DNA of 64,000 bases from Deltaproteobacteria bacterium HGW-Deltaproteobacteria-15 (GTDB taxonomy: Bacteria > Desulfobacterota > DSM-4660 > Desulfatiglandales > HGW-15). The notes beneath the pieces are model-generated. The model did not search any database. It was not told the origin of the DNA and saw nothing but the letters and a program-made list of their open reading frames with translations. The first letter of the stretch is position 1. Every line of letters begins with the position of its first letter. The stretch is taken from NCBI GenBank assembly GCA_002840535.1, contig PHBH01000028.1:109932-173931 (forward strand), given 5' to 3'. Positions 1 to 64,000 of the stretch are shown one piece after another. The translations under genes were made by a program, and so were the position numbers.

Positions 1-440
1 ACGCAGCGGTCGAGGCCGCAAGGGCGGGGGAAGCAGGAGCGGGATTTGCGGTCGTGGCAGGCGAGGTGAGGAATCTTGCGATGAGGGCCGCGGATGCGGC
101 CAAGAACACAAGCGGGCTGATCGAGGGGACGGTAAAGAGAATCAAGGACGGCTCCGGGTTGGTGAACCGGACCGACCAGGCCTTTGTGAAGGTGGCGGAT
201 ACGGCCTCCAAGGTAGCGGGTCTTGTGGCGGAGATTGCGGCCGCCTCCAGGGAACAGTCCCAAGGGATTGAGCAGGTGAACAAGGCGGTGGCCGAGATGG
301 ACAAAGTGGTGCAACAGAACGCGGCGACTGCAGAGGAAAATGCAAGCGCATCCGAGCAAATGAATGCGGAAGCGGAACAGATGAAAATCAATGTAGACGA
401 TCTTGTAGTATTAGTGAATGGGACCTTGAAATCAGCGTAG
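1..440 (+). CDS. Methyl-accepting chemotaxis protein, C-terminal signalling domain (5' truncated by window edge)
   Basis: Frame open from the window start: AVEAARAGEAGAGFAVVAGEVRNLAMRAADAAKNT is the MCP hairpin-tip signature; provided ORF starts at internal Met 54. Confidence 0.95.
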   Translation, partial: AAVEAARAGEAGAGFAVVAGEVRNLAMRAADAAKNTSGLIEGTVKRIKDGSGLVNRTDQAFVKVADTASKVAGLVAEIAAASREQSQGIEQVNKAVAEMDKVVQQNAATAEENASASEQMNAEAEQMKINVDDLVVLVNGTLKSA

Positions 441-743
441 AACCTTTCCTACGGTTCATTCATCACTTTGATCCCATCCACAGGCAAAGAAACAATGGAG
501 GCCCGCTCCTTTCCACAAAGTGCTTCGAACACTGATTTCCCTCCGTGGTGCTCCACGATCTTCTTGCGCGAAGGACTTTTCCTGCTGAGCATGGATGAAC
601 AAGCAGGTTTTCAGATCAAGCAGGCGAAACCATTCATTTTGGAAGTGTAGGAGTGTCAGGGCAGATGATCGTCCCGGAGTTGCGAGAATCGACCATCTGC
701 CCTGCGTCTCTATGTGCGCTCTGTGAGAAAATGCTGCGGCGGT

Positions 744-3146
744 TCACTTTACATCTTCCGGGGCCTGTACCCCGAGGAGCAGGGTGATTGCAGCCGATGT
801 CTCAGCGCCGTCACCGGCAGAGGGGAACCGCCACTTTTCAATTTGATCGGCGATGTCTCTCCGGAAGTCCGCGCCGCCCTTCAGGACCTTAACCTCCCTT
901 ACCGCGCCTTTCGCATCGATTTTGAAGCTCACTGTCAGCCGGGCAACAGAATCGAATCCCCGGCAATATTTTTCAAGATCCCCCATCCGCTCCTTCACGA
1001 CCTTTGAGACCGCCTCCTTGGTTAATCCGCCGGATGCCGTCACGTCCCCCAGGGTGATTGTGCGATTGGCGAGCCTTGCGCCGCTGCCAGTGTTTGGCTC
1101 TTCTGTCTGTTCCTGACCCTTCATCTCGCGTGCTCCTGATTTTTCCATTTCGGATTTGTCATAGGCGGACGCGGCAGGGACTGATCGCATCAACGAGTGT
1201 TGTGGGCTCATCGACTTGGCCGCACCCACCGCATAATTGGAAACACCTTGAGGCAACGGGAGGGGCTGGTTCACGGAAACAGGCCTTCCATCCTCTCCGC
1301 GTATATGGGTGTCGACAGCGACAAAAGAGGTGAAGGAGGTGAGAAGATTGTACCGCAGACCGAGTTCGGTGACTGTCTCGTTTTGCCGATCGTGCCGGCG
1401 GAGGTTGTGGTAGTCCGAGAGCTTGATCCGATGGCGAGCCCAGAGGTAGCGGAGACCTCCGTTTGCGCCCGACGGGGTCACGTCGCCGGCGTTGATCGTA
1501 GTTCTGTATTGACCATGTCCGGAAATCCCGCTCACAACGATCTTGCCGCGGGGCCTGCCGTGATACTTACCGAACACGATGACCGGGCGTTCGGAGAACA
1601 CATCGGGTATGTGGGGCGGCTCGACCTCGTAGGCGTCGAAACCGTCGAATTCCACTTTCACCCTCGTAAGTACGGGAGACTGGATGATGGCCCGGAAACG
1701 CCCGGCCTTGGAAGGTGCTTCTTCCGGCCTCGTTATCACGAAGGATTCGCCCATCCCGACCGCGGCCATTCCCTCGATGAGATGTCTGTTGACGCTTGTC
1801 CCGATTCCGAAGGCAAAGACATTGGCGCTCCCCAGACGGTTTCGTATCAGGTCGAAGGCTCCCGCCTCGGCATTGATGAAGCCATCTGTCACGATTACCA
1901 CGGTCCGGGAATAATTCTCCTGCTGTTTGAGGCCGAACGCCTTTTTAAGAGCAGGCAGAAGTTCGGTTCCTCCTCCGCCCACCTGCCTGTCAATGAGGGC
2001 AAGGCCTTTTGAGATGTTCTCCCCAATTGCCGGCACCGAGTGCTCTGCCATGACCGATGACCCCCCGGCGAAGAGAACAACATTGAAAAGATCGGATGGG
2101 CGAAGGCCGCTCAGGAGATCTTTGATGAGTTTCTTTGAGACATCGAGCGGATACCCGTGCATGGAGCCCGAGACATCGACGATGAAGATATACTCGCGGT
2201 CGAGGATCTCCGTTTTTTTCACTCTCTTGGGTGGCTCCATCATGAGCAGAAAGAAATTCTCCTCTTCGCCCTCATGCAGGAGCAGTCCCGCCTCTATACG
2301 GTCGCCCTCCAGCGCATAGCGAAGAATATAGTCCCGGTTCCCGCCGTGCTGTTCCGACCGTTCGAGGCTGACTCTTGCAACCGAAGGCCCATCGTACCTC
2401 ACGCTCACCTGATGAGAGGAGCAGCTCAACTGCCTGATCGGCATTCCGGCCGCTATGTCTGCGCGGATATCAAAGGTGTAAGTCGGAGCCTCCCCGGCAT
2501 GGAGGTAAGGGTTCTCCACCCAACGGTTCTCGGGGGGCGATGCATCGCTCCTTTGATTGGAGTAACGGGGACCGACAACAGTGGGGTAGACAAACTCATA
2601 GACTCCCTCTGTCGGAACAAGCAGTTCAGTATACTTGAGCTCAACTTTTATCTCGTCCCCGGGCATGATATTCGCCACGTTCATCTGGAAGACATTGGGC
2701 CTCTGCTGTTCAAGGAGAGAAGCGCTTTTTCCCTGGTCTCTGGCCTGGTCGTATGTCCGGCGGGCCTCCTCACGCCTCGCGATTTTCGCCTCGATGACAC
2801 GGGTGCCGATGGTCATCCGCATCCCATACACCGCAGCCCTTGTAGAGGACGGGAAAACATAGAGGGCTTCCAGCGTTCTCCTGCCCTCGTTCTTGTAGAT
2901 CTGGGTGACATTGACATCGGCGATCACTCCCGAAATGTTGACCTTGGCCGATGTTGCCTTGAGCGGCATCCGGTCTACCGTGGAATCTTCGCTTCTCACA
3001 TAAAAATAGGGCGAAAGGGTCCGGTCATCTGATTTGCCTTCCGGAAGGGGAGCTGTTCCGCCAAAACCCGCCCTGGAGACGATGCCTCCACATAGAATGA
3101 TGCCCAGCATGATAAGTAGTGCCGAAATCCTCGTCGTCTGCTTCAT
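744..3146 (-). CDS. VIT domain / von Willebrand factor A domain protein with AgmX/TonB-like C-terminal domain
   Basis: Signal-peptide-like N-term, VIT-like segment (VNISGVIADVNVTQIYKNEGRRTLEALYVFP), MIDAS DVSGSMHG, C-terminal KIDAKGAVREVKVLKGG..W segment. Confidence 0.88.
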   Translation of the reverse strand: MKQTTRISALLIMLGIILCGGIVSRAGFGGTAPLPEGKSDDRTLSPYFYVRSEDSTVDRMPLKATSAKVNISGVIADVNVTQIYKNEGRRTLEALYVFPSSTRAAVYGMRMTIGTRVIEAKIARREEARRTYDQARDQGKSASLLEQQRPNVFQMNVANIMPGDEIKVELKYTELLVPTEGVYEFVYPTVVGPRYSNQRSDASPPENRWVENPYLHAGEAPTYTFDIRADIAAGMPIRQLSCSSHQVSVRYDGPSVARVSLERSEQHGGNRDYILRYALEGDRIEAGLLLHEGEEENFFLLMMEPPKRVKKTEILDREYIFIVDVSGSMHGYPLDVSKKLIKDLLSGLRPSDLFNVVLFAGGSSVMAEHSVPAIGENISKGLALIDRQVGGGGTELLPALKKAFGLKQQENYSRTVVIVTDGFINAEAGAFDLIRNRLGSANVFAFGIGTSVNRHLIEGMAAVGMGESFVITRPEEAPSKAGRFRAIIQSPVLTRVKVEFDGFDAYEVEPPHIPDVFSERPVIVFGKYHGRPRGKIVVSGISGHGQYRTTINAGDVTPSGANGGLRYLWARHRIKLSDYHNLRRHDRQNETVTELGLRYNLLTSFTSFVAVDTHIRGEDGRPVSVNQPLPLPQGVSNYAVGAAKSMSPQHSLMRSVPAASAYDKSEMEKSGAREMKGQEQTEEPNTGSGARLANRTITLGDVTASGGLTKEAVSKVVKERMGDLEKYCRGFDSVARLTVSFKIDAKGAVREVKVLKGGADFRRDIADQIEKWRFPSAGDGAETSAAITLLLGVQAPEDVK

Positions 3147-3359
3147 GATTGACCTCCTTTGTCTTTCGAATTGGACTGCTATTCGATGAGACAGGGGAGG
3201 GCGGCAAAAAGTTCCGGAAAAAATCCTGAGATCCTGAAGTCAATGCTGGTGTATAGTGAATGGAGCATTCGCAATGGCACTGGCAGAGGAGACCGGCACC
3301 ATGCTCACCAACCTTGAACATCGTGAAGAACCTGAGCAAGACAAAGGAGTAAGCACGAC

Positions 3360-4064
3360 GTGATGCTTGCCTCTGCGTGTCTCTTGCTTTTCATGGTTCC
3401 CCTTCTGACTTTGTTGCGGACCCGGGGAACAAATGTTCCCGCGGAGTTGTCTCAAAGAGCAGAGGGGCACCTGGGAAAAGCGGAGGAAGATTTCGAGCTT
3501 GTTTCTGCTGCTCAGGCGGGTGAAGTCGCCGCATTCGAGAAACTTGTCAGGAAATACCAGAAGAGGATGCTCAATATCGCTTACCGGATGATCGGGGATT
3601 ACGAGGATGCCTGCGAAACCGTGCAGGAGACGTTTCTCTCCGCTTATCGATCCATAAAACGTTTCAGGAAGGAAGCCGCGTTCTCCACCTGGCTGTGCGC
3701 GATCTGCCTGAACCACGCTAAAAATCGTCTGAAGAAGACGAGAAACAAGGCCCGGCACGAGGTGCAGCCGATGGACGACCTGCTGGAGACGGAAGAGAGT
3801 GCATTCGCTCGTGAGACCGCTTCGGATTGCCTTTCCGTCATTGAGCAGATGGAGCGGAAAGAGGTGCAGGAGAAGGTGCAGGAATGCATGAATGGACTGG
3901 ACGACGAATACCGGGAGGTTCTCGTCCTGCGGGATATCCAGGGATTCTCCTATGAGGAGATCAGCGCTATCCTGAATGTCCCGGATGGGACGGTAAAATC
4001 GCGCCTTTTCAGGGCGAGGGACGGTTTGAAGAACAGCCTGAAGAAAACGCTTGGGGAACTCTGA
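3360..4064 (+). CDS. RNA polymerase ECF sigma factor (start may be downstream)
   Basis: Region 2 (YRMIGDYEDACETVQETFLSAYRSIKRF) and region 4 (LDDEYREVLVLRDIQGFSYEEISAILNVPDGTVKSRLFRARDGL). Confidence 0.92.
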   Translation: MMLASACLLLFMVPLLTLLRTRGTNVPAELSQRAEGHLGKAEEDFELVSAAQAGEVAAFEKLVRKYQKRMLNIAYRMIGDYEDACETVQETFLSAYRSIKRFRKEAAFSTWLCAICLNHAKNRLKKTRNKARHEVQPMDDLLETEESAFARETASDCLSVIEQMERKEVQEKVQECMNGLDDEYREVLVLRDIQGFSYEEISAILNVPDGTVKSRLFRARDGLKNSLKKTLGEL

Positions 4065-4942
4065 TGGAGTGCCGGAAAATCCAGGAAATGCTCACGCCTT
4101 ACCTTGAAGGGGCGGTCACGCCCGAGCAGGAGCAGTTCGTCCGTGATCACCTCTCAACCTGCGAAAAATGCAGATGCTCCTTGGAAGACCTGCGAAAAAC
4201 CGGCACGCTGGTGAAGGATCTCGAAGAGATCGAGCCTCCTCCCTGGCTCACACAAAAGATCATGGCACGGGTGAGGGACGAAGCGGAGCATAAGGCCGGG
4301 GCGCTGAGACGGTTCTTCTATCCGCTCCGTGTAAAGCTCCCTTTGCAGGCATTTGCGGCGATCCTGATCATAGGATTTGCCGTCTTTTTGTATAAAGTCA
4401 ACGCGCCCCGGTACGAGGCGCCAAAAGTGGCCCCCGGAACAGGAGCAGTTCTGCAAAAGGATGACCTTCGCATCCCGGCCTCTCCTGAGGGTCCCCGCAG
4501 GGCGAATGACGCGCAAACCAAACATGAAGAGGTGAAGCAGGAGACCGCGAAACAGTTCACCGCAGAGAAAAAAAGACCTCGCGAAGGTTCCATCGGTGCA
4601 GATCGGATTGCCGAAGCTCCTGCCGCAGTTTCCGGCAGCGTCGCTCGAATGAAATCCGAGCGGTTTTCCATCACGGTCCGGGTAGAGGACGTCGCCGACG
4701 CAGCAAAGAAGGTTGAAAAGCTCCTAGAAAAGGTGGGGGCTCAGCAAGTCACGAGGGAGTCACGGGAAGGGAGGGAATCCCTCTCTGCAGAGCTGAAAGG
4801 CGAGAAGGTGAAGGGGCTCCTTCAGAAACTCAGCGGTGTCGGTGAAACTCATGGCTCCGCCTCTGACACCCGGGCCGGGGAAACCGTTGCGATCAGGATC
4901 GACCTTTTCGAGACAGTAAAGCAGGATGAGGGCCACAAATAG
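4064..4942 (+). CDS. Anti-sigma factor with zf-HC2 domain, one TM helix and periplasmic domain
   Basis: N-term MECRKIQEMLTPYLEGAVTPEQEQFVRDHLSTCEKC (H-x3-C-x2-C), TM LPLQAFAAILIIGFAVFLY; start overlaps sigma gene stop. Confidence 0.87.
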   Translation: MECRKIQEMLTPYLEGAVTPEQEQFVRDHLSTCEKCRCSLEDLRKTGTLVKDLEEIEPPPWLTQKIMARVRDEAEHKAGALRRFFYPLRVKLPLQAFAAILIIGFAVFLYKVNAPRYEAPKVAPGTGAVLQKDDLRIPASPEGPRRANDAQTKHEEVKQETAKQFTAEKKRPREGSIGADRIAEAPAAVSGSVARMKSERFSITVRVEDVADAAKKVEKLLEKVGAQQVTRESREGRESLSAELKGEKVKGLLQKLSGVGETHGSASDTRAGETVAIRIDLFETVKQDEGHK

Positions 4943-4956
4943 AGGCCGCAAATGAC

Positions 4957-5184
4957 TCAGCCTTTTGCCTTGCCTGCTGCGAGAGCTCTCACATCCTCTG
5001 TCGTCATCGGCTTTCCGCCAATGCCCCAATCGCCGCTTTTTACCTCTTCGACGATACAGTAGGTGACCTGGCGCATATTCTCGCCTTCGACTGATACCAT
5101 AGCGTCGGTCAGTTTCTTCACTATTTCCCGCTTCTGCTCCGGCGTGAACACTCCCTCAATGACTTTGACTTCGATCAGCGGCAT
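4957..5184 (-). CDS. 4-oxalocrotonate tautomerase family protein
   Basis: MPLIEVKVIEGVFTPEQKREIVKKLTDAMVSVEGENMRQVTYCIVEEV, N-terminal catalytic Pro. Confidence 0.9.
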   Translation of the reverse strand: MPLIEVKVIEGVFTPEQKREIVKKLTDAMVSVEGENMRQVTYCIVEEVKSGDWGIGGKPMTTEDVRALAAGKAKG

Positions 5185-5663
5185 ATCATTCCTCCTTAGC
5201 CCTCCGAGAGTTGTCGGATCCGGGTTTCATCCGTAGATTTTTCCTTTCTTGTCTCCATATCTCTTCGCCGCGACGCTCTGTTAGCTATCTTCAACTTGTC
5301 GAGACCTCGTCCCTTGAAACCGCAACATTGGTCAAGCGGTCGACAATCCATCGAGCGATATGCTGCGCCAAGCGCCGGTTTATGAACTTATGGGAAAAGT
5401 AATACCGCGGGATCAACTGGCAAGGGGGGAATAAAGATCCGAGTCCGTAGGACCCGGCTTTTGTTATCCCCGGAGGGGATTTAATTTTGTCTTAAGAGTC
5501 GTCATCCCGGTGAAAACCGGGATCCAGAGGGACCGCAAGTAGCCCGTTAATACTGGATTCCGGCTCCCGGCTTTCGCCGGGACAGGTTTCATTCAGCCTG
5601 AATGACGGATAAGGGCGATTTGTGACTTTATACGGGTAATGAAAACAAGTTCATTGAGAAGGA

Positions 5664-5810
5664 TTACGCGTTGTCTGATGCTCCGGTTAAACAGAATTTG
5701 ATGAATTTTCTCTCTGCTTCCTTATAGTCTTCGTCCGAGTAGAAATTCCTGTTCTCCTCCCAAAATATCTCTCGATGCTTTTTTATCAGCAGCTGAAGCC
5801 CCTGATTCAT
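5664..5810 (-). CDS. Candidate 48-aa small protein, hypothetical
   Basis: ATG at 5810 preceded by AGGTG; translates MNQGLQLLIKKHREIFWEENRNFYSDEDYKEAERKFIKFCLTGASDNA; below the ORF-track size cutoff. Confidence 0.4.
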   Translation of the reverse strand: MNQGLQLLIKKHREIFWEENRNFYSDEDYKEAERKFIKFCLTGASDNA

Positions 5811-6065
5811 GATTTCACCTCGTCCGAAGATTTTTAGCGGAATACCTGGGGTTGCGTCCCCGTAAGGAACCCGTCATCTCGACCGCAGGGAGAGATCTTT
5901 TATCTAAGATTTCTCACTCCGTTCGAATGACATTCTCAAACGCCTTACAAGAATAGGATTGATTCACAACGAGTTCCATTAGACAGATCCTGTATCTTCG
6001 GAGTAGATTTACACGTAGGATCATCGCTTCAGACATCCCCGCTACGAAAGCAGCATGGGCATACT

Positions 6066-6599
6066 TCACAAATGTTCATCGTCAGGATAGATTACGCCGT
6101 CGCTTGTCCTGACAGCACCCGGGGTGAGGGTGTGGACCTGGATCTTTCCCTGCTCCAGGATATGAACCACCTCGACATCGAGAGTGACAAGGTAGTCGCT
6201 GAGAATCCGCCTGTGGCATTTCCAAAACAACCGCTCTGCGCACATCACGGTTGTCCTGGACCTGGACGCCAGATGCATCAGCTCCGATACTGCAGCGCGG
6301 AACGTGTTTGTTGCCATGTAATCCGCATAGTTCCGAAATCCAGGGGAGGAGAGGCCGGTGTTCGGTGATTCCTTGCCTGGTGTCCTTTTGCGGAACCCGC
6401 CAAGGTCCTTGTACCATGCATATTGGATGTTTTCCGCTGCCAGCCGCTCTTTGAGCCTGTCCTGCCCGAAGTGAGGAAACTTCCGGGAACCGGGAAAGCT
6501 CCGGATGTCGGCAACTGTCTCAATCCCGGTATCCCTCAGCAGGATGAGGAACTCCTCAATAGAGCGGGTGGAATGACCTATGGTGTAGACTCTTAGCAT
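6066..6599 (-). CDS. DUF488 family protein
   Basis: MLRVYTIGHSTRSIEEFLILLRDTGIETVADIRSFPGSRKFPHF is the DUF488 N-terminal signature; CAERLFWKCHRRILSD. Confidence 0.93.
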   Translation of the reverse strand: MLRVYTIGHSTRSIEEFLILLRDTGIETVADIRSFPGSRKFPHFGQDRLKERLAAENIQYAWYKDLGGFRKRTPGKESPNTGLSSPGFRNYADYMATNTFRAAVSELMHLASRSRTTVMCAERLFWKCHRRILSDYLVTLDVEVVHILEQGKIQVHTLTPGAVRTSDGVIYPDDEHL

Positions 6600-6823
6600 A
6601 ACAGATGTCTCTCACAGAGCCCGCGGAGGTACAGAGTATATCGTTGAGCGACGATTCGGTTCGAGCTTGCGGGTTTACGCAGCAGCTTGTTCATGCTCAG
6701 AATGAGCTGGAACTTGTGCTGTTTTTTGTTCCAAAAACAGCACAAATGACGCTCTCCCCCCGTGACTTCGTGATCTCCAGCGAAGCCCCGCCCATGGGCG
6801 GGACAGGCGGGAGAGAGATGCAC

Positions 6824-8113
6824 TTATCTTCTCCCGGAAAGACGCGCAAGGGTTCGGGTGGAGATCCCCAGCAGAAGGCCCGCAACCATCACTTGGTTGA
6901 GCATCGATGTTCGGACCGGACCGAATTCCCGCCATCGCCTTGCCGAGGTGATTATCGCGGCAGGCGCGGTTTCGACGCGGCCTTTTTTCAAGAGGCGACG
7001 CACCAGTAAGAAATCCTCACCCAGCGGGACCTCCGGGAATCCGCCCGCTGCCTCAAAGACCGATTTCTTCATGAAAAGGCCCTGATCCCCATAGGGCAGT
7101 CTGAGTATTCTACTCCTCATATTGGTGAGGAATTCGATGGCTCTCATGAGCGGTGTCCTGAGATCGGTTCGAAAGAGGAATGCGCCTGCTACCACCTCAG
7201 GGCTCATGAGCGTGTCAAATACATGCTCCACATAGGATCGGGGCAGGCAGGAATCGGCATGGAGGAAGAGCAGCACATCGCCCCTGGCTCGCTTAGCACC
7301 CGCATTCTGCTGCAAAGCTCGCCCTTTTCGGGTCTCCACTATGCAGGCGCCTGCCATGGCCGCCCTTGCCTGGGTGGAGTCTTTACTTCCCCCATCAACT
7401 ACGATGACCTCGGCATTGCATCCCGCGGCGGAGCGAATCGTCTTCTCGATATGCTCCTGTTCGTTCAGGGAAGGAATGATCACGGAGAGGTAAGGTTTCT
7501 TCTCTTCCCATTCAGGCAGGATCGCCCTCAGATCTTCCGGATCGTCGATGTCGGTCAGCGTTCCCAGGAGATGGACCCTGAGTCCTTGGACCTTTGCTCT
7601 TTGAATAGTCGTTTCAAGTACCGATTCGGTCCCCCATGGCATGTCTTCGAAAAGATCCGCCGGCCTCCTGAGCCCCACGAGCCAGTACCCGCCGTCCGTA
7701 CTCGGCCCGAGAACGAGATCTCTGTCTTCAAGATTGCTGAAGGCCTCTGCAAGGTGGGAAGATGTAAGCCCGGGTATATCCGTCCCGTGAAGCACAACCC
7801 TTCGGCAGCCGTCCTGGAACGGTTCATCCAGGGCAGCCTTCATCCGTTTCCCCAGATCTCCACCTTTTTGCATCGAGAAGAGGAAGCCGGGACCGAGCCA
7901 GCGGTTCATCTTCCGTTTGGTGGACCCGTCGAAGCAGACCTCTACATCCACCCTGCGGTCGGAAGAGAACCTTCGAACCTGGGAGAGGGTCTCCTCCGTG
8001 AGCCGGCGCTGGAGTTCCGCGGCTCTGGCTGAGCCGAGCCGTTGAATCAGCCTCGTCTTGACCTTTCCCGGTACAGGGTACCGGCCGAATACGATCAGCC
8101 GGTCAGGGTGCAT
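6824..8113 (-). CDS. Fusion of TIGR04282-type (DUF2064/MobA-like) and TIGR04283-type family-2 glycosyltransferases, arsenosugar-locus type
   Basis: N-half: IVFGRYPVPGKVKTRLI...LVLGPSTDGGYWLVGL; C-half: LSVIIPSLNEQEHIEKTI...VIVVDGGSKDST...LFLHADSCLP; adjacent to arsS. Confidence 0.87.
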   Translation of the reverse strand: MHPDRLIVFGRYPVPGKVKTRLIQRLGSARAAELQRRLTEETLSQVRRFSSDRRVDVEVCFDGSTKRKMNRWLGPGFLFSMQKGGDLGKRMKAALDEPFQDGCRRVVLHGTDIPGLTSSHLAEAFSNLEDRDLVLGPSTDGGYWLVGLRRPADLFEDMPWGTESVLETTIQRAKVQGLRVHLLGTLTDIDDPEDLRAILPEWEEKKPYLSVIIPSLNEQEHIEKTIRSAAGCNAEVIVVDGGSKDSTQARAAMAGACIVETRKGRALQQNAGAKRARGDVLLFLHADSCLPRSYVEHVFDTLMSPEVVAGAFLFRTDLRTPLMRAIEFLTNMRSRILRLPYGDQGLFMKKSVFEAAGGFPEVPLGEDFLLVRRLLKKGRVETAPAAIITSARRWREFGPVRTSMLNQVMVAGLLLGISTRTLARLSGRR

Positions 8114-8266
8114 TCCAGCCTCTTGATCTCAGGCGCTATGTAAAGCATCGTGATCAGCATCCGTCATGGTTCCACTCTTTTAGTACTGCCACTAAGACAC
8201 AAAGACACCAAGAAAAGAAATTGTGCTCCTTTGTGTCCTGGTGCCTTTGTGGCGGCCTTCTCCCGA

Positions 8267-8282
8267 GACCCGAACTCAGGCC
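8267..8282 (-). promoter_or_regulatory. Candidate bacterial SECIS apical hairpin downstream of the in-frame TGA of arsS
   Basis: Minus strand GGCCUG-AGUU-CGGGUC: 6-bp stem (with GU pairs), GU-containing loop, starting 14 nt after the TGA. Confidence 0.55.
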
Positions 8283-9247
8283 TTTATGGATCCGCCTCAA
8301 GTAAACCCGGCCCCTGCAGTGCATGTGTAGCAGTGCTCCGCAGTCGCAATCGGCGTGCCCGGGAGAGGAGGACGTTGTGCTTCCGAAACATGAACTCTTC
8401 GTCCGCCCATAGGCAGGTCCGCGGCCAGATTGAAATCACAATCGTACAGGTAACCTTCCCAGGATACCGACACGAGGGATCTGCACATCACCCCTGCCAC
8501 AGCGCAAGGGTTGAAAGCTGAGGCGAGCCTCTGCAGGTAAGGGTCCAGATTGCCCGACTCCCTCAGCCATCGGCGAAACCGACCCAGGGGAGCATTTGCA
8601 AACGTGAAGAGATTGTGGAAAGAAAGGGACCATTTTTTCTGAAGGATTTCTCTGAATCTTTTTTCGGCCTGGCCCTGATCCGGGGGCAGAAAGGCGCCCG
8701 CCGGATTGGACACGAGATCGAGCTCATACTCGGACCCCTCCAGTCCATATCCCGCCTCATTGAGCTTTTTAATGGCCATCAGACTCGCCTGAAAAACCCC
8801 CCTGCCTCTTTGGGAATCGGTCTGCTGTTCATTCAGAGATGGAAAAGAGGCCACGATCGCCACGCGGTGACGTTTCAGTAGATCGAAAATCCGTTCCCCG
8901 GTTCGGCTGGAAAGGGCAGACAGGTTGGAGCGGAATAGGATCTTGCACGGCAGCGCTGCCAGCCCTTCGATAAGAACGTCTATCCAGGGGTTTAGTTCAG
9001 GGGCGCCTCCTGTGATATCCACCACGGGGAATCGTCCTCTCTCCGCATACACGACGACTTCCGACATGGTCTTCGGATCCATGACCTCGGTGCGGTCCGG
9101 TCCCGCGCTCAGGTGGCAGTGGTTGCACGTCTGATTGCAGAGGAAGCCCACGTTTATCTGCAACGTATCGCTATTCTTACGTTCCAGGCTGAGCCCGTTC
9201 CCCGCAAGGGTGCTGCGGAAAGGGAGGATTGGACCGGGCCGCATCAC
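8276..9247 (-). CDS. arsS: Arsenosugar biosynthesis radical SAM selenoprotein ArsS; TGA at 8297-8299 read as Sec, true stop TGA 8276-8278
   Basis: Radical SAM CNQTCNHC; C-term HCYTCTAGAGFT-[TGA]-GGSIKA* aligns with the family HCxxCTAGAGSSCGG motif, placing TGA at the conserved Cys. ORF caller ends at 8297. Confidence 0.82.
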
Positions 9248-9576
9248 ATACCCATCTTTTCAGCGATGTTTCTCATCTGAACACCATGCACGAGGGAGGC
9301 GCCCCCCCGGATGGCGGTAGCCACATGAATCGCCTCGGTCATTTCTGCCGGATTCGACCCCTTTTCCAGACAGGTCTTCGTGTAAGCGTCAATGCAGTAA
9401 GGGCATTGGACGGCATGCGCTACGGCAAGCGCTATCAAGGCCTTTTCCCTTTCGGTGAGATTTCCTTCCGCAAAAACCGACGCGTAGTAGTCAAAGAACT
9501 TGGCCGCCAACTCAGGGGCCTCTTTCCCGATCTCCTCGAATTTCATAAGATCCTGCGGCTTGTAATAAGTGTCCAT
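9244..9576 (-). CDS. Arsenosugar biosynthesis-associated peroxidase-like (AhpD/CMD) protein
   Basis: AhpD-like CPYCIDAYTK motif and ALIALAVAHAVQCPYC; stop overlaps arsS start. Confidence 0.87.
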   Translation of the reverse strand: MDTYYKPQDLMKFEEIGKEAPELAAKFFDYYASVFAEGNLTEREKALIALAVAHAVQCPYCIDAYTKTCLEKGSNPAEMTEAIHVATAIRGGASLVHGVQMRNIAEKMGM

Positions 9577-9702
9577 GAACTCTCCTTCCGTTTATCCGAA
9601 ATTTCATAGGCATCCGTCGAGGCGGTGTCAAGTAGCCTGCTAACGGAGCTAAAGATTCTTGCCGGGAGTGTCCTCCTTCACTTCGATTTTGGATCAGCCG
9701 TC

Positions 9703-10518
9703 TCAGTGTCGGTTGATCGGAACACGGCCGGGATCTCCGACAAAAGGCAAAATCAAAAGCCATGGCAGGGACAGCTTGCCGGGGTCCCGGAACTGGGAAA
9801 GCCCGATCGTCATCCCATGGTGTCCTCGTTCAGGCTGGGCCTTATAAGTGCCGAACAGCCTGTCCCACCACGGCAGATTGAAGCCGTAGTTGCTGTTCGT
9901 CTCCCGAATGATGACGGAGTGGTGAACCCGGTGCATGTCGGGCGTCACAACCATGATTCGAAGAACTCTGTCCATGCCTTCCGGGATGCGGATGTTGCTG
10001 TGATTGAACAAAGTGGTGGAATTGAGTGCCACCTCGAAAATGAGCACAGCCAGAACAGGCGGTCCGATTGCAGCCACGGCCGCGATCTTGATGCCAAGAG
10101 AGAGAAGGATTTCGATCGGATGAAACCGCATCCCCGTTGTCACATCAATATCGAGGTCCGAGTGGTGCATCATGTGCAGCCGCCAGAGAAGCGGCACCGC
10201 GTGGTGAAGCACATGCTGAAGATAGATTGTGAAATCCAGGATGATCACCGCAACGGCCACTTCGAGCCAATAAGGGAGGTCCACATTGTTGAGCAGCCCC
10301 CAACTGCGCTCCTGGGCGAAAAACGCCATTCCGACCGGGAAAATGGGGAAAACCAACCGGACCGAGACGGGATTCAGGGCGATGATTGCAAGATTTGCAA
10401 ACCAGCGGCCTGGTTTTGAAGCGGTGAGGGTTCGCCTCGGGCTCAGAATTTCCAGGCCCGCTACCAGGACAAAGGTGCCGAAGAAAAACACAAGGCGTAT
10501 CATCGCTTCATCGTTCAT
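9703..10518 (-). CDS. Sterol desaturase / fatty acid hydroxylase family membrane protein
   Basis: Histidine boxes HVLHH, HMMHHS, HRVHHS with TM helices. Confidence 0.92.
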   Translation of the reverse strand: MNDEAMIRLVFFFGTFVLVAGLEILSPRRTLTASKPGRWFANLAIIALNPVSVRLVFPIFPVGMAFFAQERSWGLLNNVDLPYWLEVAVAVIILDFTIYLQHVLHHAVPLLWRLHMMHHSDLDIDVTTGMRFHPIEILLSLGIKIAAVAAIGPPVLAVLIFEVALNSTTLFNHSNIRIPEGMDRVLRIMVVTPDMHRVHHSVIIRETNSNYGFNLPWWDRLFGTYKAQPERGHHGMTIGLSQFRDPGKLSLPWLLILPFVGDPGRVPINRH

Positions 10519-10558
10519 TATTCGAAGCCTTCATGATTCCCGGTCTGTTCGAATGCTT

Positions 10559-12064
10559 TTATGGAAGCACTCCGGCGGCCCTGGCTGCAATCTCGTAGAG
10601 GTACCCCGGAAAGAGACCGCCCAAAAAGACAAAAATCACCAATGCCACCGTGAGGGATCTTCCAAAAAGAGAAAGCGAAATTGCAGACACCTCCCCACCC
10701 GGTTCGAGGAGATATGCAGCGCGAATGATCTGAATATAATAGTAGAGGGAAACCGCAACGTTTGCCATGGCAATCAGGACGAGCACGAAGTGCCCCTTTT
10801 CCATGGCGGCTGTGAAGACCAGGAATTTCCCTGTGAAGCCGATAGTGGGGGGAATCCCGCCCAGGCTGAAGATCCCGACCATGAGCGCCATGGCAAGGAG
10901 TGGGGATCGGTGGTGAAGTCCTGCCAGTTCCGCCACCTCCAGGTTTCTTCCTCCGGTCGAGACCTTCAGCACTACCATAAAACAGATGAAGGTCATGGCC
11001 ATGTAAGCCACAGCGTAGAAGAGGGCAGCCGCATACCCCTTTTGGGTCATGCTCAGAATGCCTATCAGCACATATCCTGCATGGGCAATGGCCGAATAGG
11101 CGAGCAGCCGCTTCATGTCTCTTTGTACCAGAGCAGCCAGGTTGCCCAGGCTCATGGAAACAACAGCCAGCACCAGCAGCACTTCGGCCAGGTGACCGCT
11201 CCCTCCGCTTGCCGCTATGATTCGCGTGACAACGGCTATGGCCATGACCTTCGTGGTGGTGGCGATGAAGGCGGTCGTCTGGTTGGAAGCAGCCTGGTAG
11301 ACTGTCGGCCCCCACACGTGGAAGGGAAAAAAGGCAAGCTTGAAGAAGAACCCGGAAAGCGTGAACAGGAGCCCCACGAAACCCATGGGCGTCCCTATCG
11401 CCTCGGGCAGGGAATGGACAAGCCCGGCAAGATAGGTGGTGCGGGTGGCGCCGAAGAGAAGGGCAAGCCCGAAAAGCATGATCGTAGAAACCGTCGCCCC
11501 GATCAGGAAATACTTGATGCCCGCTTCGCCCTGAAAACCCTCCCCCCCTGCGGCCTCGGATTCTTTGCCGAACTCTGATCTCTGACCTCTGACCTCTGAT
11601 CCCTCGCCGTCCTCTGTCCTCTGTCCTCTGTCCTCTGCTCTTCTCATTGGCACCAGCACATAGAGAGAGTAACTCGTCAGCTCCAGGGAGACATAGAGCG
11701 TAAGGAGCTCCACACTGCTTACAATGAACATCATGCCCAGGCTGCATGTGACAAGGAGAAAATAGAACTCCGGGTGTTGCCCCCTCGGCAGGTCCATCTC
11801 CACGCAAAGCCATACCACCAGAAAGAGCCCAGTGGCAATCAGCACCTTGAACGCCTGGGAGAAGAGATCCACCCGATATGCGTCGAAAAAAAGAGAGCCC
11901 TGCATGCCCGCTGAGAGGATGGCCACCCCGATTCCCGCCGCCGACATCACCAGGGCAACTGCATAATCCCTGCCCGAGCTGACGCGTTTCCGCAGGGCCA
12001 GAGCGAAGAACACACCGGCCATGATTGTAAAGTAGAGTTCAGGGGCAACCGTCGCCCACTTCAT
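10559..12064 (-). CDS. nuoN: NADH-quinone oxidoreductase subunit N, with a low-complexity in-frame insertion encoded by heptamer repeats
   Basis: NuoN-like proton-channel subunit at the end of the nuo operon; insertion RAEDRGQRTEDGEGSEVRGQRSEFGKESE. Confidence 0.93.
   Translation of the reverse strand: MKWATVAPELYFTIMAGVFFALALRKRVSSGRDYAVALVMSAAGIGVAILSAGMQGSLFFDAYRVDLFSQAFKVLIATGLFLVVWLCVEMDLPRGQHPEFYFLLVTCSLGMMFIVSSVELLTLYVSLELTSYSLYVLVPMRRAEDRGQRTEDGEGSEVRGQRSEFGKESEAAGGEGFQGEAGIKYFLIGATVSTIMLFGLALLFGATRTTYLAGLVHSLPEAIGTPMGFVGLLFTLSGFFFKLAFFPFHVWGPTVYQAASNQTTAFIATTTKVMAIAVVTRIIAASGGSGHLAEVLLVLAVVSMSLGNLAALVQRDMKRLLAYSAIAHAGYVLIGILSMTQKGYAAALFYAVAYMAMTFICFMVVLKVSTGGRNLEVAELAGLHHRSPLLAMALMVGIFSLGGIPPTIGFTGKFLVFTAAMEKGHFVLVLIAMANVAVSLYYYIQIIRAAYLLEPGGEVSAISLSLFGRSLTVALVIFVFLGGLFPGYLYEIAARAAGVLP
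11572..11645. repeat. Degenerate heptamer array inside nuoN
   Basis: Minus strand AGAGGAC x4, GGCGAGGGATC, AGAGGTC x2, AGAGATC, AGAGTTC. Confidence 0.9.
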
Positions 12065-13542
12065 GGGGTTAACCTCGCCATGAACGGAATGACCGAAACC
12101 TGGATCAGGTCTAACATGATCCAGGGCATCACTCCGAAGAATACCAGCACGGTAACCAGGATCATCCTGGGAATTCCCAGTCCGAAAGACATATCCGGCA
12201 GATGAGCATTCCGCTCGTTCGTTTTTCCATAGAAAGCCTTCTGCACCACCCGCAGCATGAAAAGCGCATTCAGCACCAGCGCGCTTATGGCGAGAACCCC
12301 GCGCACCGGGTAAACCTTCAAGGCGGAAAGGAAGACGACCACTTCAGCCCAGAAGCTGGCGAACAAGGGAACGCCCATGGCCGCCAAGGCAGCCGCAATG
12401 AAATAGCCCGATGCAACAGGCATTATCCTGCTCATGCCGCCGAGCTCGGAGATCATCTTGGTATGGGTCCTGTCGTAGATGTACCCCAGGGATGAAAAGA
12501 GAAGAGCCGTCATGATGCCGTGGGCGAACATCTGAAAGACCGCGCCGTTCAGCCCTTCGGCCGTGAGGGTGGACAGCCCGAGCCCCACGACACCCATGTG
12601 GGATACGCTGGAATAGGCGACCACGTACTTGAGATCGGTCGCAGTCAGCCCGACCAGCACGCCGTAGACGATGCCGACTGCAGCCAGGAGGGCCATGACC
12701 TCGGCCCAGTACTGCCATCCAATGGGGCAGAGGAATATCCCTACCCGAAGGATCCCGAATGCGCCGACCTTCATGAGCACGCCTGCGTGAATCATGCTGA
12801 CTGATGTGGGCGCAGCCACATGGCCCACCGGGGACCATGAGTGGAAAGGCCAGACGCCTGCAAGGATTCCGAACCCGATATAGAAGAGGAGAAAGGCGAA
12901 CTTCTGCTCCCCGGGGGTAAACATGCCGGGCTGCATGAGGGTGAGGATATCGAAGCTCCTCGAGTCGGCCCCTGCGTACAGGTAGAGCATTCCCGGCAAG
13001 ACCAGCGCGCTCCCGGCAAGCAGGTAAAGAAAAAGCTTCAGCGCCCCATACTCCTTGCGGGTGGTTCCCCAGATCGCGATGAGCTGGTACATGGGAAAAA
13101 GGGATACGTCATACCAGACGAAAAGGAAGAAGAGATCCATGCTCATGAAAAAGCCGAACACGCCGGCGACCAGAAGAAAGGAGAGCGCAAAGTACTCCTT
13201 TACGCGCTCCCTGAGCTCCCACATGGTCAGGACCCCGGTAAAATGAACGAGACCCGCGAGCAGTATCAAAGGGAGATTGAAACCGTCCGCTGCATTGAAA
13301 TAGTGGATGCCGAGGGGTTTGAGCCAAAGGACCTTCTCAACAAATTGAAGCCCGCCGCGACTCTTGTCGTAGGCGCAGAACACATAGAGGGATAAAGCGA
13401 GTGCGATACCGGAGAAAACAAGACTCACCCATTTCACCAGATCCGGCCGACCGCGAGGCACAAGAAGAATCACCGCGAGTCCTGCAACGCAGCTCAGAAG
13501 AATGGCGGAAAGATATGGAAACCCGGCGAACTCCGGATTCAT
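12061..13542 (-). CDS. nuoM: NADH-quinone oxidoreductase subunit M
   Basis: Conserved antiporter-like subunit sequence (YSSVSHMGVVGLGL, HSWSPVGHVAAPTSVSMIHAGVLMKVGAFGILR). Confidence 0.96.
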   Translation of the reverse strand: MNPEFAGFPYLSAILLSCVAGLAVILLVPRGRPDLVKWVSLVFSGIALALSLYVFCAYDKSRGGLQFVEKVLWLKPLGIHYFNAADGFNLPLILLAGLVHFTGVLTMWELRERVKEYFALSFLLVAGVFGFFMSMDLFFLFVWYDVSLFPMYQLIAIWGTTRKEYGALKLFLYLLAGSALVLPGMLYLYAGADSRSFDILTLMQPGMFTPGEQKFAFLLFYIGFGILAGVWPFHSWSPVGHVAAPTSVSMIHAGVLMKVGAFGILRVGIFLCPIGWQYWAEVMALLAAVGIVYGVLVGLTATDLKYVVAYSSVSHMGVVGLGLSTLTAEGLNGAVFQMFAHGIMTALLFSSLGYIYDRTHTKMISELGGMSRIMPVASGYFIAAALAAMGVPLFASFWAEVVVFLSALKVYPVRGVLAISALVLNALFMLRVVQKAFYGKTNERNAHLPDMSFGLGIPRMILVTVLVFFGVMPWIMLDLIQVSVIPFMARLTP

Positions 13543-13550
13543 GGATACCC

Positions 13551-15431
13551 CTATTCGAAAAAGAAGTAGACCGTCACAAGCAAAAGGGCCGCAAACATGA
13601 GAACGACGTTGTGCCTGAGAATGCCGGATTGCAGAAAGGTCATCACCCGGCCGCTCTCCAGGGTAAATCTGGAAATGCGGTCGATGTTCTCATCGATGAC
13701 ACGAGCCTCGTTACGAGAAGAGAGTTTTGCCAGAAATCGGTCGATCATTGTCTTTACAAGCCATTCGTAAACATGGTCCAGGTACCATCTCTTCTCGAAC
13801 AGATCTTTGAGCACAGGGACCCGTTCCACAAAACCCACCCGGGCCGCACCTTTGCGGCCGAACTCCCACCATGCCAGGAGAACACCAGGAATGGATGCTC
13901 CCATGGTGACGTAGAACAGCCATTCCTGGTGGTCCTTTGAAAGATCGGTTCCAGGCAGTACCGAAAGGAACGTGTGCAGGGGGAGCTGAAAAAAACCGAG
14001 TATCACGGTCAGACCCGCCAGAGCAACGAGCGGCCCTGTGAGGGCCCAGTAATGCTTTTCCTCGTGTTTCCCGGATTCGGAGATCCGAGGGGGGAAAAGA
14101 AGGATGAATATCACTCGAAAGGTGTAGTAGGAGGTCAGGAAGATCCCGAGAAGACCCGCCCACAGCCAAATGGGATTGGAGAGACCTGCAAGGGAGGCCA
14201 TGACCGCTTCCTTGCTGAAAAAGCCCGACAGGGGCGGCAGCCCTGCCAGGGCTGCTCCTGCTATTATCAGACAGGCTGCCGGAATCTTCAGCCTTCGCCC
14301 GCCGAGGCCGGCCATCTTGTACACATCGTTTGTCCCGAACCGGTGGATCCAGACGCCGGAACAGAGAAAAAGCAGAGCTTTGAAACCGGCGTGGGTAGTC
14401 AGATGAAAAGCTCCGGCAAAAAGACTTCCTGCGCTGATGGCCATGATCATGAGACCCAGCTGGCTGATGGTCGAGTAGGCCCACACCTGCTTGATGTCCC
14501 TGTTGACCATGGCCATGGTCGAGGCGATCAGCATGGATATCGTGCCGATGGCAAGGAATATGGTCATGGCAGTGGGTGAGAGAGTGAAAAATGGAAACAA
14601 CCTGGCAAAGAGAAAAACACCCGCAGCCACCATGGTCGCGGAATGAAGCAATGCACTCACCGGCGTGGGCCCTTCCATGGCGTCGGGCAGCCATGTGAAA
14701 AGAGGAAACTGGGCGCTCTTCCCCACAACGGCGGCAAAGATCAAAAGCGCAACCAGGGTGATAAATCCTGAAGACGCCCCTGCCGGACGTTCGTTCCCGA
14801 TGAGATCCAGAATGTCCGCATTGCCCAGATGAGCCAGGATCAGAAGGATGCCTATCAGAAACCCGACATCCCCGAGTCTCGTCATGAGAAATGCCTTCTT
14901 TCCCGCCTGGGTGGCACTGAACCTTTCATACCAGAATCCGATCAGGAGATAGGACGACAATCCTACCAGCTCCCAGAACGCGTAAAGTTGAAGCATGGAG
15001 GAAGAGATGCACAGGCTCAGCATGGCGCCCGCGAACAGGGATTGAAAACCGTAATAGCGGGAGAACCCGGGGTCCCCGGCCATATAGCCCAGGGAGTAGA
15101 CCTGCACCAGAAAGCTGATCACTGCAACCAGTCCGAACATGAGAAGGCTCAACGGGTCGAGGAGGAAACCAAAAGAGATATGGACATCCCCTGAAAGGAG
15201 CCATTTGCCCGCGTACTGAACAGGCTGTTCAAGATGCCGGTTCTGGATAAGCAGAACCAGCGCGAGGATCATGGAAACGGTAATGGCGGCAATGGAGAGT
15301 CCCCCTGAAAGGCGCGGCCGGCTTCGGGTGAAGATCATGATCAGGAGAAATGAGAAAAACGGCATCGAGACCGAGACCGCTGCAGCAGAAAATCTGAAGT
15401 CCTGAATCCAGGGAGAGAACATGGTCACCAC
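13551..15431 (-). CDS. nuoL: NADH-quinone oxidoreductase subunit L
   Basis: FTWLPDAMEGPTPVSALLHSATMVAAGVFLFAR, YSTISQLGLM; 626 aa. Confidence 0.97.
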   Translation of the reverse strand: MVTMFSPWIQDFRFSAAAVSVSMPFFSFLLIMIFTRSRPRLSGGLSIAAITVSMILALVLLIQNRHLEQPVQYAGKWLLSGDVHISFGFLLDPLSLLMFGLVAVISFLVQVYSLGYMAGDPGFSRYYGFQSLFAGAMLSLCISSSMLQLYAFWELVGLSSYLLIGFWYERFSATQAGKKAFLMTRLGDVGFLIGILLILAHLGNADILDLIGNERPAGASSGFITLVALLIFAAVVGKSAQFPLFTWLPDAMEGPTPVSALLHSATMVAAGVFLFARLFPFFTLSPTAMTIFLAIGTISMLIASTMAMVNRDIKQVWAYSTISQLGLMIMAISAGSLFAGAFHLTTHAGFKALLFLCSGVWIHRFGTNDVYKMAGLGGRRLKIPAACLIIAGAALAGLPPLSGFFSKEAVMASLAGLSNPIWLWAGLLGIFLTSYYTFRVIFILLFPPRISESGKHEEKHYWALTGPLVALAGLTVILGFFQLPLHTFLSVLPGTDLSKDHQEWLFYVTMGASIPGVLLAWWEFGRKGAARVGFVERVPVLKDLFEKRWYLDHVYEWLVKTMIDRFLAKLSSRNEARVIDENIDRISRFTLESGRVMTFLQSGILRHNVVLMFAALLLVTVYFFFE

Positions 15432-15733
15432 TTCAACTTTTGAAATGCGTCAGGGTCTATGGAACCGCTTCGTTTATACCCGTTAACGATCAGTGCCAGC
15501 CCCACGGAAACCTCCGCGGCAGCCACTGCTATGATAAAGAGAACGAACACCTGCCCTTCCATCAGCCGCCACCGAAGCGCAGCCGCGAGAAAGGCCAGGG
15601 CTGAACCATTCATCATGACCTCGATGCCGATGAGGGTCATGATCAGGTTGCGACGACTCACGACACAGGCCAGCCCGAGTGCAAAGATGATCCCCGCCAG
15701 GGCGAGGACATGTCCGTAAGGAACGAGAGTCAT
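15425..15733 (-). CDS. nuoK: NADH-quinone oxidoreductase subunit K
   Basis: MTLIGIEVMMNGSALAFLAAALRW...AAAEVSVGLALIVNGYK. Confidence 0.96.
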   Translation of the reverse strand: MTLVPYGHVLALAGIIFALGLACVVSRRNLIMTLIGIEVMMNGSALAFLAAALRWRLMEGQVFVLFIIAVAAAEVSVGLALIVNGYKRSGSIDPDAFQKLKW

Positions 15734-15862
15734 AGCTGCTCCTGTATGGGCAAAAAACCGCTCCTTCGAAAATCCCCCCTTCCCCCCTTTACAAAGGGGG
15801 GAACATGAGATGTGGGAATAAATCCCTCCCCCTCTCGTAAAGAGGGATAGAGGGGGATTTGA

Positions 15863-16384
15863 TTAGGCGACTTCATCGTCATCACCTTTCGGACTCCGAT
15901 CTCTTCTCAACTGAATAGCCGCAACCAGGGCGATGAGAAGAAGGAACGATATGATTTCCACCGCCAGCCAGTATCTCTCGAAAACAAACCGCCCGAACTC
16001 AGCGGGAGAAGCAACGGCCATTTGGAGTCCAATGGATCCTTGCGGATCCTGGATTATCAAAAGCCCGGTCACTGTGAGAAACAGCAGGACCGGAATTACT
16101 GCTGGTCCCCACTTGAGCACCGTGGCGGTTTTCCCTTTCCACGGGGCTTGACCGAGCATCATGATCACGAATAGGAACAGGACCATGATGGCCCCGGCGT
16201 AGACGATCACCTCCACACCCGCAAGAAACGGCGCGCCGAGAAGATAGAAGAGCATGGCGGTTCCCAGGAAGGAAACGACCAGAAAGATCACCGCGTGTAT
16301 AGGATCGCGCCTGGTAATGGCAAGCCCGGTGGCTGCCACGATGAGTGCCGCAAGCACATAGAAGATCGCGCCATAGACTGTCAC
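15863..16384 (-). CDS. nuoJ: NADH-quinone oxidoreductase subunit J (GTG start proposed; longer ORF upstream runs through repeats)
   Basis: VTVYGAIFYVLAALIVAATGLAITRRDPIHAVIFLVVSFLGTAMLFYLLGAPFLAGVEVIVYAGAIMVLFLFVIMML. Confidence 0.93.
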   Translation of the reverse strand: MTVYGAIFYVLAALIVAATGLAITRRDPIHAVIFLVVSFLGTAMLFYLLGAPFLAGVEVIVYAGAIMVLFLFVIMMLGQAPWKGKTATVLKWGPAVIPVLLFLTVTGLLIIQDPQGSIGLQMAVASPAEFGRFVFERYWLAVEIISFLLLIALVAAIQLRRDRSPKGDDDEVA

Positions 16385-16415
16385 GACATCACTCCATCCG
16401 AAGTGAGATACCCGC

Positions 16416-16562
16416 GGAATAATGGAATGATGGAATGATGGAATAATGGGGAACAACAATACATGGGACCATGCTCCTGCCGTATCACTCCAATCATTCC
16501 ATTTTCCCGGGATCCATTTGACCCATCATTCCAATATTCCAACATTCCAACATTCCATTTTT
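16416..16562. repeat. Degenerate octamer arrays between nuoI and nuoJ
   Basis: GGAATGAT GGAATGAT GGAATAAT GG and CCAATATT CCAACATT CCAACATT CCA. Confidence 0.85.
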
Positions 16563-16564
16563 CT

Positions 16565-17119
16565 TTACGGCATATTGCTCCTGATATTCACCGGCCTTTC
16601 TTCCTGCACATGGGTTCCTTTGTCTCCCAGGGTTGTAACGCCTGCATAGCGATAGTAATTGTACTCCCCGTCCTTGCCCCCGTGGTTCACCAGCAAGTCT
16701 TCCTTCTCTGCAACCATGCTGAGCAGGTCGTATTCGCACATCTCATAATCGGGGGTAAGTTGGATGGCAAGGGTCGGACAGGCCTCTTCGCACAGCCCGC
16801 AGAAGATGCAGCGGGCAAAATTTATACGAAACCACCTGGCCATGCGCCGGTTGTTCCGATCCTCCCCCTCCATGGAAATGCAGGTTACAGGGCAAACCGC
16901 AGAGCACAGGTAACACGCCACACATCTTTCCCCGCCGTCCGGATCCAGGGTGAGAATGATTCTTGCGCGGGAACGGATCGGCAGAGGACGTTTGTACTCC
17001 GGATACTGCTCGGTGATGGGTTTGCGGAAAAGATGAATGAGCACGGTCCACAGTCCGGCGACCGCGCCCCAGACGACCTCACCAAGTGCCTTGATCGGAT
17101 TACGTGTTCTTCGTCCCAT
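16565..17119 (-). CDS. nuoI: NADH-quinone oxidoreductase subunit I, 2x[4Fe-4S] ferredoxin-type
   Basis: CVACYLCSAVCPVTCI and CIFCGLCEEACPTLAI. Confidence 0.96.
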   Translation of the reverse strand: MGRRTRNPIKALGEVVWGAVAGLWTVLIHLFRKPITEQYPEYKRPLPIRSRARIILTLDPDGGERCVACYLCSAVCPVTCISMEGEDRNNRRMARWFRINFARCIFCGLCEEACPTLAIQLTPDYEMCEYDLLSMVAEKEDLLVNHGGKDGEYNYYRYAGVTTLGDKGTHVQEERPVNIRSNMP

Positions 17120-17277
17120 GCGCTTTTTCAGGATCTTTCATTCCAGACTGACTTCCAAAGCCGTTGCTCATTAACTCCCCCCGACCCCCTCTTAATCTAA
17201 GAGGGGGGAGTCTCCCTCTCCCTTGATAGTGAATTCCTTGAATTTCGCTCTGCTTACTGCTCACTGCTTACTGCCCG

Positions 17278-18267
17278 CTAGTTCAGGAGCAGCATCACTC
17301 CCCCTGTAACCACGATATTTACCAAAGCCACCGGCACCAGCACCTTCCAACCCAGATTCATGAACTGATCGTATCGAAGACGGGGAAAGGTCGCGCGAAT
17401 CCAGATCATGGCAAAGGCGACTCCAAGGACTTTGATGACGAACCAGACGATCGGCGGCGCCATGGGACCTCGCCACCCCCCCAGGAAAAAGACCGCTACC
17501 AGCGAACCCAGGATCACCATGGTCATGTATTCCCCGAGAAAGAAGAGCCCGAACCGCATGCCGCTATACTCCGTGTGATACCCCGCCACCAGTTCGTTTT
17601 CCCCTTCCGGAAGATCAAAAGGAATGCGCTTGATCTCGGCAATCGCGCTCGCGAAAAAAATCACAAAGGCGACAGGTTGAACCAGTATGAAGGGATACCG
17701 GTCCTGGGCTTGTACAATGTCCACCAGACTGAATGATCCTGTCATCATAACGACCGGGACCAGGGAGAGCCCGAGGGAGAGCTCGTAGCTGATCATCTGG
17801 GCCACCCCGCGGATCCCTCCGAGGAGGCTGTATTTGGAATTGGATGCCCATCCGCCAAAGGCCACGGCGTATACCCCCAGAGTCGACAGTCCCAGGGCGT
17901 AGAGCAGACCGACGTGAAGGTCTGCGATGACCAGGGGAATCGACCTGCCCGCCAGTGTGATTTCCCTGCCGAAAGGGACCACGGCAAAAATGAGGAGCGC
18001 TGTAGCAGCCGCTATCGAAGGCGCAAGATAAAAGACGACCCGGTCGGTGCCGGCAGCCGCCACATCCTCTTTTGTGAGCAGCTTGACGGCATCGGCAATG
18101 GGTTGAAGCAGGCCGAAAGGTCCTGCCCGGTTCGGCCCCAGCCGTATCTGGAGCCTGGCAAGGACCTTTCTCTCTATGTAGACCATGTAGCTCACCCCGA
18201 GGAGCAGAACACCGAGGATTGCCCCGAGCTTAAGGAGGAGAAAAATGAGTCCGAAGAAGAACATCAT
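17278..18267 (-). CDS. nuoH: NADH-quinone oxidoreductase subunit H (internal ATG start proposed)
   Basis: YIERKVLARLQIRLGPNRAGPFGLLQPIADAVKLLTKED; proposed start overlaps nuoG stop. Confidence 0.96.
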   Translation of the reverse strand: MMFFFGLIFLLLKLGAILGVLLLGVSYMVYIERKVLARLQIRLGPNRAGPFGLLQPIADAVKLLTKEDVAAAGTDRVVFYLAPSIAAATALLIFAVVPFGREITLAGRSIPLVIADLHVGLLYALGLSTLGVYAVAFGGWASNSKYSLLGGIRGVAQMISYELSLGLSLVPVVMMTGSFSLVDIVQAQDRYPFILVQPVAFVIFFASAIAEIKRIPFDLPEGENELVAGYHTEYSGMRFGLFFLGEYMTMVILGSLVAVFFLGGWRGPMAPPIVWFVIKVLGVAFAMIWIRATFPRLRYDQFMNLGWKVLVPVALVNIVVTGGVMLLLN

Positions 18268-20756
18268 TTCGATCCGGACAGCCTTTCTATTTCTCTTCTG
18301 GAAATGAAAACGGGATGCTCCTTTATCCTCTGCCAGACAATCCGCCGATGTTTCGGCAGCACGACTGTCCCTTTTGCCGTATTCCGCGAAATCCTCACAG
18401 GAAGATCCAGAGAACCACCGCCCGGGCGGATCCTCACCCAATCGCCATCAGCGATTGATGCAGCGGCTGCATCCTTCTCGTGCATGCAGAGAACCGGTTC
18501 GTTTTCTACTTCCCTGAGCAGAGGCGAGTACCCGGCAAGCTCTTCCGTTCCAAAGGTCCACTCCACCAGGAGCAGCTCCAATTCTTCGGCTCTTCCTGCT
18601 CGGCCCTGTTGAGCCCTGGCCTTGAAGGGCGCCGTCCCGCTCCTTTCGGGAATCACGCTTTTATCCTGAAGCGGGTAGTTTTCGAACCCTTCCCTATGCG
18701 GGAGCTCTTCAGCCATGATCCGCCCGGGCGGCGCGAGGAAGTCTTCACCCGTCAAGGACAGCGCCTCGCCAATCTCCAGAAGGATCCGCCATGACGGCTC
18801 CGGCTCGCCGCCGGGAATCGTGCTTTCAAAGACCCTGGGCGGATGGGACCCTCCGCTGATCTGATTGATGGGAGCGCCTCCGACATGCACCGGATGGGCG
18901 AACCGGATCCGCCCTTCGTGGCTGATGAAACTGGAGCCGGCTTCAAACATGGTGGATGCAGGGAGGAAAATGTCCGCCCGCTTGACGGATTCCGAAGGGA
19001 GATAATCCATCACCAGAAGAAGCTCCAGCCTGGACAGGACGCGCTCAAGGCGAGCCCTGTCAGGGAAAGCGCGAAAAGGATCGTTCTCCACGATTATCAG
19101 TGCCTTGATTTCTCCCGCCTCGATTGCCCGGACGGTATCCATGAAACTTGAGGGGCCGGAAAACAGGGCTGAGCCAAAACTGTTTGCCTCCATGAGGAGG
19201 TACAAGAGACCGGCTGAATCTCTCGCGCTTCGCAGCAGCCGTACGCAGTCTGCTGCCAGGGCAGGGGTATTCTCCGTCACGATGTCCGTTCCGCAGACGA
19301 TCGCAACCTTTCGGCTTTTGCGAAGATCGGATGCGAGACCGGAGATCGAATTCTGAATCTCAGGATCGAGGGAATCCCCGGAAGGAAGTGCATCGAAAAA
19401 CTCGAGAGCCGAAACCATAGAACTTTCAACCCTGTCCCGGTCGACACCGCTTCGGACCAGGAAGGCGAGGCAGATCTCCAACTGTGAGTGTCCAACCTGC
19501 AGATGGTGGAACGTAAAGGGCAGTGAAACCGGCCGAGGGTCGATCACCGCCACCTTTGCCCCTTTTCTCCAGGCCTGTCTCATATGAAGCGCAAGCACCG
19601 GAGATTCGTTCACCGGATCCGCACCAACAGCCAGTATGAAGTCCGCACCCTCCAATTCCTGCATGGACATGGCCAGCGACTCATCCAGGCGGGAAACAGC
19701 GGTCATGGTCTTGCGGGCTGTGCCAGGCTCTACAAAATAGACGGGTGGTGTCCACCTGGCGGCCCGGCAGAGCCGTTTCAGCGCAGCTTGACTCTCCACG
19801 CCGGCTCGGGAAGAACCAAGGCACGCAATCGAGGACGCGGACGACTCGTGCTGAATGTGTTTGAGCTTTTCCGCTGCGGCGGAGATAGCCTCTTCCCAGG
19901 TAACCTCCTTTCCGTCAAGCCGCGGTTTTCTAGGCCTTTCAGCGAGATTGGTGAACGGAAAGCCGAAACGGCCGCGGTCGCAGATAAAGAATCCGCGGTC
20001 CAGCTCGTCTACGGGTGCTTCCTGGCGAATCACCTCGCGATAACGACTATTGGAAATCGTCCGGCAGACCAGAGAACAGTGGATGCAGAGGGAAGGTGAG
20101 CGCTGAAGCTCCCACCTTCGATAATTGTATCTGGCAGGCTTATCGGTATAGACACCGGTAGGACAGATGTCGATGAGATTGCCCGCAAAAGGGCTTTCCA
20201 GCGCGCCGTCCGTGTAGCGTCCGAAGTAGACCTTGTCGGCGATCTGCATGGCGCCGAGGTCCCGATACCCGCAAAACTCCTGGTAAAACCTTGCGCAGCG
20301 GTAACACTGGATGCAACGGTTCATCTCATGCTGGACAAAGACTCCCAGGTACTGATCATGGTAGGTCCTCTTCCTGCCTTTGTAGCGCCGGATCCCGTGC
20401 CCTCCTGAAACGGTTTCGTCCTGCAGCAGGCAATGTCCACCCTCGTCGCACACGGGACAGTCATGTGGATGATTCAGCATGAGCCATTCAATGACACGCT
20501 TGCGAAACTGCACTGCTTCAGGATGGGTTGTTGAAACAACCATGCCGTCCTGTGCATCGATCATGCAGCTCATCTGTACGCCTTTGAACTCCTTGTGCAG
20601 CATTTTGACCGCGCACATCCGGCATGCCCCGACCGAACCAAGGATCCAGTGGTAGCAGAACCGGGGGATCATGATGCCCAGCCGTTCAGCGGCCTCGATG
20701 ACCTTGGTCCCCTGGGGAACTTCAATTTCCCGATCGTCGATGATTAATTTCGGCAT
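18264..20756 (-). CDS. nuoG: NADH-quinone oxidoreductase subunit G (molybdopterin oxidoreductase-like)
   Basis: MPKLIIDDREIEVPQGTKVIEAAERLGI...CRMC, CPVCDEGGHCLLQD, CIQCYRCARFYQEF. Confidence 0.95.
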   Translation of the reverse strand: MPKLIIDDREIEVPQGTKVIEAAERLGIMIPRFCYHWILGSVGACRMCAVKMLHKEFKGVQMSCMIDAQDGMVVSTTHPEAVQFRKRVIEWLMLNHPHDCPVCDEGGHCLLQDETVSGGHGIRRYKGRKRTYHDQYLGVFVQHEMNRCIQCYRCARFYQEFCGYRDLGAMQIADKVYFGRYTDGALESPFAGNLIDICPTGVYTDKPARYNYRRWELQRSPSLCIHCSLVCRTISNSRYREVIRQEAPVDELDRGFFICDRGRFGFPFTNLAERPRKPRLDGKEVTWEEAISAAAEKLKHIQHESSASSIACLGSSRAGVESQAALKRLCRAARWTPPVYFVEPGTARKTMTAVSRLDESLAMSMQELEGADFILAVGADPVNESPVLALHMRQAWRKGAKVAVIDPRPVSLPFTFHHLQVGHSQLEICLAFLVRSGVDRDRVESSMVSALEFFDALPSGDSLDPEIQNSISGLASDLRKSRKVAIVCGTDIVTENTPALAADCVRLLRSARDSAGLLYLLMEANSFGSALFSGPSSFMDTVRAIEAGEIKALIIVENDPFRAFPDRARLERVLSRLELLLVMDYLPSESVKRADIFLPASTMFEAGSSFISHEGRIRFAHPVHVGGAPINQISGGSHPPRVFESTIPGGEPEPSWRILLEIGEALSLTGEDFLAPPGRIMAEELPHREGFENYPLQDKSVIPERSGTAPFKARAQQGRAGRAEELELLLVEWTFGTEELAGYSPLLREVENEPVLCMHEKDAAAASIADGDWVRIRPGGGSLDLPVRISRNTAKGTVVLPKHRRIVWQRIKEHPVFISRREIERLSGSK

Positions 20757-20972
20757 ATTCGATAAGACCTTTGTCTTCACCACGAAACACACGAAGAGCA
20801 CGAAGAAAATCATGTTGGAATTGATGGGTTTCGCTTCGCTCTACCCATCCTACAGTCCTCACCACAGAGGCACAGAGGTCGCAGAGAAGAGTACCTCTAT
20901 TTTTTGAATATGCCTTCTCCCATTCTTCCTTGGCCATGGTTCTTCTGCTTACTGCCTACTGCTTACTTCTTG

Positions 20973-22259
20973 TTACTGCTTACTTCTTTTGAACGGGCAT
21001 TTCCTTTTGCGTATATGCTCCATCACCTCGTCTTCAAAAAATTCCAGCAGGCTTTCCACAGGGGAAACGCCGCCCGGCGCAAAGCTGCAGAATGAGTTGG
21101 TCATCTCATCGCATAGCGTTCGGATGAGAGGGAGGTATTCCTCTTCTCCCTCCCCGTTCTCAATGCGTCGCAAGAGATCGCGGACATAGGGAAACCCTTC
21201 ACGGCACGGCGTGCACCAGCCGCAGGATTCCCTGGCAAAAAACTCCGTCATATTCAATGTGGCATCGACCAGGCAGGTGTTTTGATCAAAAACGATGACG
21301 GACCCTGTACCGAGGCGGTTTCCCGCCTTGATCATGGGCTCGAAGTCCATCTCCACATTGTAGAGATCCCTTGGCAGGAAGCGGGTGGATGCCCCACCGG
21401 GAAGGCATGTTTTGAAATCGTGCCCGGCGACCATGTTACCGGCATGCTCCTCTATGAGCTCGCTCAGAGGGGTCCCGATGGGGAGCTCAAAGCACCCCGG
21501 CCGGTTCACGCGGCCGCTGACGCAATAGAGCTTGGTTCCCGATCCGGTCTCGCTTCGCGCAAGGTCTTTGAACCATCCGGCCCCGTTTCGGATGATGTGG
21601 GGCACGTTTGCTAGTGTTTCGGGGTTGTTCACCACCGTCGGCTTTCCCCACAAACCGGCCTCGGTCGAACGGGGTGGCGAATGCCTTGGGTTTGGGCGCT
21701 TCCCCTCGATGGCATTGAGCATTGCAGAGCTTTCCCCGCAGATATAGCGCCCTCCGCTCCGGTGGACGACAATCTCGAACGAGAAGCTGCTTCCCAGGAT
21801 GTTCTTCCCCAGGTATCCGGCCTCTTCTGCGATCTTCACTTCCCGCTCCATGATGGAGGCCACGCTCTCATAAGAGGGGCGCACAAAAAGGAACCCCTTT
21901 GAAGCGGATACGGCATACGCTGCGATAATCATCCCCTCTATGAGCATATGGGGATCAGCATGGATCAGAACCCGGTCCTTGAATGTCCCCGGCTCCATCT
22001 CGTCGGCATTGGTGACCAGATATCTTGGAAAGGGGCCTTTCTCCGAAACCGAAGCCCACTTTCTTCCAGCAGGAAAACCCGCTCCTCCTCGTCCCCGAAG
22101 ATTCGCTTCGCCCACCTGATGGGAGACATCTCGAGGAGAGAGATTCTTCAGTACCCGGGCGAGTGCTTCATAGCCTCCACTCTTGCGGTACTCGTCTATT
22201 CGGGCGATCCGACTCGGTTTCCGATTCTGCAAGAGGACCTGGGAGAGCAAGGGTGTCAT
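20973..22259 (-). CDS. nuoF: NADH-quinone oxidoreductase subunit F
   Basis: LRGRGGAGFPAGRKW, ESCGWCTPCREG. Confidence 0.97.
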   Translation of the reverse strand: MTPLLSQVLLQNRKPSRIARIDEYRKSGGYEALARVLKNLSPRDVSHQVGEANLRGRGGAGFPAGRKWASVSEKGPFPRYLVTNADEMEPGTFKDRVLIHADPHMLIEGMIIAAYAVSASKGFLFVRPSYESVASIMEREVKIAEEAGYLGKNILGSSFSFEIVVHRSGGRYICGESSAMLNAIEGKRPNPRHSPPRSTEAGLWGKPTVVNNPETLANVPHIIRNGAGWFKDLARSETGSGTKLYCVSGRVNRPGCFELPIGTPLSELIEEHAGNMVAGHDFKTCLPGGASTRFLPRDLYNVEMDFEPMIKAGNRLGTGSVIVFDQNTCLVDATLNMTEFFARESCGWCTPCREGFPYVRDLLRRIENGEGEEEYLPLIRTLCDEMTNSFCSFAPGGVSPVESLLEFFEDEVMEHIRKRKCPFKRSKQ

Positions 22260-22744
22260 CCTTTGGGCAATCGGTCCTGCTCAGAAAACCTGCGGAGCAG
22301 TTCATCGATTTTTTGAGTGGTGAGATTCCCGTACACCTCGTCATTCACCATAATGGCCGGTGCGAAATCACAATAACCGATACAGCAGACGGGCAGCAGG
22401 GTGAACAAACCATCGGGGGTTGTTCCACCCATTTCTATCCCAAGCCGCGAACCGATATGGTCGACCAGGGAAAGATGACCCTGCATCCAGCAGACCGTGC
22501 TGTCGCAAACGCGAATCACATACCTGCCCACCGGCTCGCGATAGATGAAATCGTAAAAGGTGGCCAACTCCTCCACCTCAAGGGGTGTCATCCCGAGAAG
22601 GGCCGCCGCATCCTCCACAGCCTGGTCGCTCATGTACCCATAGTTCTTCTGGAGCGCCAGCATCACGTCCACCACCTTTTCCCTCGGGGTCTCCGCCTCT
22701 GCGATTTCTCTGATCAGTCTCTCTTTCAATTTCAAAGGCAGCAT
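22256..22744 (-). CDS. nuoE: NADH-quinone oxidoreductase subunit E
   Basis: 2Fe-2S thioredoxin-like: VCDSTVCWMQG...CCIGYCDFAPAIMVND. Confidence 0.95.
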   Translation of the reverse strand: MLPLKLKERLIREIAEAETPREKVVDVMLALQKNYGYMSDQAVEDAAALLGMTPLEVEELATFYDFIYREPVGRYVIRVCDSTVCWMQGHLSLVDHIGSRLGIEMGGTTPDGLFTLLPVCCIGYCDFAPAIMVNDEVYGNLTTQKIDELLRRFSEQDRLPKG

Positions 22745-22755
22745 CGCTCGCTCCG

Positions 22756-23097
22756 CTCATGAAAAATAGTAAGCAGTAAGCAGTAGGCAGTAAGCAGAAA
22801 AAAAGAAAGAAAAAGGATGACTACCTGCTGCCTACTCCCTCTTTGCATGCTTACCGCTCACACTTCTGCCTTCTGCCTTCTGTCTTCTGACTTCTGTCTC
22901 CTGTCTTCCCTCTTCTTACTCCTGACTTCTGACTTCTGACTTCTGTCTTCTGTCTTCTCTCTTCTGTCTCCTGTCTTCTGGTCCTTTCTGCTTACTGCTT
23001 ACTCCCTACTGCCTACTTTCTGTTCGTCTGTTCACTGCTTACCGCTCACTTTCTTCTGTCTTCCGTCTTCTGTCTTCTGACTTCTGTCTCCTGTTCC
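22756..23097. repeat. Large degenerate heptamer arrays between nuoE and nuoBCD
   Basis: AGTAAGC AGTAAGC AGTAGGC AGTAAGC and TTCTGTC TTCTGAC TTCTGTC TCCTGTC series. Confidence 0.92.
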
Positions 23098-25488
23098 TCA
23101 CCTGTCAATATCCGGCAATATGTAATCCATGGAGCCGTTGATGGCGATCAGGTCGGCGATGGTTCCTCCCACCGCCAGCAGCGGGATGGCCTGGACGTTC
23201 GCAAAACCCGGGCCCCGTATCCGCATGCGATATGCCATGTTCAGGCCGTCGCTCACCACGTAATACCCCTGTTCGCCTCGAGGCACCTCGGAGGCGGCGT
23301 ATGCTTCCCCTTCAGGAATCTTCGGCCCCCTCGTGACATTGATGAAGTGGTGGATAAGGCTCTCGATGTCCCGAAGCGTGTCTTTCTTGTCAGGCACAAC
23401 ATACCTGTAGTCGTCCGAGATATACCGTCCCGATGGCATCTTCGCCGCCGCCTGCTCTATGATCCGGAGGCTCTGGCGCATCTCCTCGAACCGCACCAGA
23501 AAGCGTGCGTAGCAATCTCCCTCCGTTTCCGTCGGCACTTCAAAGTCGAACGTTTCATAGGCCGAGTAGGGAATATTTTTCCGAAGATCCCATTTGACTC
23601 CGGATGCGCGCAGATTGGGGCCGGTCACCCCCATCTCCATGGCATCCCGGGCTGAGAGCCGGCCGATGCCCCGGGTTCGCATCCGGAAGACCGGGTTTTT
23701 CCTGATCAACGTCTCATATTCCTTCAGCCGCGCAGGGAAGATCCTGGTAAACTCGTCGATCGGCTCCTTCCATCCCTCGGGAAGATCCATGGCCACGCCT
23801 CCGATCCGAAACCACTCCGGGTGCAGCCTGCCGCCGGTGATCAACTCGGCAATGTCCATGATCTTTTCACGCTCGCGAAATGCATAGAAATTGGGCGACA
23901 TGGCCCCGGTGTCATGGGCAAATGTCGCAAACCAGACCAGGTGGTTGCTGATCCTGTAGAATTCCGAGAGCATTACCCGGATGAACTGCGCCCTTTCAGG
24001 GACCTTTATGCCCGCAAGCTTTTCCACAGCCTCGACATAGGCCAGTTCATTGGCCGCGCCCGCGAGGTAGTCCACCCGGTCAGTGTAGGGAATGAACTGA
24101 TGCCACGATTGGCGCTCCCCTATTTTTTCAGCGGCCCTGTGGTGATATCCGATGTCCATTTCCAGGGCCCTGATTTCCTCACCATGCACCGTGGCGATAA
24201 AGCGCAGCAGACCGTGGGTGCTGATGTGGTGGGGGCCTATGTTCAGGACGAACTCGTCCTCGCCGAGTTCCCTCTTCAGATACAAACCTCCGTCCAGGGG
24301 CTGGTGCTTTCGTGCATCCTCTTCCGTGTAAGGCGCCATCGCGGTTGCCCGGCCCGGATAGCTCTTGCGCAAGGGATGCCCTTCCCAGTCGTGCGGCATG
24401 AGAATGCGTCGCAGGTTCGGATGTCCCTGGAAACGGATTCCGAACATGTCGAAGACCTCCCGCTCATACCAGTCAGCCGAAGGCCAGATGTCGGTAATGG
24501 TCCTTGTCACCGGGTCCCTTCCGGACAAACCCACCTTCAATCGGACGCGGCTGGCCGATTCGAAGGAGAGCAACTGATAGACGAGCGTATAGTCCGTGTA
24601 GGCATGACGGTTACGGCGGCTTGATTCGTCGATCGCAGTCAGGTCATCGAGGCGCAAGAATCCGGCGGTTGCATCGGTTTTCAGGAAACGAAGAACATCC
24701 TTTGCCTGCGCTTCAACCACATGCACGGTCAGCATGTCGGAGGTTTGGGCCTGAACCGTCACTGCACTGCCGAATTTCTCCTGGAGAACGCGGCTGAGGG
24801 AATGGTCTCTTTCGCTGAGCGCAACACTTTGCGCTGTGGGTGTCCACATCAAGTCGGACCGGCTGGACCAGAATTCGGGGGGCGTGACGGAGGTGCCTCG
24901 CGTAGCCGTCCCGAGGTAACCCGGACCGCGAGAGTCTCTGCTTTTGGTGTGGCCGTCGACCAGAATCGATTTTTGTGTTCCCTGGGTTCCTCCACCGAGG
25001 TGGAAAATGGATCGGGTGGGCTTTTCCGATTTGATCTTTTCCTGAAGAAGAATCAGGGACTGCTCAACAGCTTCGGGCCGGGGCGGGCACCCGGGAATGT
25101 ACACATCCACGGGCAATATCTGATCCACCCCCTGGACCACGCTGTACGCATCGTACATGCCTCCGGAATTGGAGCATGATCCCATGGAGATCACCCACTT
25201 GGGCTCGGGCATCTGCTCGTACAAACGCAGCACGATGGGCGCGACTTTCTTGAAGACGGTGCCGGAGACGATCAACAGATCGGATTGACGCGGTGATCCC
25301 CTCAGCACCTCCGCGCCGAAACGGGCGAGATCATAGCGTGAAGTGAATGCGGCTGCTTCTTCCACAAAACAGCAGGACAGACCGAAGAACAAGGGCCAAA
25401 GGCTGTATTGCCTCGACCAGTTGATCAGGAAATCGGCTTTGCTCAGCAGGATGTCTTGTGCTTTGTGTTTGTAGCGGTGGGACCCCAC
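23098..25488 (-). CDS. nuoBCD: Fused NADH-quinone oxidoreductase subunit B/C/D
   Basis: N-term NuoB ([35 protein letters not shown]), middle NuoC ([39 protein letters not shown]), C-term NuoD ([25 protein letters not shown]). Confidence 0.95.
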
Positions 25489-25871
25489 TCGAGGCCTCCC
25501 TTTCTCCAGATGTAGACCAGACCGAATATGAGAATGGTGATGAACAGCGAGATCTCCAGCCAGCCGTACCAGCCAAGAGGCTCAAATGCAGCAGCCCACG
25601 AGAAGATGTACACAGCCTCCACGTCGAAAATGAGAAAAAACACCGCAACCAGATAAAACGGAACCGGGTAATTTAAGAGTGCAGGACCGGTTGGGACGAT
25701 GCCGCTTTCATAAGGCCTGCTTTTCTCCAGCCCTATCTTCTTTTCGCCCAACCAGCCGGCGAGAAACAAGAGAACGGCCACCAGGCCCAGGACCATGACT
25801 GCGTATATCACCAGGGGGAGGAGGCCCGGGACCCATGGCGAAAACAGCTCTGATTCTGAGACAGGCGACAT
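25443..25871 (-). CDS. nuoA: NADH-quinone oxidoreductase subunit A (start trimmed to [10 protein letters not shown])
   Basis: [44 protein letters not shown]. Confidence 0.94.
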
Positions 25872-26109
25872 GAATTTTCTCGCTAACGCTACGCTTTTTA
25901 ACGTATCCGCACATTTTACAGGCAGGCTGCCAAAAACCAATACGGGATAGACCGTATTTTGACCTAGAACCCTATACTGAGGCAAGTCAAATAAGGCACT
26001 TGCTTGCTCGATTGACTTTTCTTTATGATGTGCTAAGGGATCTAAGAGGATCTCACCACTAAGAACACGAAGAGTAAGAACAACTTTTAGGACGAAAGGG
26101 CGATATAAC

Positions 26110-27165
26110 ATGGACAGAGAACCTTCCACTGCATGCCGGTTCATTGAAAGGGTCAGGGAGAGAAACAAGGTGGGGGTGTGGGGATTCGGCAATGTCTCGA
26201 GAGACGTGGTCCTTTCCCTTGTGGAGCAGGGATTGGGCAAAGAGATCATCTTCTATGGAAGACCAAAAGAGGGATATCCCAACCGGGCAGGCGCCTGGGT
26301 GGAAGACCTGAAAGCGAACGCACTGCGGCGTCCCCGGATCCTGGGAACGAACAGCACCGAAGACATGGTAGGGCTGGATGTGATCTTTATCGGCGCCGGT
26401 GTACCGAGGAAGGAGGGGCAGAGCAGGAGGGATCTTCTGGCCATGAACACCGGTGTGATTGCCAAGACATCCCTCGAGATCCGAAGACTCTATGAAGGCT
26501 GCTCTTCCAAGGATCTCCCTGTGCTGGTCTACATGGGGAATCCTGTCACGAGCATGACCTGGGTGGGGTACAAGGCCTCGGGCTTCCCCAAACAGAACAT
26601 CATGGGGCAGGCAGGCAACCTGGACGCAAGAAGGATCTGCCATTCTGTTTCGAAAATCCTGGGGCTCTCAGGGAAAGATATGAAGGGGATCGTGTTCGGG
26701 GAACATGGCGACTCCATGGTCGCGAGCACGCGCTACTTCACGGTCGGGGGCATTCCGCTGGACGACCTGGTACGCGCGGAGGGAATCGATCCCATGAAAA
26801 TCAGGGAAGCCGTGGAAGAGGCAAAAAAAGGCGGGACCCACTTCGTCAACGAGACAGGACAGAGCGCCTCGGCCGGCCCTGCCAGGGCAGCATGCGAGAT
26901 GCTCCGATGCATCATTACCGGCGAGTCTGAAGTCCAGCCCGTGATTGCCATCCTCGAGAAGGAATATGGTCTCCTCAAGGAGAGCGACGGCCTGGATTCC
27001 ATGAGCTTCGGGGTTCCCGCCCGTATAGGTCCCGAGGGCGTCGAAAAGATCCATGAACTGCCGGTGGACGATTTTCGCGAAGAGCTGGAGAGGTCCGCCT
27101 CTTTCATCTTAAAGGACATTCAGGCTTCGGCCGGGATGCTGAAAGAGAAATTTGGAATCAGCTAA
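26110..27165 (+). CDS. Lactate/malate dehydrogenase family protein
   Basis: GFGNVSRDVVLSLVEQG, VIFIGAGVPRKEGQSRRDLLAMN, VYMGNPVTSMTWVGYKASGFPKQNIMGQAGNLDARR, GIVFGEHGDSMV. Confidence 0.88.
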   Translation: MDREPSTACRFIERVRERNKVGVWGFGNVSRDVVLSLVEQGLGKEIIFYGRPKEGYPNRAGAWVEDLKANALRRPRILGTNSTEDMVGLDVIFIGAGVPRKEGQSRRDLLAMNTGVIAKTSLEIRRLYEGCSSKDLPVLVYMGNPVTSMTWVGYKASGFPKQNIMGQAGNLDARRICHSVSKILGLSGKDMKGIVFGEHGDSMVASTRYFTVGGIPLDDLVRAEGIDPMKIREAVEEAKKGGTHFVNETGQSASAGPARAACEMLRCIITGESEVQPVIAILEKEYGLLKESDGLDSMSFGVPARIGPEGVEKIHELPVDDFREELERSASFILKDIQASAGMLKEKFGIS

Positions 27166-27224
27166 TGTGGATTTCCACGATCAGGCAGATTTTCAGACCA
27201 GCCTTGCAGCGGCCACAGGGAGAA

Positions 27225-28385
27225 CTAATCCCCGAGAAGCAGATCCAAGGGAAGAGGCGCGAACGGCCTCAGGAAGAAGGCTTCACCTTGGCTGTTTTCG
27301 CCCACGATCCAGCCTTTGTCATTAATGCCATAGGCTGCAACGCATTGCAGCCCGGGAGGCAGATTCACCACCAGGTCGTTCAGGTCATACATTGTACCGG
27401 ACTCCCATAGGAAAGCTTTACCGTACGAAGTGCCCGCCACCTGGCCCGCGTTGTTGATATCATAGGCCACGTTTTCCGTTGTGCTCATGATGGGGGGGGA
27501 AAAGTTGCCTGTGAGTGTTCCGGAATGGCTTCCGCCCCCTGACATATACAACAGGCTGCCTACAAACGAGTCGGAATCGTCGCCGCTGTCTGCCAGGATA
27601 CCCAAGTCCTGCATAGGCTGGCCGGGGGTTTTTAGGAAAGCACGATAATTCCCTTGCCCATTTTCAGCCCAGCCCACCACCTGGCCGGCATTGTTGATCC
27701 GGTAAGCACAGCTTTGCTCTCCCCCAAGACTGCCAAGATCGCTTGTCTCCCCGTTGGGGTTTCTCAAGAAGGCTCGCATCTCGGGGAACCAGCTGGAATC
27801 AACCGTCACCTCGGAACAACCCACCACCTGACCGGCGTCGTTGATGCTCCTAGCCCTTCCAACGATACCCAGATCTTGCATGGGCCGGCCGGGGTCCTTC
27901 AAAAAAGCTTTGACCTGGAATTCCTTGCTTATCGATAAACCCACTACCTGGCCGGAATTGTTTACGCCGTAAGCCCAACTGATCATGGCGCCATCTAACG
28001 TTCCAAGTTCCTTCATGGGTTGACCAGGGTTTTTCAGGTAAGCCCGAAAATGATTCTCCCCATCAGTCATCATCCCCACCACCTGGCCCCGCTCATTGAT
28101 GCCGCAAGCGTCTGCAGAAGACAAAGGCGTTGAGAGGCCGATAAGTGGCTGCATAGGTTTTCCCGGATCTTTCAAGAACCCCCAGTGAGAATCCTCCGTA
28201 CTAACCGACCCTACAATCCGGCCGGCCTTGTTGATATCATGTGCTTTAGTTGAAGTCGCATCAGGCAAGGTCTCCACGGCATGGTAAACATAGCGGGGCG
28301 CGGCATCGAGAGGGTCAGGGAACTGGAGTGTCGACAAGACGACCGCTGCAATTGTCAAAGCGAACTTCTTCATCAGATTCTCCAA
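27225..28385 (-). CDS. Secreted HAF-repeat protein
   Basis: Signal peptide MKKFALTIAAVVLSTLQ..A and repeated INNAGQVVG...AFL..PG.PMQDLG motifs. Confidence 0.85.
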   Translation of the reverse strand: MENLMKKFALTIAAVVLSTLQFPDPLDAAPRYVYHAVETLPDATSTKAHDINKAGRIVGSVSTEDSHWGFLKDPGKPMQPLIGLSTPLSSADACGINERGQVVGMMTDGENHFRAYLKNPGQPMKELGTLDGAMISWAYGVNNSGQVVGLSISKEFQVKAFLKDPGRPMQDLGIVGRARSINDAGQVVGCSEVTVDSSWFPEMRAFLRNPNGETSDLGSLGGEQSCAYRINNAGQVVGWAENGQGNYRAFLKTPGQPMQDLGILADSGDDSDSFVGSLLYMSGGGSHSGTLTGNFSPPIMSTTENVAYDINNAGQVAGTSYGKAFLWESGTMYDLNDLVVNLPPGLQCVAAYGINDKGWIVGENSQGEAFFLRPFAPLPLDLLLGD

Positions 28386-28529
28386 AGAAAACTGTTCTCA
28401 GTGACATTTCCGGAAAGGCGATGGCGCGGTTCGGATTGTGGGAACTCGTTTTTTATAATGGAATATAGGCGAATTGGTTATTCTATGTCAAGCAGTGATT
28501 AAGTATGCCATGTTTAGGCTTACACAGAG

Positions 28530-28958
28530 TCAGAGAGCGGGTTTATCTCCGCTCATCCTGTCGCATTTCTTTTTCACCTTCCCCAGGAATCCTCCCGTGG
28601 AGACGATCATTTGTTCATTGGCCCCTTCGGCGATTCTCTCGAACTCGTCCCGAACCGTCACGCGAAAGGTCAGTTTTCGTCCCTCGATCTTCTCCAGCAA
28701 GGCTTCGGCAGTAACCTTCAGCCCGAGAGGGGTAGCGGCAAAATGTCTGATCGAGATCATCGTCCCGACGGTGATCATGCCCGGTGGGAGGAGACCGTTG
28801 ACAGCGTTCCGCGAGGCCTTCTCCATCAGGAGGACCACCCAGTGAGTGGAGAGGACCTCAGCGCCGGTATTCCCGATGGTGCTCGCCAGGTGCTCCCGTT
28901 GAACAACCATTTCGTCCTTACCCTTAAGCCCGGTCTTGATCTCAGCCATTTTCTCCAC
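28530..28958 (-). CDS. Thioesterase-like hotdog-fold protein (FlK-like)
   Basis: STHWVVLLMEKASRNAVNGLLPPGMITVGTMISIRHFAATPLGLKVTAEALL. Confidence 0.8.
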   Translation of the reverse strand: MEKMAEIKTGLKGKDEMVVQREHLASTIGNTGAEVLSTHWVVLLMEKASRNAVNGLLPPGMITVGTMISIRHFAATPLGLKVTAEALLEKIEGRKLTFRVTVRDEFERIAEGANEQMIVSTGGFLGKVKKKCDRMSGDKPAL

Positions 28959-29158
28959 CTCCGTACTCCGTCATTTCCCGCACGACCTGTGCGGGGAATC
29001 CAGAAAGACAAAGACTTCTGGATGCTGGATCGAATCCCACAAACAATACGGGATAAGCCGGCATGACGAAATGAGTCTCTGATTGACACTTATAACACCT
29101 CTCTGGTAAGTGTGCCCCTTTGATAAGTCTTTTTTAACGAGCTTCAGGGGAGGAAAAC

Positions 29159-29779
29159 ATGGGTCTTATGTACGGATCCGGCAGTTTCACGAGGTATCTG
29201 GTCGACGGCGCGATTCCCGAGGACTATCTGGAGGAATTCCCGAAGAGAATTTCCAGATTTGCCTTCCGGAATATCGATCCTTCTTCCGAGCAGGAGCGTT
29301 CGTTCGGCTGGGTCAATATCATGGATATGTTCGACAGCCGGTTTCGCGGGATGGAATTCCTCAAAGAGCCCTGTATCGCCATGTCGTGGCGCGTGGATGT
29401 GAGGAAAGTTCCGTCAAAGGCGCTGAAGCAGGCCTGCAGGGAGGCAGAGGAAAAGATCAAGGAGGCGGAAGGGCTGGAGTATATCGCAAAAGGGAGACGC
29501 CAGGAAATCAGGGATACCATGCAGCGGGAGCTCATTCGAAGGGCCATTCCCCGGTCCCGGACTCACGACATGATCTGGAATCTTCGCACCTCCATGCTCC
29601 TTTTCGGCTCTACCAGCAACAGCATATCGGATGAATTCGCGCAGTTTTTCTCTGAATGCTTCGGCCTTCAACTGAAGGTCATCTTTCCCTATTCTAATGC
29701 GGCACGGCTGCTTGAAAAAGAGGGCATGGATCCCACCCTTCTCGAATCCCTCTATCCTTCCCTGGCGGAGGTGAAGTAA
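29159..29779 (+). CDS. rdgC: RdgC-like protein, N-terminal part
   Basis: SFGWVNIMDMFD, MSWRVDVRKVPSKALKQA, RELIRRAIPRSRTHDMIWNLRTSMLLFGSTSNSISDEFAQFFSECFGLQL. Confidence 0.7.
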   Translation: MGLMYGSGSFTRYLVDGAIPEDYLEEFPKRISRFAFRNIDPSSEQERSFGWVNIMDMFDSRFRGMEFLKEPCIAMSWRVDVRKVPSKALKQACREAEEKIKEAEGLEYIAKGRRQEIRDTMQRELIRRAIPRSRTHDMIWNLRTSMLLFGSTSNSISDEFAQFFSECFGLQLKVIFPYSNAARLLEKEGMDPTLLESLYPSLAEVK

Positions 29780-29780
29780 G

Positions 29781-30302
29781 ATGCAAGTCATTGATAGGGC
29801 AAGAGACTATGGATTTCTGGGGCGGGAATTTCTCGTCTGGCTCTGGTACAAAAGCAGGACGAACGAAGGAAGATTCGACCTGGCAGAAGCCGGGGAGGCG
29901 GAACTGTTGTTTGACTGCCGCGTCGTTCTCCAATCAGAGGAAGACGGCACGGAGAAGGTCGTATGCCTGGGGGAAAAATCGCATCTACGGGAGGCCCGCT
30001 TTGCCCTCACCGAGCATAAAACCGTCACCGAAGCCATGCTGAAATTGATCATCGGCGACGACGAATGGTCCTTTATCCTCGACTCCACCTGGATGAATTT
30101 CAGATCCTTCAAAACACCCAAGGTGATGCAGGACAATGACAAGGACCCCGAAGGTCTTTTCTACGAGAAATTCCAATTGATTGAAAAGGCCCTCTCCGCC
30201 ATGGATTCCATTTACGCTTCCTTCATAAAGATCAGGCTGTCTCCGGAGTGGTCGGCAGAGGAGCTTCCGGCCCTGCTCAAATGGATCAAGGAAGGGAAGT
30301 AG
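29781..30302 (+). CDS. Conserved protein translationally linked to RdgC-like ORF, possible RdgC C-terminal module
   Basis: Starts 1 nt after the preceding stop; FLGREFLVWLWYKSRTNEGRFDL...LRLSPEW-type segment. Confidence 0.6.
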   Translation: MQVIDRARDYGFLGREFLVWLWYKSRTNEGRFDLAEAGEAELLFDCRVVLQSEEDGTEKVVCLGEKSHLREARFALTEHKTVTEAMLKLIIGDDEWSFILDSTWMNFRSFKTPKVMQDNDKDPEGLFYEKFQLIEKALSAMDSIYASFIKIRLSPEWSAEELPALLKWIKEGK

Positions 30303-30356
30303 GCGGCCGGGGCTTTGTCCTTGACAGGATCGCCCGCTTCACCATATTGTGAAATC

Positions 30357-30540
30357 ATTCAGGTGCCAACGCTCAATAGGGAATCCCGTGAAAGACGGGA
30401 GCGGTCCCGCCGCTGTGATCCTCCCCCGAAAATCAACGGGGAAGCAGCCTGCAGGCACTTTGCTGGACTGAGCCACTGTCCGGTTGAGCCGGATGGGAAG
30501 GTGGTCCTGCAGGAGGGGAGAGCCAGAAGACCTGCCTGAA
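30357..30540 (+). promoter_or_regulatory. Cobalamin riboswitch
   Basis: AGGUGCC...AAUAGGGAAUCCCGUG..GACGGGAGCGGUCCCGCCGCUGUGAUC...GCCACUG...GGAAGGUGG..GAGCCAGAAGACCUGCC (B12 box). Confidence 0.95.
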
Positions 30541-30612
30541 GATGAGATTCGGTCCCCCCCGGGGTATGCTTAGGGGCGGCTGAAGGATATGGGGATCAAG
30601 TAAACTGGGTGC

Positions 30613-30652
30613 AATCCTTAAATCCGGATATCAGGATTTAAGGATTTTTTTG
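30613..30652 (+). terminator. Rho-independent terminator between riboswitch and btuC-like ORF
   Basis: AATCCTTAAATCC-GGATATCA-GGATTTAAGGATT perfect stem followed by a T tract. Confidence 0.9.
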
Positions 30653-30657
30653 TTTTT

Positions 30658-31725
30658 ATGAACCGAGAAGAAATCTACCGTCTTGAAGAGGCAGCAGGAA
30701 GGAAATTCACGATCCTGCTTGTCCTCCTCATTGCAGCCGCCGCAGGCTCCATCTTTCTGGCGACTCTGCTGGGCAAGGCGGAGATCCCGGCGCGGGGGGT
30801 TGCCGACGTGATCATGGAGGCGATCGGCATCAGGGACGAGTCGATGTCCGACTCCACGTGGCGGCTCATCGTCCTGGACATCCGGCTGAGCCGCATTTGC
30901 CTCGGCATGCTTGTCGGGATCGCCCTTGCGGTCGCAGGAACGGTATTCCAGGGGGTTCTTCGAAATCCGCTGGCCGACCCCTTTACCATCGGCGTGTCTA
31001 CAGGCGCGGCCTTCGGCGCTTCCCTGGCCCTTTTTCTGGGCGGCGGGTCGGTCCAGCTTGTCGGGTTCGGCCTTGTCCCTCTCGCATCCCTTGCCGGCGC
31101 CATGATCGCTCTCATTGCCGTGGTGACGCTGGGCAAGGTCAACGGCCACTTGAGGCGGGACACCATGGTCCTTGCAGGGATCGTTGTGGCCACGTTTCTG
31201 TCAGCGCTTATCTCCCTGCTGAAGTCCCTGGACGAGGAATCCGTGGCGAGCATCGTTTTCTGGGTCATGGGCAGTTTTCAGGGAAGGGGATGGGACCACC
31301 TCCTCCTCGCACTGCCCTACGCAGCCGCAGGATTGATCATCATTTGGACCTGCTCCCGGGAACTGGATATCCTCAGCATGGGAGACACCCAGGCGAAGCT
31401 CCTCGGTGTTCATGCGGAAAGAGCCAGGCTGCTCCTGATGATCGGCGCAAGCCTCATCACGGCAGCAGCGGTGTCGGTTTCCGGGGTGATCGGATTCGTG
31501 GGGCTGATTATGCCCCACTTGATGAGGATGATCGTCGGAGCGGAGCATCGGAGGCTCCTCGTTCTCTCCGGGTTGGCAGGCGGCCTGGCACTCGTCTGGT
31601 CCGATGTGCTGGCTCGGACCATACTTCCAGGAGGTGAAGAATTGCCGGTGGGCGTTGTCACCGCCCTGATGGGAGGCCCCTTCTTCTGTTTTCTTCTGAA
31701 GAGGAAAAGAGGGTCTGAAACATGA
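30658..31725 (+). CDS. btuC: FecCD/BtuC-family ABC transporter permease (B12 or Co-corrinoid uptake)
   Basis: RLSRICLGMLVGIALAVAGTVFQGVLRNPLADPFTIGVSTGAAFGA, SGVIGFVGLIMPHLMRMIVG. Confidence 0.92.
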   Translation: MNREEIYRLEEAAGRKFTILLVLLIAAAAGSIFLATLLGKAEIPARGVADVIMEAIGIRDESMSDSTWRLIVLDIRLSRICLGMLVGIALAVAGTVFQGVLRNPLADPFTIGVSTGAAFGASLALFLGGGSVQLVGFGLVPLASLAGAMIALIAVVTLGKVNGHLRRDTMVLAGIVVATFLSALISLLKSLDEESVASIVFWVMGSFQGRGWDHLLLALPYAAAGLIIIWTCSRELDILSMGDTQAKLLGVHAERARLLLMIGASLITAAAVSVSGVIGFVGLIMPHLMRMIVGAEHRRLLVLSGLAGGLALVWSDVLARTILPGGEELPVGVVTALMGGPFFCFLLKRKRGSET

Positions 31726-32540
31726 TCGAGGCGGCTTCCCTGGCCTGCGGGTATGGAAAGAAGGATGTCCTGAAGGATATTCACTTTCGAGTCCGGCCCG
31801 GTGAATTCGTGGGAATTCTTGGGCCTAACGGGACCGGGAAATCGACCTTTCTTCTCACTCTGGGAGGGGTCCTGCCATACCGGAGCGGAAGCATCAGGAT
31901 CAGTGGAGAAGAAATCGCGGAGAAGGGCCAGGGATGGAGAGCGAAGAGGATTTCCTCTGTTCAGCAAAGATCGGAGATCTCCTTTCCTTTCAAGTGTCTC
32001 TCCGTGGTGCTCATGGGCAGGTATCCCTACCTTTCCCGCTGGGGAGGGTACTCCCCTGCGGACCGGGAAGCCGCGCTCCAGGCCATGGAGGATACCGGCA
32101 CGATCCATCTGGCCGAAAGGATGATTACAGAGGTTTCCGGTGGCGAAGCCCAGCGGGTCATCATAGCAAGGGCATTGGCCCAGCAAACCGATCTGCTCTT
32201 TCTGGACGAGGCCACTTCAAACCTCGACGTTTCAGGCAAGATCCGGATCTTCGACCTCCTGAGGCGAAAGAACTCCTCAGGAACAACCATCCTGTGCGCC
32301 ATGCATGACCTGAATCTTGCGGCGCTTTACTGCAGGAGACTGATATTCCTCAAGGCCCAGGGTATCGTGCTGGACGGGCCCACGGAAGAGACATTCAAGG
32401 ATGAAACTTTATCGAGGATATATGAAACGGATGTTCGGGTGTGCAGGCATCCTGTCACGAACGATCCGCAGGCCCTTTTCGTGCCCGGCCCGGATCATCG
32501 GCCCGGCCCTGATGCTGGGGGGACTGCTTCTCCCCTTTAA
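31722..32540 (+). CDS. btuD: ABC transporter ATP-binding protein
   Basis: Walker A GPNGTGKST, signature EVSGGEAQRVIIARALAQ, Walker B LLFLDEAT. Confidence 0.93.
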   Translation: MIEAASLACGYGKKDVLKDIHFRVRPGEFVGILGPNGTGKSTFLLTLGGVLPYRSGSIRISGEEIAEKGQGWRAKRISSVQQRSEISFPFKCLSVVLMGRYPYLSRWGGYSPADREAALQAMEDTGTIHLAERMITEVSGGEAQRVIIARALAQQTDLLFLDEATSNLDVSGKIRIFDLLRRKNSSGTTILCAMHDLNLAALYCRRLIFLKAQGIVLDGPTEETFKDETLSRIYETDVRVCRHPVTNDPQALFVPGPDHRPGPDAGGTASPL

Positions 32541-33375
32541 TGGCCTGGCCGGTGAGACTGCGATCACGGATGATTTCGGCAACCGGGTTGCACTCCCAAT
32601 GCCTGCACAAAGGATCATTGCGCTCTATGGCGCCTTCAACGAGATCCTGGCTGCAATGGGGCTGGAGGAAAGAATAGTGGGGAGGACAAAGGCGGATTCC
32701 CTGCCCCCCTCCATTGTTTCCAAACCCTCCATCGGGACTCACATGAGGCCCAATATTGAGGTGATTCTGTCCCTGAAGCCGGACCTGATCATACAATCCG
32801 CCGGCCGCAAGGAAGGGGCAGTGATGGTGGACCAGTTGCGAAAAGAGGGGTTGTGCGTTGCGGTCTTCAACCCGAACAGCTTCGAGTCCCTTTTCTCCGT
32901 GATCAGACGACTTGGGATCCTGACCGGCGAGGGAGCCCCTGCCGAAAGACTCATTGGATCCCTGGGCCGGAGGTTGTCCGTGGTGGAGGCCCGCCTCCGG
33001 GGCGTGGAATCCCGGCCAGGCGTCTTTTTCGAGGTGCGCCACACGAACCTGCTGGCCGCCGGCCGCGGATCGATCGTCAATGAAATCATCGAAAGGGCGG
33101 GAGGACGAAACTGCATCGGTATTCAAAAGAAGATGGCGCGGATTGGAATGGAAACCCTGATTGAAATGAACCCCGAAGTTTACGTGGTCCAGAAGGGTCC
33201 GATGAATCAGAATCCCTCACTCCCTTCGGAAAGGGACCATTTCAAGGTGCTCGATGCCGTGAAGAACAAGAGAATCCTCATGGTGGATGAGCAGATCTAT
33301 TCGAGGCCCGGGCCCAGATCGGTTGAGGCGGTGGAGTCGCTTGCTCCATTCCTGCATCCGGAGAGGTTCCGGTAG
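32401..33375 (+). CDS. btuF: ABC transporter substrate-binding protein, BtuF/FecB-like (start uncertain)
   Basis: AITDDFGNRVALPMPAQRIIALYGAFNEILAAMGLEERIVGRTK; hydrophobic signal segment IIGPALMLGGLLLPFNGLAG. Confidence 0.88.
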   Translation: MKLYRGYMKRMFGCAGILSRTIRRPFSCPARIIGPALMLGGLLLPFNGLAGETAITDDFGNRVALPMPAQRIIALYGAFNEILAAMGLEERIVGRTKADSLPPSIVSKPSIGTHMRPNIEVILSLKPDLIIQSAGRKEGAVMVDQLRKEGLCVAVFNPNSFESLFSVIRRLGILTGEGAPAERLIGSLGRRLSVVEARLRGVESRPGVFFEVRHTNLLAAGRGSIVNEIIERAGGRNCIGIQKKMARIGMETLIEMNPEVYVVQKGPMNQNPSLPSERDHFKVLDAVKNKRILMVDEQIYSRPGPRSVEAVESLAPFLHPERFR

Positions 33376-33377
33376 GG

Positions 33378-33500
33378 GTATTGGTCATTTTGGCATTGAT
33401 CATTGATCATTCGGCATTTTTCATCGGTCGGGAATGGATGAACGGGAATTTCAGGTCCTGAACGTCCAACATTGAACATCGAACGTCCAACGTCGAATGA
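33378..33500. repeat. Degenerate heptamer arrays directly after the btuF stop
   Basis: ATTGATC ATTGATC ATTCGGC ... and GAACGTC CAACATT GAACATC GAACGTC CAACGTC GAATG. Confidence 0.88.
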
Positions 33501-33644
33501 AAATCAAATACGTAGATGGGTGGAGCGAAGCGAAACCAATTCTAGAATCTTCGAATGAGAATTCCATAAGCCACCCTTTGGCGGCGGCCTAACCAATGAC
33601 AAGTTCACCATTCTTGCGCAGTGTGCTGAAGAACTCAATGCTTG

Positions 33645-33769
33645 CAGGTTGCTCAAAAATGTCCAGATGCAAGGCGCCCGAAATCCTGAGGAGTGAGGCG
33701 TACACTTTAGTACGCCGCAACGACGAAGGATAAGGGCAACGCCGCAGATGGGCGTTTTTCAGCAACCTG
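33645..33769. repeat. 125-bp MITE-like palindromic element
   Basis: Terminal inverted repeats CAGGTTGCTcAAAAA...TTTTTcAGCAACCTG with internal palindrome CGTAC..TTTA..GTACG. Confidence 0.75.
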
Positions 33770-33782
33770 ACAGGAGATCGAC

Positions 33783-34499
33783 ATGAACGAATATGGGACA
33801 CTATACGGCATCGGCGTCGGCCCGGGCGACCCGGAATTGATCACTCTCAAGGCAGTGAAGATCCTGCAGAGGGTGGCGTGCGTGTTTGCAGCCGCCTCAC
33901 CCAGGAACAGCCATTCCCTTGCCGAGAAGTCAATTTCTCCTCATCTGAGGGAAGACACCCCGGTGGTGCGTCTGAATTTCCCCATGACCAAGGATCGAGT
34001 TGAGCTGAAAGAGGCGTGGGGAGAGAATGCTCGAAAGATCATGGAAGTGGTTGGGGCAGGCAAAGACGCAGCGCTGATCACCCTGGGCGACCCCATGACC
34101 TACAGCACATTCGGATATATGATGCGCACCATGAGCGAGGAAAACCCTGGCGTGCCTATTCGGATCATCCCCGGCATAACCTCTTTTCAAGCTGCCTCCG
34201 CTGCAACAGGATGGGTTCTGGCAGAAGGAGAAGAATCCTTCAGCGTGGTCTCGGGCGCACTGGGGGCTGAGCGGCTCACCGACGTGATCGAACACACGGA
34301 CACGGTGGTGATTCTCAAGGTCTATCGTCACTACAAGGAGATCATGGAGGCCTTGAAGAGACTGGATCTGAGCGGGAAGTCGGTCCTGGTATCCCAGTGC
34401 GGACTGAAGGATGAGAAAATCGTATGGAACCCCATGGATAATGTCAACGGGCTCCCGCCATATCTCTCTCTCCTTCTCATCAGGAAGAAAAAGAGATGA
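33783..34499 (+). CDS. cobI/cbiL: Precorrin-2/cobalt-factor II C20-methyltransferase
   Basis: GTLYGIGVGPGDPELITLKAVKILQRV, ALITLGDPMTYSTFGYMMR, PGITSFQAASA. Confidence 0.93.
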   Translation: MNEYGTLYGIGVGPGDPELITLKAVKILQRVACVFAAASPRNSHSLAEKSISPHLREDTPVVRLNFPMTKDRVELKEAWGENARKIMEVVGAGKDAALITLGDPMTYSTFGYMMRTMSEENPGVPIRIIPGITSFQAASAATGWVLAEGEESFSVVSGALGAERLTDVIEHTDTVVILKVYRHYKEIMEALKRLDLSGKSVLVSQCGLKDEKIVWNPMDNVNGLPPYLSLLLIRKKKR

Positions 34500-35536
34500 A
34501 GAGGGTTCCCCTCCCTGCCCTTGTCCTGCTTATCGGTCTCCTCGCCCTTTGCGTGCTTGCAGCGGTTTTTCAGAATCCCACGGGAACCTTCCTCTTAGAC
34601 CCCGATAGACTCCTGAATCGAGTGATATGGCCTCTCCTGAGACTCTCCTTCTTCATCTCGATCGGGCTCTTTGCAGCACTCGTCGTGGAAGGGGCCGGAT
34701 GGACGAACCGCCTGGCAATCCTCGCCCGTCCCTTCATGCGTTGGGGGCATCTTTCCAATCAAATTGGCAGCGCCTTCACCACATCCTTCTTCTCGGGAGT
34801 CTCGTCGCTTGCAATGCTGGCCTCCTTTCACCGGGAAGGAAAAATGGGCAAAAAAGAGGTAATCCTGGCCGTGCTTCTGGATACCTTTCCGTCCTATTTT
34901 CTTCACCTGCCCACCACCTTTTTCATCATCCTGCCCCTGGTGGGAAAGGCGGGCATCATTTTTCTCCTTGTCACTCTGGCCGCCGCACTTCTCCGGTTCG
35001 GAACGGTGCTTGTGTACACCCGCCTTACGCTCCCGGCACAGGAGTCGACTCTTACGGCAGAAAGGTCCGGAAGCAAGACCTGGAGCGCGCTTTTCCCGGG
35101 TTCCTTGAAAAGGCTTTCCACGCGTCTGACCCGGATTCTTCTCATCGTTGCGCCCGTCTATATGATCATGCTTCTTATTTCGGATCTTGGTTTTTTTGAT
35201 TGGATCAGAACGAGCGTTGCCCTGGGAATCGGCGAGAATCTGTTCCCGGTGGAAGGAATTTCCGTCGTCATTCTCAGTCTGCTTGCAGAGGCGACTTCGG
35301 GATACGCAGCGGCGGGCGCAATGCTGCAATCGGGCACCCTCACCATCCCTCAGACCGTGCTTGCCCTGATCGCAGGACAGATCATAGGCGCGCCCTTGAG
35401 GGCGCTCCGTCATCAACTCCCCTACTATATGGGAATTTTCAGCCCGGGGATGGGGATCACCCTCATTGCGGCGAGTCAGTGCTTTAGAATACTGAGTCTC
35501 GTTGTCGCAGCTGGGCTGTTCCTGATGATTGCATAG
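34496..35536 (+). CDS. Nucleoside-recognition (Gate) domain membrane protein, candidate transporter
   Basis: Multi-TM; FTTSFFSGVSSLAMLASFHREGKMGKKEVILAVLLDTFPSYFLHLPTT; start overlaps cobI stop. Confidence 0.75.
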   Translation: MKRVPLPALVLLIGLLALCVLAAVFQNPTGTFLLDPDRLLNRVIWPLLRLSFFISIGLFAALVVEGAGWTNRLAILARPFMRWGHLSNQIGSAFTTSFFSGVSSLAMLASFHREGKMGKKEVILAVLLDTFPSYFLHLPTTFFIILPLVGKAGIIFLLVTLAAALLRFGTVLVYTRLTLPAQESTLTAERSGSKTWSALFPGSLKRLSTRLTRILLIVAPVYMIMLLISDLGFFDWIRTSVALGIGENLFPVEGISVVILSLLAEATSGYAAAGAMLQSGTLTIPQTVLALIAGQIIGAPLRALRHQLPYYMGIFSPGMGITLIAASQCFRILSLVVAAGLFLMIA

Positions 35537-35967
35537 CGCAAAGAGCATAGCGAAAAAGAAAGACAAGAAGATCCCATCAGGGCGGTGCCTAGGTCGATGT
35601 CAGTGTAGTGTCTCAGCGATGACTTTACATTTTCGTCATTCCGGACTTGTCGAAGATCCCGCTCAGGCGGGGATCCGGAATTCAGTCCTTTCACCCTGGA
35701 TCCCCGCTTTCGAGGCTGTGTCGCAATGTCATTTCGAGTCGAAGCCGAGAAATCTTGGTTTTGCACGCCACCACTTCCGTCACTTCGGTTGAATGAAACC
35801 CTTCCGGCGAAAGCCGGGAGCCGGAATGATTCTGCCCTTTGGTCTCTGCGCTATGCGCCATGCTGTTTTCCACTAGCTTTTCTTGCCGTTGACTCTGGTG
35901 GGATGTTCCATTATGATGCATCGACGTGGGAAAACACGAATTTTGAAACACAGGGAGAAAGTGCTCC

Positions 35968-36669
35968 ATGCACCCCATAGCCTCTGAAGAGACCTTTTCG
36001 GACGGACAACTGATCTTCAAGGAGGGCAGCCCCGGAGACTGGGTCTACGTGATCCTCTCGGGCGCCGTGGAGATCACCAAGGAAGTCGAGGGCAGAAAAC
36101 TCGTCATAGAGGTGTTGAAGGAAGGGGAGGTCTTCGGGGAACTCGGGTTTCTCGGAGGAATAAAGAGAACGGCTGCTGCCAGAGCGGTCGGGGAAACCAT
36201 GCTGGGCGTGATCGATCGGACCTTCCTGGACAGTGAGTTCAACAAGCTTACTGCCGAATTCCGGTCCATCCTGAACGCGGTAGTCCTCAGATTCAAAAAG
36301 ATGATGGAAGAGCGAATTTCCCAGTTTCCATACAGAACGGATCCCCGCTGCAATAAGTCCGTTGCCCTCACCTATAAGGACCGCCAGTCATTCGTGAATG
36401 CCTGCATGGGGAACATCAGCGCGAAAGGACTCTTTGTGCGGACAGATCACCCCCTGGCACAGGGCGAAAGCTTCTTCCTGAAGCTGCAGCTTCCGGATGT
36501 TCCGCAGCCCCTGATCATACCATCGCAGGTGGTCTGGTGCCGGAAGCCCGGCGAACAGGCTGAAAAAGGGCTTCCCGGTATGGCGGTCAAGTTTCTCGAA
36601 ATTAGCCCCAAGGATGACGAGGTAATCAAGAAATTCTTCCAGGAACTCCTGGGAAGGAAGCCGGCGTGA
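35968..36669 (+). CDS. Cyclic nucleotide-binding domain + PilZ-like domain protein
   Basis: cNMP fold GDWVYVILSGAVEITKEVEGRKLVIEVLKEGEVFGELGFLGG; C-term ISAKGLFVRTDHPLAQGESFFLKLQLP PilZ-like. Confidence 0.83.
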   Translation: MHPIASEETFSDGQLIFKEGSPGDWVYVILSGAVEITKEVEGRKLVIEVLKEGEVFGELGFLGGIKRTAAARAVGETMLGVIDRTFLDSEFNKLTAEFRSILNAVVLRFKKMMEERISQFPYRTDPRCNKSVALTYKDRQSFVNACMGNISAKGLFVRTDHPLAQGESFFLKLQLPDVPQPLIIPSQVVWCRKPGEQAEKGLPGMAVKFLEISPKDDEVIKKFFQELLGRKPA

Positions 36670-36750
36670 GATGAAAAAAATGGGGTTCATGTTTTCTTTA
36701 GAAATGTGCCTGCAAATGGGCTACCGCTGTGGCTTCTTTTATTTTATCAG

Positions 36751-36850
36751 GCTGCCCGCGGCCGGGCGGTCGTGGACCGGAGGAGGGGGATAGATCCTGC
36801 TCCGGAACGACGGACAGAGGCCATGGGCAAAAAAAGCTCATGGCCTTTTG
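36751..36850 (+). promoter_or_regulatory. Structured leader RNA / candidate attenuator ending in terminator-like hairpin
   Basis: Hairpins GCCCGCGGCCGGGC; GTCGTggaCCGGAG...CTCCGGaACGAC; GGCCATGGGC-AAAAAAA-GCTCATGGCC-TTTT, just upstream of ORF 36879. Confidence 0.6.
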
Positions 36851-36878
36851 ATTTTTCGATCATGGAGGTGAAAGGAAT

Positions 36879-38765
36879 ATGAAATGGGAGTCTATATACG
36901 AGGAAAAGAAGACAACGCTGGAAAACGCGCTCAAGGCTGTGAAGCGGGGCGCCAAGGTATTCCTCGGATCAGCCTGCGGGGAACCGAGTCATCTGGTGCA
37001 GGGCTTGATTGAGCGGGCCGGCAGGCTCCACGATGTCCAGATCCTGCATTTCGTGACACTTGGAGACGCGCCTTATACTGAAAAGCGATTCGACAATCGC
37101 TTTCGCCACAATGCATTCTTTGTGGGCCCCAGTACAAGAGAAGCGATCAACCAGGCTCGTGCCGATTACACTCCCATTTTCATTTCCGAAATCCCGGATC
37201 TCTTTCGCAGAAAAATCGTGCCGGTCGATGTCGCGCTCGTCCAGACCTCTCCTCCCGATCCCTATGGCTTTGTGAGCCTGGGGATTTCCGTGGATATCAC
37301 GAAGGCGGCTGTGGAATCTGCCCGGGTTGTCATTGCCCAAGTGAACCGTCATATGCCCAGGACCATGGGAGACAGCTTTATTTCCATTGAAAAGATCGAC
37401 TACCTGGTTGAAAAAGACGACCCGCTCCTGGAGTTTCCTTATCCGATTCCCGACGAGGCGGGGAAAAGCATCGCCAGGAATGCGGCGAGGCTCATCAGCG
37501 ACGGCGATACGCTGCACATCGGATACGGCCATCTCCCTTATGCCGTGCTGCAGTTCATCCATGACAGGAAAGATCTGGGCGTTCACACGGAGGTCCTGTC
37601 GGACGACTTCATCGATCTCATCGAAGAGGGGGTGATCACAGGGGAGAACAAGACCTTCCACCCCGGAAAAGTTATCTGCAGTTTCTGCATCGGCACTCAG
37701 AGGGTTTACGACTATGTCAGGGACAATCCGCGAATCGGCTTCTATCCGGCAGAGGTGGTGTACAACCCCATGACGATCGCACGGAACGATCGAATGGTCT
37801 CCATCGGAAGCGCGCTGGAGGTGGATCTGAGCGGTCAAATCTGCAGCGAATCCAAAGGGCATCACTTCTACAGCGGCATAGGAGGGAGACTGGATTTCAT
37901 TCGTGGAGCGGCCTTGTCCAAAGGGGGAAAATCCGTGATCACCCTCCCTTCCACAACCAAGGACGGTCTTGCTTCAAGGATCGTGGCCAATCTTCAGGAG
38001 GGGGCCGGGGTGGTTGCCACAAGAGGAGACGTGAAGTATGTGGTGACCGAGTACGGAATCGCCTATCTTCATGGAAAAAGTGTGAGGGAAAGGGCTATGG
38101 CGCTTATCAATATCGCGCACCCGAAATTCCGAAAAGAACTTCTGGAAGCGGCGAAGAGGCATGCCTATGTCTACCCCGATCAGACTTTCATCCACTCCGA
38201 AAACCATGCCTATCCGGACGAAGAGGAGGCTTCGGCAACCCTTTCGAACGGCACAGCTATCACCATTCGTCCCATCAAGCCCACGGATGAGGTGCAACTT
38301 CAGGACTTCTTCTACTCCCATTCGGAGGAGACGATCTATTTGAGATACTTCCGAACCGTCAGGAGCATGCCCCATTCCACGGCCCAGGCCATGGTGAACG
38401 TGGACTACAAGAATCACATGGCCTTTGTAGCCACTATCGGGGAGATCGGCCTTGAACGGATCATCGCGGTTGCGCGCTATGCAATCGAAAAGGAGCATTC
38501 AGGTATGGTGGAGGTGGCCTACACCACCCACGAAGATTACCAGGGACTCGGACTTGGAACCATGCTCCAGGAGCGGTTGGAGGCGTATGCAAAGCGGATG
38601 GGATTTCGCGGAGCGGTCGGATATCTGTTCGAGGACAATATGGCCATGCTGAAGACCTTTTCCAGAAAAGGGCAGTACCAGGCGGAGATTCTGGAAGACG
38701 GGATCTTGAGGGTATGGCGGTATCTTAACGGCGAAGGAGCAGCGGATAGTACAGTTAATAGTTAA
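36879..38765 (+). CDS. Acetyl-CoA hydrolase/CoA-transferase fused to C-terminal GNAT acetyltransferase
   Basis: N-term CoA-transferase (SDGDTLHIGYGHLPYAVLQFI, GHHFYSGIGGRLDFIRGAALSKGGKSVITLPSTT, VTEYGIAYLHGKSVRERAMALINIAHP), C-term GNAT (HEDYQGLGLGTMLQERLEAYAKRMGFRG). Confidence 0.92.
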   Translation: MKWESIYEEKKTTLENALKAVKRGAKVFLGSACGEPSHLVQGLIERAGRLHDVQILHFVTLGDAPYTEKRFDNRFRHNAFFVGPSTREAINQARADYTPIFISEIPDLFRRKIVPVDVALVQTSPPDPYGFVSLGISVDITKAAVESARVVIAQVNRHMPRTMGDSFISIEKIDYLVEKDDPLLEFPYPIPDEAGKSIARNAARLISDGDTLHIGYGHLPYAVLQFIHDRKDLGVHTEVLSDDFIDLIEEGVITGENKTFHPGKVICSFCIGTQRVYDYVRDNPRIGFYPAEVVYNPMTIARNDRMVSIGSALEVDLSGQICSESKGHHFYSGIGGRLDFIRGAALSKGGKSVITLPSTTKDGLASRIVANLQEGAGVVATRGDVKYVVTEYGIAYLHGKSVRERAMALINIAHPKFRKELLEAAKRHAYVYPDQTFIHSENHAYPDEEEASATLSNGTAITIRPIKPTDEVQLQDFFYSHSEETIYLRYFRTVRSMPHSTAQAMVNVDYKNHMAFVATIGEIGLERIIAVARYAIEKEHSGMVEVAYTTHEDYQGLGLGTMLQERLEAYAKRMGFRGAVGYLFEDNMAMLKTFSRKGQYQAEILEDGILRVWRYLNGEGAADSTVNS

Positions 38766-38978
38766 CAGTTATTTGGCCGCGGCGAATAGCCGGCAGACGG
38801 CCTTGTCCCACAAAGGACTTTTTTTACAATTCTTAAATCAACGCACATAAACCTTTTACAATTCTGTCATAAAAAAGTTGTCATCTCGACCCCCGCGACT
38901 CGCGCGGGATAAACTGCGGGAGAGATCTTTTAACTAACTATTAACTGATAACCATTAACTATTCATTCATCTTAAGCC

Positions 38979-39032
38979 CCCTACCTACCGGTAAGTAAGG
39001 CCATTGACGCCCTGATGTTTGCGTGCTATCGT
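38979..39032 (+). promoter_or_regulatory. Candidate TetR operator and sigma70-type promoter for the TetR-RND operon
   Basis: Palindrome CCCTACCTACCGGTAAGTAAGG centred on CCGG, then TTGACG-17 nt-TATCGT. Confidence 0.65.
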
Positions 39033-39071
39033 CATGCCTCCAAATACCGAACATAGCAGGATCTTTCAGGA

Positions 39072-39689
39072 ATGAGCGGCAGGAAAAACAACAAGGGCGT
39101 GGACGAGCAGACCGCCAGGAGGGCGCTCCTGGTTACCGCCACGGAACTCTTTGCGAAAAAAGGGTATGCCAGCGTCTCCGTGAGAGAGATCGTGGAGTCG
39201 GCCGGCATGACCAAGCCCATGCTTTACTACTATTTCTCGAACAAGGAAGGCCTCTTCCGCTCCATTCTCGATTGGGGAGCCGATATCCAGGAGGAAATCC
39301 TCTTGAAGGCGACCACGAGCAGTGGATCGGTTATGGACAGGCTCAACCTTCTTTATCACAGCACCTACGAGCGGGTCCTGGAGCACATGGATTTCTTCAG
39401 GTTGATCCACAACCTGATTTTCGGCCCTCCACAGGGTGCGCCGAAATACGATCTCGATATCTACCACAAGAGGATGATGGAGGCCATCAAGACCATCTAC
39501 CAGGAGGGGGTCGAAAAAGGTGAGGTAAGGAGAGAAGACCCGGATCTGGTGGCCGCTCTTCTCATGGGACTGATCGATTTCTGTTTTCACACGGTCTTTC
39601 TCCATCCTGAACACGAAAATACTGAAAGGCCCGAGCGGTTATTGCGACTCGCTTTCAAGGGCCTTCAGCTGCATGAGGCGGATCAATGA
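39072..39689 (+). CDS. TetR/AcrR family transcriptional regulator
   Basis: ALLVTATELFAKKGYASVSVREIVESAGMTKPMLYYYFSNKEGLF. Confidence 0.94.
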   Translation: MSGRKNNKGVDEQTARRALLVTATELFAKKGYASVSVREIVESAGMTKPMLYYYFSNKEGLFRSILDWGADIQEEILLKATTSSGSVMDRLNLLYHSTYERVLEHMDFFRLIHNLIFGPPQGAPKYDLDIYHKRMMEAIKTIYQEGVEKGEVRREDPDLVAALLMGLIDFCFHTVFLHPEHENTERPERLLRLAFKGLQLHEADQ

Positions 39690-40747
39690 AAATGCGGCTT
39701 TTCCACACGGCGATGACAGTTCTTGTTTTTCTCTGGGCCGCTTCGGGTCTGGGCTGCAACCATTCGGAGAGCAGCACCGCACCCGAAAAGAACGGCAAGG
39801 AGGAACAGAAGAGATTGATTCAGGTCTCGGTCCAGACAGTGGAACCTTCCCCCATTCGGGACATCCTGGTCCTGCCGGCGCAGACCGAAGCCTGGCAGGA
39901 TGTAAGGGTGGCTGCAGACACCGGCGGCCGGGTGGATTGGATCGGGCCTCGGGAGGGACATCAGGTCAAAAAGGATCAGCTTCTGGCCAGGATCGATGTC
40001 GCTGCGCACAAGGCCGCGCTCGACCGGGCAGAGGCGGCATTCAAGCTGGCCGAAGAACTCTGCGAACGTCGACAGAGACTCCATGAGCGCAAGATCATCA
40101 ACCAGGAAGATCTGGATAGAAGTCTGACCGAGCGTATTCTTGCCCAGGGAAATCTCACACAGGCGCGGATCGAATATGAGCGGGGTTTCACGCAAGCCCC
40201 GATCAGCGGATTCGTCAACTACCTCTACGTGGATCAAGGCGAGTTCGTGGATAAGGGGAAACCGCTCCTCGATCTGGTGGATGTGGAAAAAATCAAGATC
40301 AATGTGGACATGCCCGAGCTCGACGTGCGCTTTATCCAATCGGGGCAAGCTGCGAAGGTCACGGTAGACGCCCTTCCCGGCTCGGAGTGGACCGGCACCG
40401 TCGACTTTGTCTCCTTCAAGGCAGACCCGGGCACCAAGACCTTTCAGGTTCGGGTTGTCATCCCCAACGCGGACCATCGGGTGAGGCCGGGGATGATCGC
40501 AAGGGTCGCTTTCCTGCGGAGGGTAATTCCCGAAGCCGTGACAGCACCGCTTTTTGCCATTGTCGAGAAGAGCGGTGAGAGAATGGTCTTTGTGGAAAAT
40601 AACGGGATCATTCAGGCGAGAGCCGTGTCGCTGGGTGTGATCGAAGGAGACCGGATCCAGGTCACGAAGGGGCTGAATCCGGGCGACCGTCTCGTAATCG
40701 CAGGACAGACCTTTGTGGAAGAAGGAATGAAGGTGCAGGTCCAATGA
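39686..40747 (+). CDS. RND efflux periplasmic adaptor (lipoprotein-like)
   Basis: Biotinyl-lipoyl/HlyD-like GGRVDWIGPREGHQVKKDQLLARID..APISGFVNYLYVDQGEFVDKGKPLLDLVD. Confidence 0.92.
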   Translation: MKMRLFHTAMTVLVFLWAASGLGCNHSESSTAPEKNGKEEQKRLIQVSVQTVEPSPIRDILVLPAQTEAWQDVRVAADTGGRVDWIGPREGHQVKKDQLLARIDVAAHKAALDRAEAAFKLAEELCERRQRLHERKIINQEDLDRSLTERILAQGNLTQARIEYERGFTQAPISGFVNYLYVDQGEFVDKGKPLLDLVDVEKIKINVDMPELDVRFIQSGQAAKVTVDALPGSEWTGTVDFVSFKADPGTKTFQVRVVIPNADHRVRPGMIARVAFLRRVIPEAVTAPLFAIVEKSGERMVFVENNGIIQARAVSLGVIEGDRIQVTKGLNPGDRLVIAGQTFVEEGMKVQVQ

Positions 40748-43700
40748 TTGTCAATCAGGTTGCGCTCAAACGTCAGGCAGCGGTACTGGCGCTGATGGTA
40801 CTCCTGGTCGTAGCCGGGATTTACTGCTATCGAACCCTGCCCCGCGAGGCCTTTCCGGACATTACCATACCCTATGTCTTTGTCTCGACCACCTATGAAG
40901 GGGTTGCCCCCGAAGACATGGAGAAACTGATCACCATTCCCATTGAACGAAAGCTGAAGGGAATTTCGGATCTGGAGGAGATTCGTTCCACCTCTGCGGA
41001 GGGGTTTTCGACGGTTGCCGTGAAGTTCCTTGCAGGCGTCAACATCGACGATGCGCTTCAGAAGGTGAGGGATAAAGTAGACCAGGCAAAGGCCGATCTG
41101 CCCCCTGACCTCCCCGACGATCCTGTCATCAAGGAAGTGAACTTCTCGGACATCCCGGTGATCAGGGTGGTTCTCTCTGGCCCGTTCAGTCTTCGCCGTC
41201 TTCAGAGTTTTGCAGAGGACCTGCAGGACAGGATCGAATCCGTCCCGGGAGTGCTCGAGGCGAGGGTCACGGGGGGCATAGAGCGCGCCATCCAGGTGGA
41301 ATTCGATCTGGACCGGGTCGCTGCCTACAATGTTCCTTTCTCCGGCATTATCCAGTCCGTGACGCGCAGCAATGTGAACATGCCGGGCGGGAGCATGGAT
41401 ATCGGGGAAGGCAAGTACCTGGTCAGGGTACCGGAGGATTTCAAGCACCCGTCCGAGATCTTCTCCATTGTGGCTTTTGTAAAAGACGGGAAGCCTGTGT
41501 ATCTGCGGGATCTGGCAACGATCAACGACAGTTACAAGGATCCCCTCACCAGGAGCCGCCTCAACGGACGCCAGAGCATAACCCTGGCGGTCATCAAGAG
41601 AAGCGGAGAGAACATCGTCAGGATCTCGGATGAGGTGAAACAGGCGGTCGCCGATATGAAGGAACAGCTTCCGCCTTCGCTCCGGATAGACCTGACCTCG
41701 GACATGTCCGACGACGTACGGCTCATGGTCTCCGATCTGGAGAACAACATCATAACCGGATTGATCCTGGTTCTGGCGGTGATTTTCGCATTCATCAACG
41801 GCCAGTCGGCCCTGTTCATCTCTCTTGCCATTCCCTATTCCATGTTCATCGCCTTCACCATACTTCTCGGCTTCAACATCACCCTCAACATGGTCGTTCT
41901 CTTCTCGCTCATCCTCGCGCTCGGGATGCTCGTGGACAACGGCATCGTGATCGTGGAGAACATCTACCGTCATATGCAGGAGGGAAAGTCCAGGTACCAG
42001 GCCGCCCTGGCTGCAACGAACGAAGTTGCATGGCCGGTGATCACCTCCACGTTGACGACTCTCGGCGCCTTCTTTCCCATCCTCTTCTGGCCGGGAATCA
42101 TGGGCGAGTTCATGTCCTTCCTGCCCCAGACGGTCATCATCACCCTTTCCGCTTCTCTTTTCGTGGCCCTGGTCATCAACCCCGTGCTCTCCGCCCGTTA
42201 CCAGAAGATGAAGCCTGCCCACAGGGTCAGCTCCTCCCCGGGACGGGAGCCTTTGGTGAAAAGGTTCTATCTCAGGCTCCTCACATGGTCCCTGAATAAT
42301 CGTTTCCTCGTGATCTTGACCAGCCTCGTCCTGCTCATCGGATCTGTTGCGGGGTATGCAAAATTCGGCAAGGGTATGGAGTTTTTCCCGGAAGTCGATC
42401 CCAAGCGGGTGAACGTGCACATCAAGGCGCCCGAGGGCACCAACCTGGATGCTTCCGATGCTCTGGTTTCCCAGGTGGAAAAGGTCGTTTCCGAGTACCA
42501 GGACATCCGATTCGTGATCACCAACGTAGGTTCTGTTGGCGGCGACCCCTTCTCCCAGGGAGGCACAGGGACCCACATCAACCGGATAGTCCTCGATTTC
42601 AAGGAGATACACCAACGGTCCAGGCCTTCACCCGAGACCATCAAGGAGCTGAGGGGGAGGCTCCTCGGAATGATGAGCGGCGCCGAGGTCCAGGTCGAAA
42701 AGGAGGAAGAGGGACCTCCCACCGGCCCTCCCGTGAGCCTGGAGATTTCCGGGAAGGACATCCTGGTTCTCGGCGAACTGGCCGACAGGGTGCGGAAAAG
42801 AATCAAAGATGTGCCCGGCCTGGTAGACTTGAAGGACAACTTCGTGAAGGGGAAGCCCGAGATCAGGGTCAGGGTGGATAAGGAAAAGGCGGCGCTCCTC
42901 GGTCTCGATACCTATCTGATCGCCTACACGGTCAAGGCAGCGGTCAACGGCGCAAAGGTGGGCGTCTACCGGGAGGGAAAGGATGAATATGACATCATGG
43001 CCCGATTGCCCGAAAAGGACCGCAGATCCTTCGAGAATCTGAGGAGAATCACGGTCTCGGGGCCCAGGGGCGAGCCGGTGCCGATCACGAGTATAGCCGA
43101 GATCAGTCCGGCAAGCGGCATGGGCGCCATCATGAGGCTGGATCAGAAAAGGGTCGTGACAATCACGGGGGATGTTTCGGGCCGGCTGGCCAATGATGTG
43201 ATCCGGGATATTGAGAGGATCCTCTCCAGGCAAGACTGGCCCCGGGGTTATGAATACAGATTCACGGGCGAGCAGAAAGAGCAGCAGAAGGCCCAGGCCT
43301 TTCTAAGCAAGGCGTTTGTCGCCGCGCTTTTCACCATACTCATCATCCTCATGTTCCAGTTCAACTCTCTCAGCACGCCCCTCATTGTCATGACCTCGGT
43401 TCTCCTCTCCCTCGTCGGTGTTTTTGCCGGCCTCCTGATCACTTCCACCCCATTCGGGGTCATCATGACGGGAATCGGTGTAATCAGTCTTGCTGGAGTG
43501 GTTGTAAACAACGCCATTGTGCTGATAGACTATTACAACCAGTTGATGGAAAGAGGTCTCGCTTCAAAGGACGCCCTGATCGCGGCGGGAATGGTGCGCT
43601 TCCGACCGGTCATGCTGACGGCGATTACAACGATCTTGGGCCTTTTGCCAATGGCTATACGGGTCAGCTTCGATTTCCGCAAACTCGCATGGGATGTCGG

Positions 43701-43899
43701 AGGGGAATCCTCTCAATGGTGGGGATCCATGGCGGTAGCGGTGATATTCGGACTCGGTTTTGCCACCATCCTCACGCTTGTGGTGGTTCCGGTCCTCTGC
43801 TCAGTACAGTACAGCTTCCAGCACCGCTTTGGGAAGATCCGCACGGGTCAGCCGGTTCAACCCGAGAGGGTCCCATTGAGCGCGGGCGGATCATTCTAG
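40744..43899 (+). CDS. RND efflux transporter permease (AcrB/HME-like)
   Basis: 1051 aa; VFVSTTYEGVAPEDMEKLITIPIERKLKGI, ALGMLVDNGIVIVENIYRH, GVVVNNAIVLIDYYNQL. Confidence 0.96.
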   Translation: MIVNQVALKRQAAVLALMVLLVVAGIYCYRTLPREAFPDITIPYVFVSTTYEGVAPEDMEKLITIPIERKLKGISDLEEIRSTSAEGFSTVAVKFLAGVNIDDALQKVRDKVDQAKADLPPDLPDDPVIKEVNFSDIPVIRVVLSGPFSLRRLQSFAEDLQDRIESVPGVLEARVTGGIERAIQVEFDLDRVAAYNVPFSGIIQSVTRSNVNMPGGSMDIGEGKYLVRVPEDFKHPSEIFSIVAFVKDGKPVYLRDLATINDSYKDPLTRSRLNGRQSITLAVIKRSGENIVRISDEVKQAVADMKEQLPPSLRIDLTSDMSDDVRLMVSDLENNIITGLILVLAVIFAFINGQSALFISLAIPYSMFIAFTILLGFNITLNMVVLFSLILALGMLVDNGIVIVENIYRHMQEGKSRYQAALAATNEVAWPVITSTLTTLGAFFPILFWPGIMGEFMSFLPQTVIITLSASLFVALVINPVLSARYQKMKPAHRVSSSPGREPLVKRFYLRLLTWSLNNRFLVILTSLVLLIGSVAGYAKFGKGMEFFPEVDPKRVNVHIKAPEGTNLDASDALVSQVEKVVSEYQDIRFVITNVGSVGGDPFSQGGTGTHINRIVLDFKEIHQRSRPSPETIKELRGRLLGMMSGAEVQVEKEEEGPPTGPPVSLEISGKDILVLGELADRVRKRIKDVPGLVDLKDNFVKGKPEIRVRVDKEKAALLGLDTYLIAYTVKAAVNGAKVGVYREGKDEYDIMARLPEKDRRSFENLRRITVSGPRGEPVPITSIAEISPASGMGAIMRLDQKRVVTITGDVSGRLANDVIRDIERILSRQDWPRGYEYRFTGEQKEQQKAQAFLSKAFVAALFTILIILMFQFNSLSTPLIVMTSVLLSLVGVFAGLLITSTPFGVIMTGIGVISLAGVVVNNAIVLIDYYNQLMERGLASKDALIAAGMVRFRPVMLTAITTILGLLPMAIRVSFDFRKLAWDVGGESSQWWGSMAVAVIFGLGFATILTLVVVPVLCSVQYSFQHRFGKIRTGQPVQPERVPLSAGGSF

Positions 43900-43920
43900 G
43901 AAAAAAGGGGTAACAGTCCT

Positions 43921-44622
43921 ATGGGGAAAAGCGATAAGGAGATCACCTTCCTGGGGAAGGACACGGACTTCGAGGGAAGCCTCCGTTTCGAGGGAACCCT
44001 TCGAATCGACGGATCTCTTAAAGGAGAGATCAACTCCACTGGAAACCTGGTAATCGGAGAATACGCACTGGTCAAGGCGAATATCCACGTCTCCTACGTT
44101 GTAGTCAGCGGGGAGGTTCACGGGGATATTGTCGCCGATCAGCGGGTTGATCTCCGTGCCCCTGCCAAGGTCTTCGGAAATATTGTTGCACCCGCCGTTG
44201 TAATGGACGCAGGGGTGATCTTCGAGGGCCGCACCAGGATGTATCAGGCCCGGGAGGCTATGGATGAGCCTGAGACCGCGGTTGTAGGAGTGGATGAGTA
44301 CAGAGGGAGTCCGCCGGAGGGGCTCACCGCTGTCTACGGTATTGTAACGGATCAGGAGTCAGGGAAGCCGATCAAAAAAGTCACGATTGAATGCAAAGGA
44401 CAGGAAAAGAAGAAAACAGAGACGAATTCTTCCGGGTATTACGAACTCATCAACCTGAAGGAGGGGGAGTGGAGTCTCAAGGCGGATGCAAAGGGATACA
44501 GGAGCGAGAAGGCCAGCGTCACAATTTCAGGAGAAGGGACCTTCCGGCAGAACTTTGAACTGACACGCAAGAGCGGTTCCTCCTTCTTCCTGGGAAAAGC
44601 CAAAAAAAATGAAGGACCTTGA
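43921..44622 (+). CDS. Bactofilin domain protein with C-terminal carboxypeptidase-regulatory-like domain
   Basis: FLGKDTDFEGSLRFEGTLRIDGSLKGEINSTGNLVIGEYALVKANIHVSYVVVSGEVHGDIVADQRVDL (bactofilin), then GIVTDQESGKPIKKVTIECKGQ...GYYELINLKEGEW. Confidence 0.87.
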   Translation: MGKSDKEITFLGKDTDFEGSLRFEGTLRIDGSLKGEINSTGNLVIGEYALVKANIHVSYVVVSGEVHGDIVADQRVDLRAPAKVFGNIVAPAVVMDAGVIFEGRTRMYQAREAMDEPETAVVGVDEYRGSPPEGLTAVYGIVTDQESGKPIKKVTIECKGQEKKKTETNSSGYYELINLKEGEWSLKADAKGYRSEKASVTISGEGTFRQNFELTRKSGSSFFLGKAKKNEGP

Positions 44623-44989
44623 ACCAAAAGAGTGCAAAAGAGACCGAAAACGCGAGAAAAACAGAGTTCCTGCAATTCGCCATTCTGGTCTCCCATTGGT
44701 GAAAGAAAGTTAACCGCCTGTAATCATACGCTCTTCTTGCTTCCCAAATCCCGCCTGATATTTATGGGTTAAGGATGGCGGAGATTATCCTTCGTGAGCA
44801 AGGGTATTTAGGGAGACCCAATGCGGGTCTGCCCCCTAACTTTTCCTGCCACATATTCAGCTTTGACAACCCCTCCTTTCTTTATAATAGTCCCCATCAG
44901 CAAGAAAACTTGTCTCTCATTTATCCGGTCTCCCATTAACCTGATTTCCCTAGTAACTGCCCCTTGTTCCAAGACATGCTTTCGGAGGA

Positions 44990-45781
44990 GTGATGATTGC
45001 ATCGATCAAGCAGATGACCCAGTCCATTCGCTTCGAGGGAGGCGACTTGGACAAGAGTCTCCCCTACGCTTTGCAAACAGATGCCATTGCTACATTGGCC
45101 GGCGGGATAGCTCATCAGTTCAATAATGCTCTCGTGGCCATCGTGGGCAGTATCGATCTCCTTCAGCTGGATCTCTCAGGGAATCCCGAGGTGGACAAGT
45201 ATGCAAAAAACATGTTGTCCGCCGTGAAGAGGATGACCCGCATCACAGATCAGTTGCTGGCGTACGCCAGGAGGGGAAATTACCAGCCCGTACTCGTATC
45301 CCTCAACGATATCGTTGAAATGATTCATCCTGAAATCGCACGGGAGATGAGTGTCGATATTCATCTTGAGAAAGACCTGGCAAAGGACCTCCCGCAGATT
45401 CTGGCAGATCCGGCTCAGTTGCAGATGGTCGTCTCCGCGCTTGTGGAAAACGCCAAAGAAGCCATGGAAGGACCGGGATATATCCGGATTGCCACGAGAG
45501 AGGATTTTCTCGGGGCAATGCCTCATATACCAGGTCAAAGTGTCGGTCGATGCGCATGCATCCAGGTCTCGGATACAGGAAAGGGAATGTCTGAGGAGGT
45601 CAAGGGGAGGATATTTGAACCCTTCTTCACTACAAAGTTAATCGGGAGAGGACTCAGCATGGCCGCCGTGTACGGCATCGTCAAGAACCACGATGGATCG
45701 ATCATCGTTGATTCGACGCCGGGCATGGGAACGACGGTGCGGATCTACCTGCCGGCGGCAAAAGCGGAGATCCAGCAGTAA
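44990..45781 (+). CDS. Sensor histidine kinase lacking an obvious sensory domain
   Basis: GGIAHQFNNALVAIVGSIDLL (H-box), NAKEAM N-box, DTGKGM, G-loop AAVYGIVKNHDGSI. Confidence 0.88.
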   Translation: MMIASIKQMTQSIRFEGGDLDKSLPYALQTDAIATLAGGIAHQFNNALVAIVGSIDLLQLDLSGNPEVDKYAKNMLSAVKRMTRITDQLLAYARRGNYQPVLVSLNDIVEMIHPEIAREMSVDIHLEKDLAKDLPQILADPAQLQMVVSALVENAKEAMEGPGYIRIATREDFLGAMPHIPGQSVGRCACIQVSDTGKGMSEEVKGRIFEPFFTTKLIGRGLSMAAVYGIVKNHDGSIIVDSTPGMGTTVRIYLPAAKAEIQQ

Positions 45782-45920
45782 AGAAAGAGGCCTCACGCAA
45801 AGGCGCAAAGACGCTAAAGGGAGGAAGAACAAGACGGCGCAAAGAGAACCCTAGGCTTAACGTAGGATGGGTAGAGCGCAGCGAAACCCATCGATTAAGC
45901 AAGAGCATAGCAAACAAAAA

Positions 45921-45950
45921 GGCCGGGCAGGAATGATCCTGCCCGGCCTT
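45921..45950. terminator. Bidirectional terminator downstream of groEL and the kinase gene
   Basis: AAAAA-GGCCGGGCAGGA-ATGA-TCCTGCCCGGCC-TTTT perfect 12-bp stem. Confidence 0.93.
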
Positions 45951-45965
45951 TTCAATTCGCTCCTG

Positions 45966-47588
45966 CTAATACATGTCCTCTGACGGCATTTGAGGCATGG
46001 GAGCTTTTTCCTTCTTCGGTTTTTCCGCGACCATCGCTTCGGTGGTCATCAAGAGACCGGCAACCGAGGCCGCGTTCTGGAGCGCAAAGCGGGCCACCTT
46101 TGTAGGATCGATGATCCCCGCCTTGAGAAGATCCTCGTACTCGCCCGTGTCCGCGTTGAAGCCGAAGTTCCCTTTCCCGTCCAACACGCGCTGAACGACT
46201 ACCGACCCCTCGAACCCGGCGTTATTTGCGATCTGCCGCATGGGCTCTTCCAGGGCCTTCTTGATCAGCTTGATGCCAAGAGCCTGATCCCCCTCGAGTT
46301 CCAGCTTGTCCAGGGCCTTCAAGGCGCGGAGAAAAGCGACGCCGCCTCCCGGCACGATTCCTTCCTCGACAGCTGCGCGGGTGGCATTGAGCGCATCTTC
46401 AACCCTGTCCTTCTTTTCCTTCATTTCGAGCTCTGTGGCGGCCCCGACATTGATCACGGCCACGCCGCCGATCAATTTTGCAAGGCGCTCCTGGAGCTTT
46501 TCCCGATCATAATCGCTGGTGGTCTCCTCGATCTGGGCCCTGATCTGTTTTACCCTGCCTTCAAGGGCCTGCCTGCTTCCGCCGCCGTCGACAATCGTCG
46601 TGTTGTCCTTGTCGATGGTGATTCGTTTGGCTTTTCCAAGGTCTTCGAGAGTCAGCTTCTCCAGCTTGATCCCCAAGTCCTCGCTGACCACCTTGCCTCC
46701 GGTCAGGATTGCTATATCTTCCAGCATGGCCTTCCGCCTGTCGCCGAAACCCGGCGCCTTTACCGCCGCGCACTTGATGGTTCCCCTCAGCTTGTTCACC
46801 ACCAAGGTTGCCAAGGCTTCGCCTTCAATATCCTCGGCAATGATCAGGAGAGGCTTCCCCATCCTCGCGACCTGCTCCAGGATAGGAACAAGGTCCTTCA
46901 TGACGCTGATCTTCTTCTCGTTCAAGAGGATGAGGGGATCTTCCAGATGGATCTCCATCTTCTCGGCATTGGTTACAAAGTAGGGGCTGAGATACCCGCG
47001 GTCAAACTGCATGCCTTCGACGATCTCCAGGGTGGTCTCCATGACCTTGGCTTCCTCGACCGTGATCACCCCTTCCTTCCCGACCTTTTCCATCGCCTCG
47101 GCGATGATGTCCCCGATGGTGGTGTCGTTGTTGGCCGACACTGTGCCTACCTGGGCGATTTCTTTCTTCTCTTTAGTGGGCTTCGAGAGCCGTCTCAGCT
47201 CTTCCACCACGACTTCAACCGACTTTTCGATGCCGCGCTTCAATGCCATGGGATTGACACCGGCGGTTACCAGCTTGATGCCTTCCCGGTATATGGACTG
47301 GGCGAGAATCGTTGCGGTGGTCGTGCCGTCACCGGCCACATCAGAGGTCTTGGAGGCTACCTCCTTGACCATTTGCGCGCCCATGTTTTCGAATTTGTCT
47401 TCAAGCTCGATTTCCTTCGCCACCGTGACGCCGTCTTTTGTCATTTTGGGGGATCCCCATGATTTCTCGATGAGGACATTTCTTCCCTTCGGCCCGAGTG
47501 TCACACGGACAGCTTCGGCCAGCGTATCCACACCCTTGATCATTTTCTCTCTGGCCTTTGCACTATAATGGATCTCTTTGGCTGCCAT
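45966..47588 (-). CDS. groEL: Chaperonin GroEL
   Basis: Full-length, [69 protein letters not shown]. Confidence 0.99.
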
Positions 47589-47602
47589 TCCTTAACCTCC
47601 TC

Positions 47603-47890
47603 CTATTGAACAATTGCAAGAATATCGTCTTCTCTCATGATCAGATGCTCAACCCCGTCCACCTTGATCTCCGACCCGGAATACTTTCCAAAGAGGACCT
47701 TATCCTTTTCCTTGACTTCCAGGGGAATTCTTTCTCCCTTGTCGTTGACCTTTCCCGGCCCTACAGCAATCACCTTCCCCTCCTGCGGTTTTTCCTTGGC
47801 GGTATCGGGGATAATGATCCCGCCGGAGGTTTTCTCTTCCTGTTCGATTCTGAGAACCAGAACCCTGTCGTTCAACGGCTTGATCTTCAT
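47603..47890 (-). CDS. groES: Co-chaperonin GroES
   Basis: [46 protein letters not shown]. Confidence 0.99.
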
Positions 47891-48007
47891 TCAAATAATC
47901 CTCCTAAAATGTTTTGAAGTATTTGTCCTTCGAAGATGAAAGGGCAAAAAGACATCCGCGGTAGTCCTAAATGGTTGATCTCTCTCCTGGAATTCTATTA
48001 ACCAAGA

Positions 48008-48031
48008 AATATAAACACCCTTTGGGTGTTG
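48008..48031 (-). terminator. Short terminator-like hairpin after the sphingolipid-like operon
   Basis: Minus strand AACACCC-AAA-GGGTGTT followed by TATATTT, directly after the GNAT ORF stop. Confidence 0.6.
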
Positions 48032-49180
48032 TCAAGAACCGGATCTGTTTTTCCCCAGATCCTTTCTGTAAACCCGGTGCCGCTTGTAGACGGTTCCCCC
48101 TGCCCATTCGGACACGGCGCGCATCTTTCTGTTTGTCTCCATCTGGTGATGGGTGTCCACCACGCGCATGCCCGCCTTGCGCGATGATTTCCACAACTCC
48201 ATCATCAACAGCAGATCGATTCCTAGCCCGCGGTACTCCTTTTTTATTGCCCCGAGCAGGAGCACGAGTTGCTCCGCTTTTTTCATGGAGCGAAGTATCT
48301 TCAGAAAACCGAATGGGAGAAACCGCCCCCTGGCTCTTCGGATGCCGGGACTGAAATCCGGAATCCCGATGACAAACCCGAGGAGCTCGTTCTTCTTTTT
48401 GACACCAAGGAGAAAACGGGAGTCCACCAGCGACATGTAGCGCCGGAGCAGCAAATCCATCTCTTCATCATCCAGGGGTGAGAATCCATAGATCTCCTCC
48501 TCTGCGTAGGACTCGTTCATCAAGCGAAAGGCCGGTTTCGCCCATATCCTCGCCTCCTTTTTTTTGTATATCCGCACGACCTCCAGGCTGCCCCTTTTCA
48601 GAATGCGGTCGTACATCCTGCAGTACCGGTCAGGGAAATCGGCCGGCCACTCTATACGATAGGTCACATAGTCGATCTCCTTCTCGTATCCTCGTAATTC
48701 AAGAGCCCGGGGCATCCAGTCGTAATTGTAGTAAGTGCTGATCGTCGGAGGATGTTCGAATCCCTCAATGAGGAACCCGGACGGGTCCTGATCTGAGAAG
48801 CCGAAAGGACCGACTACTCTATCCATCCCCTTGCCCCTCGCCCAGTTCTCGACGGATTCCAGGAGCGGTTTCAGCACCGCATCCTCCTCTTCGAAGGATT
48901 CCAGACAGGCAAAGCGCGCATCTTTCTTCGACTTCAGGCGATTATGCCGGCGATCGATGATTCCCATGATCCGGCCGACGATCTCGGCCCCGCTGAGTGC
49001 GAGAAGAAGGGTAGTGTCGCAGTGTGCAAAGGCCTTGTTCTTTTCCGGATTGAAGTACGACCATTCATCCAGATAAATCGGCGGGAGCCAGTTCCGATGA
49101 TGGGCGTGGATTTTTTCAGGAAGAAAGATGAATTTTTTGAGATCCCTGCGGCAGGTCACCTGGCGGACGGTCACTTCCAT
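48032..49180 (-). CDS. GNAT-fold acyltransferase, bacterial ceramide synthase (BcerS)-like candidate
   Basis: HHRNWLPPIYLDEWSYFNPEKNKAFAHCDTTLLLALSGAEIVGRIMGIIDRRHN, VVGPFGFSDQDPSGFLIEGFEHPPTISTYYNYDWMPRALELRGYEKEIDYVTY; ~380 aa. Confidence 0.65.
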   Translation of the reverse strand: MEVTVRQVTCRRDLKKFIFLPEKIHAHHRNWLPPIYLDEWSYFNPEKNKAFAHCDTTLLLALSGAEIVGRIMGIIDRRHNRLKSKKDARFACLESFEEEDAVLKPLLESVENWARGKGMDRVVGPFGFSDQDPSGFLIEGFEHPPTISTYYNYDWMPRALELRGYEKEIDYVTYRIEWPADFPDRYCRMYDRILKRGSLEVVRIYKKKEARIWAKPAFRLMNESYAEEEIYGFSPLDDEEMDLLLRRYMSLVDSRFLLGVKKKNELLGFVIGIPDFSPGIRRARGRFLPFGFLKILRSMKKAEQLVLLLGAIKKEYRGLGIDLLLMMELWKSSRKAGMRVVDTHHQMETNRKMRAVSEWAGGTVYKRHRVYRKDLGKNRSGS

Positions 49181-49195
49181 GTCTGGTTCCTGATT

Positions 49196-49453
49196 TCATC
49201 CCTTGCTCAAACGATTTTCCAGATATTGCACAATGTCGGATACGGTCGTGAAGGCCCTGATCTGTTCATCCGGTATCTCGATGCCGTACTGGTCTTCCAG
49301 TTGAAAGAGCATTTCTATCGCCATGAACGAATCCATCTCCAGGTCGTCCGCAAGCGAAGAGCTCAACAGAATTGTTTTTTCATCGCGGTGAAGAGTCTCG
49401 GCAAGAACCTGGACTACCTTGCCTGCGATTTCCTCTTTGCTTGCCATAGTCAC
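49196..49453 (-). CDS. Acyl carrier protein
   Basis: DDLEMDSFMAIEMLFQLEDQYGIEIPDEQIRAFTTVSDIVQYLE with phosphopantetheine DSx motif. Confidence 0.93.
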   Translation of the reverse strand: MTMASKEEIAGKVVQVLAETLHRDEKTILLSSSLADDLEMDSFMAIEMLFQLEDQYGIEIPDEQIRAFTTVSDIVQYLENRLSKG

Positions 49454-49459
49454 TCCGTC

Positions 49460-50698
49460 TCAGTGAAATCTCCTCAGGACAATGGAGGCATTCACGCTGC
49501 CGAACCCGAAAGAGTTTGAAAGGACCACATCGACTTTTGCCGCTCTTGGCTTGTTCGGAACATAGTCGAGATCGCACTCGGGATCGGGGTGTTCGTAGTT
49601 TATGGTAGGGGGAAGGATCTGGTGTTCGATTGCGAGGCACGAGGCAACTGCCTCTATTGCCCCTGCAGCGCCGATAGTGTGCCCGATCATGGATTTCGTG
49701 GAGGACACAGGGGTTCGATAGGCTTGTTTCCCAAACACGGCCTTTATGGCCTTTGTCTCTGCAATATCGTTTGCCTTGGTACCGGTACCGTGAGCATTGA
49801 TATAGCTCACCTCCTCGATTCCAATCCCTGCATTCTGCAGGGCTAACTTCATTGTCCTGGCAGCGTCCTCTCCATCTGTTTTTGGCATGACCATGTGATA
49901 AGCACCACTGGTCATGCCGTAGCCGATGATCTCCGAATAGATGTGCGCTCCCCTCTGCAATGCGTGCTCCAGTTCTTCCATAACCAGGACGGCAGAGCCT
50001 TCCCCTATGACGAACCCGTCCCTCTCGTTGTCAAACGGCCTGCTCGCCTCTCCTGGCGGCCTGCTCGTTCTGGAAAGCACTCGCAGGGAATAGAAGGCGC
50101 CGAATGTGTAAGGCGTGATGGGCGCTTCGGCGCCGCCCGCCAGGATGACGTTCGCCTTGCCGTCCTGGATCTTGTCCAAGGCGTCCCCGATGGCGTGGTT
50201 TCCGGAAGCGCAAGCTGTAGAGATCACCATGTTCGGCCCTAGAAGGCCGTACTGGATTGCAATGTGAGCAGCCACTGCGTTCGGCGTGACCCGCGGCACG
50301 CCTTGGGGGTTGGCCCTGTGAGCGCCTTTCTCCATGCTGGCGACTATTTGCTTCTCGTGAAAAAGGATGCCGCCAAGACCCGAGCCTATGATCACCCCGG
50401 CACGTTCTCTGTCTACATTGTCAAGCTGCAAGCGGCTGTCTTCGATTGCCAGCCTTGCGGAGGACAGTCCGAAGTGAACGAACCGGTCCACTCTACTGGC
50501 CGTCACTTCGGGCATGTACATTGCGGGATGGAAATCTTTGACCTCTGCGGCAATTCTGGTATTGAACCTTGAAACATCGAAGGCCGTAAGACAGTCCACC
50601 CCCGAGCGCCCTTCCAGATTAGCCTTCCAAAAGGGCTCCTTACCAATACCGTTGGGCGCTACTACTCCAAGGCCCGTTATCACGACTCTTTTTTTCAT
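49460..50698 (-). CDS. Beta-ketoacyl-ACP synthase II family (FabF-like)
   Basis: VVITGLGVVAPNGIG, STACASGNHAIGDA active-site Cys, NAHGTGTKAND, STKSMIGHTIGAAGA. Confidence 0.95.
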   Translation of the reverse strand: MKKRVVITGLGVVAPNGIGKEPFWKANLEGRSGVDCLTAFDVSRFNTRIAAEVKDFHPAMYMPEVTASRVDRFVHFGLSSARLAIEDSRLQLDNVDRERAGVIIGSGLGGILFHEKQIVASMEKGAHRANPQGVPRVTPNAVAAHIAIQYGLLGPNMVISTACASGNHAIGDALDKIQDGKANVILAGGAEAPITPYTFGAFYSLRVLSRTSRPPGEASRPFDNERDGFVIGEGSAVLVMEELEHALQRGAHIYSEIIGYGMTSGAYHMVMPKTDGEDAARTMKLALQNAGIGIEEVSYINAHGTGTKANDIAETKAIKAVFGKQAYRTPVSSTKSMIGHTIGAAGAIEAVASCLAIEHQILPPTINYEHPDPECDLDYVPNKPRAAKVDVVLSNSFGFGSVNASIVLRRFH

Positions 50699-50801
50699 GA
50701 AGACTCATCATTGACAGGAATGAGCACTAATATATGATTCCCTATCTCTTTTCAAGAAACTTGATGGCCATTGGTACAGTGCGTCATTGGATTCCCAATT
50801 C

Positions 50802-52016
50802 TTACTTCCCCTCTTCCCTTGGATATTGGACATTGGTAATTGGACATTGGACATTGATTCCCATCACCACCCCCTTTGGCCCCAGGACATATCTCCGGCC
50901 CTGCCACCGGATTTCCCTGAGAAATATGGATCTTAGAAAAACTAAAGCCCCGAGAAGGATGCATGGGTACAATGCAAGCAGCCATTTTGCTGCGGGAACC
51001 CGATAACGGTTTGCGGCCCGAAGCATCAGGGCCGCCGCAATCTCGCACATCAGAAAGACCAGACCACTCAACCCCGCCAATGCACCAACAGGATTAAACA
51101 GAGACGATAAGACGGAAAACAGGGCCCATGCCGTTGCCAGGGCCAGGTTCAGGTGGAACACCATGGGGCCGACCCATAGAATGGGATCGATGAATTTCGG
51201 GTAAAGCACCTGCCGCTCAAGATAAGCCAGGAAGCCTAGAACCGACTGTTCCGGCAGAGGGGAAACCAGCCGATTGCCCTTGTCAATTTTCATGGGGACC
51301 CCGTTTTCATAGAGGAGTCTTCCCAGAACCACGTCGTCAACCACGGTTTGCGACCATGCCTCGATGACATTCAGCTTTTCCAGTGTCCGCCGATGCATGG
51401 CAGTACCTCCGCCCCAGGGAGATGGCCGGATTCTCGGGAGCACAAGCAGGAAGGAACCATAGATGGCCTGACAGACACCGCCCAGCGTGGGGGGTGTGGG
51501 ATTGAAATCCCTGAAGGTAGTGACAACGGTCTTCGGGTCCGATTGGAGAGGACGGGTAAACCTCAGGAGCCAGCCCGGATCTGCAATGTTGCCGGAATCG
51601 CAGAACACGATGATTTCCGTCTCAGGCTTCAGGTGATGAATCCCCGCAATCAGGTTATGGTTCTTCTGACCACACGAAGTTGCGCGACCGCTGATGACTT
51701 TGCCGGCATTCCCATACGTTCGACAGAGTCCGTCAATCGCGGGATTAGCCGGATCGTCCTCGCTTTCCAGGATGAACAGCACCCGGTAATTGGGATGGTT
51801 CTGTGTGAGAAGTGTCGCCAGAATCGCTTCCTGATCCGGAGAGGTCCCGGCGATCGGGACAAGCACTTCACAGGGAAAGACGAAACCGGCGGGTCTGAGG
51901 GAATCTTGTGCGAATGGGACGGGAATGACCCCTCTCATTCCACGGGATATGACGCCAATGAGAACGGCTGCAACGACGAGAGTCCATATTGCCAGGACGT
52001 TACTGATTGTATCCAT
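50802..52016 (-). CDS. GT2/GT21 (ceramide glucosyltransferase-like) membrane glycosyltransferase
   Basis: CEVLVPIAGTSPDQEAILATLLTQNHPNYRVLFILES, FCDSGNIADPGWL, WGGGTAMHRRTLEKLNVIEAWSQTVVDDVVLG, REIRW = (Q/R)xxRW; C-tail NVQCPITNVQYPREEGK encoded by repeats. Confidence 0.85.
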   Translation of the reverse strand: MDTISNVLAIWTLVVAAVLIGVISRGMRGVIPVPFAQDSLRPAGFVFPCEVLVPIAGTSPDQEAILATLLTQNHPNYRVLFILESEDDPANPAIDGLCRTYGNAGKVISGRATSCGQKNHNLIAGIHHLKPETEIIVFCDSGNIADPGWLLRFTRPLQSDPKTVVTTFRDFNPTPPTLGGVCQAIYGSFLLVLPRIRPSPWGGGTAMHRRTLEKLNVIEAWSQTVVDDVVLGRLLYENGVPMKIDKGNRLVSPLPEQSVLGFLAYLERQVLYPKFIDPILWVGPMVFHLNLALATAWALFSVLSSLFNPVGALAGLSGLVFLMCEIAAALMLRAANRYRVPAAKWLLALYPCILLGALVFLRSIFLREIRWQGRRYVLGPKGVVMGINVQCPITNVQYPREEGK

Positions 52017-52116
52017 AATCCGCCACTAGAGAATGATAGGAAACGGATGAACACGGACTCTCATGGACAGGGCTTTGGGCATCCGTGAATATCCGTGAAA
52101 TCCTTGTCCCAAGACT

Positions 52117-53310
52117 CTATATCAGATCCATTTCCCGGCCGATTTTCTCAAACTTGTCCAGGGCAAATGCTATTTGGGATCGGGTGTGCGTGGCCATGAG
52201 GCTCAGCCGCAGGAGAGCCCGGTTGGGCTGGACAGCAGGCGGCAGCACGGGATTGACGAAAATCCCCTCCTCCTCGAGCCTCTTGCACATCCTCATCAGC
52301 ACGATCGGATCCCCGATATAGACCGGGATGATAGGGGTTTCTGAGGACCCGGTATCGTATCCCATGGACCGAAGACCCTCCTTCAACACGCGTCCATTTT
52401 CCCAAAGGTTTTCGATCCGTTCAGGCTCGCGCCGGATGATTCGCAGGGCTGCAAGAGCAGCGGCTGCAGAGGAGGGAGGCATGCTTGCGCTGAAGATGAA
52501 GGCGCGGGACTGATGTTTCAGATATTCGATGGAGGCTCCGTCGGCGGCGATGAAGCCTCCCAAAGAGGCAAGGGATTTGCTGAAGGTGCCCATGATAAAA
52601 TCCACCTTCCCCGTGAGATCGAAGTGGGCGGCCGTGCCACTTCCCTCATTCCCAATGACCCCTAATCCGTGTGCATCATCCACCATGAGGGCGGCTTCAT
52701 GTTTTCCTGCAAGGCGGGCGACCTCCGGAAGCCTCGCCAGATCCCCTTCCATGCTGAAGACGCCGTCTACCACAATGAATTTGCCCTTTTCCCGGGGAAT
52801 TTCCTGCAGACGGGATTCGAGCTCATCCATGTCGTTGTGCCGGTAGCGCACAGCTTTTGCCATTGAGAGCCTGGCCCCATCCACGATGCTGGCATGATCG
52901 CACATGTCCAGCAGGACATAGTCATGCCTGTTCAGCAATGCCGACATCACTCCCTGGTTGACTTGAAAGCCTGTGGAGAAAAGAAGAGCCGCCTCTTTCC
53001 CAACCCAATCCGCGAGCTCGGCTTCGAGCTCAAGGTGGATGTCGAAGGTGCCGTTCAGGAACCTGGACCCCGAACACCCGGTGCCGTATCTCTCAAGCGC
53101 TTTCTTTGCAGCCTCCCTGACCTCGGGGTGGGTGGTAAGACCCATATAGCTGTTGGAACCGAGCATGAGCACACGCCTGTTGCCGGCGAGCGTCACCTCC
53201 GTGTCCAGGTCAGAGACGATCTCCCTGAAAAAGAGGTAGAGGCCCATTTTCCGGCCCTCTTCAGGCAGTGTGAAATTCCTCATTCTCTCAAGAAGGGTGC
53301 CCTGCAACAT
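52117..53310 (-). CDS. Alpha-oxoamine synthase, serine palmitoyltransferase-like (PLP)
   Basis: LGSNSYMGLTTHPEVREAAKKALERYGTGCSGSRFLNGTFDIHLELE, DDAHGLGVIG, GTFSKSLASLGGFIA. Confidence 0.85.
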   Translation of the reverse strand: MLQGTLLERMRNFTLPEEGRKMGLYLFFREIVSDLDTEVTLAGNRRVLMLGSNSYMGLTTHPEVREAAKKALERYGTGCSGSRFLNGTFDIHLELEAELADWVGKEAALLFSTGFQVNQGVMSALLNRHDYVLLDMCDHASIVDGARLSMAKAVRYRHNDMDELESRLQEIPREKGKFIVVDGVFSMEGDLARLPEVARLAGKHEAALMVDDAHGLGVIGNEGSGTAAHFDLTGKVDFIMGTFSKSLASLGGFIAADGASIEYLKHQSRAFIFSASMPPSSAAAALAALRIIRREPERIENLWENGRVLKEGLRSMGYDTGSSETPIIPVYIGDPIVLMRMCKRLEEEGIFVNPVLPPAVQPNRALLRLSLMATHTRSQIAFALDKFEKIGREMDLI

Positions 53311-53311
53311 A

Positions 53312-54583
53312 TCAATATCCCATCAGTCCGCAGCAGCGGGAGCAGGCGGGCATGAGACCTTCCCTGTCCAGGCTCCGCCTGAAACGCCTGTAAGGACCGG
53401 AATTCCACAGTTCGCTGATCGTGTTCCTTCTGATATTCCCCACAAGGTAGTCGTGATAATCCCGGCACGGAGAAAGGTCGCCGTTGCTGTTGATCTCCAC
53501 GCACTGATAAATGGAGATGCATTCATCATACCCGAACCTCGACCCATGCTCGGTATAGTACCTCTTCAGCTCCCCGGCGCCATGGATCGGCGGCATGATG
53601 GTAACCGGCGGAGCAGAGCGGCTGTTCGATCGCGAGAGAAGTCTCTGGAGCTGCATGTCCAGCAGATCGTAGTCCCGGGGTTTCCACTCTGCTATCCAGC
53701 TCCTGTGCCTGAACGGGGTAGTCCCGAAACGTTTCTCAAAATCCTTTTCATGAAGAACTGCATGTTCCTCGTCCATCCACCAGGAGAGGTAGAAGACGAA
53801 AAGGTCCACCTTGTCCCTGAATGCCTCATAGATATCCACGAGGTAAGGAACGTTTTCGCCGGAGATCACCGTGAGCGATGCAATGACCGGTAGTGTGCTC
53901 CCTTGCTCCGCACGAGTCTTGTTCACGGTTTCGAGGCCCCTGACAATGCTCCTGAAATTATCCCCTTTCCCTGCCGAAGGCCTGATCCTGTTGTGCAACT
54001 CAGCGCAATGACCATCGATGGAGACCTGCAGAAGGAAGAGCGGGGCCTTGACAAAACGCTCCGCAGCGTCCGACAGCCCGGTCCCGTTTGTTGCGATCGA
54101 GACCGGCAGCTTGAGGGAAGATATCGAATCGATCAAATCCTGGATACCGGGATAGAGCATGGGCTCACCTCCCCAGATGTAGATCATGGGCCGGTGGCCG
54201 TTCCGAATGAGATCCCTGAACAGGTAGAGATAGCGCGAAGGGGTGACCTCTTCCTTCCTTTTCTCTTTGAGATCCTCCCCGATCAGAAACCCTCTCTCAC
54301 CCCACTGGCCGCACGTGCGGCACCGGAGATTGCAAACATCGGTGATTCGAAGGCTCACCTGTCGAATCCTCCCGGCGCGTCCATCTCCTTGAAAGGGGTG
54401 AAGGAGATTGAAGAATAGCTTTTCCCCCTCAAGCTTGAGAAGCTTGGTGCCGACCCATGGATGGACGAGAACCCTGTGGAGGTTTCCCAAGATCACCCGT
54501 GCTGAGATATGGCTTCTTCTCACGTTTCCTGTTTCTCTGTTTCTTCGTCCACCGCGAAGGGTGAGTAGTTCAACCGGGGTCAA
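53312..54583 (-). CDS. Radical SAM / SPASM domain protein
   Basis: RITDVCNLRCRTCGQW (CxxxCxxC), WGGEPMLYPGIQ, C-term Cys set CISIYQCVEINSNGDLSPCRDYHDYLVGNI..ACSRCCG; stop 1 nt before SPT-like start. Confidence 0.9.
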   Translation of the reverse strand: MTPVELLTLRGGRRNRETGNVRRSHISARVILGNLHRVLVHPWVGTKLLKLEGEKLFFNLLHPFQGDGRAGRIRQVSLRITDVCNLRCRTCGQWGERGFLIGEDLKEKRKEEVTPSRYLYLFRDLIRNGHRPMIYIWGGEPMLYPGIQDLIDSISSLKLPVSIATNGTGLSDAAERFVKAPLFLLQVSIDGHCAELHNRIRPSAGKGDNFRSIVRGLETVNKTRAEQGSTLPVIASLTVISGENVPYLVDIYEAFRDKVDLFVFYLSWWMDEEHAVLHEKDFEKRFGTTPFRHRSWIAEWKPRDYDLLDMQLQRLLSRSNSRSAPPVTIMPPIHGAGELKRYYTEHGSRFGYDECISIYQCVEINSNGDLSPCRDYHDYLVGNIRRNTISELWNSGPYRRFRRSLDREGLMPACSRCCGLMGY

Positions 54584-54860
54584 TTGGATCCCGGCGTCCG
54601 ATTTTGCGACGGATGCGAATCATAGCAGAAATAGCCGTCAGGTGATATACCCTCAATCAACAGCCAGACAGCCGCAACCACGCTCCCAGATCTTTGTGTT
54701 GCCCCCTTGACGACCCTATGCTATTTCTCTGCGCTGGCGAGGCCTGTAGAGAAGGATCCCCACCACGGCGTCGGACGCAATCGTGATCGTCGGGCGGCTT
54801 GGGTCTACGATCCACCGGGGAGTGTAATGAACAGACTGTATTTGTTGCAGCGGTGAGCGC

Positions 54861-55979
54861 GTGAACAAGAGCGTCATTCAGGAATATATCGGTCCGTCAG
54901 CCTCTGCCAACGCTTTTGCGGTGCCGGCAACCCGGGTCGACCTTGTGCAGAGCCTTCTCCCTGAAAGCGGGAGCCGGTCAATGCGGATCGCGCTCCTGAT
55001 CAAAAGTATGAGAAGAAGCGGCGGCAATCGGGTGATTGCCGGACTCTTCGATCGCCTGCGTCGGTTGGACAACATAGAGATTCACGTTTTCGTGGTGCCG
55101 GAAAGCAGCCCCCATCTCGGAGAGGTGCGCAATCTCTTTATGGCCAAGCGGAAGTACCGCGCAGCCGCATCGGTCACGCGACCCGGACGTGCAGTGGATC
55201 CCGGAGAGTATGACTTGCTTATTTCGACGAGCCGCCGCACCCTTGATTTTGTCACGGACCCCGCCCATCCCAGACATGTCCATCTCCTTCAGGCGATCGA
55301 GGCATGGGACACGGTGAACTCTCCGTTCTTCCTCGATTACTGCATGGAAAGGCGGTACCCTTCTCCTGAAGATTGCATAGATCTCATTCGCGAAATCGGA
55401 CTTCCTCAGGACGTGCGATATCTCCATCAGATCGGCTTGGTGGATCGGATTCGAACCGTATCCGGTTACCTGGATTCTGCCATTCGCTATGCCGGTCGAC
55501 CCAGCGAGGTGGTGGTCTGTGAGCCGGAGCTCTTTCTTCGGGGGACCGGCGGTCGCGCCACCAGAGACATCGATATTCTTCTTTTTCTACGGGGCGAACC
55601 CTATAACGGGGATGTCTTGTCGGTAGCGATCACGAACACTTTTCAGGAGCCCTGCCACATGATGGTAGTTGCTACTCGAAAAGCAACGCCTCTCCTCAAA
55701 AAGATCCGGAGACGCGATCAAACCTCAGTCATCTTCGACCCGTTGGATGGAGCGCTCAAAGAGATTTTCGCGTCCACTCGATTCGTGCTGCATCCCTCTT
55801 TGTGTAACGGCGGAGGCTTTATTCCCATTGAAGCCTTGTCTTTTGGATGCAACGTCGTCTCCAGCCGAACCGGCTGGCTGTCGACGGCAAAGAGCACGGG
55901 CAATTTGATCATCGTCGACCGTCACGACCCGAGCCTCTACCGCTCGGCACTGGAAGGCTGCCTCCGATGCGAAAAGTAA
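54861..55979 (+). CDS. Glycosyltransferase, GT4-like (start may be Met at 54981)
   Basis: MRIALLIKSMRRSGGNRVIAGLFDRLRR, RFVLHPSLCNGGGFIPIEALSFGCNVVSSRTGW. Confidence 0.8.
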   Translation: MNKSVIQEYIGPSASANAFAVPATRVDLVQSLLPESGSRSMRIALLIKSMRRSGGNRVIAGLFDRLRRLDNIEIHVFVVPESSPHLGEVRNLFMAKRKYRAAASVTRPGRAVDPGEYDLLISTSRRTLDFVTDPAHPRHVHLLQAIEAWDTVNSPFFLDYCMERRYPSPEDCIDLIREIGLPQDVRYLHQIGLVDRIRTVSGYLDSAIRYAGRPSEVVVCEPELFLRGTGGRATRDIDILLFLRGEPYNGDVLSVAITNTFQEPCHMMVVATRKATPLLKKIRRRDQTSVIFDPLDGALKEIFASTRFVLHPSLCNGGGFIPIEALSFGCNVVSSRTGWLSTAKSTGNLIIVDRHDPSLYRSALEGCLRCEK

Positions 55980-56914
55980 TCGTCACGACAACGGTTCATC
56001 CGCCCACCAGGGCTATCCGACTCTTCGATGCGATGCCGGATTGGGAACTCATCGTGGTCGGCGACCTCAAGACCCCTACGGAGTATTCTCTCGATCGCGG
56101 AATCTATTTGGATCCCGCGAGTCAGGAGAAATATGACAAACCGTTGTCGGATGCCATCGGCTGGAACTGTGTGGAGCGCCGGAACTTCGGGCTTCTTTTC
56201 GCCAACGATATGAAAGCGGATATTGTCGCGATGGTAGACGACGACAATGTCCCTATGCCTGTCTGGGGCCGGGATCTTCTGTTGGATCGGGAAGGGGAGG
56301 TCACCTTTTACGAGACCGATCTCCCTGCCTTTGATCCGGTCGGTGCCACGAACTATCGCGAGATCTGGCATCGTGGCTACCCGCTCCAGCTCCTCTCCAG
56401 GCGGGATTACAGTGCAAAATCACGCAAGCGGCTTCGCGCAGATGTTCAAGCCGATTTCTGGAACGGCGACCCGGACATCGACGCCGTTTGCCGAATGGAG
56501 CATGCGCCTATCTGTCGCTTCGAGGATTCTTCTTTCCCGATGGCTTCGAACAGGATCGGCCCCTTCAACTCGCAAAACACCTTCTTGAGGGGCGAGCTGC
56601 TGCATAATTATTTCCTCTTTCCTTTCATCGGCAGGATGAGCGACATCTGGGCATCCTATCATCTCCAGGCAAGGGGGATTTCTGTCGTTTACGGCAAACC
56701 ATCCGTCTTCCATGAGCGCAATGCTCATGATCCTGTGCGTGACATGAGGGAGGAATATCTCGGCTATGAGAATAATCTCCGGATTGTCGAAGCGCTCCCG
56801 AACGCACCGGATGTTGTACTTGGCTATCTACCTGAACGGACTCTCCGCGCATTTCAACTCTACCAGAGACATTTTGAAAAACGTGGACCCACTTATCCTC
56901 ATGAACAGGTTTGA
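55967..56914 (+). CDS. STELLO/RGP-like (DUF288-type) putative glycosyltransferase
   Basis: MRKVIVTTTVHPPTRAIRLFDAMPDWELIVVGDLKTPTEY..NCVERRNFGLLFANDMKADIVAMVDDDNVP; start trimmed from the 55847 ORF. Confidence 0.75.
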   Translation: MRKVIVTTTVHPPTRAIRLFDAMPDWELIVVGDLKTPTEYSLDRGIYLDPASQEKYDKPLSDAIGWNCVERRNFGLLFANDMKADIVAMVDDDNVPMPVWGRDLLLDREGEVTFYETDLPAFDPVGATNYREIWHRGYPLQLLSRRDYSAKSRKRLRADVQADFWNGDPDIDAVCRMEHAPICRFEDSSFPMASNRIGPFNSQNTFLRGELLHNYFLFPFIGRMSDIWASYHLQARGISVVYGKPSVFHERNAHDPVRDMREEYLGYENNLRIVEALPNAPDVVLGYLPERTLRAFQLYQRHFEKRGPTYPHEQV

Positions 56915-56933
56915 AGAACTGCGCGAGTGACCT

Positions 56934-59900
56934 ATGCCTGCTGTCTCCATGGTGGTTTGCCTCTGTCGTGAGCGGGATTTTCTCTCCCGTCTCATCACAC
57001 GTGCAGAAGGCTGCTACGACGATCTCGTCGTGGTCCACGATGGACCGGACCTGGATGGTGTCCGCTCTCTCGTTGAACCACTTGGCGGGCGTTTCTTCGA
57101 AAGGCCCCGAAAATTCTCCGGCGATGGACACTACATCTACGGCTGGCAGCAGGCCCGACACGATTGGATTTTCCGCCCTGATGCCGATGAGTATCCGAGC
57201 CCTGAATTGGCTGGATGGCTTCGAAGTTTTCGAGATGCGCCGGAGCCGGATTCAGCCCTCAGCGGATTTGAGCTGATCATTCCCCTCTGGAGCGGTTCGG
57301 CCCAGAAGACAAAGCGGTGGCCATGGCGCCCGACACTGATCCATCGTCGGCGCATCCGCTATATAGACCTTTGCGAGCAGTGGCTCATCCCGGACGGCCG
57401 ATGGGAGCGTGTGCCCAAAATCCTCTGCCATGAACCGGCCAGGAAGAATTACGGCGCGAGCTATCTTCTGGGCTTGACCAAACGGAAGCGTTGGCTCTAC
57501 GCCACGGGGCTGGGACTGATGCGGTCCCCCATTGAACTGGGTTGCTGGCGGTGGGAAGAGGCTGACTGGCCCAGGAAATGGGAAGCGCTTCGCCGGCATC
57601 CGTTGCGTACTGCCCTAACCCGGTTGTTCACTTCCTTCTGGGGGAACGGCCGCGAGATGATTCAGAGCGGGGAGCCATTCAAGCCACTCTTGTTGACCCA
57701 TTATCCGCTCCATCATTGGATCACGTGCATGGCGTTTCGCGCCGTGAAAAAGGAGTGGGCGCTCGTGCAGTCGGCCGGTCTGGAGCCGGGCGGCATGATG
57801 GAGCGCGGCGACACTCCACAGCGCGTTTTCATCCTGGACGGTCCGGACGCAGATGATCAATGGAATTTCTTCCGGCGTTCCGGCAAGGATTGCTGGATTG
57901 TCTCCAACAGGCGCGATTCCCGGCGGATCAGCGAGCTCCGGGCCCGGGTGCTGATGCGGCTGGACGATCTCCTGATTCACTCCCCCGGCCAGGCCGCCTG
58001 GGCAGAGGAGTTTCTCTGCCGCAACCTGGCTTGTCTGCACGAGATGCCCCCCGAGGAATCGTCAGATGCCGCTGCACCGTCACCTTCCGAGACAGCGATC
58101 AAGTCGGCGGAGAGTCGAAAAAGAGTGCTTATCGACGGGGTCATCTTCCAGCTCCAGCGAAAACGTCCGGCCGGCATTTACCGGGTATGGACATCGTTGT
58201 TACGGGAAATGGGCAAGTCGCCGCTGGCGAAAGACATCATACTGCTTGACCGCGCAGGAACCGCACCGCGGATCGAAGGGATTGCGGCGCGACCGGCGCC
58301 CGCGTATGACCTTTCCCATTCTGAAGGCGACCCGGCGATGCTGCAGGAGATCTGTGACCGGGAACAGGCGGGATTGCTTATCTCGACCTATTACAGTTTC
58401 GCGGAGATGACAAGATCGATGATCGTGTTGCACGACATGATCCCCGAGTTGACCGGTCAGGATCTGAATCTTCCCGAATGGCAGGTGAAGACGGAGGCCA
58501 TAAAAAAGGCGTGCGGGTATTTCAGCCTGTCCAGTTCGACAATAAGGGACTTCCGGCAGTTGTATGCCGCCTTCTCCGGACGAGAGGTGTTCTTGACTCC
58601 GGGCGCCGTTGGCGAGGAAATTCACCCCGCCGGTTCCGAGGAGGTGGCGTCGTTCAGGGCGCGATACGGGGTGAGCAAACCCTATTTTCTGCTTGTGGGG
58701 CACCGGGCGTTGTACAAAAACGCGGAATTGTTTTTTAGAGCGTTCGGGGGATGGAGACGGAGAAAGGAATTTGAGATTGTCTGCACGGGAGGCGCGGAGA
58801 AGCTGGAAAAGGCGCTGGAAAAGCTGGTGCCCGGAACACCATGCCACGTGCTTGGGCTCACGGACGCGGAGCTTGGAGCGGCCTACAGCGGCGCTACCGC
58901 ACTGGTCTACACGTCGCGATATGAGGGATTCGGTCTGCCGATCCTGGAAGCTCAGAAGTGCAATTGCCCGGTAATTACGTGCCGAAACTCGTCCCTGGAA
59001 GAAGTGGCCGGTGAGGCGGCGCTGTTTGTGGGTGAAGACGACGTGGCCGGGCTGCAAGCTTTGCTGGACGAGGTGATGCGTATAGACGTGCGTCAAAAGC
59101 TGATTCCCCTTGGGCAGGAGAACGCGCGGCGATTCTCGTGGAGCGCCAGCGCGAAAAGGATGGAAAAGGCGATTGAAGAAGTCTTATCTCAGGCCCGGGC
59201 GCCGGGCTCGGGAGAAACGGCTGAAGGGCTTCATGAGGGCGGCACGCCTGTGTCGAGAGCGGACGGACAGCCGCTGGTGTCGGCGATCGTTTCGACATAC
59301 AACGCGGAGCGATTCATGCGCGGCTGCCTGGAAGATCTGGAGCAGCAGACTATCCGTAAAGAGCTGGAGATCGTGGTGGTAGACTCGGCGTCGCCGCAGA
59401 ATGAAGCGGCGATCGTGAAGGAATTTCAAGAATGCTATGGGAATATCGTGTACATCCGGAGCGGGGAGCGGGAGACGTTATATGGTGCGTGGAATCGCGG
59501 CATCAAGGCGGCGAGGGGAAAGTATGTGACCAGCGCCAATACGGATGATCGTCACCGCGCAGATGCGCTGGAAGTCCTGGCGCGCACCCTGGAAGAAAAC
59601 CCGGATGCGACCTTGGCCTATGGGGATTCCCTGATCACGAGGACCGAGAATGACACGTTCGAATGCGCGCATCCGGTGGGGCGCCACGAATGGCCTGATT
59701 TCAGTGCCCATCGTTTGCTTGAAGGATGCTGCATCGGCCCGCAGCCGGTCTGGCGGAGAGACGTGCATGACGAGCACGGATATTTCGATGAAAAGATGGT
59801 AGCGGCCGGAGATTATGAGTTTTGGCTGCGGATTGCGCGGAATCGGAAATTCCTCCACGTGCGACAATGCCTGGGGTTGTACCTGGAATCGCAGGCGGGC

Positions 59901-60041
59901 GTTGAGCGTGCAAACGAGGCCCAGTGCATCAAGGAAGCGGAAGAGGCTCGGACGCGCTACGCGAAGGATATCTTGGCGACGGCCAAGAAGGACAAAGACT
60001 TAAAAAGAAACTTCTTGCGTCTCTTCTGGAGAGGAGAATGA
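56934..60041 (+). CDS. Triple-domain glycosyltransferase (GT2-like / GT4-like / GT2)
   Basis: 1035 aa: N-term VSMVVCLCRERDFLSRLI..FRPDADEYP; middle PYFLLVGHRALYKNAELFFRAF..YTSRYEGFGLPILEAQKCNCPVITCRNSSLEEVAGEAALFV; C-term PLVSAIVSTYNAERFMRGCLEDLEQQTI..TSANTDDRH. Confidence 0.9.
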   Translation: MPAVSMVVCLCRERDFLSRLITRAEGCYDDLVVVHDGPDLDGVRSLVEPLGGRFFERPRKFSGDGHYIYGWQQARHDWIFRPDADEYPSPELAGWLRSFRDAPEPDSALSGFELIIPLWSGSAQKTKRWPWRPTLIHRRRIRYIDLCEQWLIPDGRWERVPKILCHEPARKNYGASYLLGLTKRKRWLYATGLGLMRSPIELGCWRWEEADWPRKWEALRRHPLRTALTRLFTSFWGNGREMIQSGEPFKPLLLTHYPLHHWITCMAFRAVKKEWALVQSAGLEPGGMMERGDTPQRVFILDGPDADDQWNFFRRSGKDCWIVSNRRDSRRISELRARVLMRLDDLLIHSPGQAAWAEEFLCRNLACLHEMPPEESSDAAAPSPSETAIKSAESRKRVLIDGVIFQLQRKRPAGIYRVWTSLLREMGKSPLAKDIILLDRAGTAPRIEGIAARPAPAYDLSHSEGDPAMLQEICDREQAGLLISTYYSFAEMTRSMIVLHDMIPELTGQDLNLPEWQVKTEAIKKACGYFSLSSSTIRDFRQLYAAFSGREVFLTPGAVGEEIHPAGSEEVASFRARYGVSKPYFLLVGHRALYKNAELFFRAFGGWRRRKEFEIVCTGGAEKLEKALEKLVPGTPCHVLGLTDAELGAAYSGATALVYTSRYEGFGLPILEAQKCNCPVITCRNSSLEEVAGEAALFVGEDDVAGLQALLDEVMRIDVRQKLIPLGQENARRFSWSASAKRMEKAIEEVLSQARAPGSGETAEGLHEGGTPVSRADGQPLVSAIVSTYNAERFMRGCLEDLEQQTIRKELEIVVVDSASPQNEAAIVKEFQECYGNIVYIRSGERETLYGAWNRGIKAARGKYVTSANTDDRHRADALEVLARTLEENPDATLAYGDSLITRTENDTFECAHPVGRHEWPDFSAHRLLEGCCIGPQPVWRRDVHDEHGYFDEKMVAAGDYEFWLRIARNRKFLHVRQCLGLYLESQAGVERANEAQCIKEAEEARTRYAKDILATAKKDKDLKRNFLRLFWRGE

Positions 60042-60084
60042 ATGAACCGGCCCGTTGAGAAGAAGCGACCTGGTTTGGTTCAGC

Positions 60085-60135
60085 TACGAGGCGGCCAGAG
60101 CAGTTGTGAAAAGGCCGGGAACTCGCAGGTATATG
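60085..60135 (+). pseudogene. Short integrase remnant (copy C)
   Basis: tacgaggcggccagagcagttgtgaaaaggccggga resembles tatgaggcagccagagcagttgtgaataggcgggga in copies A/B. Confidence 0.6.
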
Positions 60136-60306
60136 CAATCAGAAGGGAAAACAGCAGCGACGTGAAGTCCTGATGCTCAGGGGTCTACTAGAACGTGTGC
60201 CTCTTTATGGCCTGCTCGCATTCGACAAGAATCGGACAAGAATCCGCTTGTCATCGCCTTCACCATTCGCTATCTTACTGGTAAGATCGATTTGAAGGAG
60301 TTAGGT

Positions 60307-60570
60307 ATGACAGATTTGGCCACAACCAGAATGTCCTCAAAAGGCCAGGTAGTTATTCCTGAGGAGATTCGGAAGCGGTTGGGTTTGAAAGAGGGCTCTC
60401 AATTCGTCGTAGTGGGCGAAAAGGACACTGTTATTCTCAAGGCGATTTCGCCCCCGACGATGCAGGAGTTCGATTCTCTGATCGCTGAAGCCAGGAAGCA
60501 GGCAAGAAGAGCCGGCTTAAAGAGAAGAAATATCCGCGATGCCCTCCTCAAGGCACGGGGCGGGAAGTGA
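60307..60570 (+). CDS. AbrB/MazE-fold antitoxin (VapB-like)
   Basis: TRMSSKGQVVIPEEIRKRLGLKEGSQFVVVGEKDTVILK; stop overlaps toxin start. Confidence 0.92.
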   Translation: MTDLATTRMSSKGQVVIPEEIRKRLGLKEGSQFVVVGEKDTVILKAISPPTMQEFDSLIAEARKQARRAGLKRRNIRDALLKARGGK

Positions 60571-60968
60571 AAGTGGTGATTGACACCAATGTGCTTATCT
60601 CCGGCGTTTTCTTTACCGGCCCTCCCTCGAAGATCCTTGAAGCAAGGCGTGACGAGAGAGTAAGGGTAGTTATTTCGCCGGACATCTTTGAGGAGTACCG
60701 CCGAGTCGGCGACGTTCTCAAAACGCAATTCCCGGGCGTCGACATTGAACGGATTTTGGGACTACTGGCGAACAATACGGAGATTGTCTCCCCCGAAAGC
60801 CTGCCTCTTCCCGTTTGCGAAGATCCCGACGATGATAAGTTCCTGTCGTGTGCGCTGAAGAGCGGAGCCAATGTAATCATCTCGGGCGACAAGCACCTTT
60901 TGAAGGCTTCGGGGTACAAAGGGTTGCAGATTATCACCCCCCGGAAATTCGTGGATGATTACCTGTAA
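60567..60968 (+). CDS. PIN-domain toxin (VapC-like)
   Basis: MKVVIDTNVLISGVFFTGPPSKILEA..ICEDPDDDKFLSCALKSGANVIISGDKHLL-type PIN motifs. Confidence 0.92.
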   Translation: MKVVIDTNVLISGVFFTGPPSKILEARRDERVRVVISPDIFEEYRRVGDVLKTQFPGVDIERILGLLANNTEIVSPESLPLPVCEDPDDDKFLSCALKSGANVIISGDKHLLKASGYKGLQIITPRKFVDDYL

Positions 60969-61226
60969 AGGGCAACTCTAGGCGTTCGTGCACCTTGCTA
61001 AGCCCCCAGATCTCGGTCATCCCCTTTTTGAACCGAAACAGCTACAAGTCTCTCGCGCAGCAGCCATCTGGCTGGAACACCATCGGTCTCATTGAAGATC
61101 CCTGCGAAAAAGCTGGAGGGAAAATGGGCACCGCCCCGAAAGGGTGGGACTCCGAGCGAAGCGAGGAGAGTCTCCCACCTCACGAGGACTTCTTAGCTAT
61201 TCTGACTCGCTCGCTGGTGGATCTGC

Positions 61227-61480
61227 TCGCTGTTTTCGGTTCAGGAGACCGTCTTGATCCCGCAGAAGGTGACCGACCGGTTGAAAGATTATCTGAAGGA
61301 GGAGTCTTTCAAGCCTGACGACAGCATTTTCCCTATTGAATAGGAGGCGGCCAGAGCATTTGTGAATAGGCGGGGAGCGCACTGGTGCCACGCCGCCACT
61401 CATGCCTCCAGAATCTAGGGTCCCGGTTGGGATCGTGAGTTCTGTCCAGAACCTTGACCGGAGAGCAGTAATCCCTACTC
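61227..61480 (+). pseudogene. Decayed tyrosine recombinase/integrase fragment (copy A)
   Basis: ETVLIPQKVTDRLKDYLKEESFKPDDSIFPIE*EAARAFVNRRGARWCHAATHASRI*GPGWD resembles an integrase C-terminal core; stops interrupt it. Confidence 0.7.
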
Positions 61481-61696
61481 AGGAGAACGCGGGGTTCTGT
61501 CATGCAGTGGGGGGGACGCGGAGCCTGCTTTTTAAAATCTTATCGTTGCGTCCAGATCAAGAAAGTTGATGGATTTTGATAGAAGGTAACGCCCCGTGAA
61601 TTATAGAACACAATGGAACGGCGCGGTGAGTTGGGACCAGGACCTGGTTGAAAGTCCATAAGTCACGGGCGTCCCCTTCCCCACCCACATACTGCT

Positions 61697-62248
61697 CTAC
61701 ATCTTCACTGGCGCTTCCTGGATTTTTGAAGATCGCGATTCCTTTCCTGAGGATTCTTTCAGTCTCTTATAGGAACTGATAAACCATCTCCTTCTTCTAG
61801 TTACATGAATAACGAGATAGGGGAGCAGGATGAAGGTGAGTTTGTCGTGCACCTCGATAAAGCCTTTCCTGGTCTCTTCCTGGCCCCCTCCCAGATCTAT
61901 GCCCCAGGGTATGTAGCCGGTTAAGGCTACAACAACAAACAGGATAGTCAGAGTGAGTACGGGTCTATTTCTCCCAAGCAGCTTTTTCCCCACAATCGTC
62001 TTGTACCACTTCCAGTGGAGCACGATATGAACAATTGCAAGAAGGGAGATGATGACGATGGACACTTTGTGAATGTGCGACCATCCGCCATAATCCATCC
62101 TCAGCGCGAGGCTGCTTTGGTCTATGTGTCCGTGATGCCCCATGTGATAGGCGAATTGAATCACAAACCCCGACAATGCCGTGGTGAAACCCGTCAATAG
62201 CAGTCCGAGGTTGGTTAGGAAACCCAGGGTCAGGCTTTTCTTTTCCAT
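61697..62248 (-). CDS. DUF4405/cytochrome b561-like membrane protein
   Basis: Four TM helices with conserved His: WSHIHKVSIVIISLLAIVHIVLHWKWYKTI, DKLTFILLPYLVIHVTRRRRW. Confidence 0.8.
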   Translation of the reverse strand: MEKKSLTLGFLTNLGLLLTGFTTALSGFVIQFAYHMGHHGHIDQSSLALRMDYGGWSHIHKVSIVIISLLAIVHIVLHWKWYKTIVGKKLLGRNRPVLTLTILFVVVALTGYIPWGIDLGGGQEETRKGFIEVHDKLTFILLPYLVIHVTRRRRWFISSYKRLKESSGKESRSSKIQEAPVKM

Positions 62249-62263
62249 CGGTAGTCCTCGATC

Positions 62264-63037
62264 TCAACAAATGGGCTTTCGGGCCGCTCCGAAATAGATG
62301 ACGGCAGTATGACCTTTGGGAGAAATGGTAAAAGGAGGACCGCCTTTCCCTCGGGCTTTCCTTGCTATCTCTATTCCGGCGAATTCCACGCTCCCGAAAT
62401 CTGCCTCCTCCAACAAAAGTCTCAGATCGTCAGGACGGATGAAATAGGGCCAGTAATGGGTCCCCCGTGCCATGAACCTGATCAGCCTTTCGCCAAGCCA
62501 GAGAATAAGGAACTTGGACCAGAGGGTCTTGTTGAAGGTGTCGAAGAAGAACCATCCACCGGGTTTGAGAACGCGGTGGATCTCCGAAAGGGTCTGTGCT
62601 TTGTTGGAAACGTGCTCCAGGACGTCGACACAGGTGACGGCATCCACCGTATGGTCATTGAAAGGAAGGTGTTCGGCGGTGCATGGATAATACTCGATTT
62701 TGAGGTTTTCCTGGGCAGCGTGAGCGTGGGCCTCCTGGATGGCTTCCGCCATGATGTCTGTTCCGGATACCACTGCCCCCCGTCGAGCGAGAAATTCACA
62801 GACGTATCCTCCGCCGCATCCCACATCGAGCACCTCGACGTCCTTCCAGGTCCCCATGAAGCGGTCAAAGTATTCGAAGCGAACAGGGTTGAGTCTATAC
62901 AGGAAGACATGATCCCCGCTCACAGGCCACCATTGGGTCGAGCCTCCGTAAAACTCAGGGTAAGTGGGTAAAATCGTCGCTATGGTGCTTGGGTTCTGAG
63001 ACCCATAATCAGTTAAATGAACGTTCTCTCGATTCAT
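62264..63037 (-). CDS. UbiG/class I SAM-dependent methyltransferase
   Basis: FDRFMGTWKDVEVLDVGCGGGYVCEFLARRGAVVSGTDIMAEAIQEA, VTCVDVLEHVSNKAQTLSEIHRVLKPGGWFFFDTFNKT. Confidence 0.9.
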   Translation of the reverse strand: MNRENVHLTDYGSQNPSTIATILPTYPEFYGGSTQWWPVSGDHVFLYRLNPVRFEYFDRFMGTWKDVEVLDVGCGGGYVCEFLARRGAVVSGTDIMAEAIQEAHAHAAQENLKIEYYPCTAEHLPFNDHTVDAVTCVDVLEHVSNKAQTLSEIHRVLKPGGWFFFDTFNKTLWSKFLILWLGERLIRFMARGTHYWPYFIRPDDLRLLLEEADFGSVEFAGIEIARKARGKGGPPFTISPKGHTAVIYFGAARKPIC

Positions 63038-63140
63038 GGTTTACTCCTTGCTTGGCGTGTTGCCTGCCGCAAAAGAATTCTTGTATACTCTAACGAGCCG
63101 TCACCCTGCTGTCACCTCGCATTCCCAAGGAGAGTCCGTG

Positions 63141-63773
63141 ATGTCTGAGAAGCCCATAAAGCCCCGAAAAGACGCTATTCAGGAGCGCTCGAAATTCACC
63201 GTGGAATCCATTTACGAGGCAGCGGTTCAGGTTTTTACGGAGAACGGGTATACCGCTTCAACGACGGATTTGATTGCAGAACGGGCAGGGGTTTCTATTG
63301 GGACCCTGTATCAATACTTCCCCAACAAAAAGGCGATTCTCGTCGGCATCTGGAATCGGGGCATGGAGGATGCGGACAGGGGACGGGATCTCTTTGTGAA
63401 CAGATTCAAAGGGGAGGGGGGGGTTGGTCCGACCTGGATCGTATCGATCGTCAAAGGAATACTGGAGATCCACAAAAGGGCGGTAAGGCCGCAACTCTTT
63501 TTCGAGGAAGTTCCGCAACCGGATTTCATCAAGGAAAGGCTGCTCGAAAAGGAGTCTGTCAACATCAGAGCGTTTAGGAATTTTCTGGAGCACTGCGGAA
63601 CCAATCTTCGTCCGCAAAGACTGGATCTCGCGGCTCGCGTGATGTATGAGATCCTGGAAAGGTTGATTCACCGCTATTTGACGCATTTTTATGACGAGCT
63701 GAGCGAAGAGGAATTTGTTAGAGAAGCATCCGATGTGATCAGCAGGTACCTTTTCGCTGACGAGAAAGCCTAA
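63141..63773 (+). CDS. TetR/AcrR family regulator, divergent from methyltransferase/DUF4405 genes
   Basis: AAVQVFTENGYTASTTDLIAERAGVSIGTLYQYFPNKKAILVGI. Confidence 0.92.
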   Translation: MSEKPIKPRKDAIQERSKFTVESIYEAAVQVFTENGYTASTTDLIAERAGVSIGTLYQYFPNKKAILVGIWNRGMEDADRGRDLFVNRFKGEGGVGPTWIVSIVKGILEIHKRAVRPQLFFEEVPQPDFIKERLLEKESVNIRAFRNFLEHCGTNLRPQRLDLAARVMYEILERLIHRYLTHFYDELSEEEFVREASDVISRYLFADEKA

Positions 63774-63799
63774 CACCCGCAGCAACCTGCGGGCTTCTA

Positions 63800-64000
63800 C
63801 TCGCTGCTTTCGGTTCAGGAGACCGTCTTGATCCCGCAGAAGGTGACCGACCGGTTGAAAGATTATCTGAAGGAGGAGTATTTTAGCATTTCCCCTATTG
63901 GATATGAGGCAGCCAGAGCAGTTGTGAATAGGCGGGGAGCGCACTGGTGCCACGCCGCCACTCATGCCTCCAGAATCTAGGGTCCCGGTTGGGATCGTGA
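63800..64000 (+). pseudogene. Decayed integrase fragment (copy B, truncated by window edge)
   Basis: Near-identical to 61227-61438, about 12 nt shorter in the middle. Confidence 0.75.

Follow-up and report, generated by a model that had tools for sequence, protein, structure and literature searches.

The in-frame UGA at positions 8297-8299 on the minus strand of the window, the 64,000-nucleotide stretch of DNA that was analysed, is very probably decoded as selenocysteine (Sec), and sequence comparison indicates that the predicted product is an ArsS protein with a near-terminal Sec. The minus-strand open reading frame 9244-8300 was assigned to ArsS by profile search (TIGR04167; 374 bits against a cut-off of 300), with a nearly full-length match covering model positions 2-303 of 303 and with both the DUF3641 and Radical_SAM Pfam domains present. 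Read through the UGA, arsS occupies positions 8279-9244 (minus strand), followed by a stop codon at 8276-8278, and would encode an arsenosugar biosynthesis radical SAM selenoprotein of about 322 amino acids. Its most likely start is the ATG at 9244-9242, which overlaps the stop codon of the upstream gene as TGATG (9246-9242) and replaces the GTG at 9247 proposed in the initial annotation. According to Cheng et al. 2021, cited in PMC12159101, ArsS is a radical SAM enzyme responsible for arsenic adenosylation during the formation of oxo-arsenosugars.

The genes on either side of arsS lie on the same strand. The upstream neighbour (9244-9576, minus strand) encodes a Cys-type (CPYC) arsenosugar biosynthesis-associated peroxidase-like protein (TIGR04169; 197 bits against a cut-off of 120), and the downstream gene (6824-8113, minus strand) encodes a fused arsenosugar glycosyltransferase matching TIGR04282 and TIGR04283 (214 and 229.5 bits, both above cut-off). 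All three genes belong to families named by NCBI for arsenosugar biosynthesis.

The minus strand reads EHCYTCTAGAGFT, TGA (8297-8299), GGSIKA and TGA (8276-8278), and translation of the arsS frame through the first TGA gives HCYTCTAGAGFT-U-GGSIKA before the second TGA. The UGA corresponds to residue 317 (alignment numbering) and is aligned to Cys or TGA in homologues. Among non-redundant sequences this codon was TGA in 33 (window included) and Cys in 48; no other residue was seen at the position among motif-bearing loci, and column 317 held C or U in every row of a 53-row alignment. The frame 3' of the TGA was also retained in the Sec homologues, mostly as GG[AS]I and closing equally far downstream in most rows, with TGA or TAG at the place of the true stop codon in most homologue rows. 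In five relatives from genomes of the same family (L023-L027) this codon was likewise TGA; GGA[IV].x came next, and the frame closed with TGA or TAG. Both the coordinates and the alignment therefore agree with the initial annotation, which had placed the TGA at a conserved Cys position with the frame continuing to 8276-8278. Its description of the selenoprotein as hidden by standard ORF calling is right where ORFs are called mechanically and not beyond that, since annotation of TIGR04167 as a selenoprotein family already exists.

The machinery required for Sec insertion, which had been predicted to be encoded elsewhere, was found in the genome. Profile searches of the assembly contigs (6.98 Mb in 106 contigs, a draft with an estimated contamination of 7.9%) recovered selA (619 bits), selB (391 bits) and selD (378 bits), and a tRNA-Sec with the anticodon UCA (73.6 bits) was present in the same genome. 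The selD gene carries an in-frame TGA of its own (GAGUASK). In base composition, the sel and arsM loci were like the window and unlike unrelated controls. One of the two arsM genes of the genome (L129, C3:46449-47234) also contains an in-frame TGA, within YTGUVAGAI; this fits UxxG, the listed motif of Sec-type arsenite methyltransferase, an enzyme of a known kind. SelB-like and tRNA-Sec-like matches on contig C29, considered as a second Sec system, proved to be EF-Tu beside tRNA-Trp, and several other tRNA-Sec matches in the genome were tRNA-Ser and other ordinary tRNAs. The initial annotation had named two grounds on which its reading would fall, a genome lacking selABCD and tRNA-Sec, or homologues lacking Cys or Sec at the aligned position; with selA, selB, selD and tRNA-Sec present and Cys or Sec in every homologue, neither applies.

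Two other readings of the UGA were weighed against this evidence. Mechanical ORF calling ends the gene at 8297-8299, as would be expected if the codon were an ordinary stop and ArsS were shortened at its C-terminus; this is very improbable given that the downstream frame, the Cys/Sec column and the hairpin described below are conserved in dozens of homologues and that the genome holds the full Sec machinery. Insertion of another amino acid, through a Trp code or near-cognate suppression, is compatible with the reading frame taken by itself, yet the aligned residue is Cys and never Trp, the genome encodes a tRNA-Sec with the anticodon UCA, and the second UGA works as a stop, since the relatives L024 and L025 have TAG there. 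We regard such readthrough as vanishingly improbable.

A predicted SECIS hairpin (8266-8283, minus strand) follows the UGA. The sequence GGCCUG-AGUU-CGGGUC spans 8282 to 8267, with the hairpin beginning 13-14 nt after the UGA, and RNA folding lengthened the stem to 7 bp (8283-8266). Bacterial SECIS elements are described as having a loop of 3-9 nt, a stem of 4-16 bp, a G in the first two loop positions and a spacing of 16-37 nt (PMC13188914). The window hairpin lies within all four limits, with a 4-nt loop (A-G-U-U) containing the G, a 7-bp stem and 20 nt from UGA to loop, and in loop, stem and spacing agrees with the bSECIS model (Zhang and Gladyshev 2005) as quoted in that review. Unlike the model, the 3' half of the hairpin lies past the coding region and the natural stop codon is inside it, the UGA at 8276-8278 taking up the final two bases of the 5' stem strand plus the first loop base.

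Taken alone, the window hairpin did not exceed shuffled sequence in stability (z -0.28; 74 of 200 shuffles folded as well), and its significance therefore rests on the comparison of homologues. The mean minimum free energy at the same offset was -8.5 kcal/mol for the 33 TGA sequences compared to -1.9 kcal/mol for the 48 Cys homologues, and the loop was AGUU, AGGU or AGUC in 25 of the 33 Sec sequences. On the ungapped Sec alignment, 73.7% of cells were paired, a value reached in none of 500 shuffles, and pairing was best in register and dropped on either side when the hairpin was slid. The covariation score was 0.291 compared to 0.192 for shuffled alignments, with both partners of the two outer stem pairs changed in 7 and 10 rows (GC/AU/UA/CG); the count of further pair types in the hairpin was not above shuffles. 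RNAalifold returned zero consensus pairs on the ungapped SECIS alignment, which included rows of differing loop length, some Sec rows having 3- or 5-nt loops out of alignment register. The claim that a SECIS-like hairpin lies 14 nt downstream of the UGA is supported by this recurrence in Sec homologues and absence in Cys homologues.

The overlap with the stop codon and the lack of an RNAalifold consensus would both suit a hairpin conserved as coding and stop-codon context, with Sec inserted via some other signal. This is very improbable: the outer pairs covary although their 3' side lies beyond the stop codon, and the Cys homologues are without the hairpin. Stop context by itself is also insufficient to account for the conservation, since three homologues (L060, L064 and L074) have no stop codon at the site and still fold a hairpin. 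With the hairpin read as a SECIS element, SelB carrying Sec-tRNA(UCA) would bind it just 3' of the UGA and deliver Sec to 8297-8299, after which the ribosome would add GGSIKA and terminate at the second UGA within the hairpin. The product would be ArsS, an arsenic-adenosylating radical SAM enzyme of the route to arsenosugars, in which Sec takes the position that a C-terminal Cys usually occupies. That the natural stop within the SECIS element links Sec incorporation at the first UGA with correct termination at the second is conceivable though rather unlikely; if true, one RNA element would be built around two UGA codons read in opposite ways.

The Cys of the radical SAM CxxxCxxC motif (C37, C41 and C44) were invariant in the 53-row alignment, as were C255, C270, C306 and C309. 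Together with position 317, this invariant set points to an auxiliary cluster or a redox site. The predicted structure of ArsS was confident overall (pLDDT 92.5) except for residues 318-323, and its fold matches in the PDB were generic radical SAM enzymes, none of them specific. We can only speculate that the Sec binds arsenic or, close to an auxiliary Fe-S cluster, serves as a ligand or reductant. The initial proposal that Sec would alter the substrate or arsenic-sulfur chemistry found no support, the Cys homologues belonging to the same NCBI equivalog family.

Cys-type ArsS proteins (from Bacteroidota, Nitrospirota, Acidobacteriota and others) share their domain layout and the invariant Cys set with the window protein, but typically end in GSSCGG and have no SECIS hairpin, whereas the Sec-type of the window has GFTUGG and the hairpin. 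In the tree the Sec rows grouped together on one side, interrupted by just one Cys row, from Geobacteraceae (L079, 4001-4936). This sequence keeps GFT and has GFTCGG, with TGT for TGA, and the simplest reading is one Sec-to-Cys replacement in Geobacteraceae inside the Sec group. Among the relatives whose arsS is of the Sec type is a cultured one, Geomonas limicola (L078).

Additional partial copies of arsS were observed. A decayed second arsS lies on contig C69 of the same genome (L036, 1311-1760; around 23634-24083), where a TIGR04169-like gene start runs into a frameshifted ArsS C-terminus in which the TGA remains; its hairpin is strong (CCCCUG-AGUU-CAGGGG) and at the same 14-nt offset from the TGA. 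A similar remnant with similar neighbours occurs in another genome of the family (L029, 1300-1900; G015), so the second locus may have begun to decay or spread long ago. A further locus (L027, 1336-1992; G006) has a peroxidase-like N-terminus and the C-terminal half of a Sec-type ArsS fused in one reading frame, reflecting a deletion or an assembly error, and L073 has a stop inside the aligned ArsS span.

That TIGR04167-type ArsS includes selenoproteins, as initially stated, is borne out by reviews of the prokaryotic selenoproteome and by the NCBI family name. Those reviews include a 'Radical SAM domain protein, TIGR04167' (PMC13188914, PMC9312934), the newer of them (PMC13188914) giving the motif GxxU with Zhang and Gladyshev 2005 as reference 13, and NCBI names the family arsenosugar biosynthesis radical SAM '(seleno)protein ArsS'. 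A literature search on ArsS as a selenoprotein returned no paper directly on the subject. The window protein, a full-length match above cut-off whose G-F-T-U fits the listed GxxU, differs in nothing of substance from this family. Given the review entry and the NCBI name, the identification is right but ordinary, the selenoprotein family being already in databases and literature. The small additions are the stop codon in the hairpin, the Sec side of the tree with its one Sec-to-Cys replacement, and the decayed second arsS that keeps both UGA and hairpin. The annotation of one gene is corrected, and the genome provides a well-supported added case of selenium use in arsenic metabolism, with ArsS and one ArsM copy both apparently Sec-bearing. 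The natural occurrence of ArsS in both a Sec and a Cys type makes a direct comparison of the benefit of Sec to the enzyme possible.
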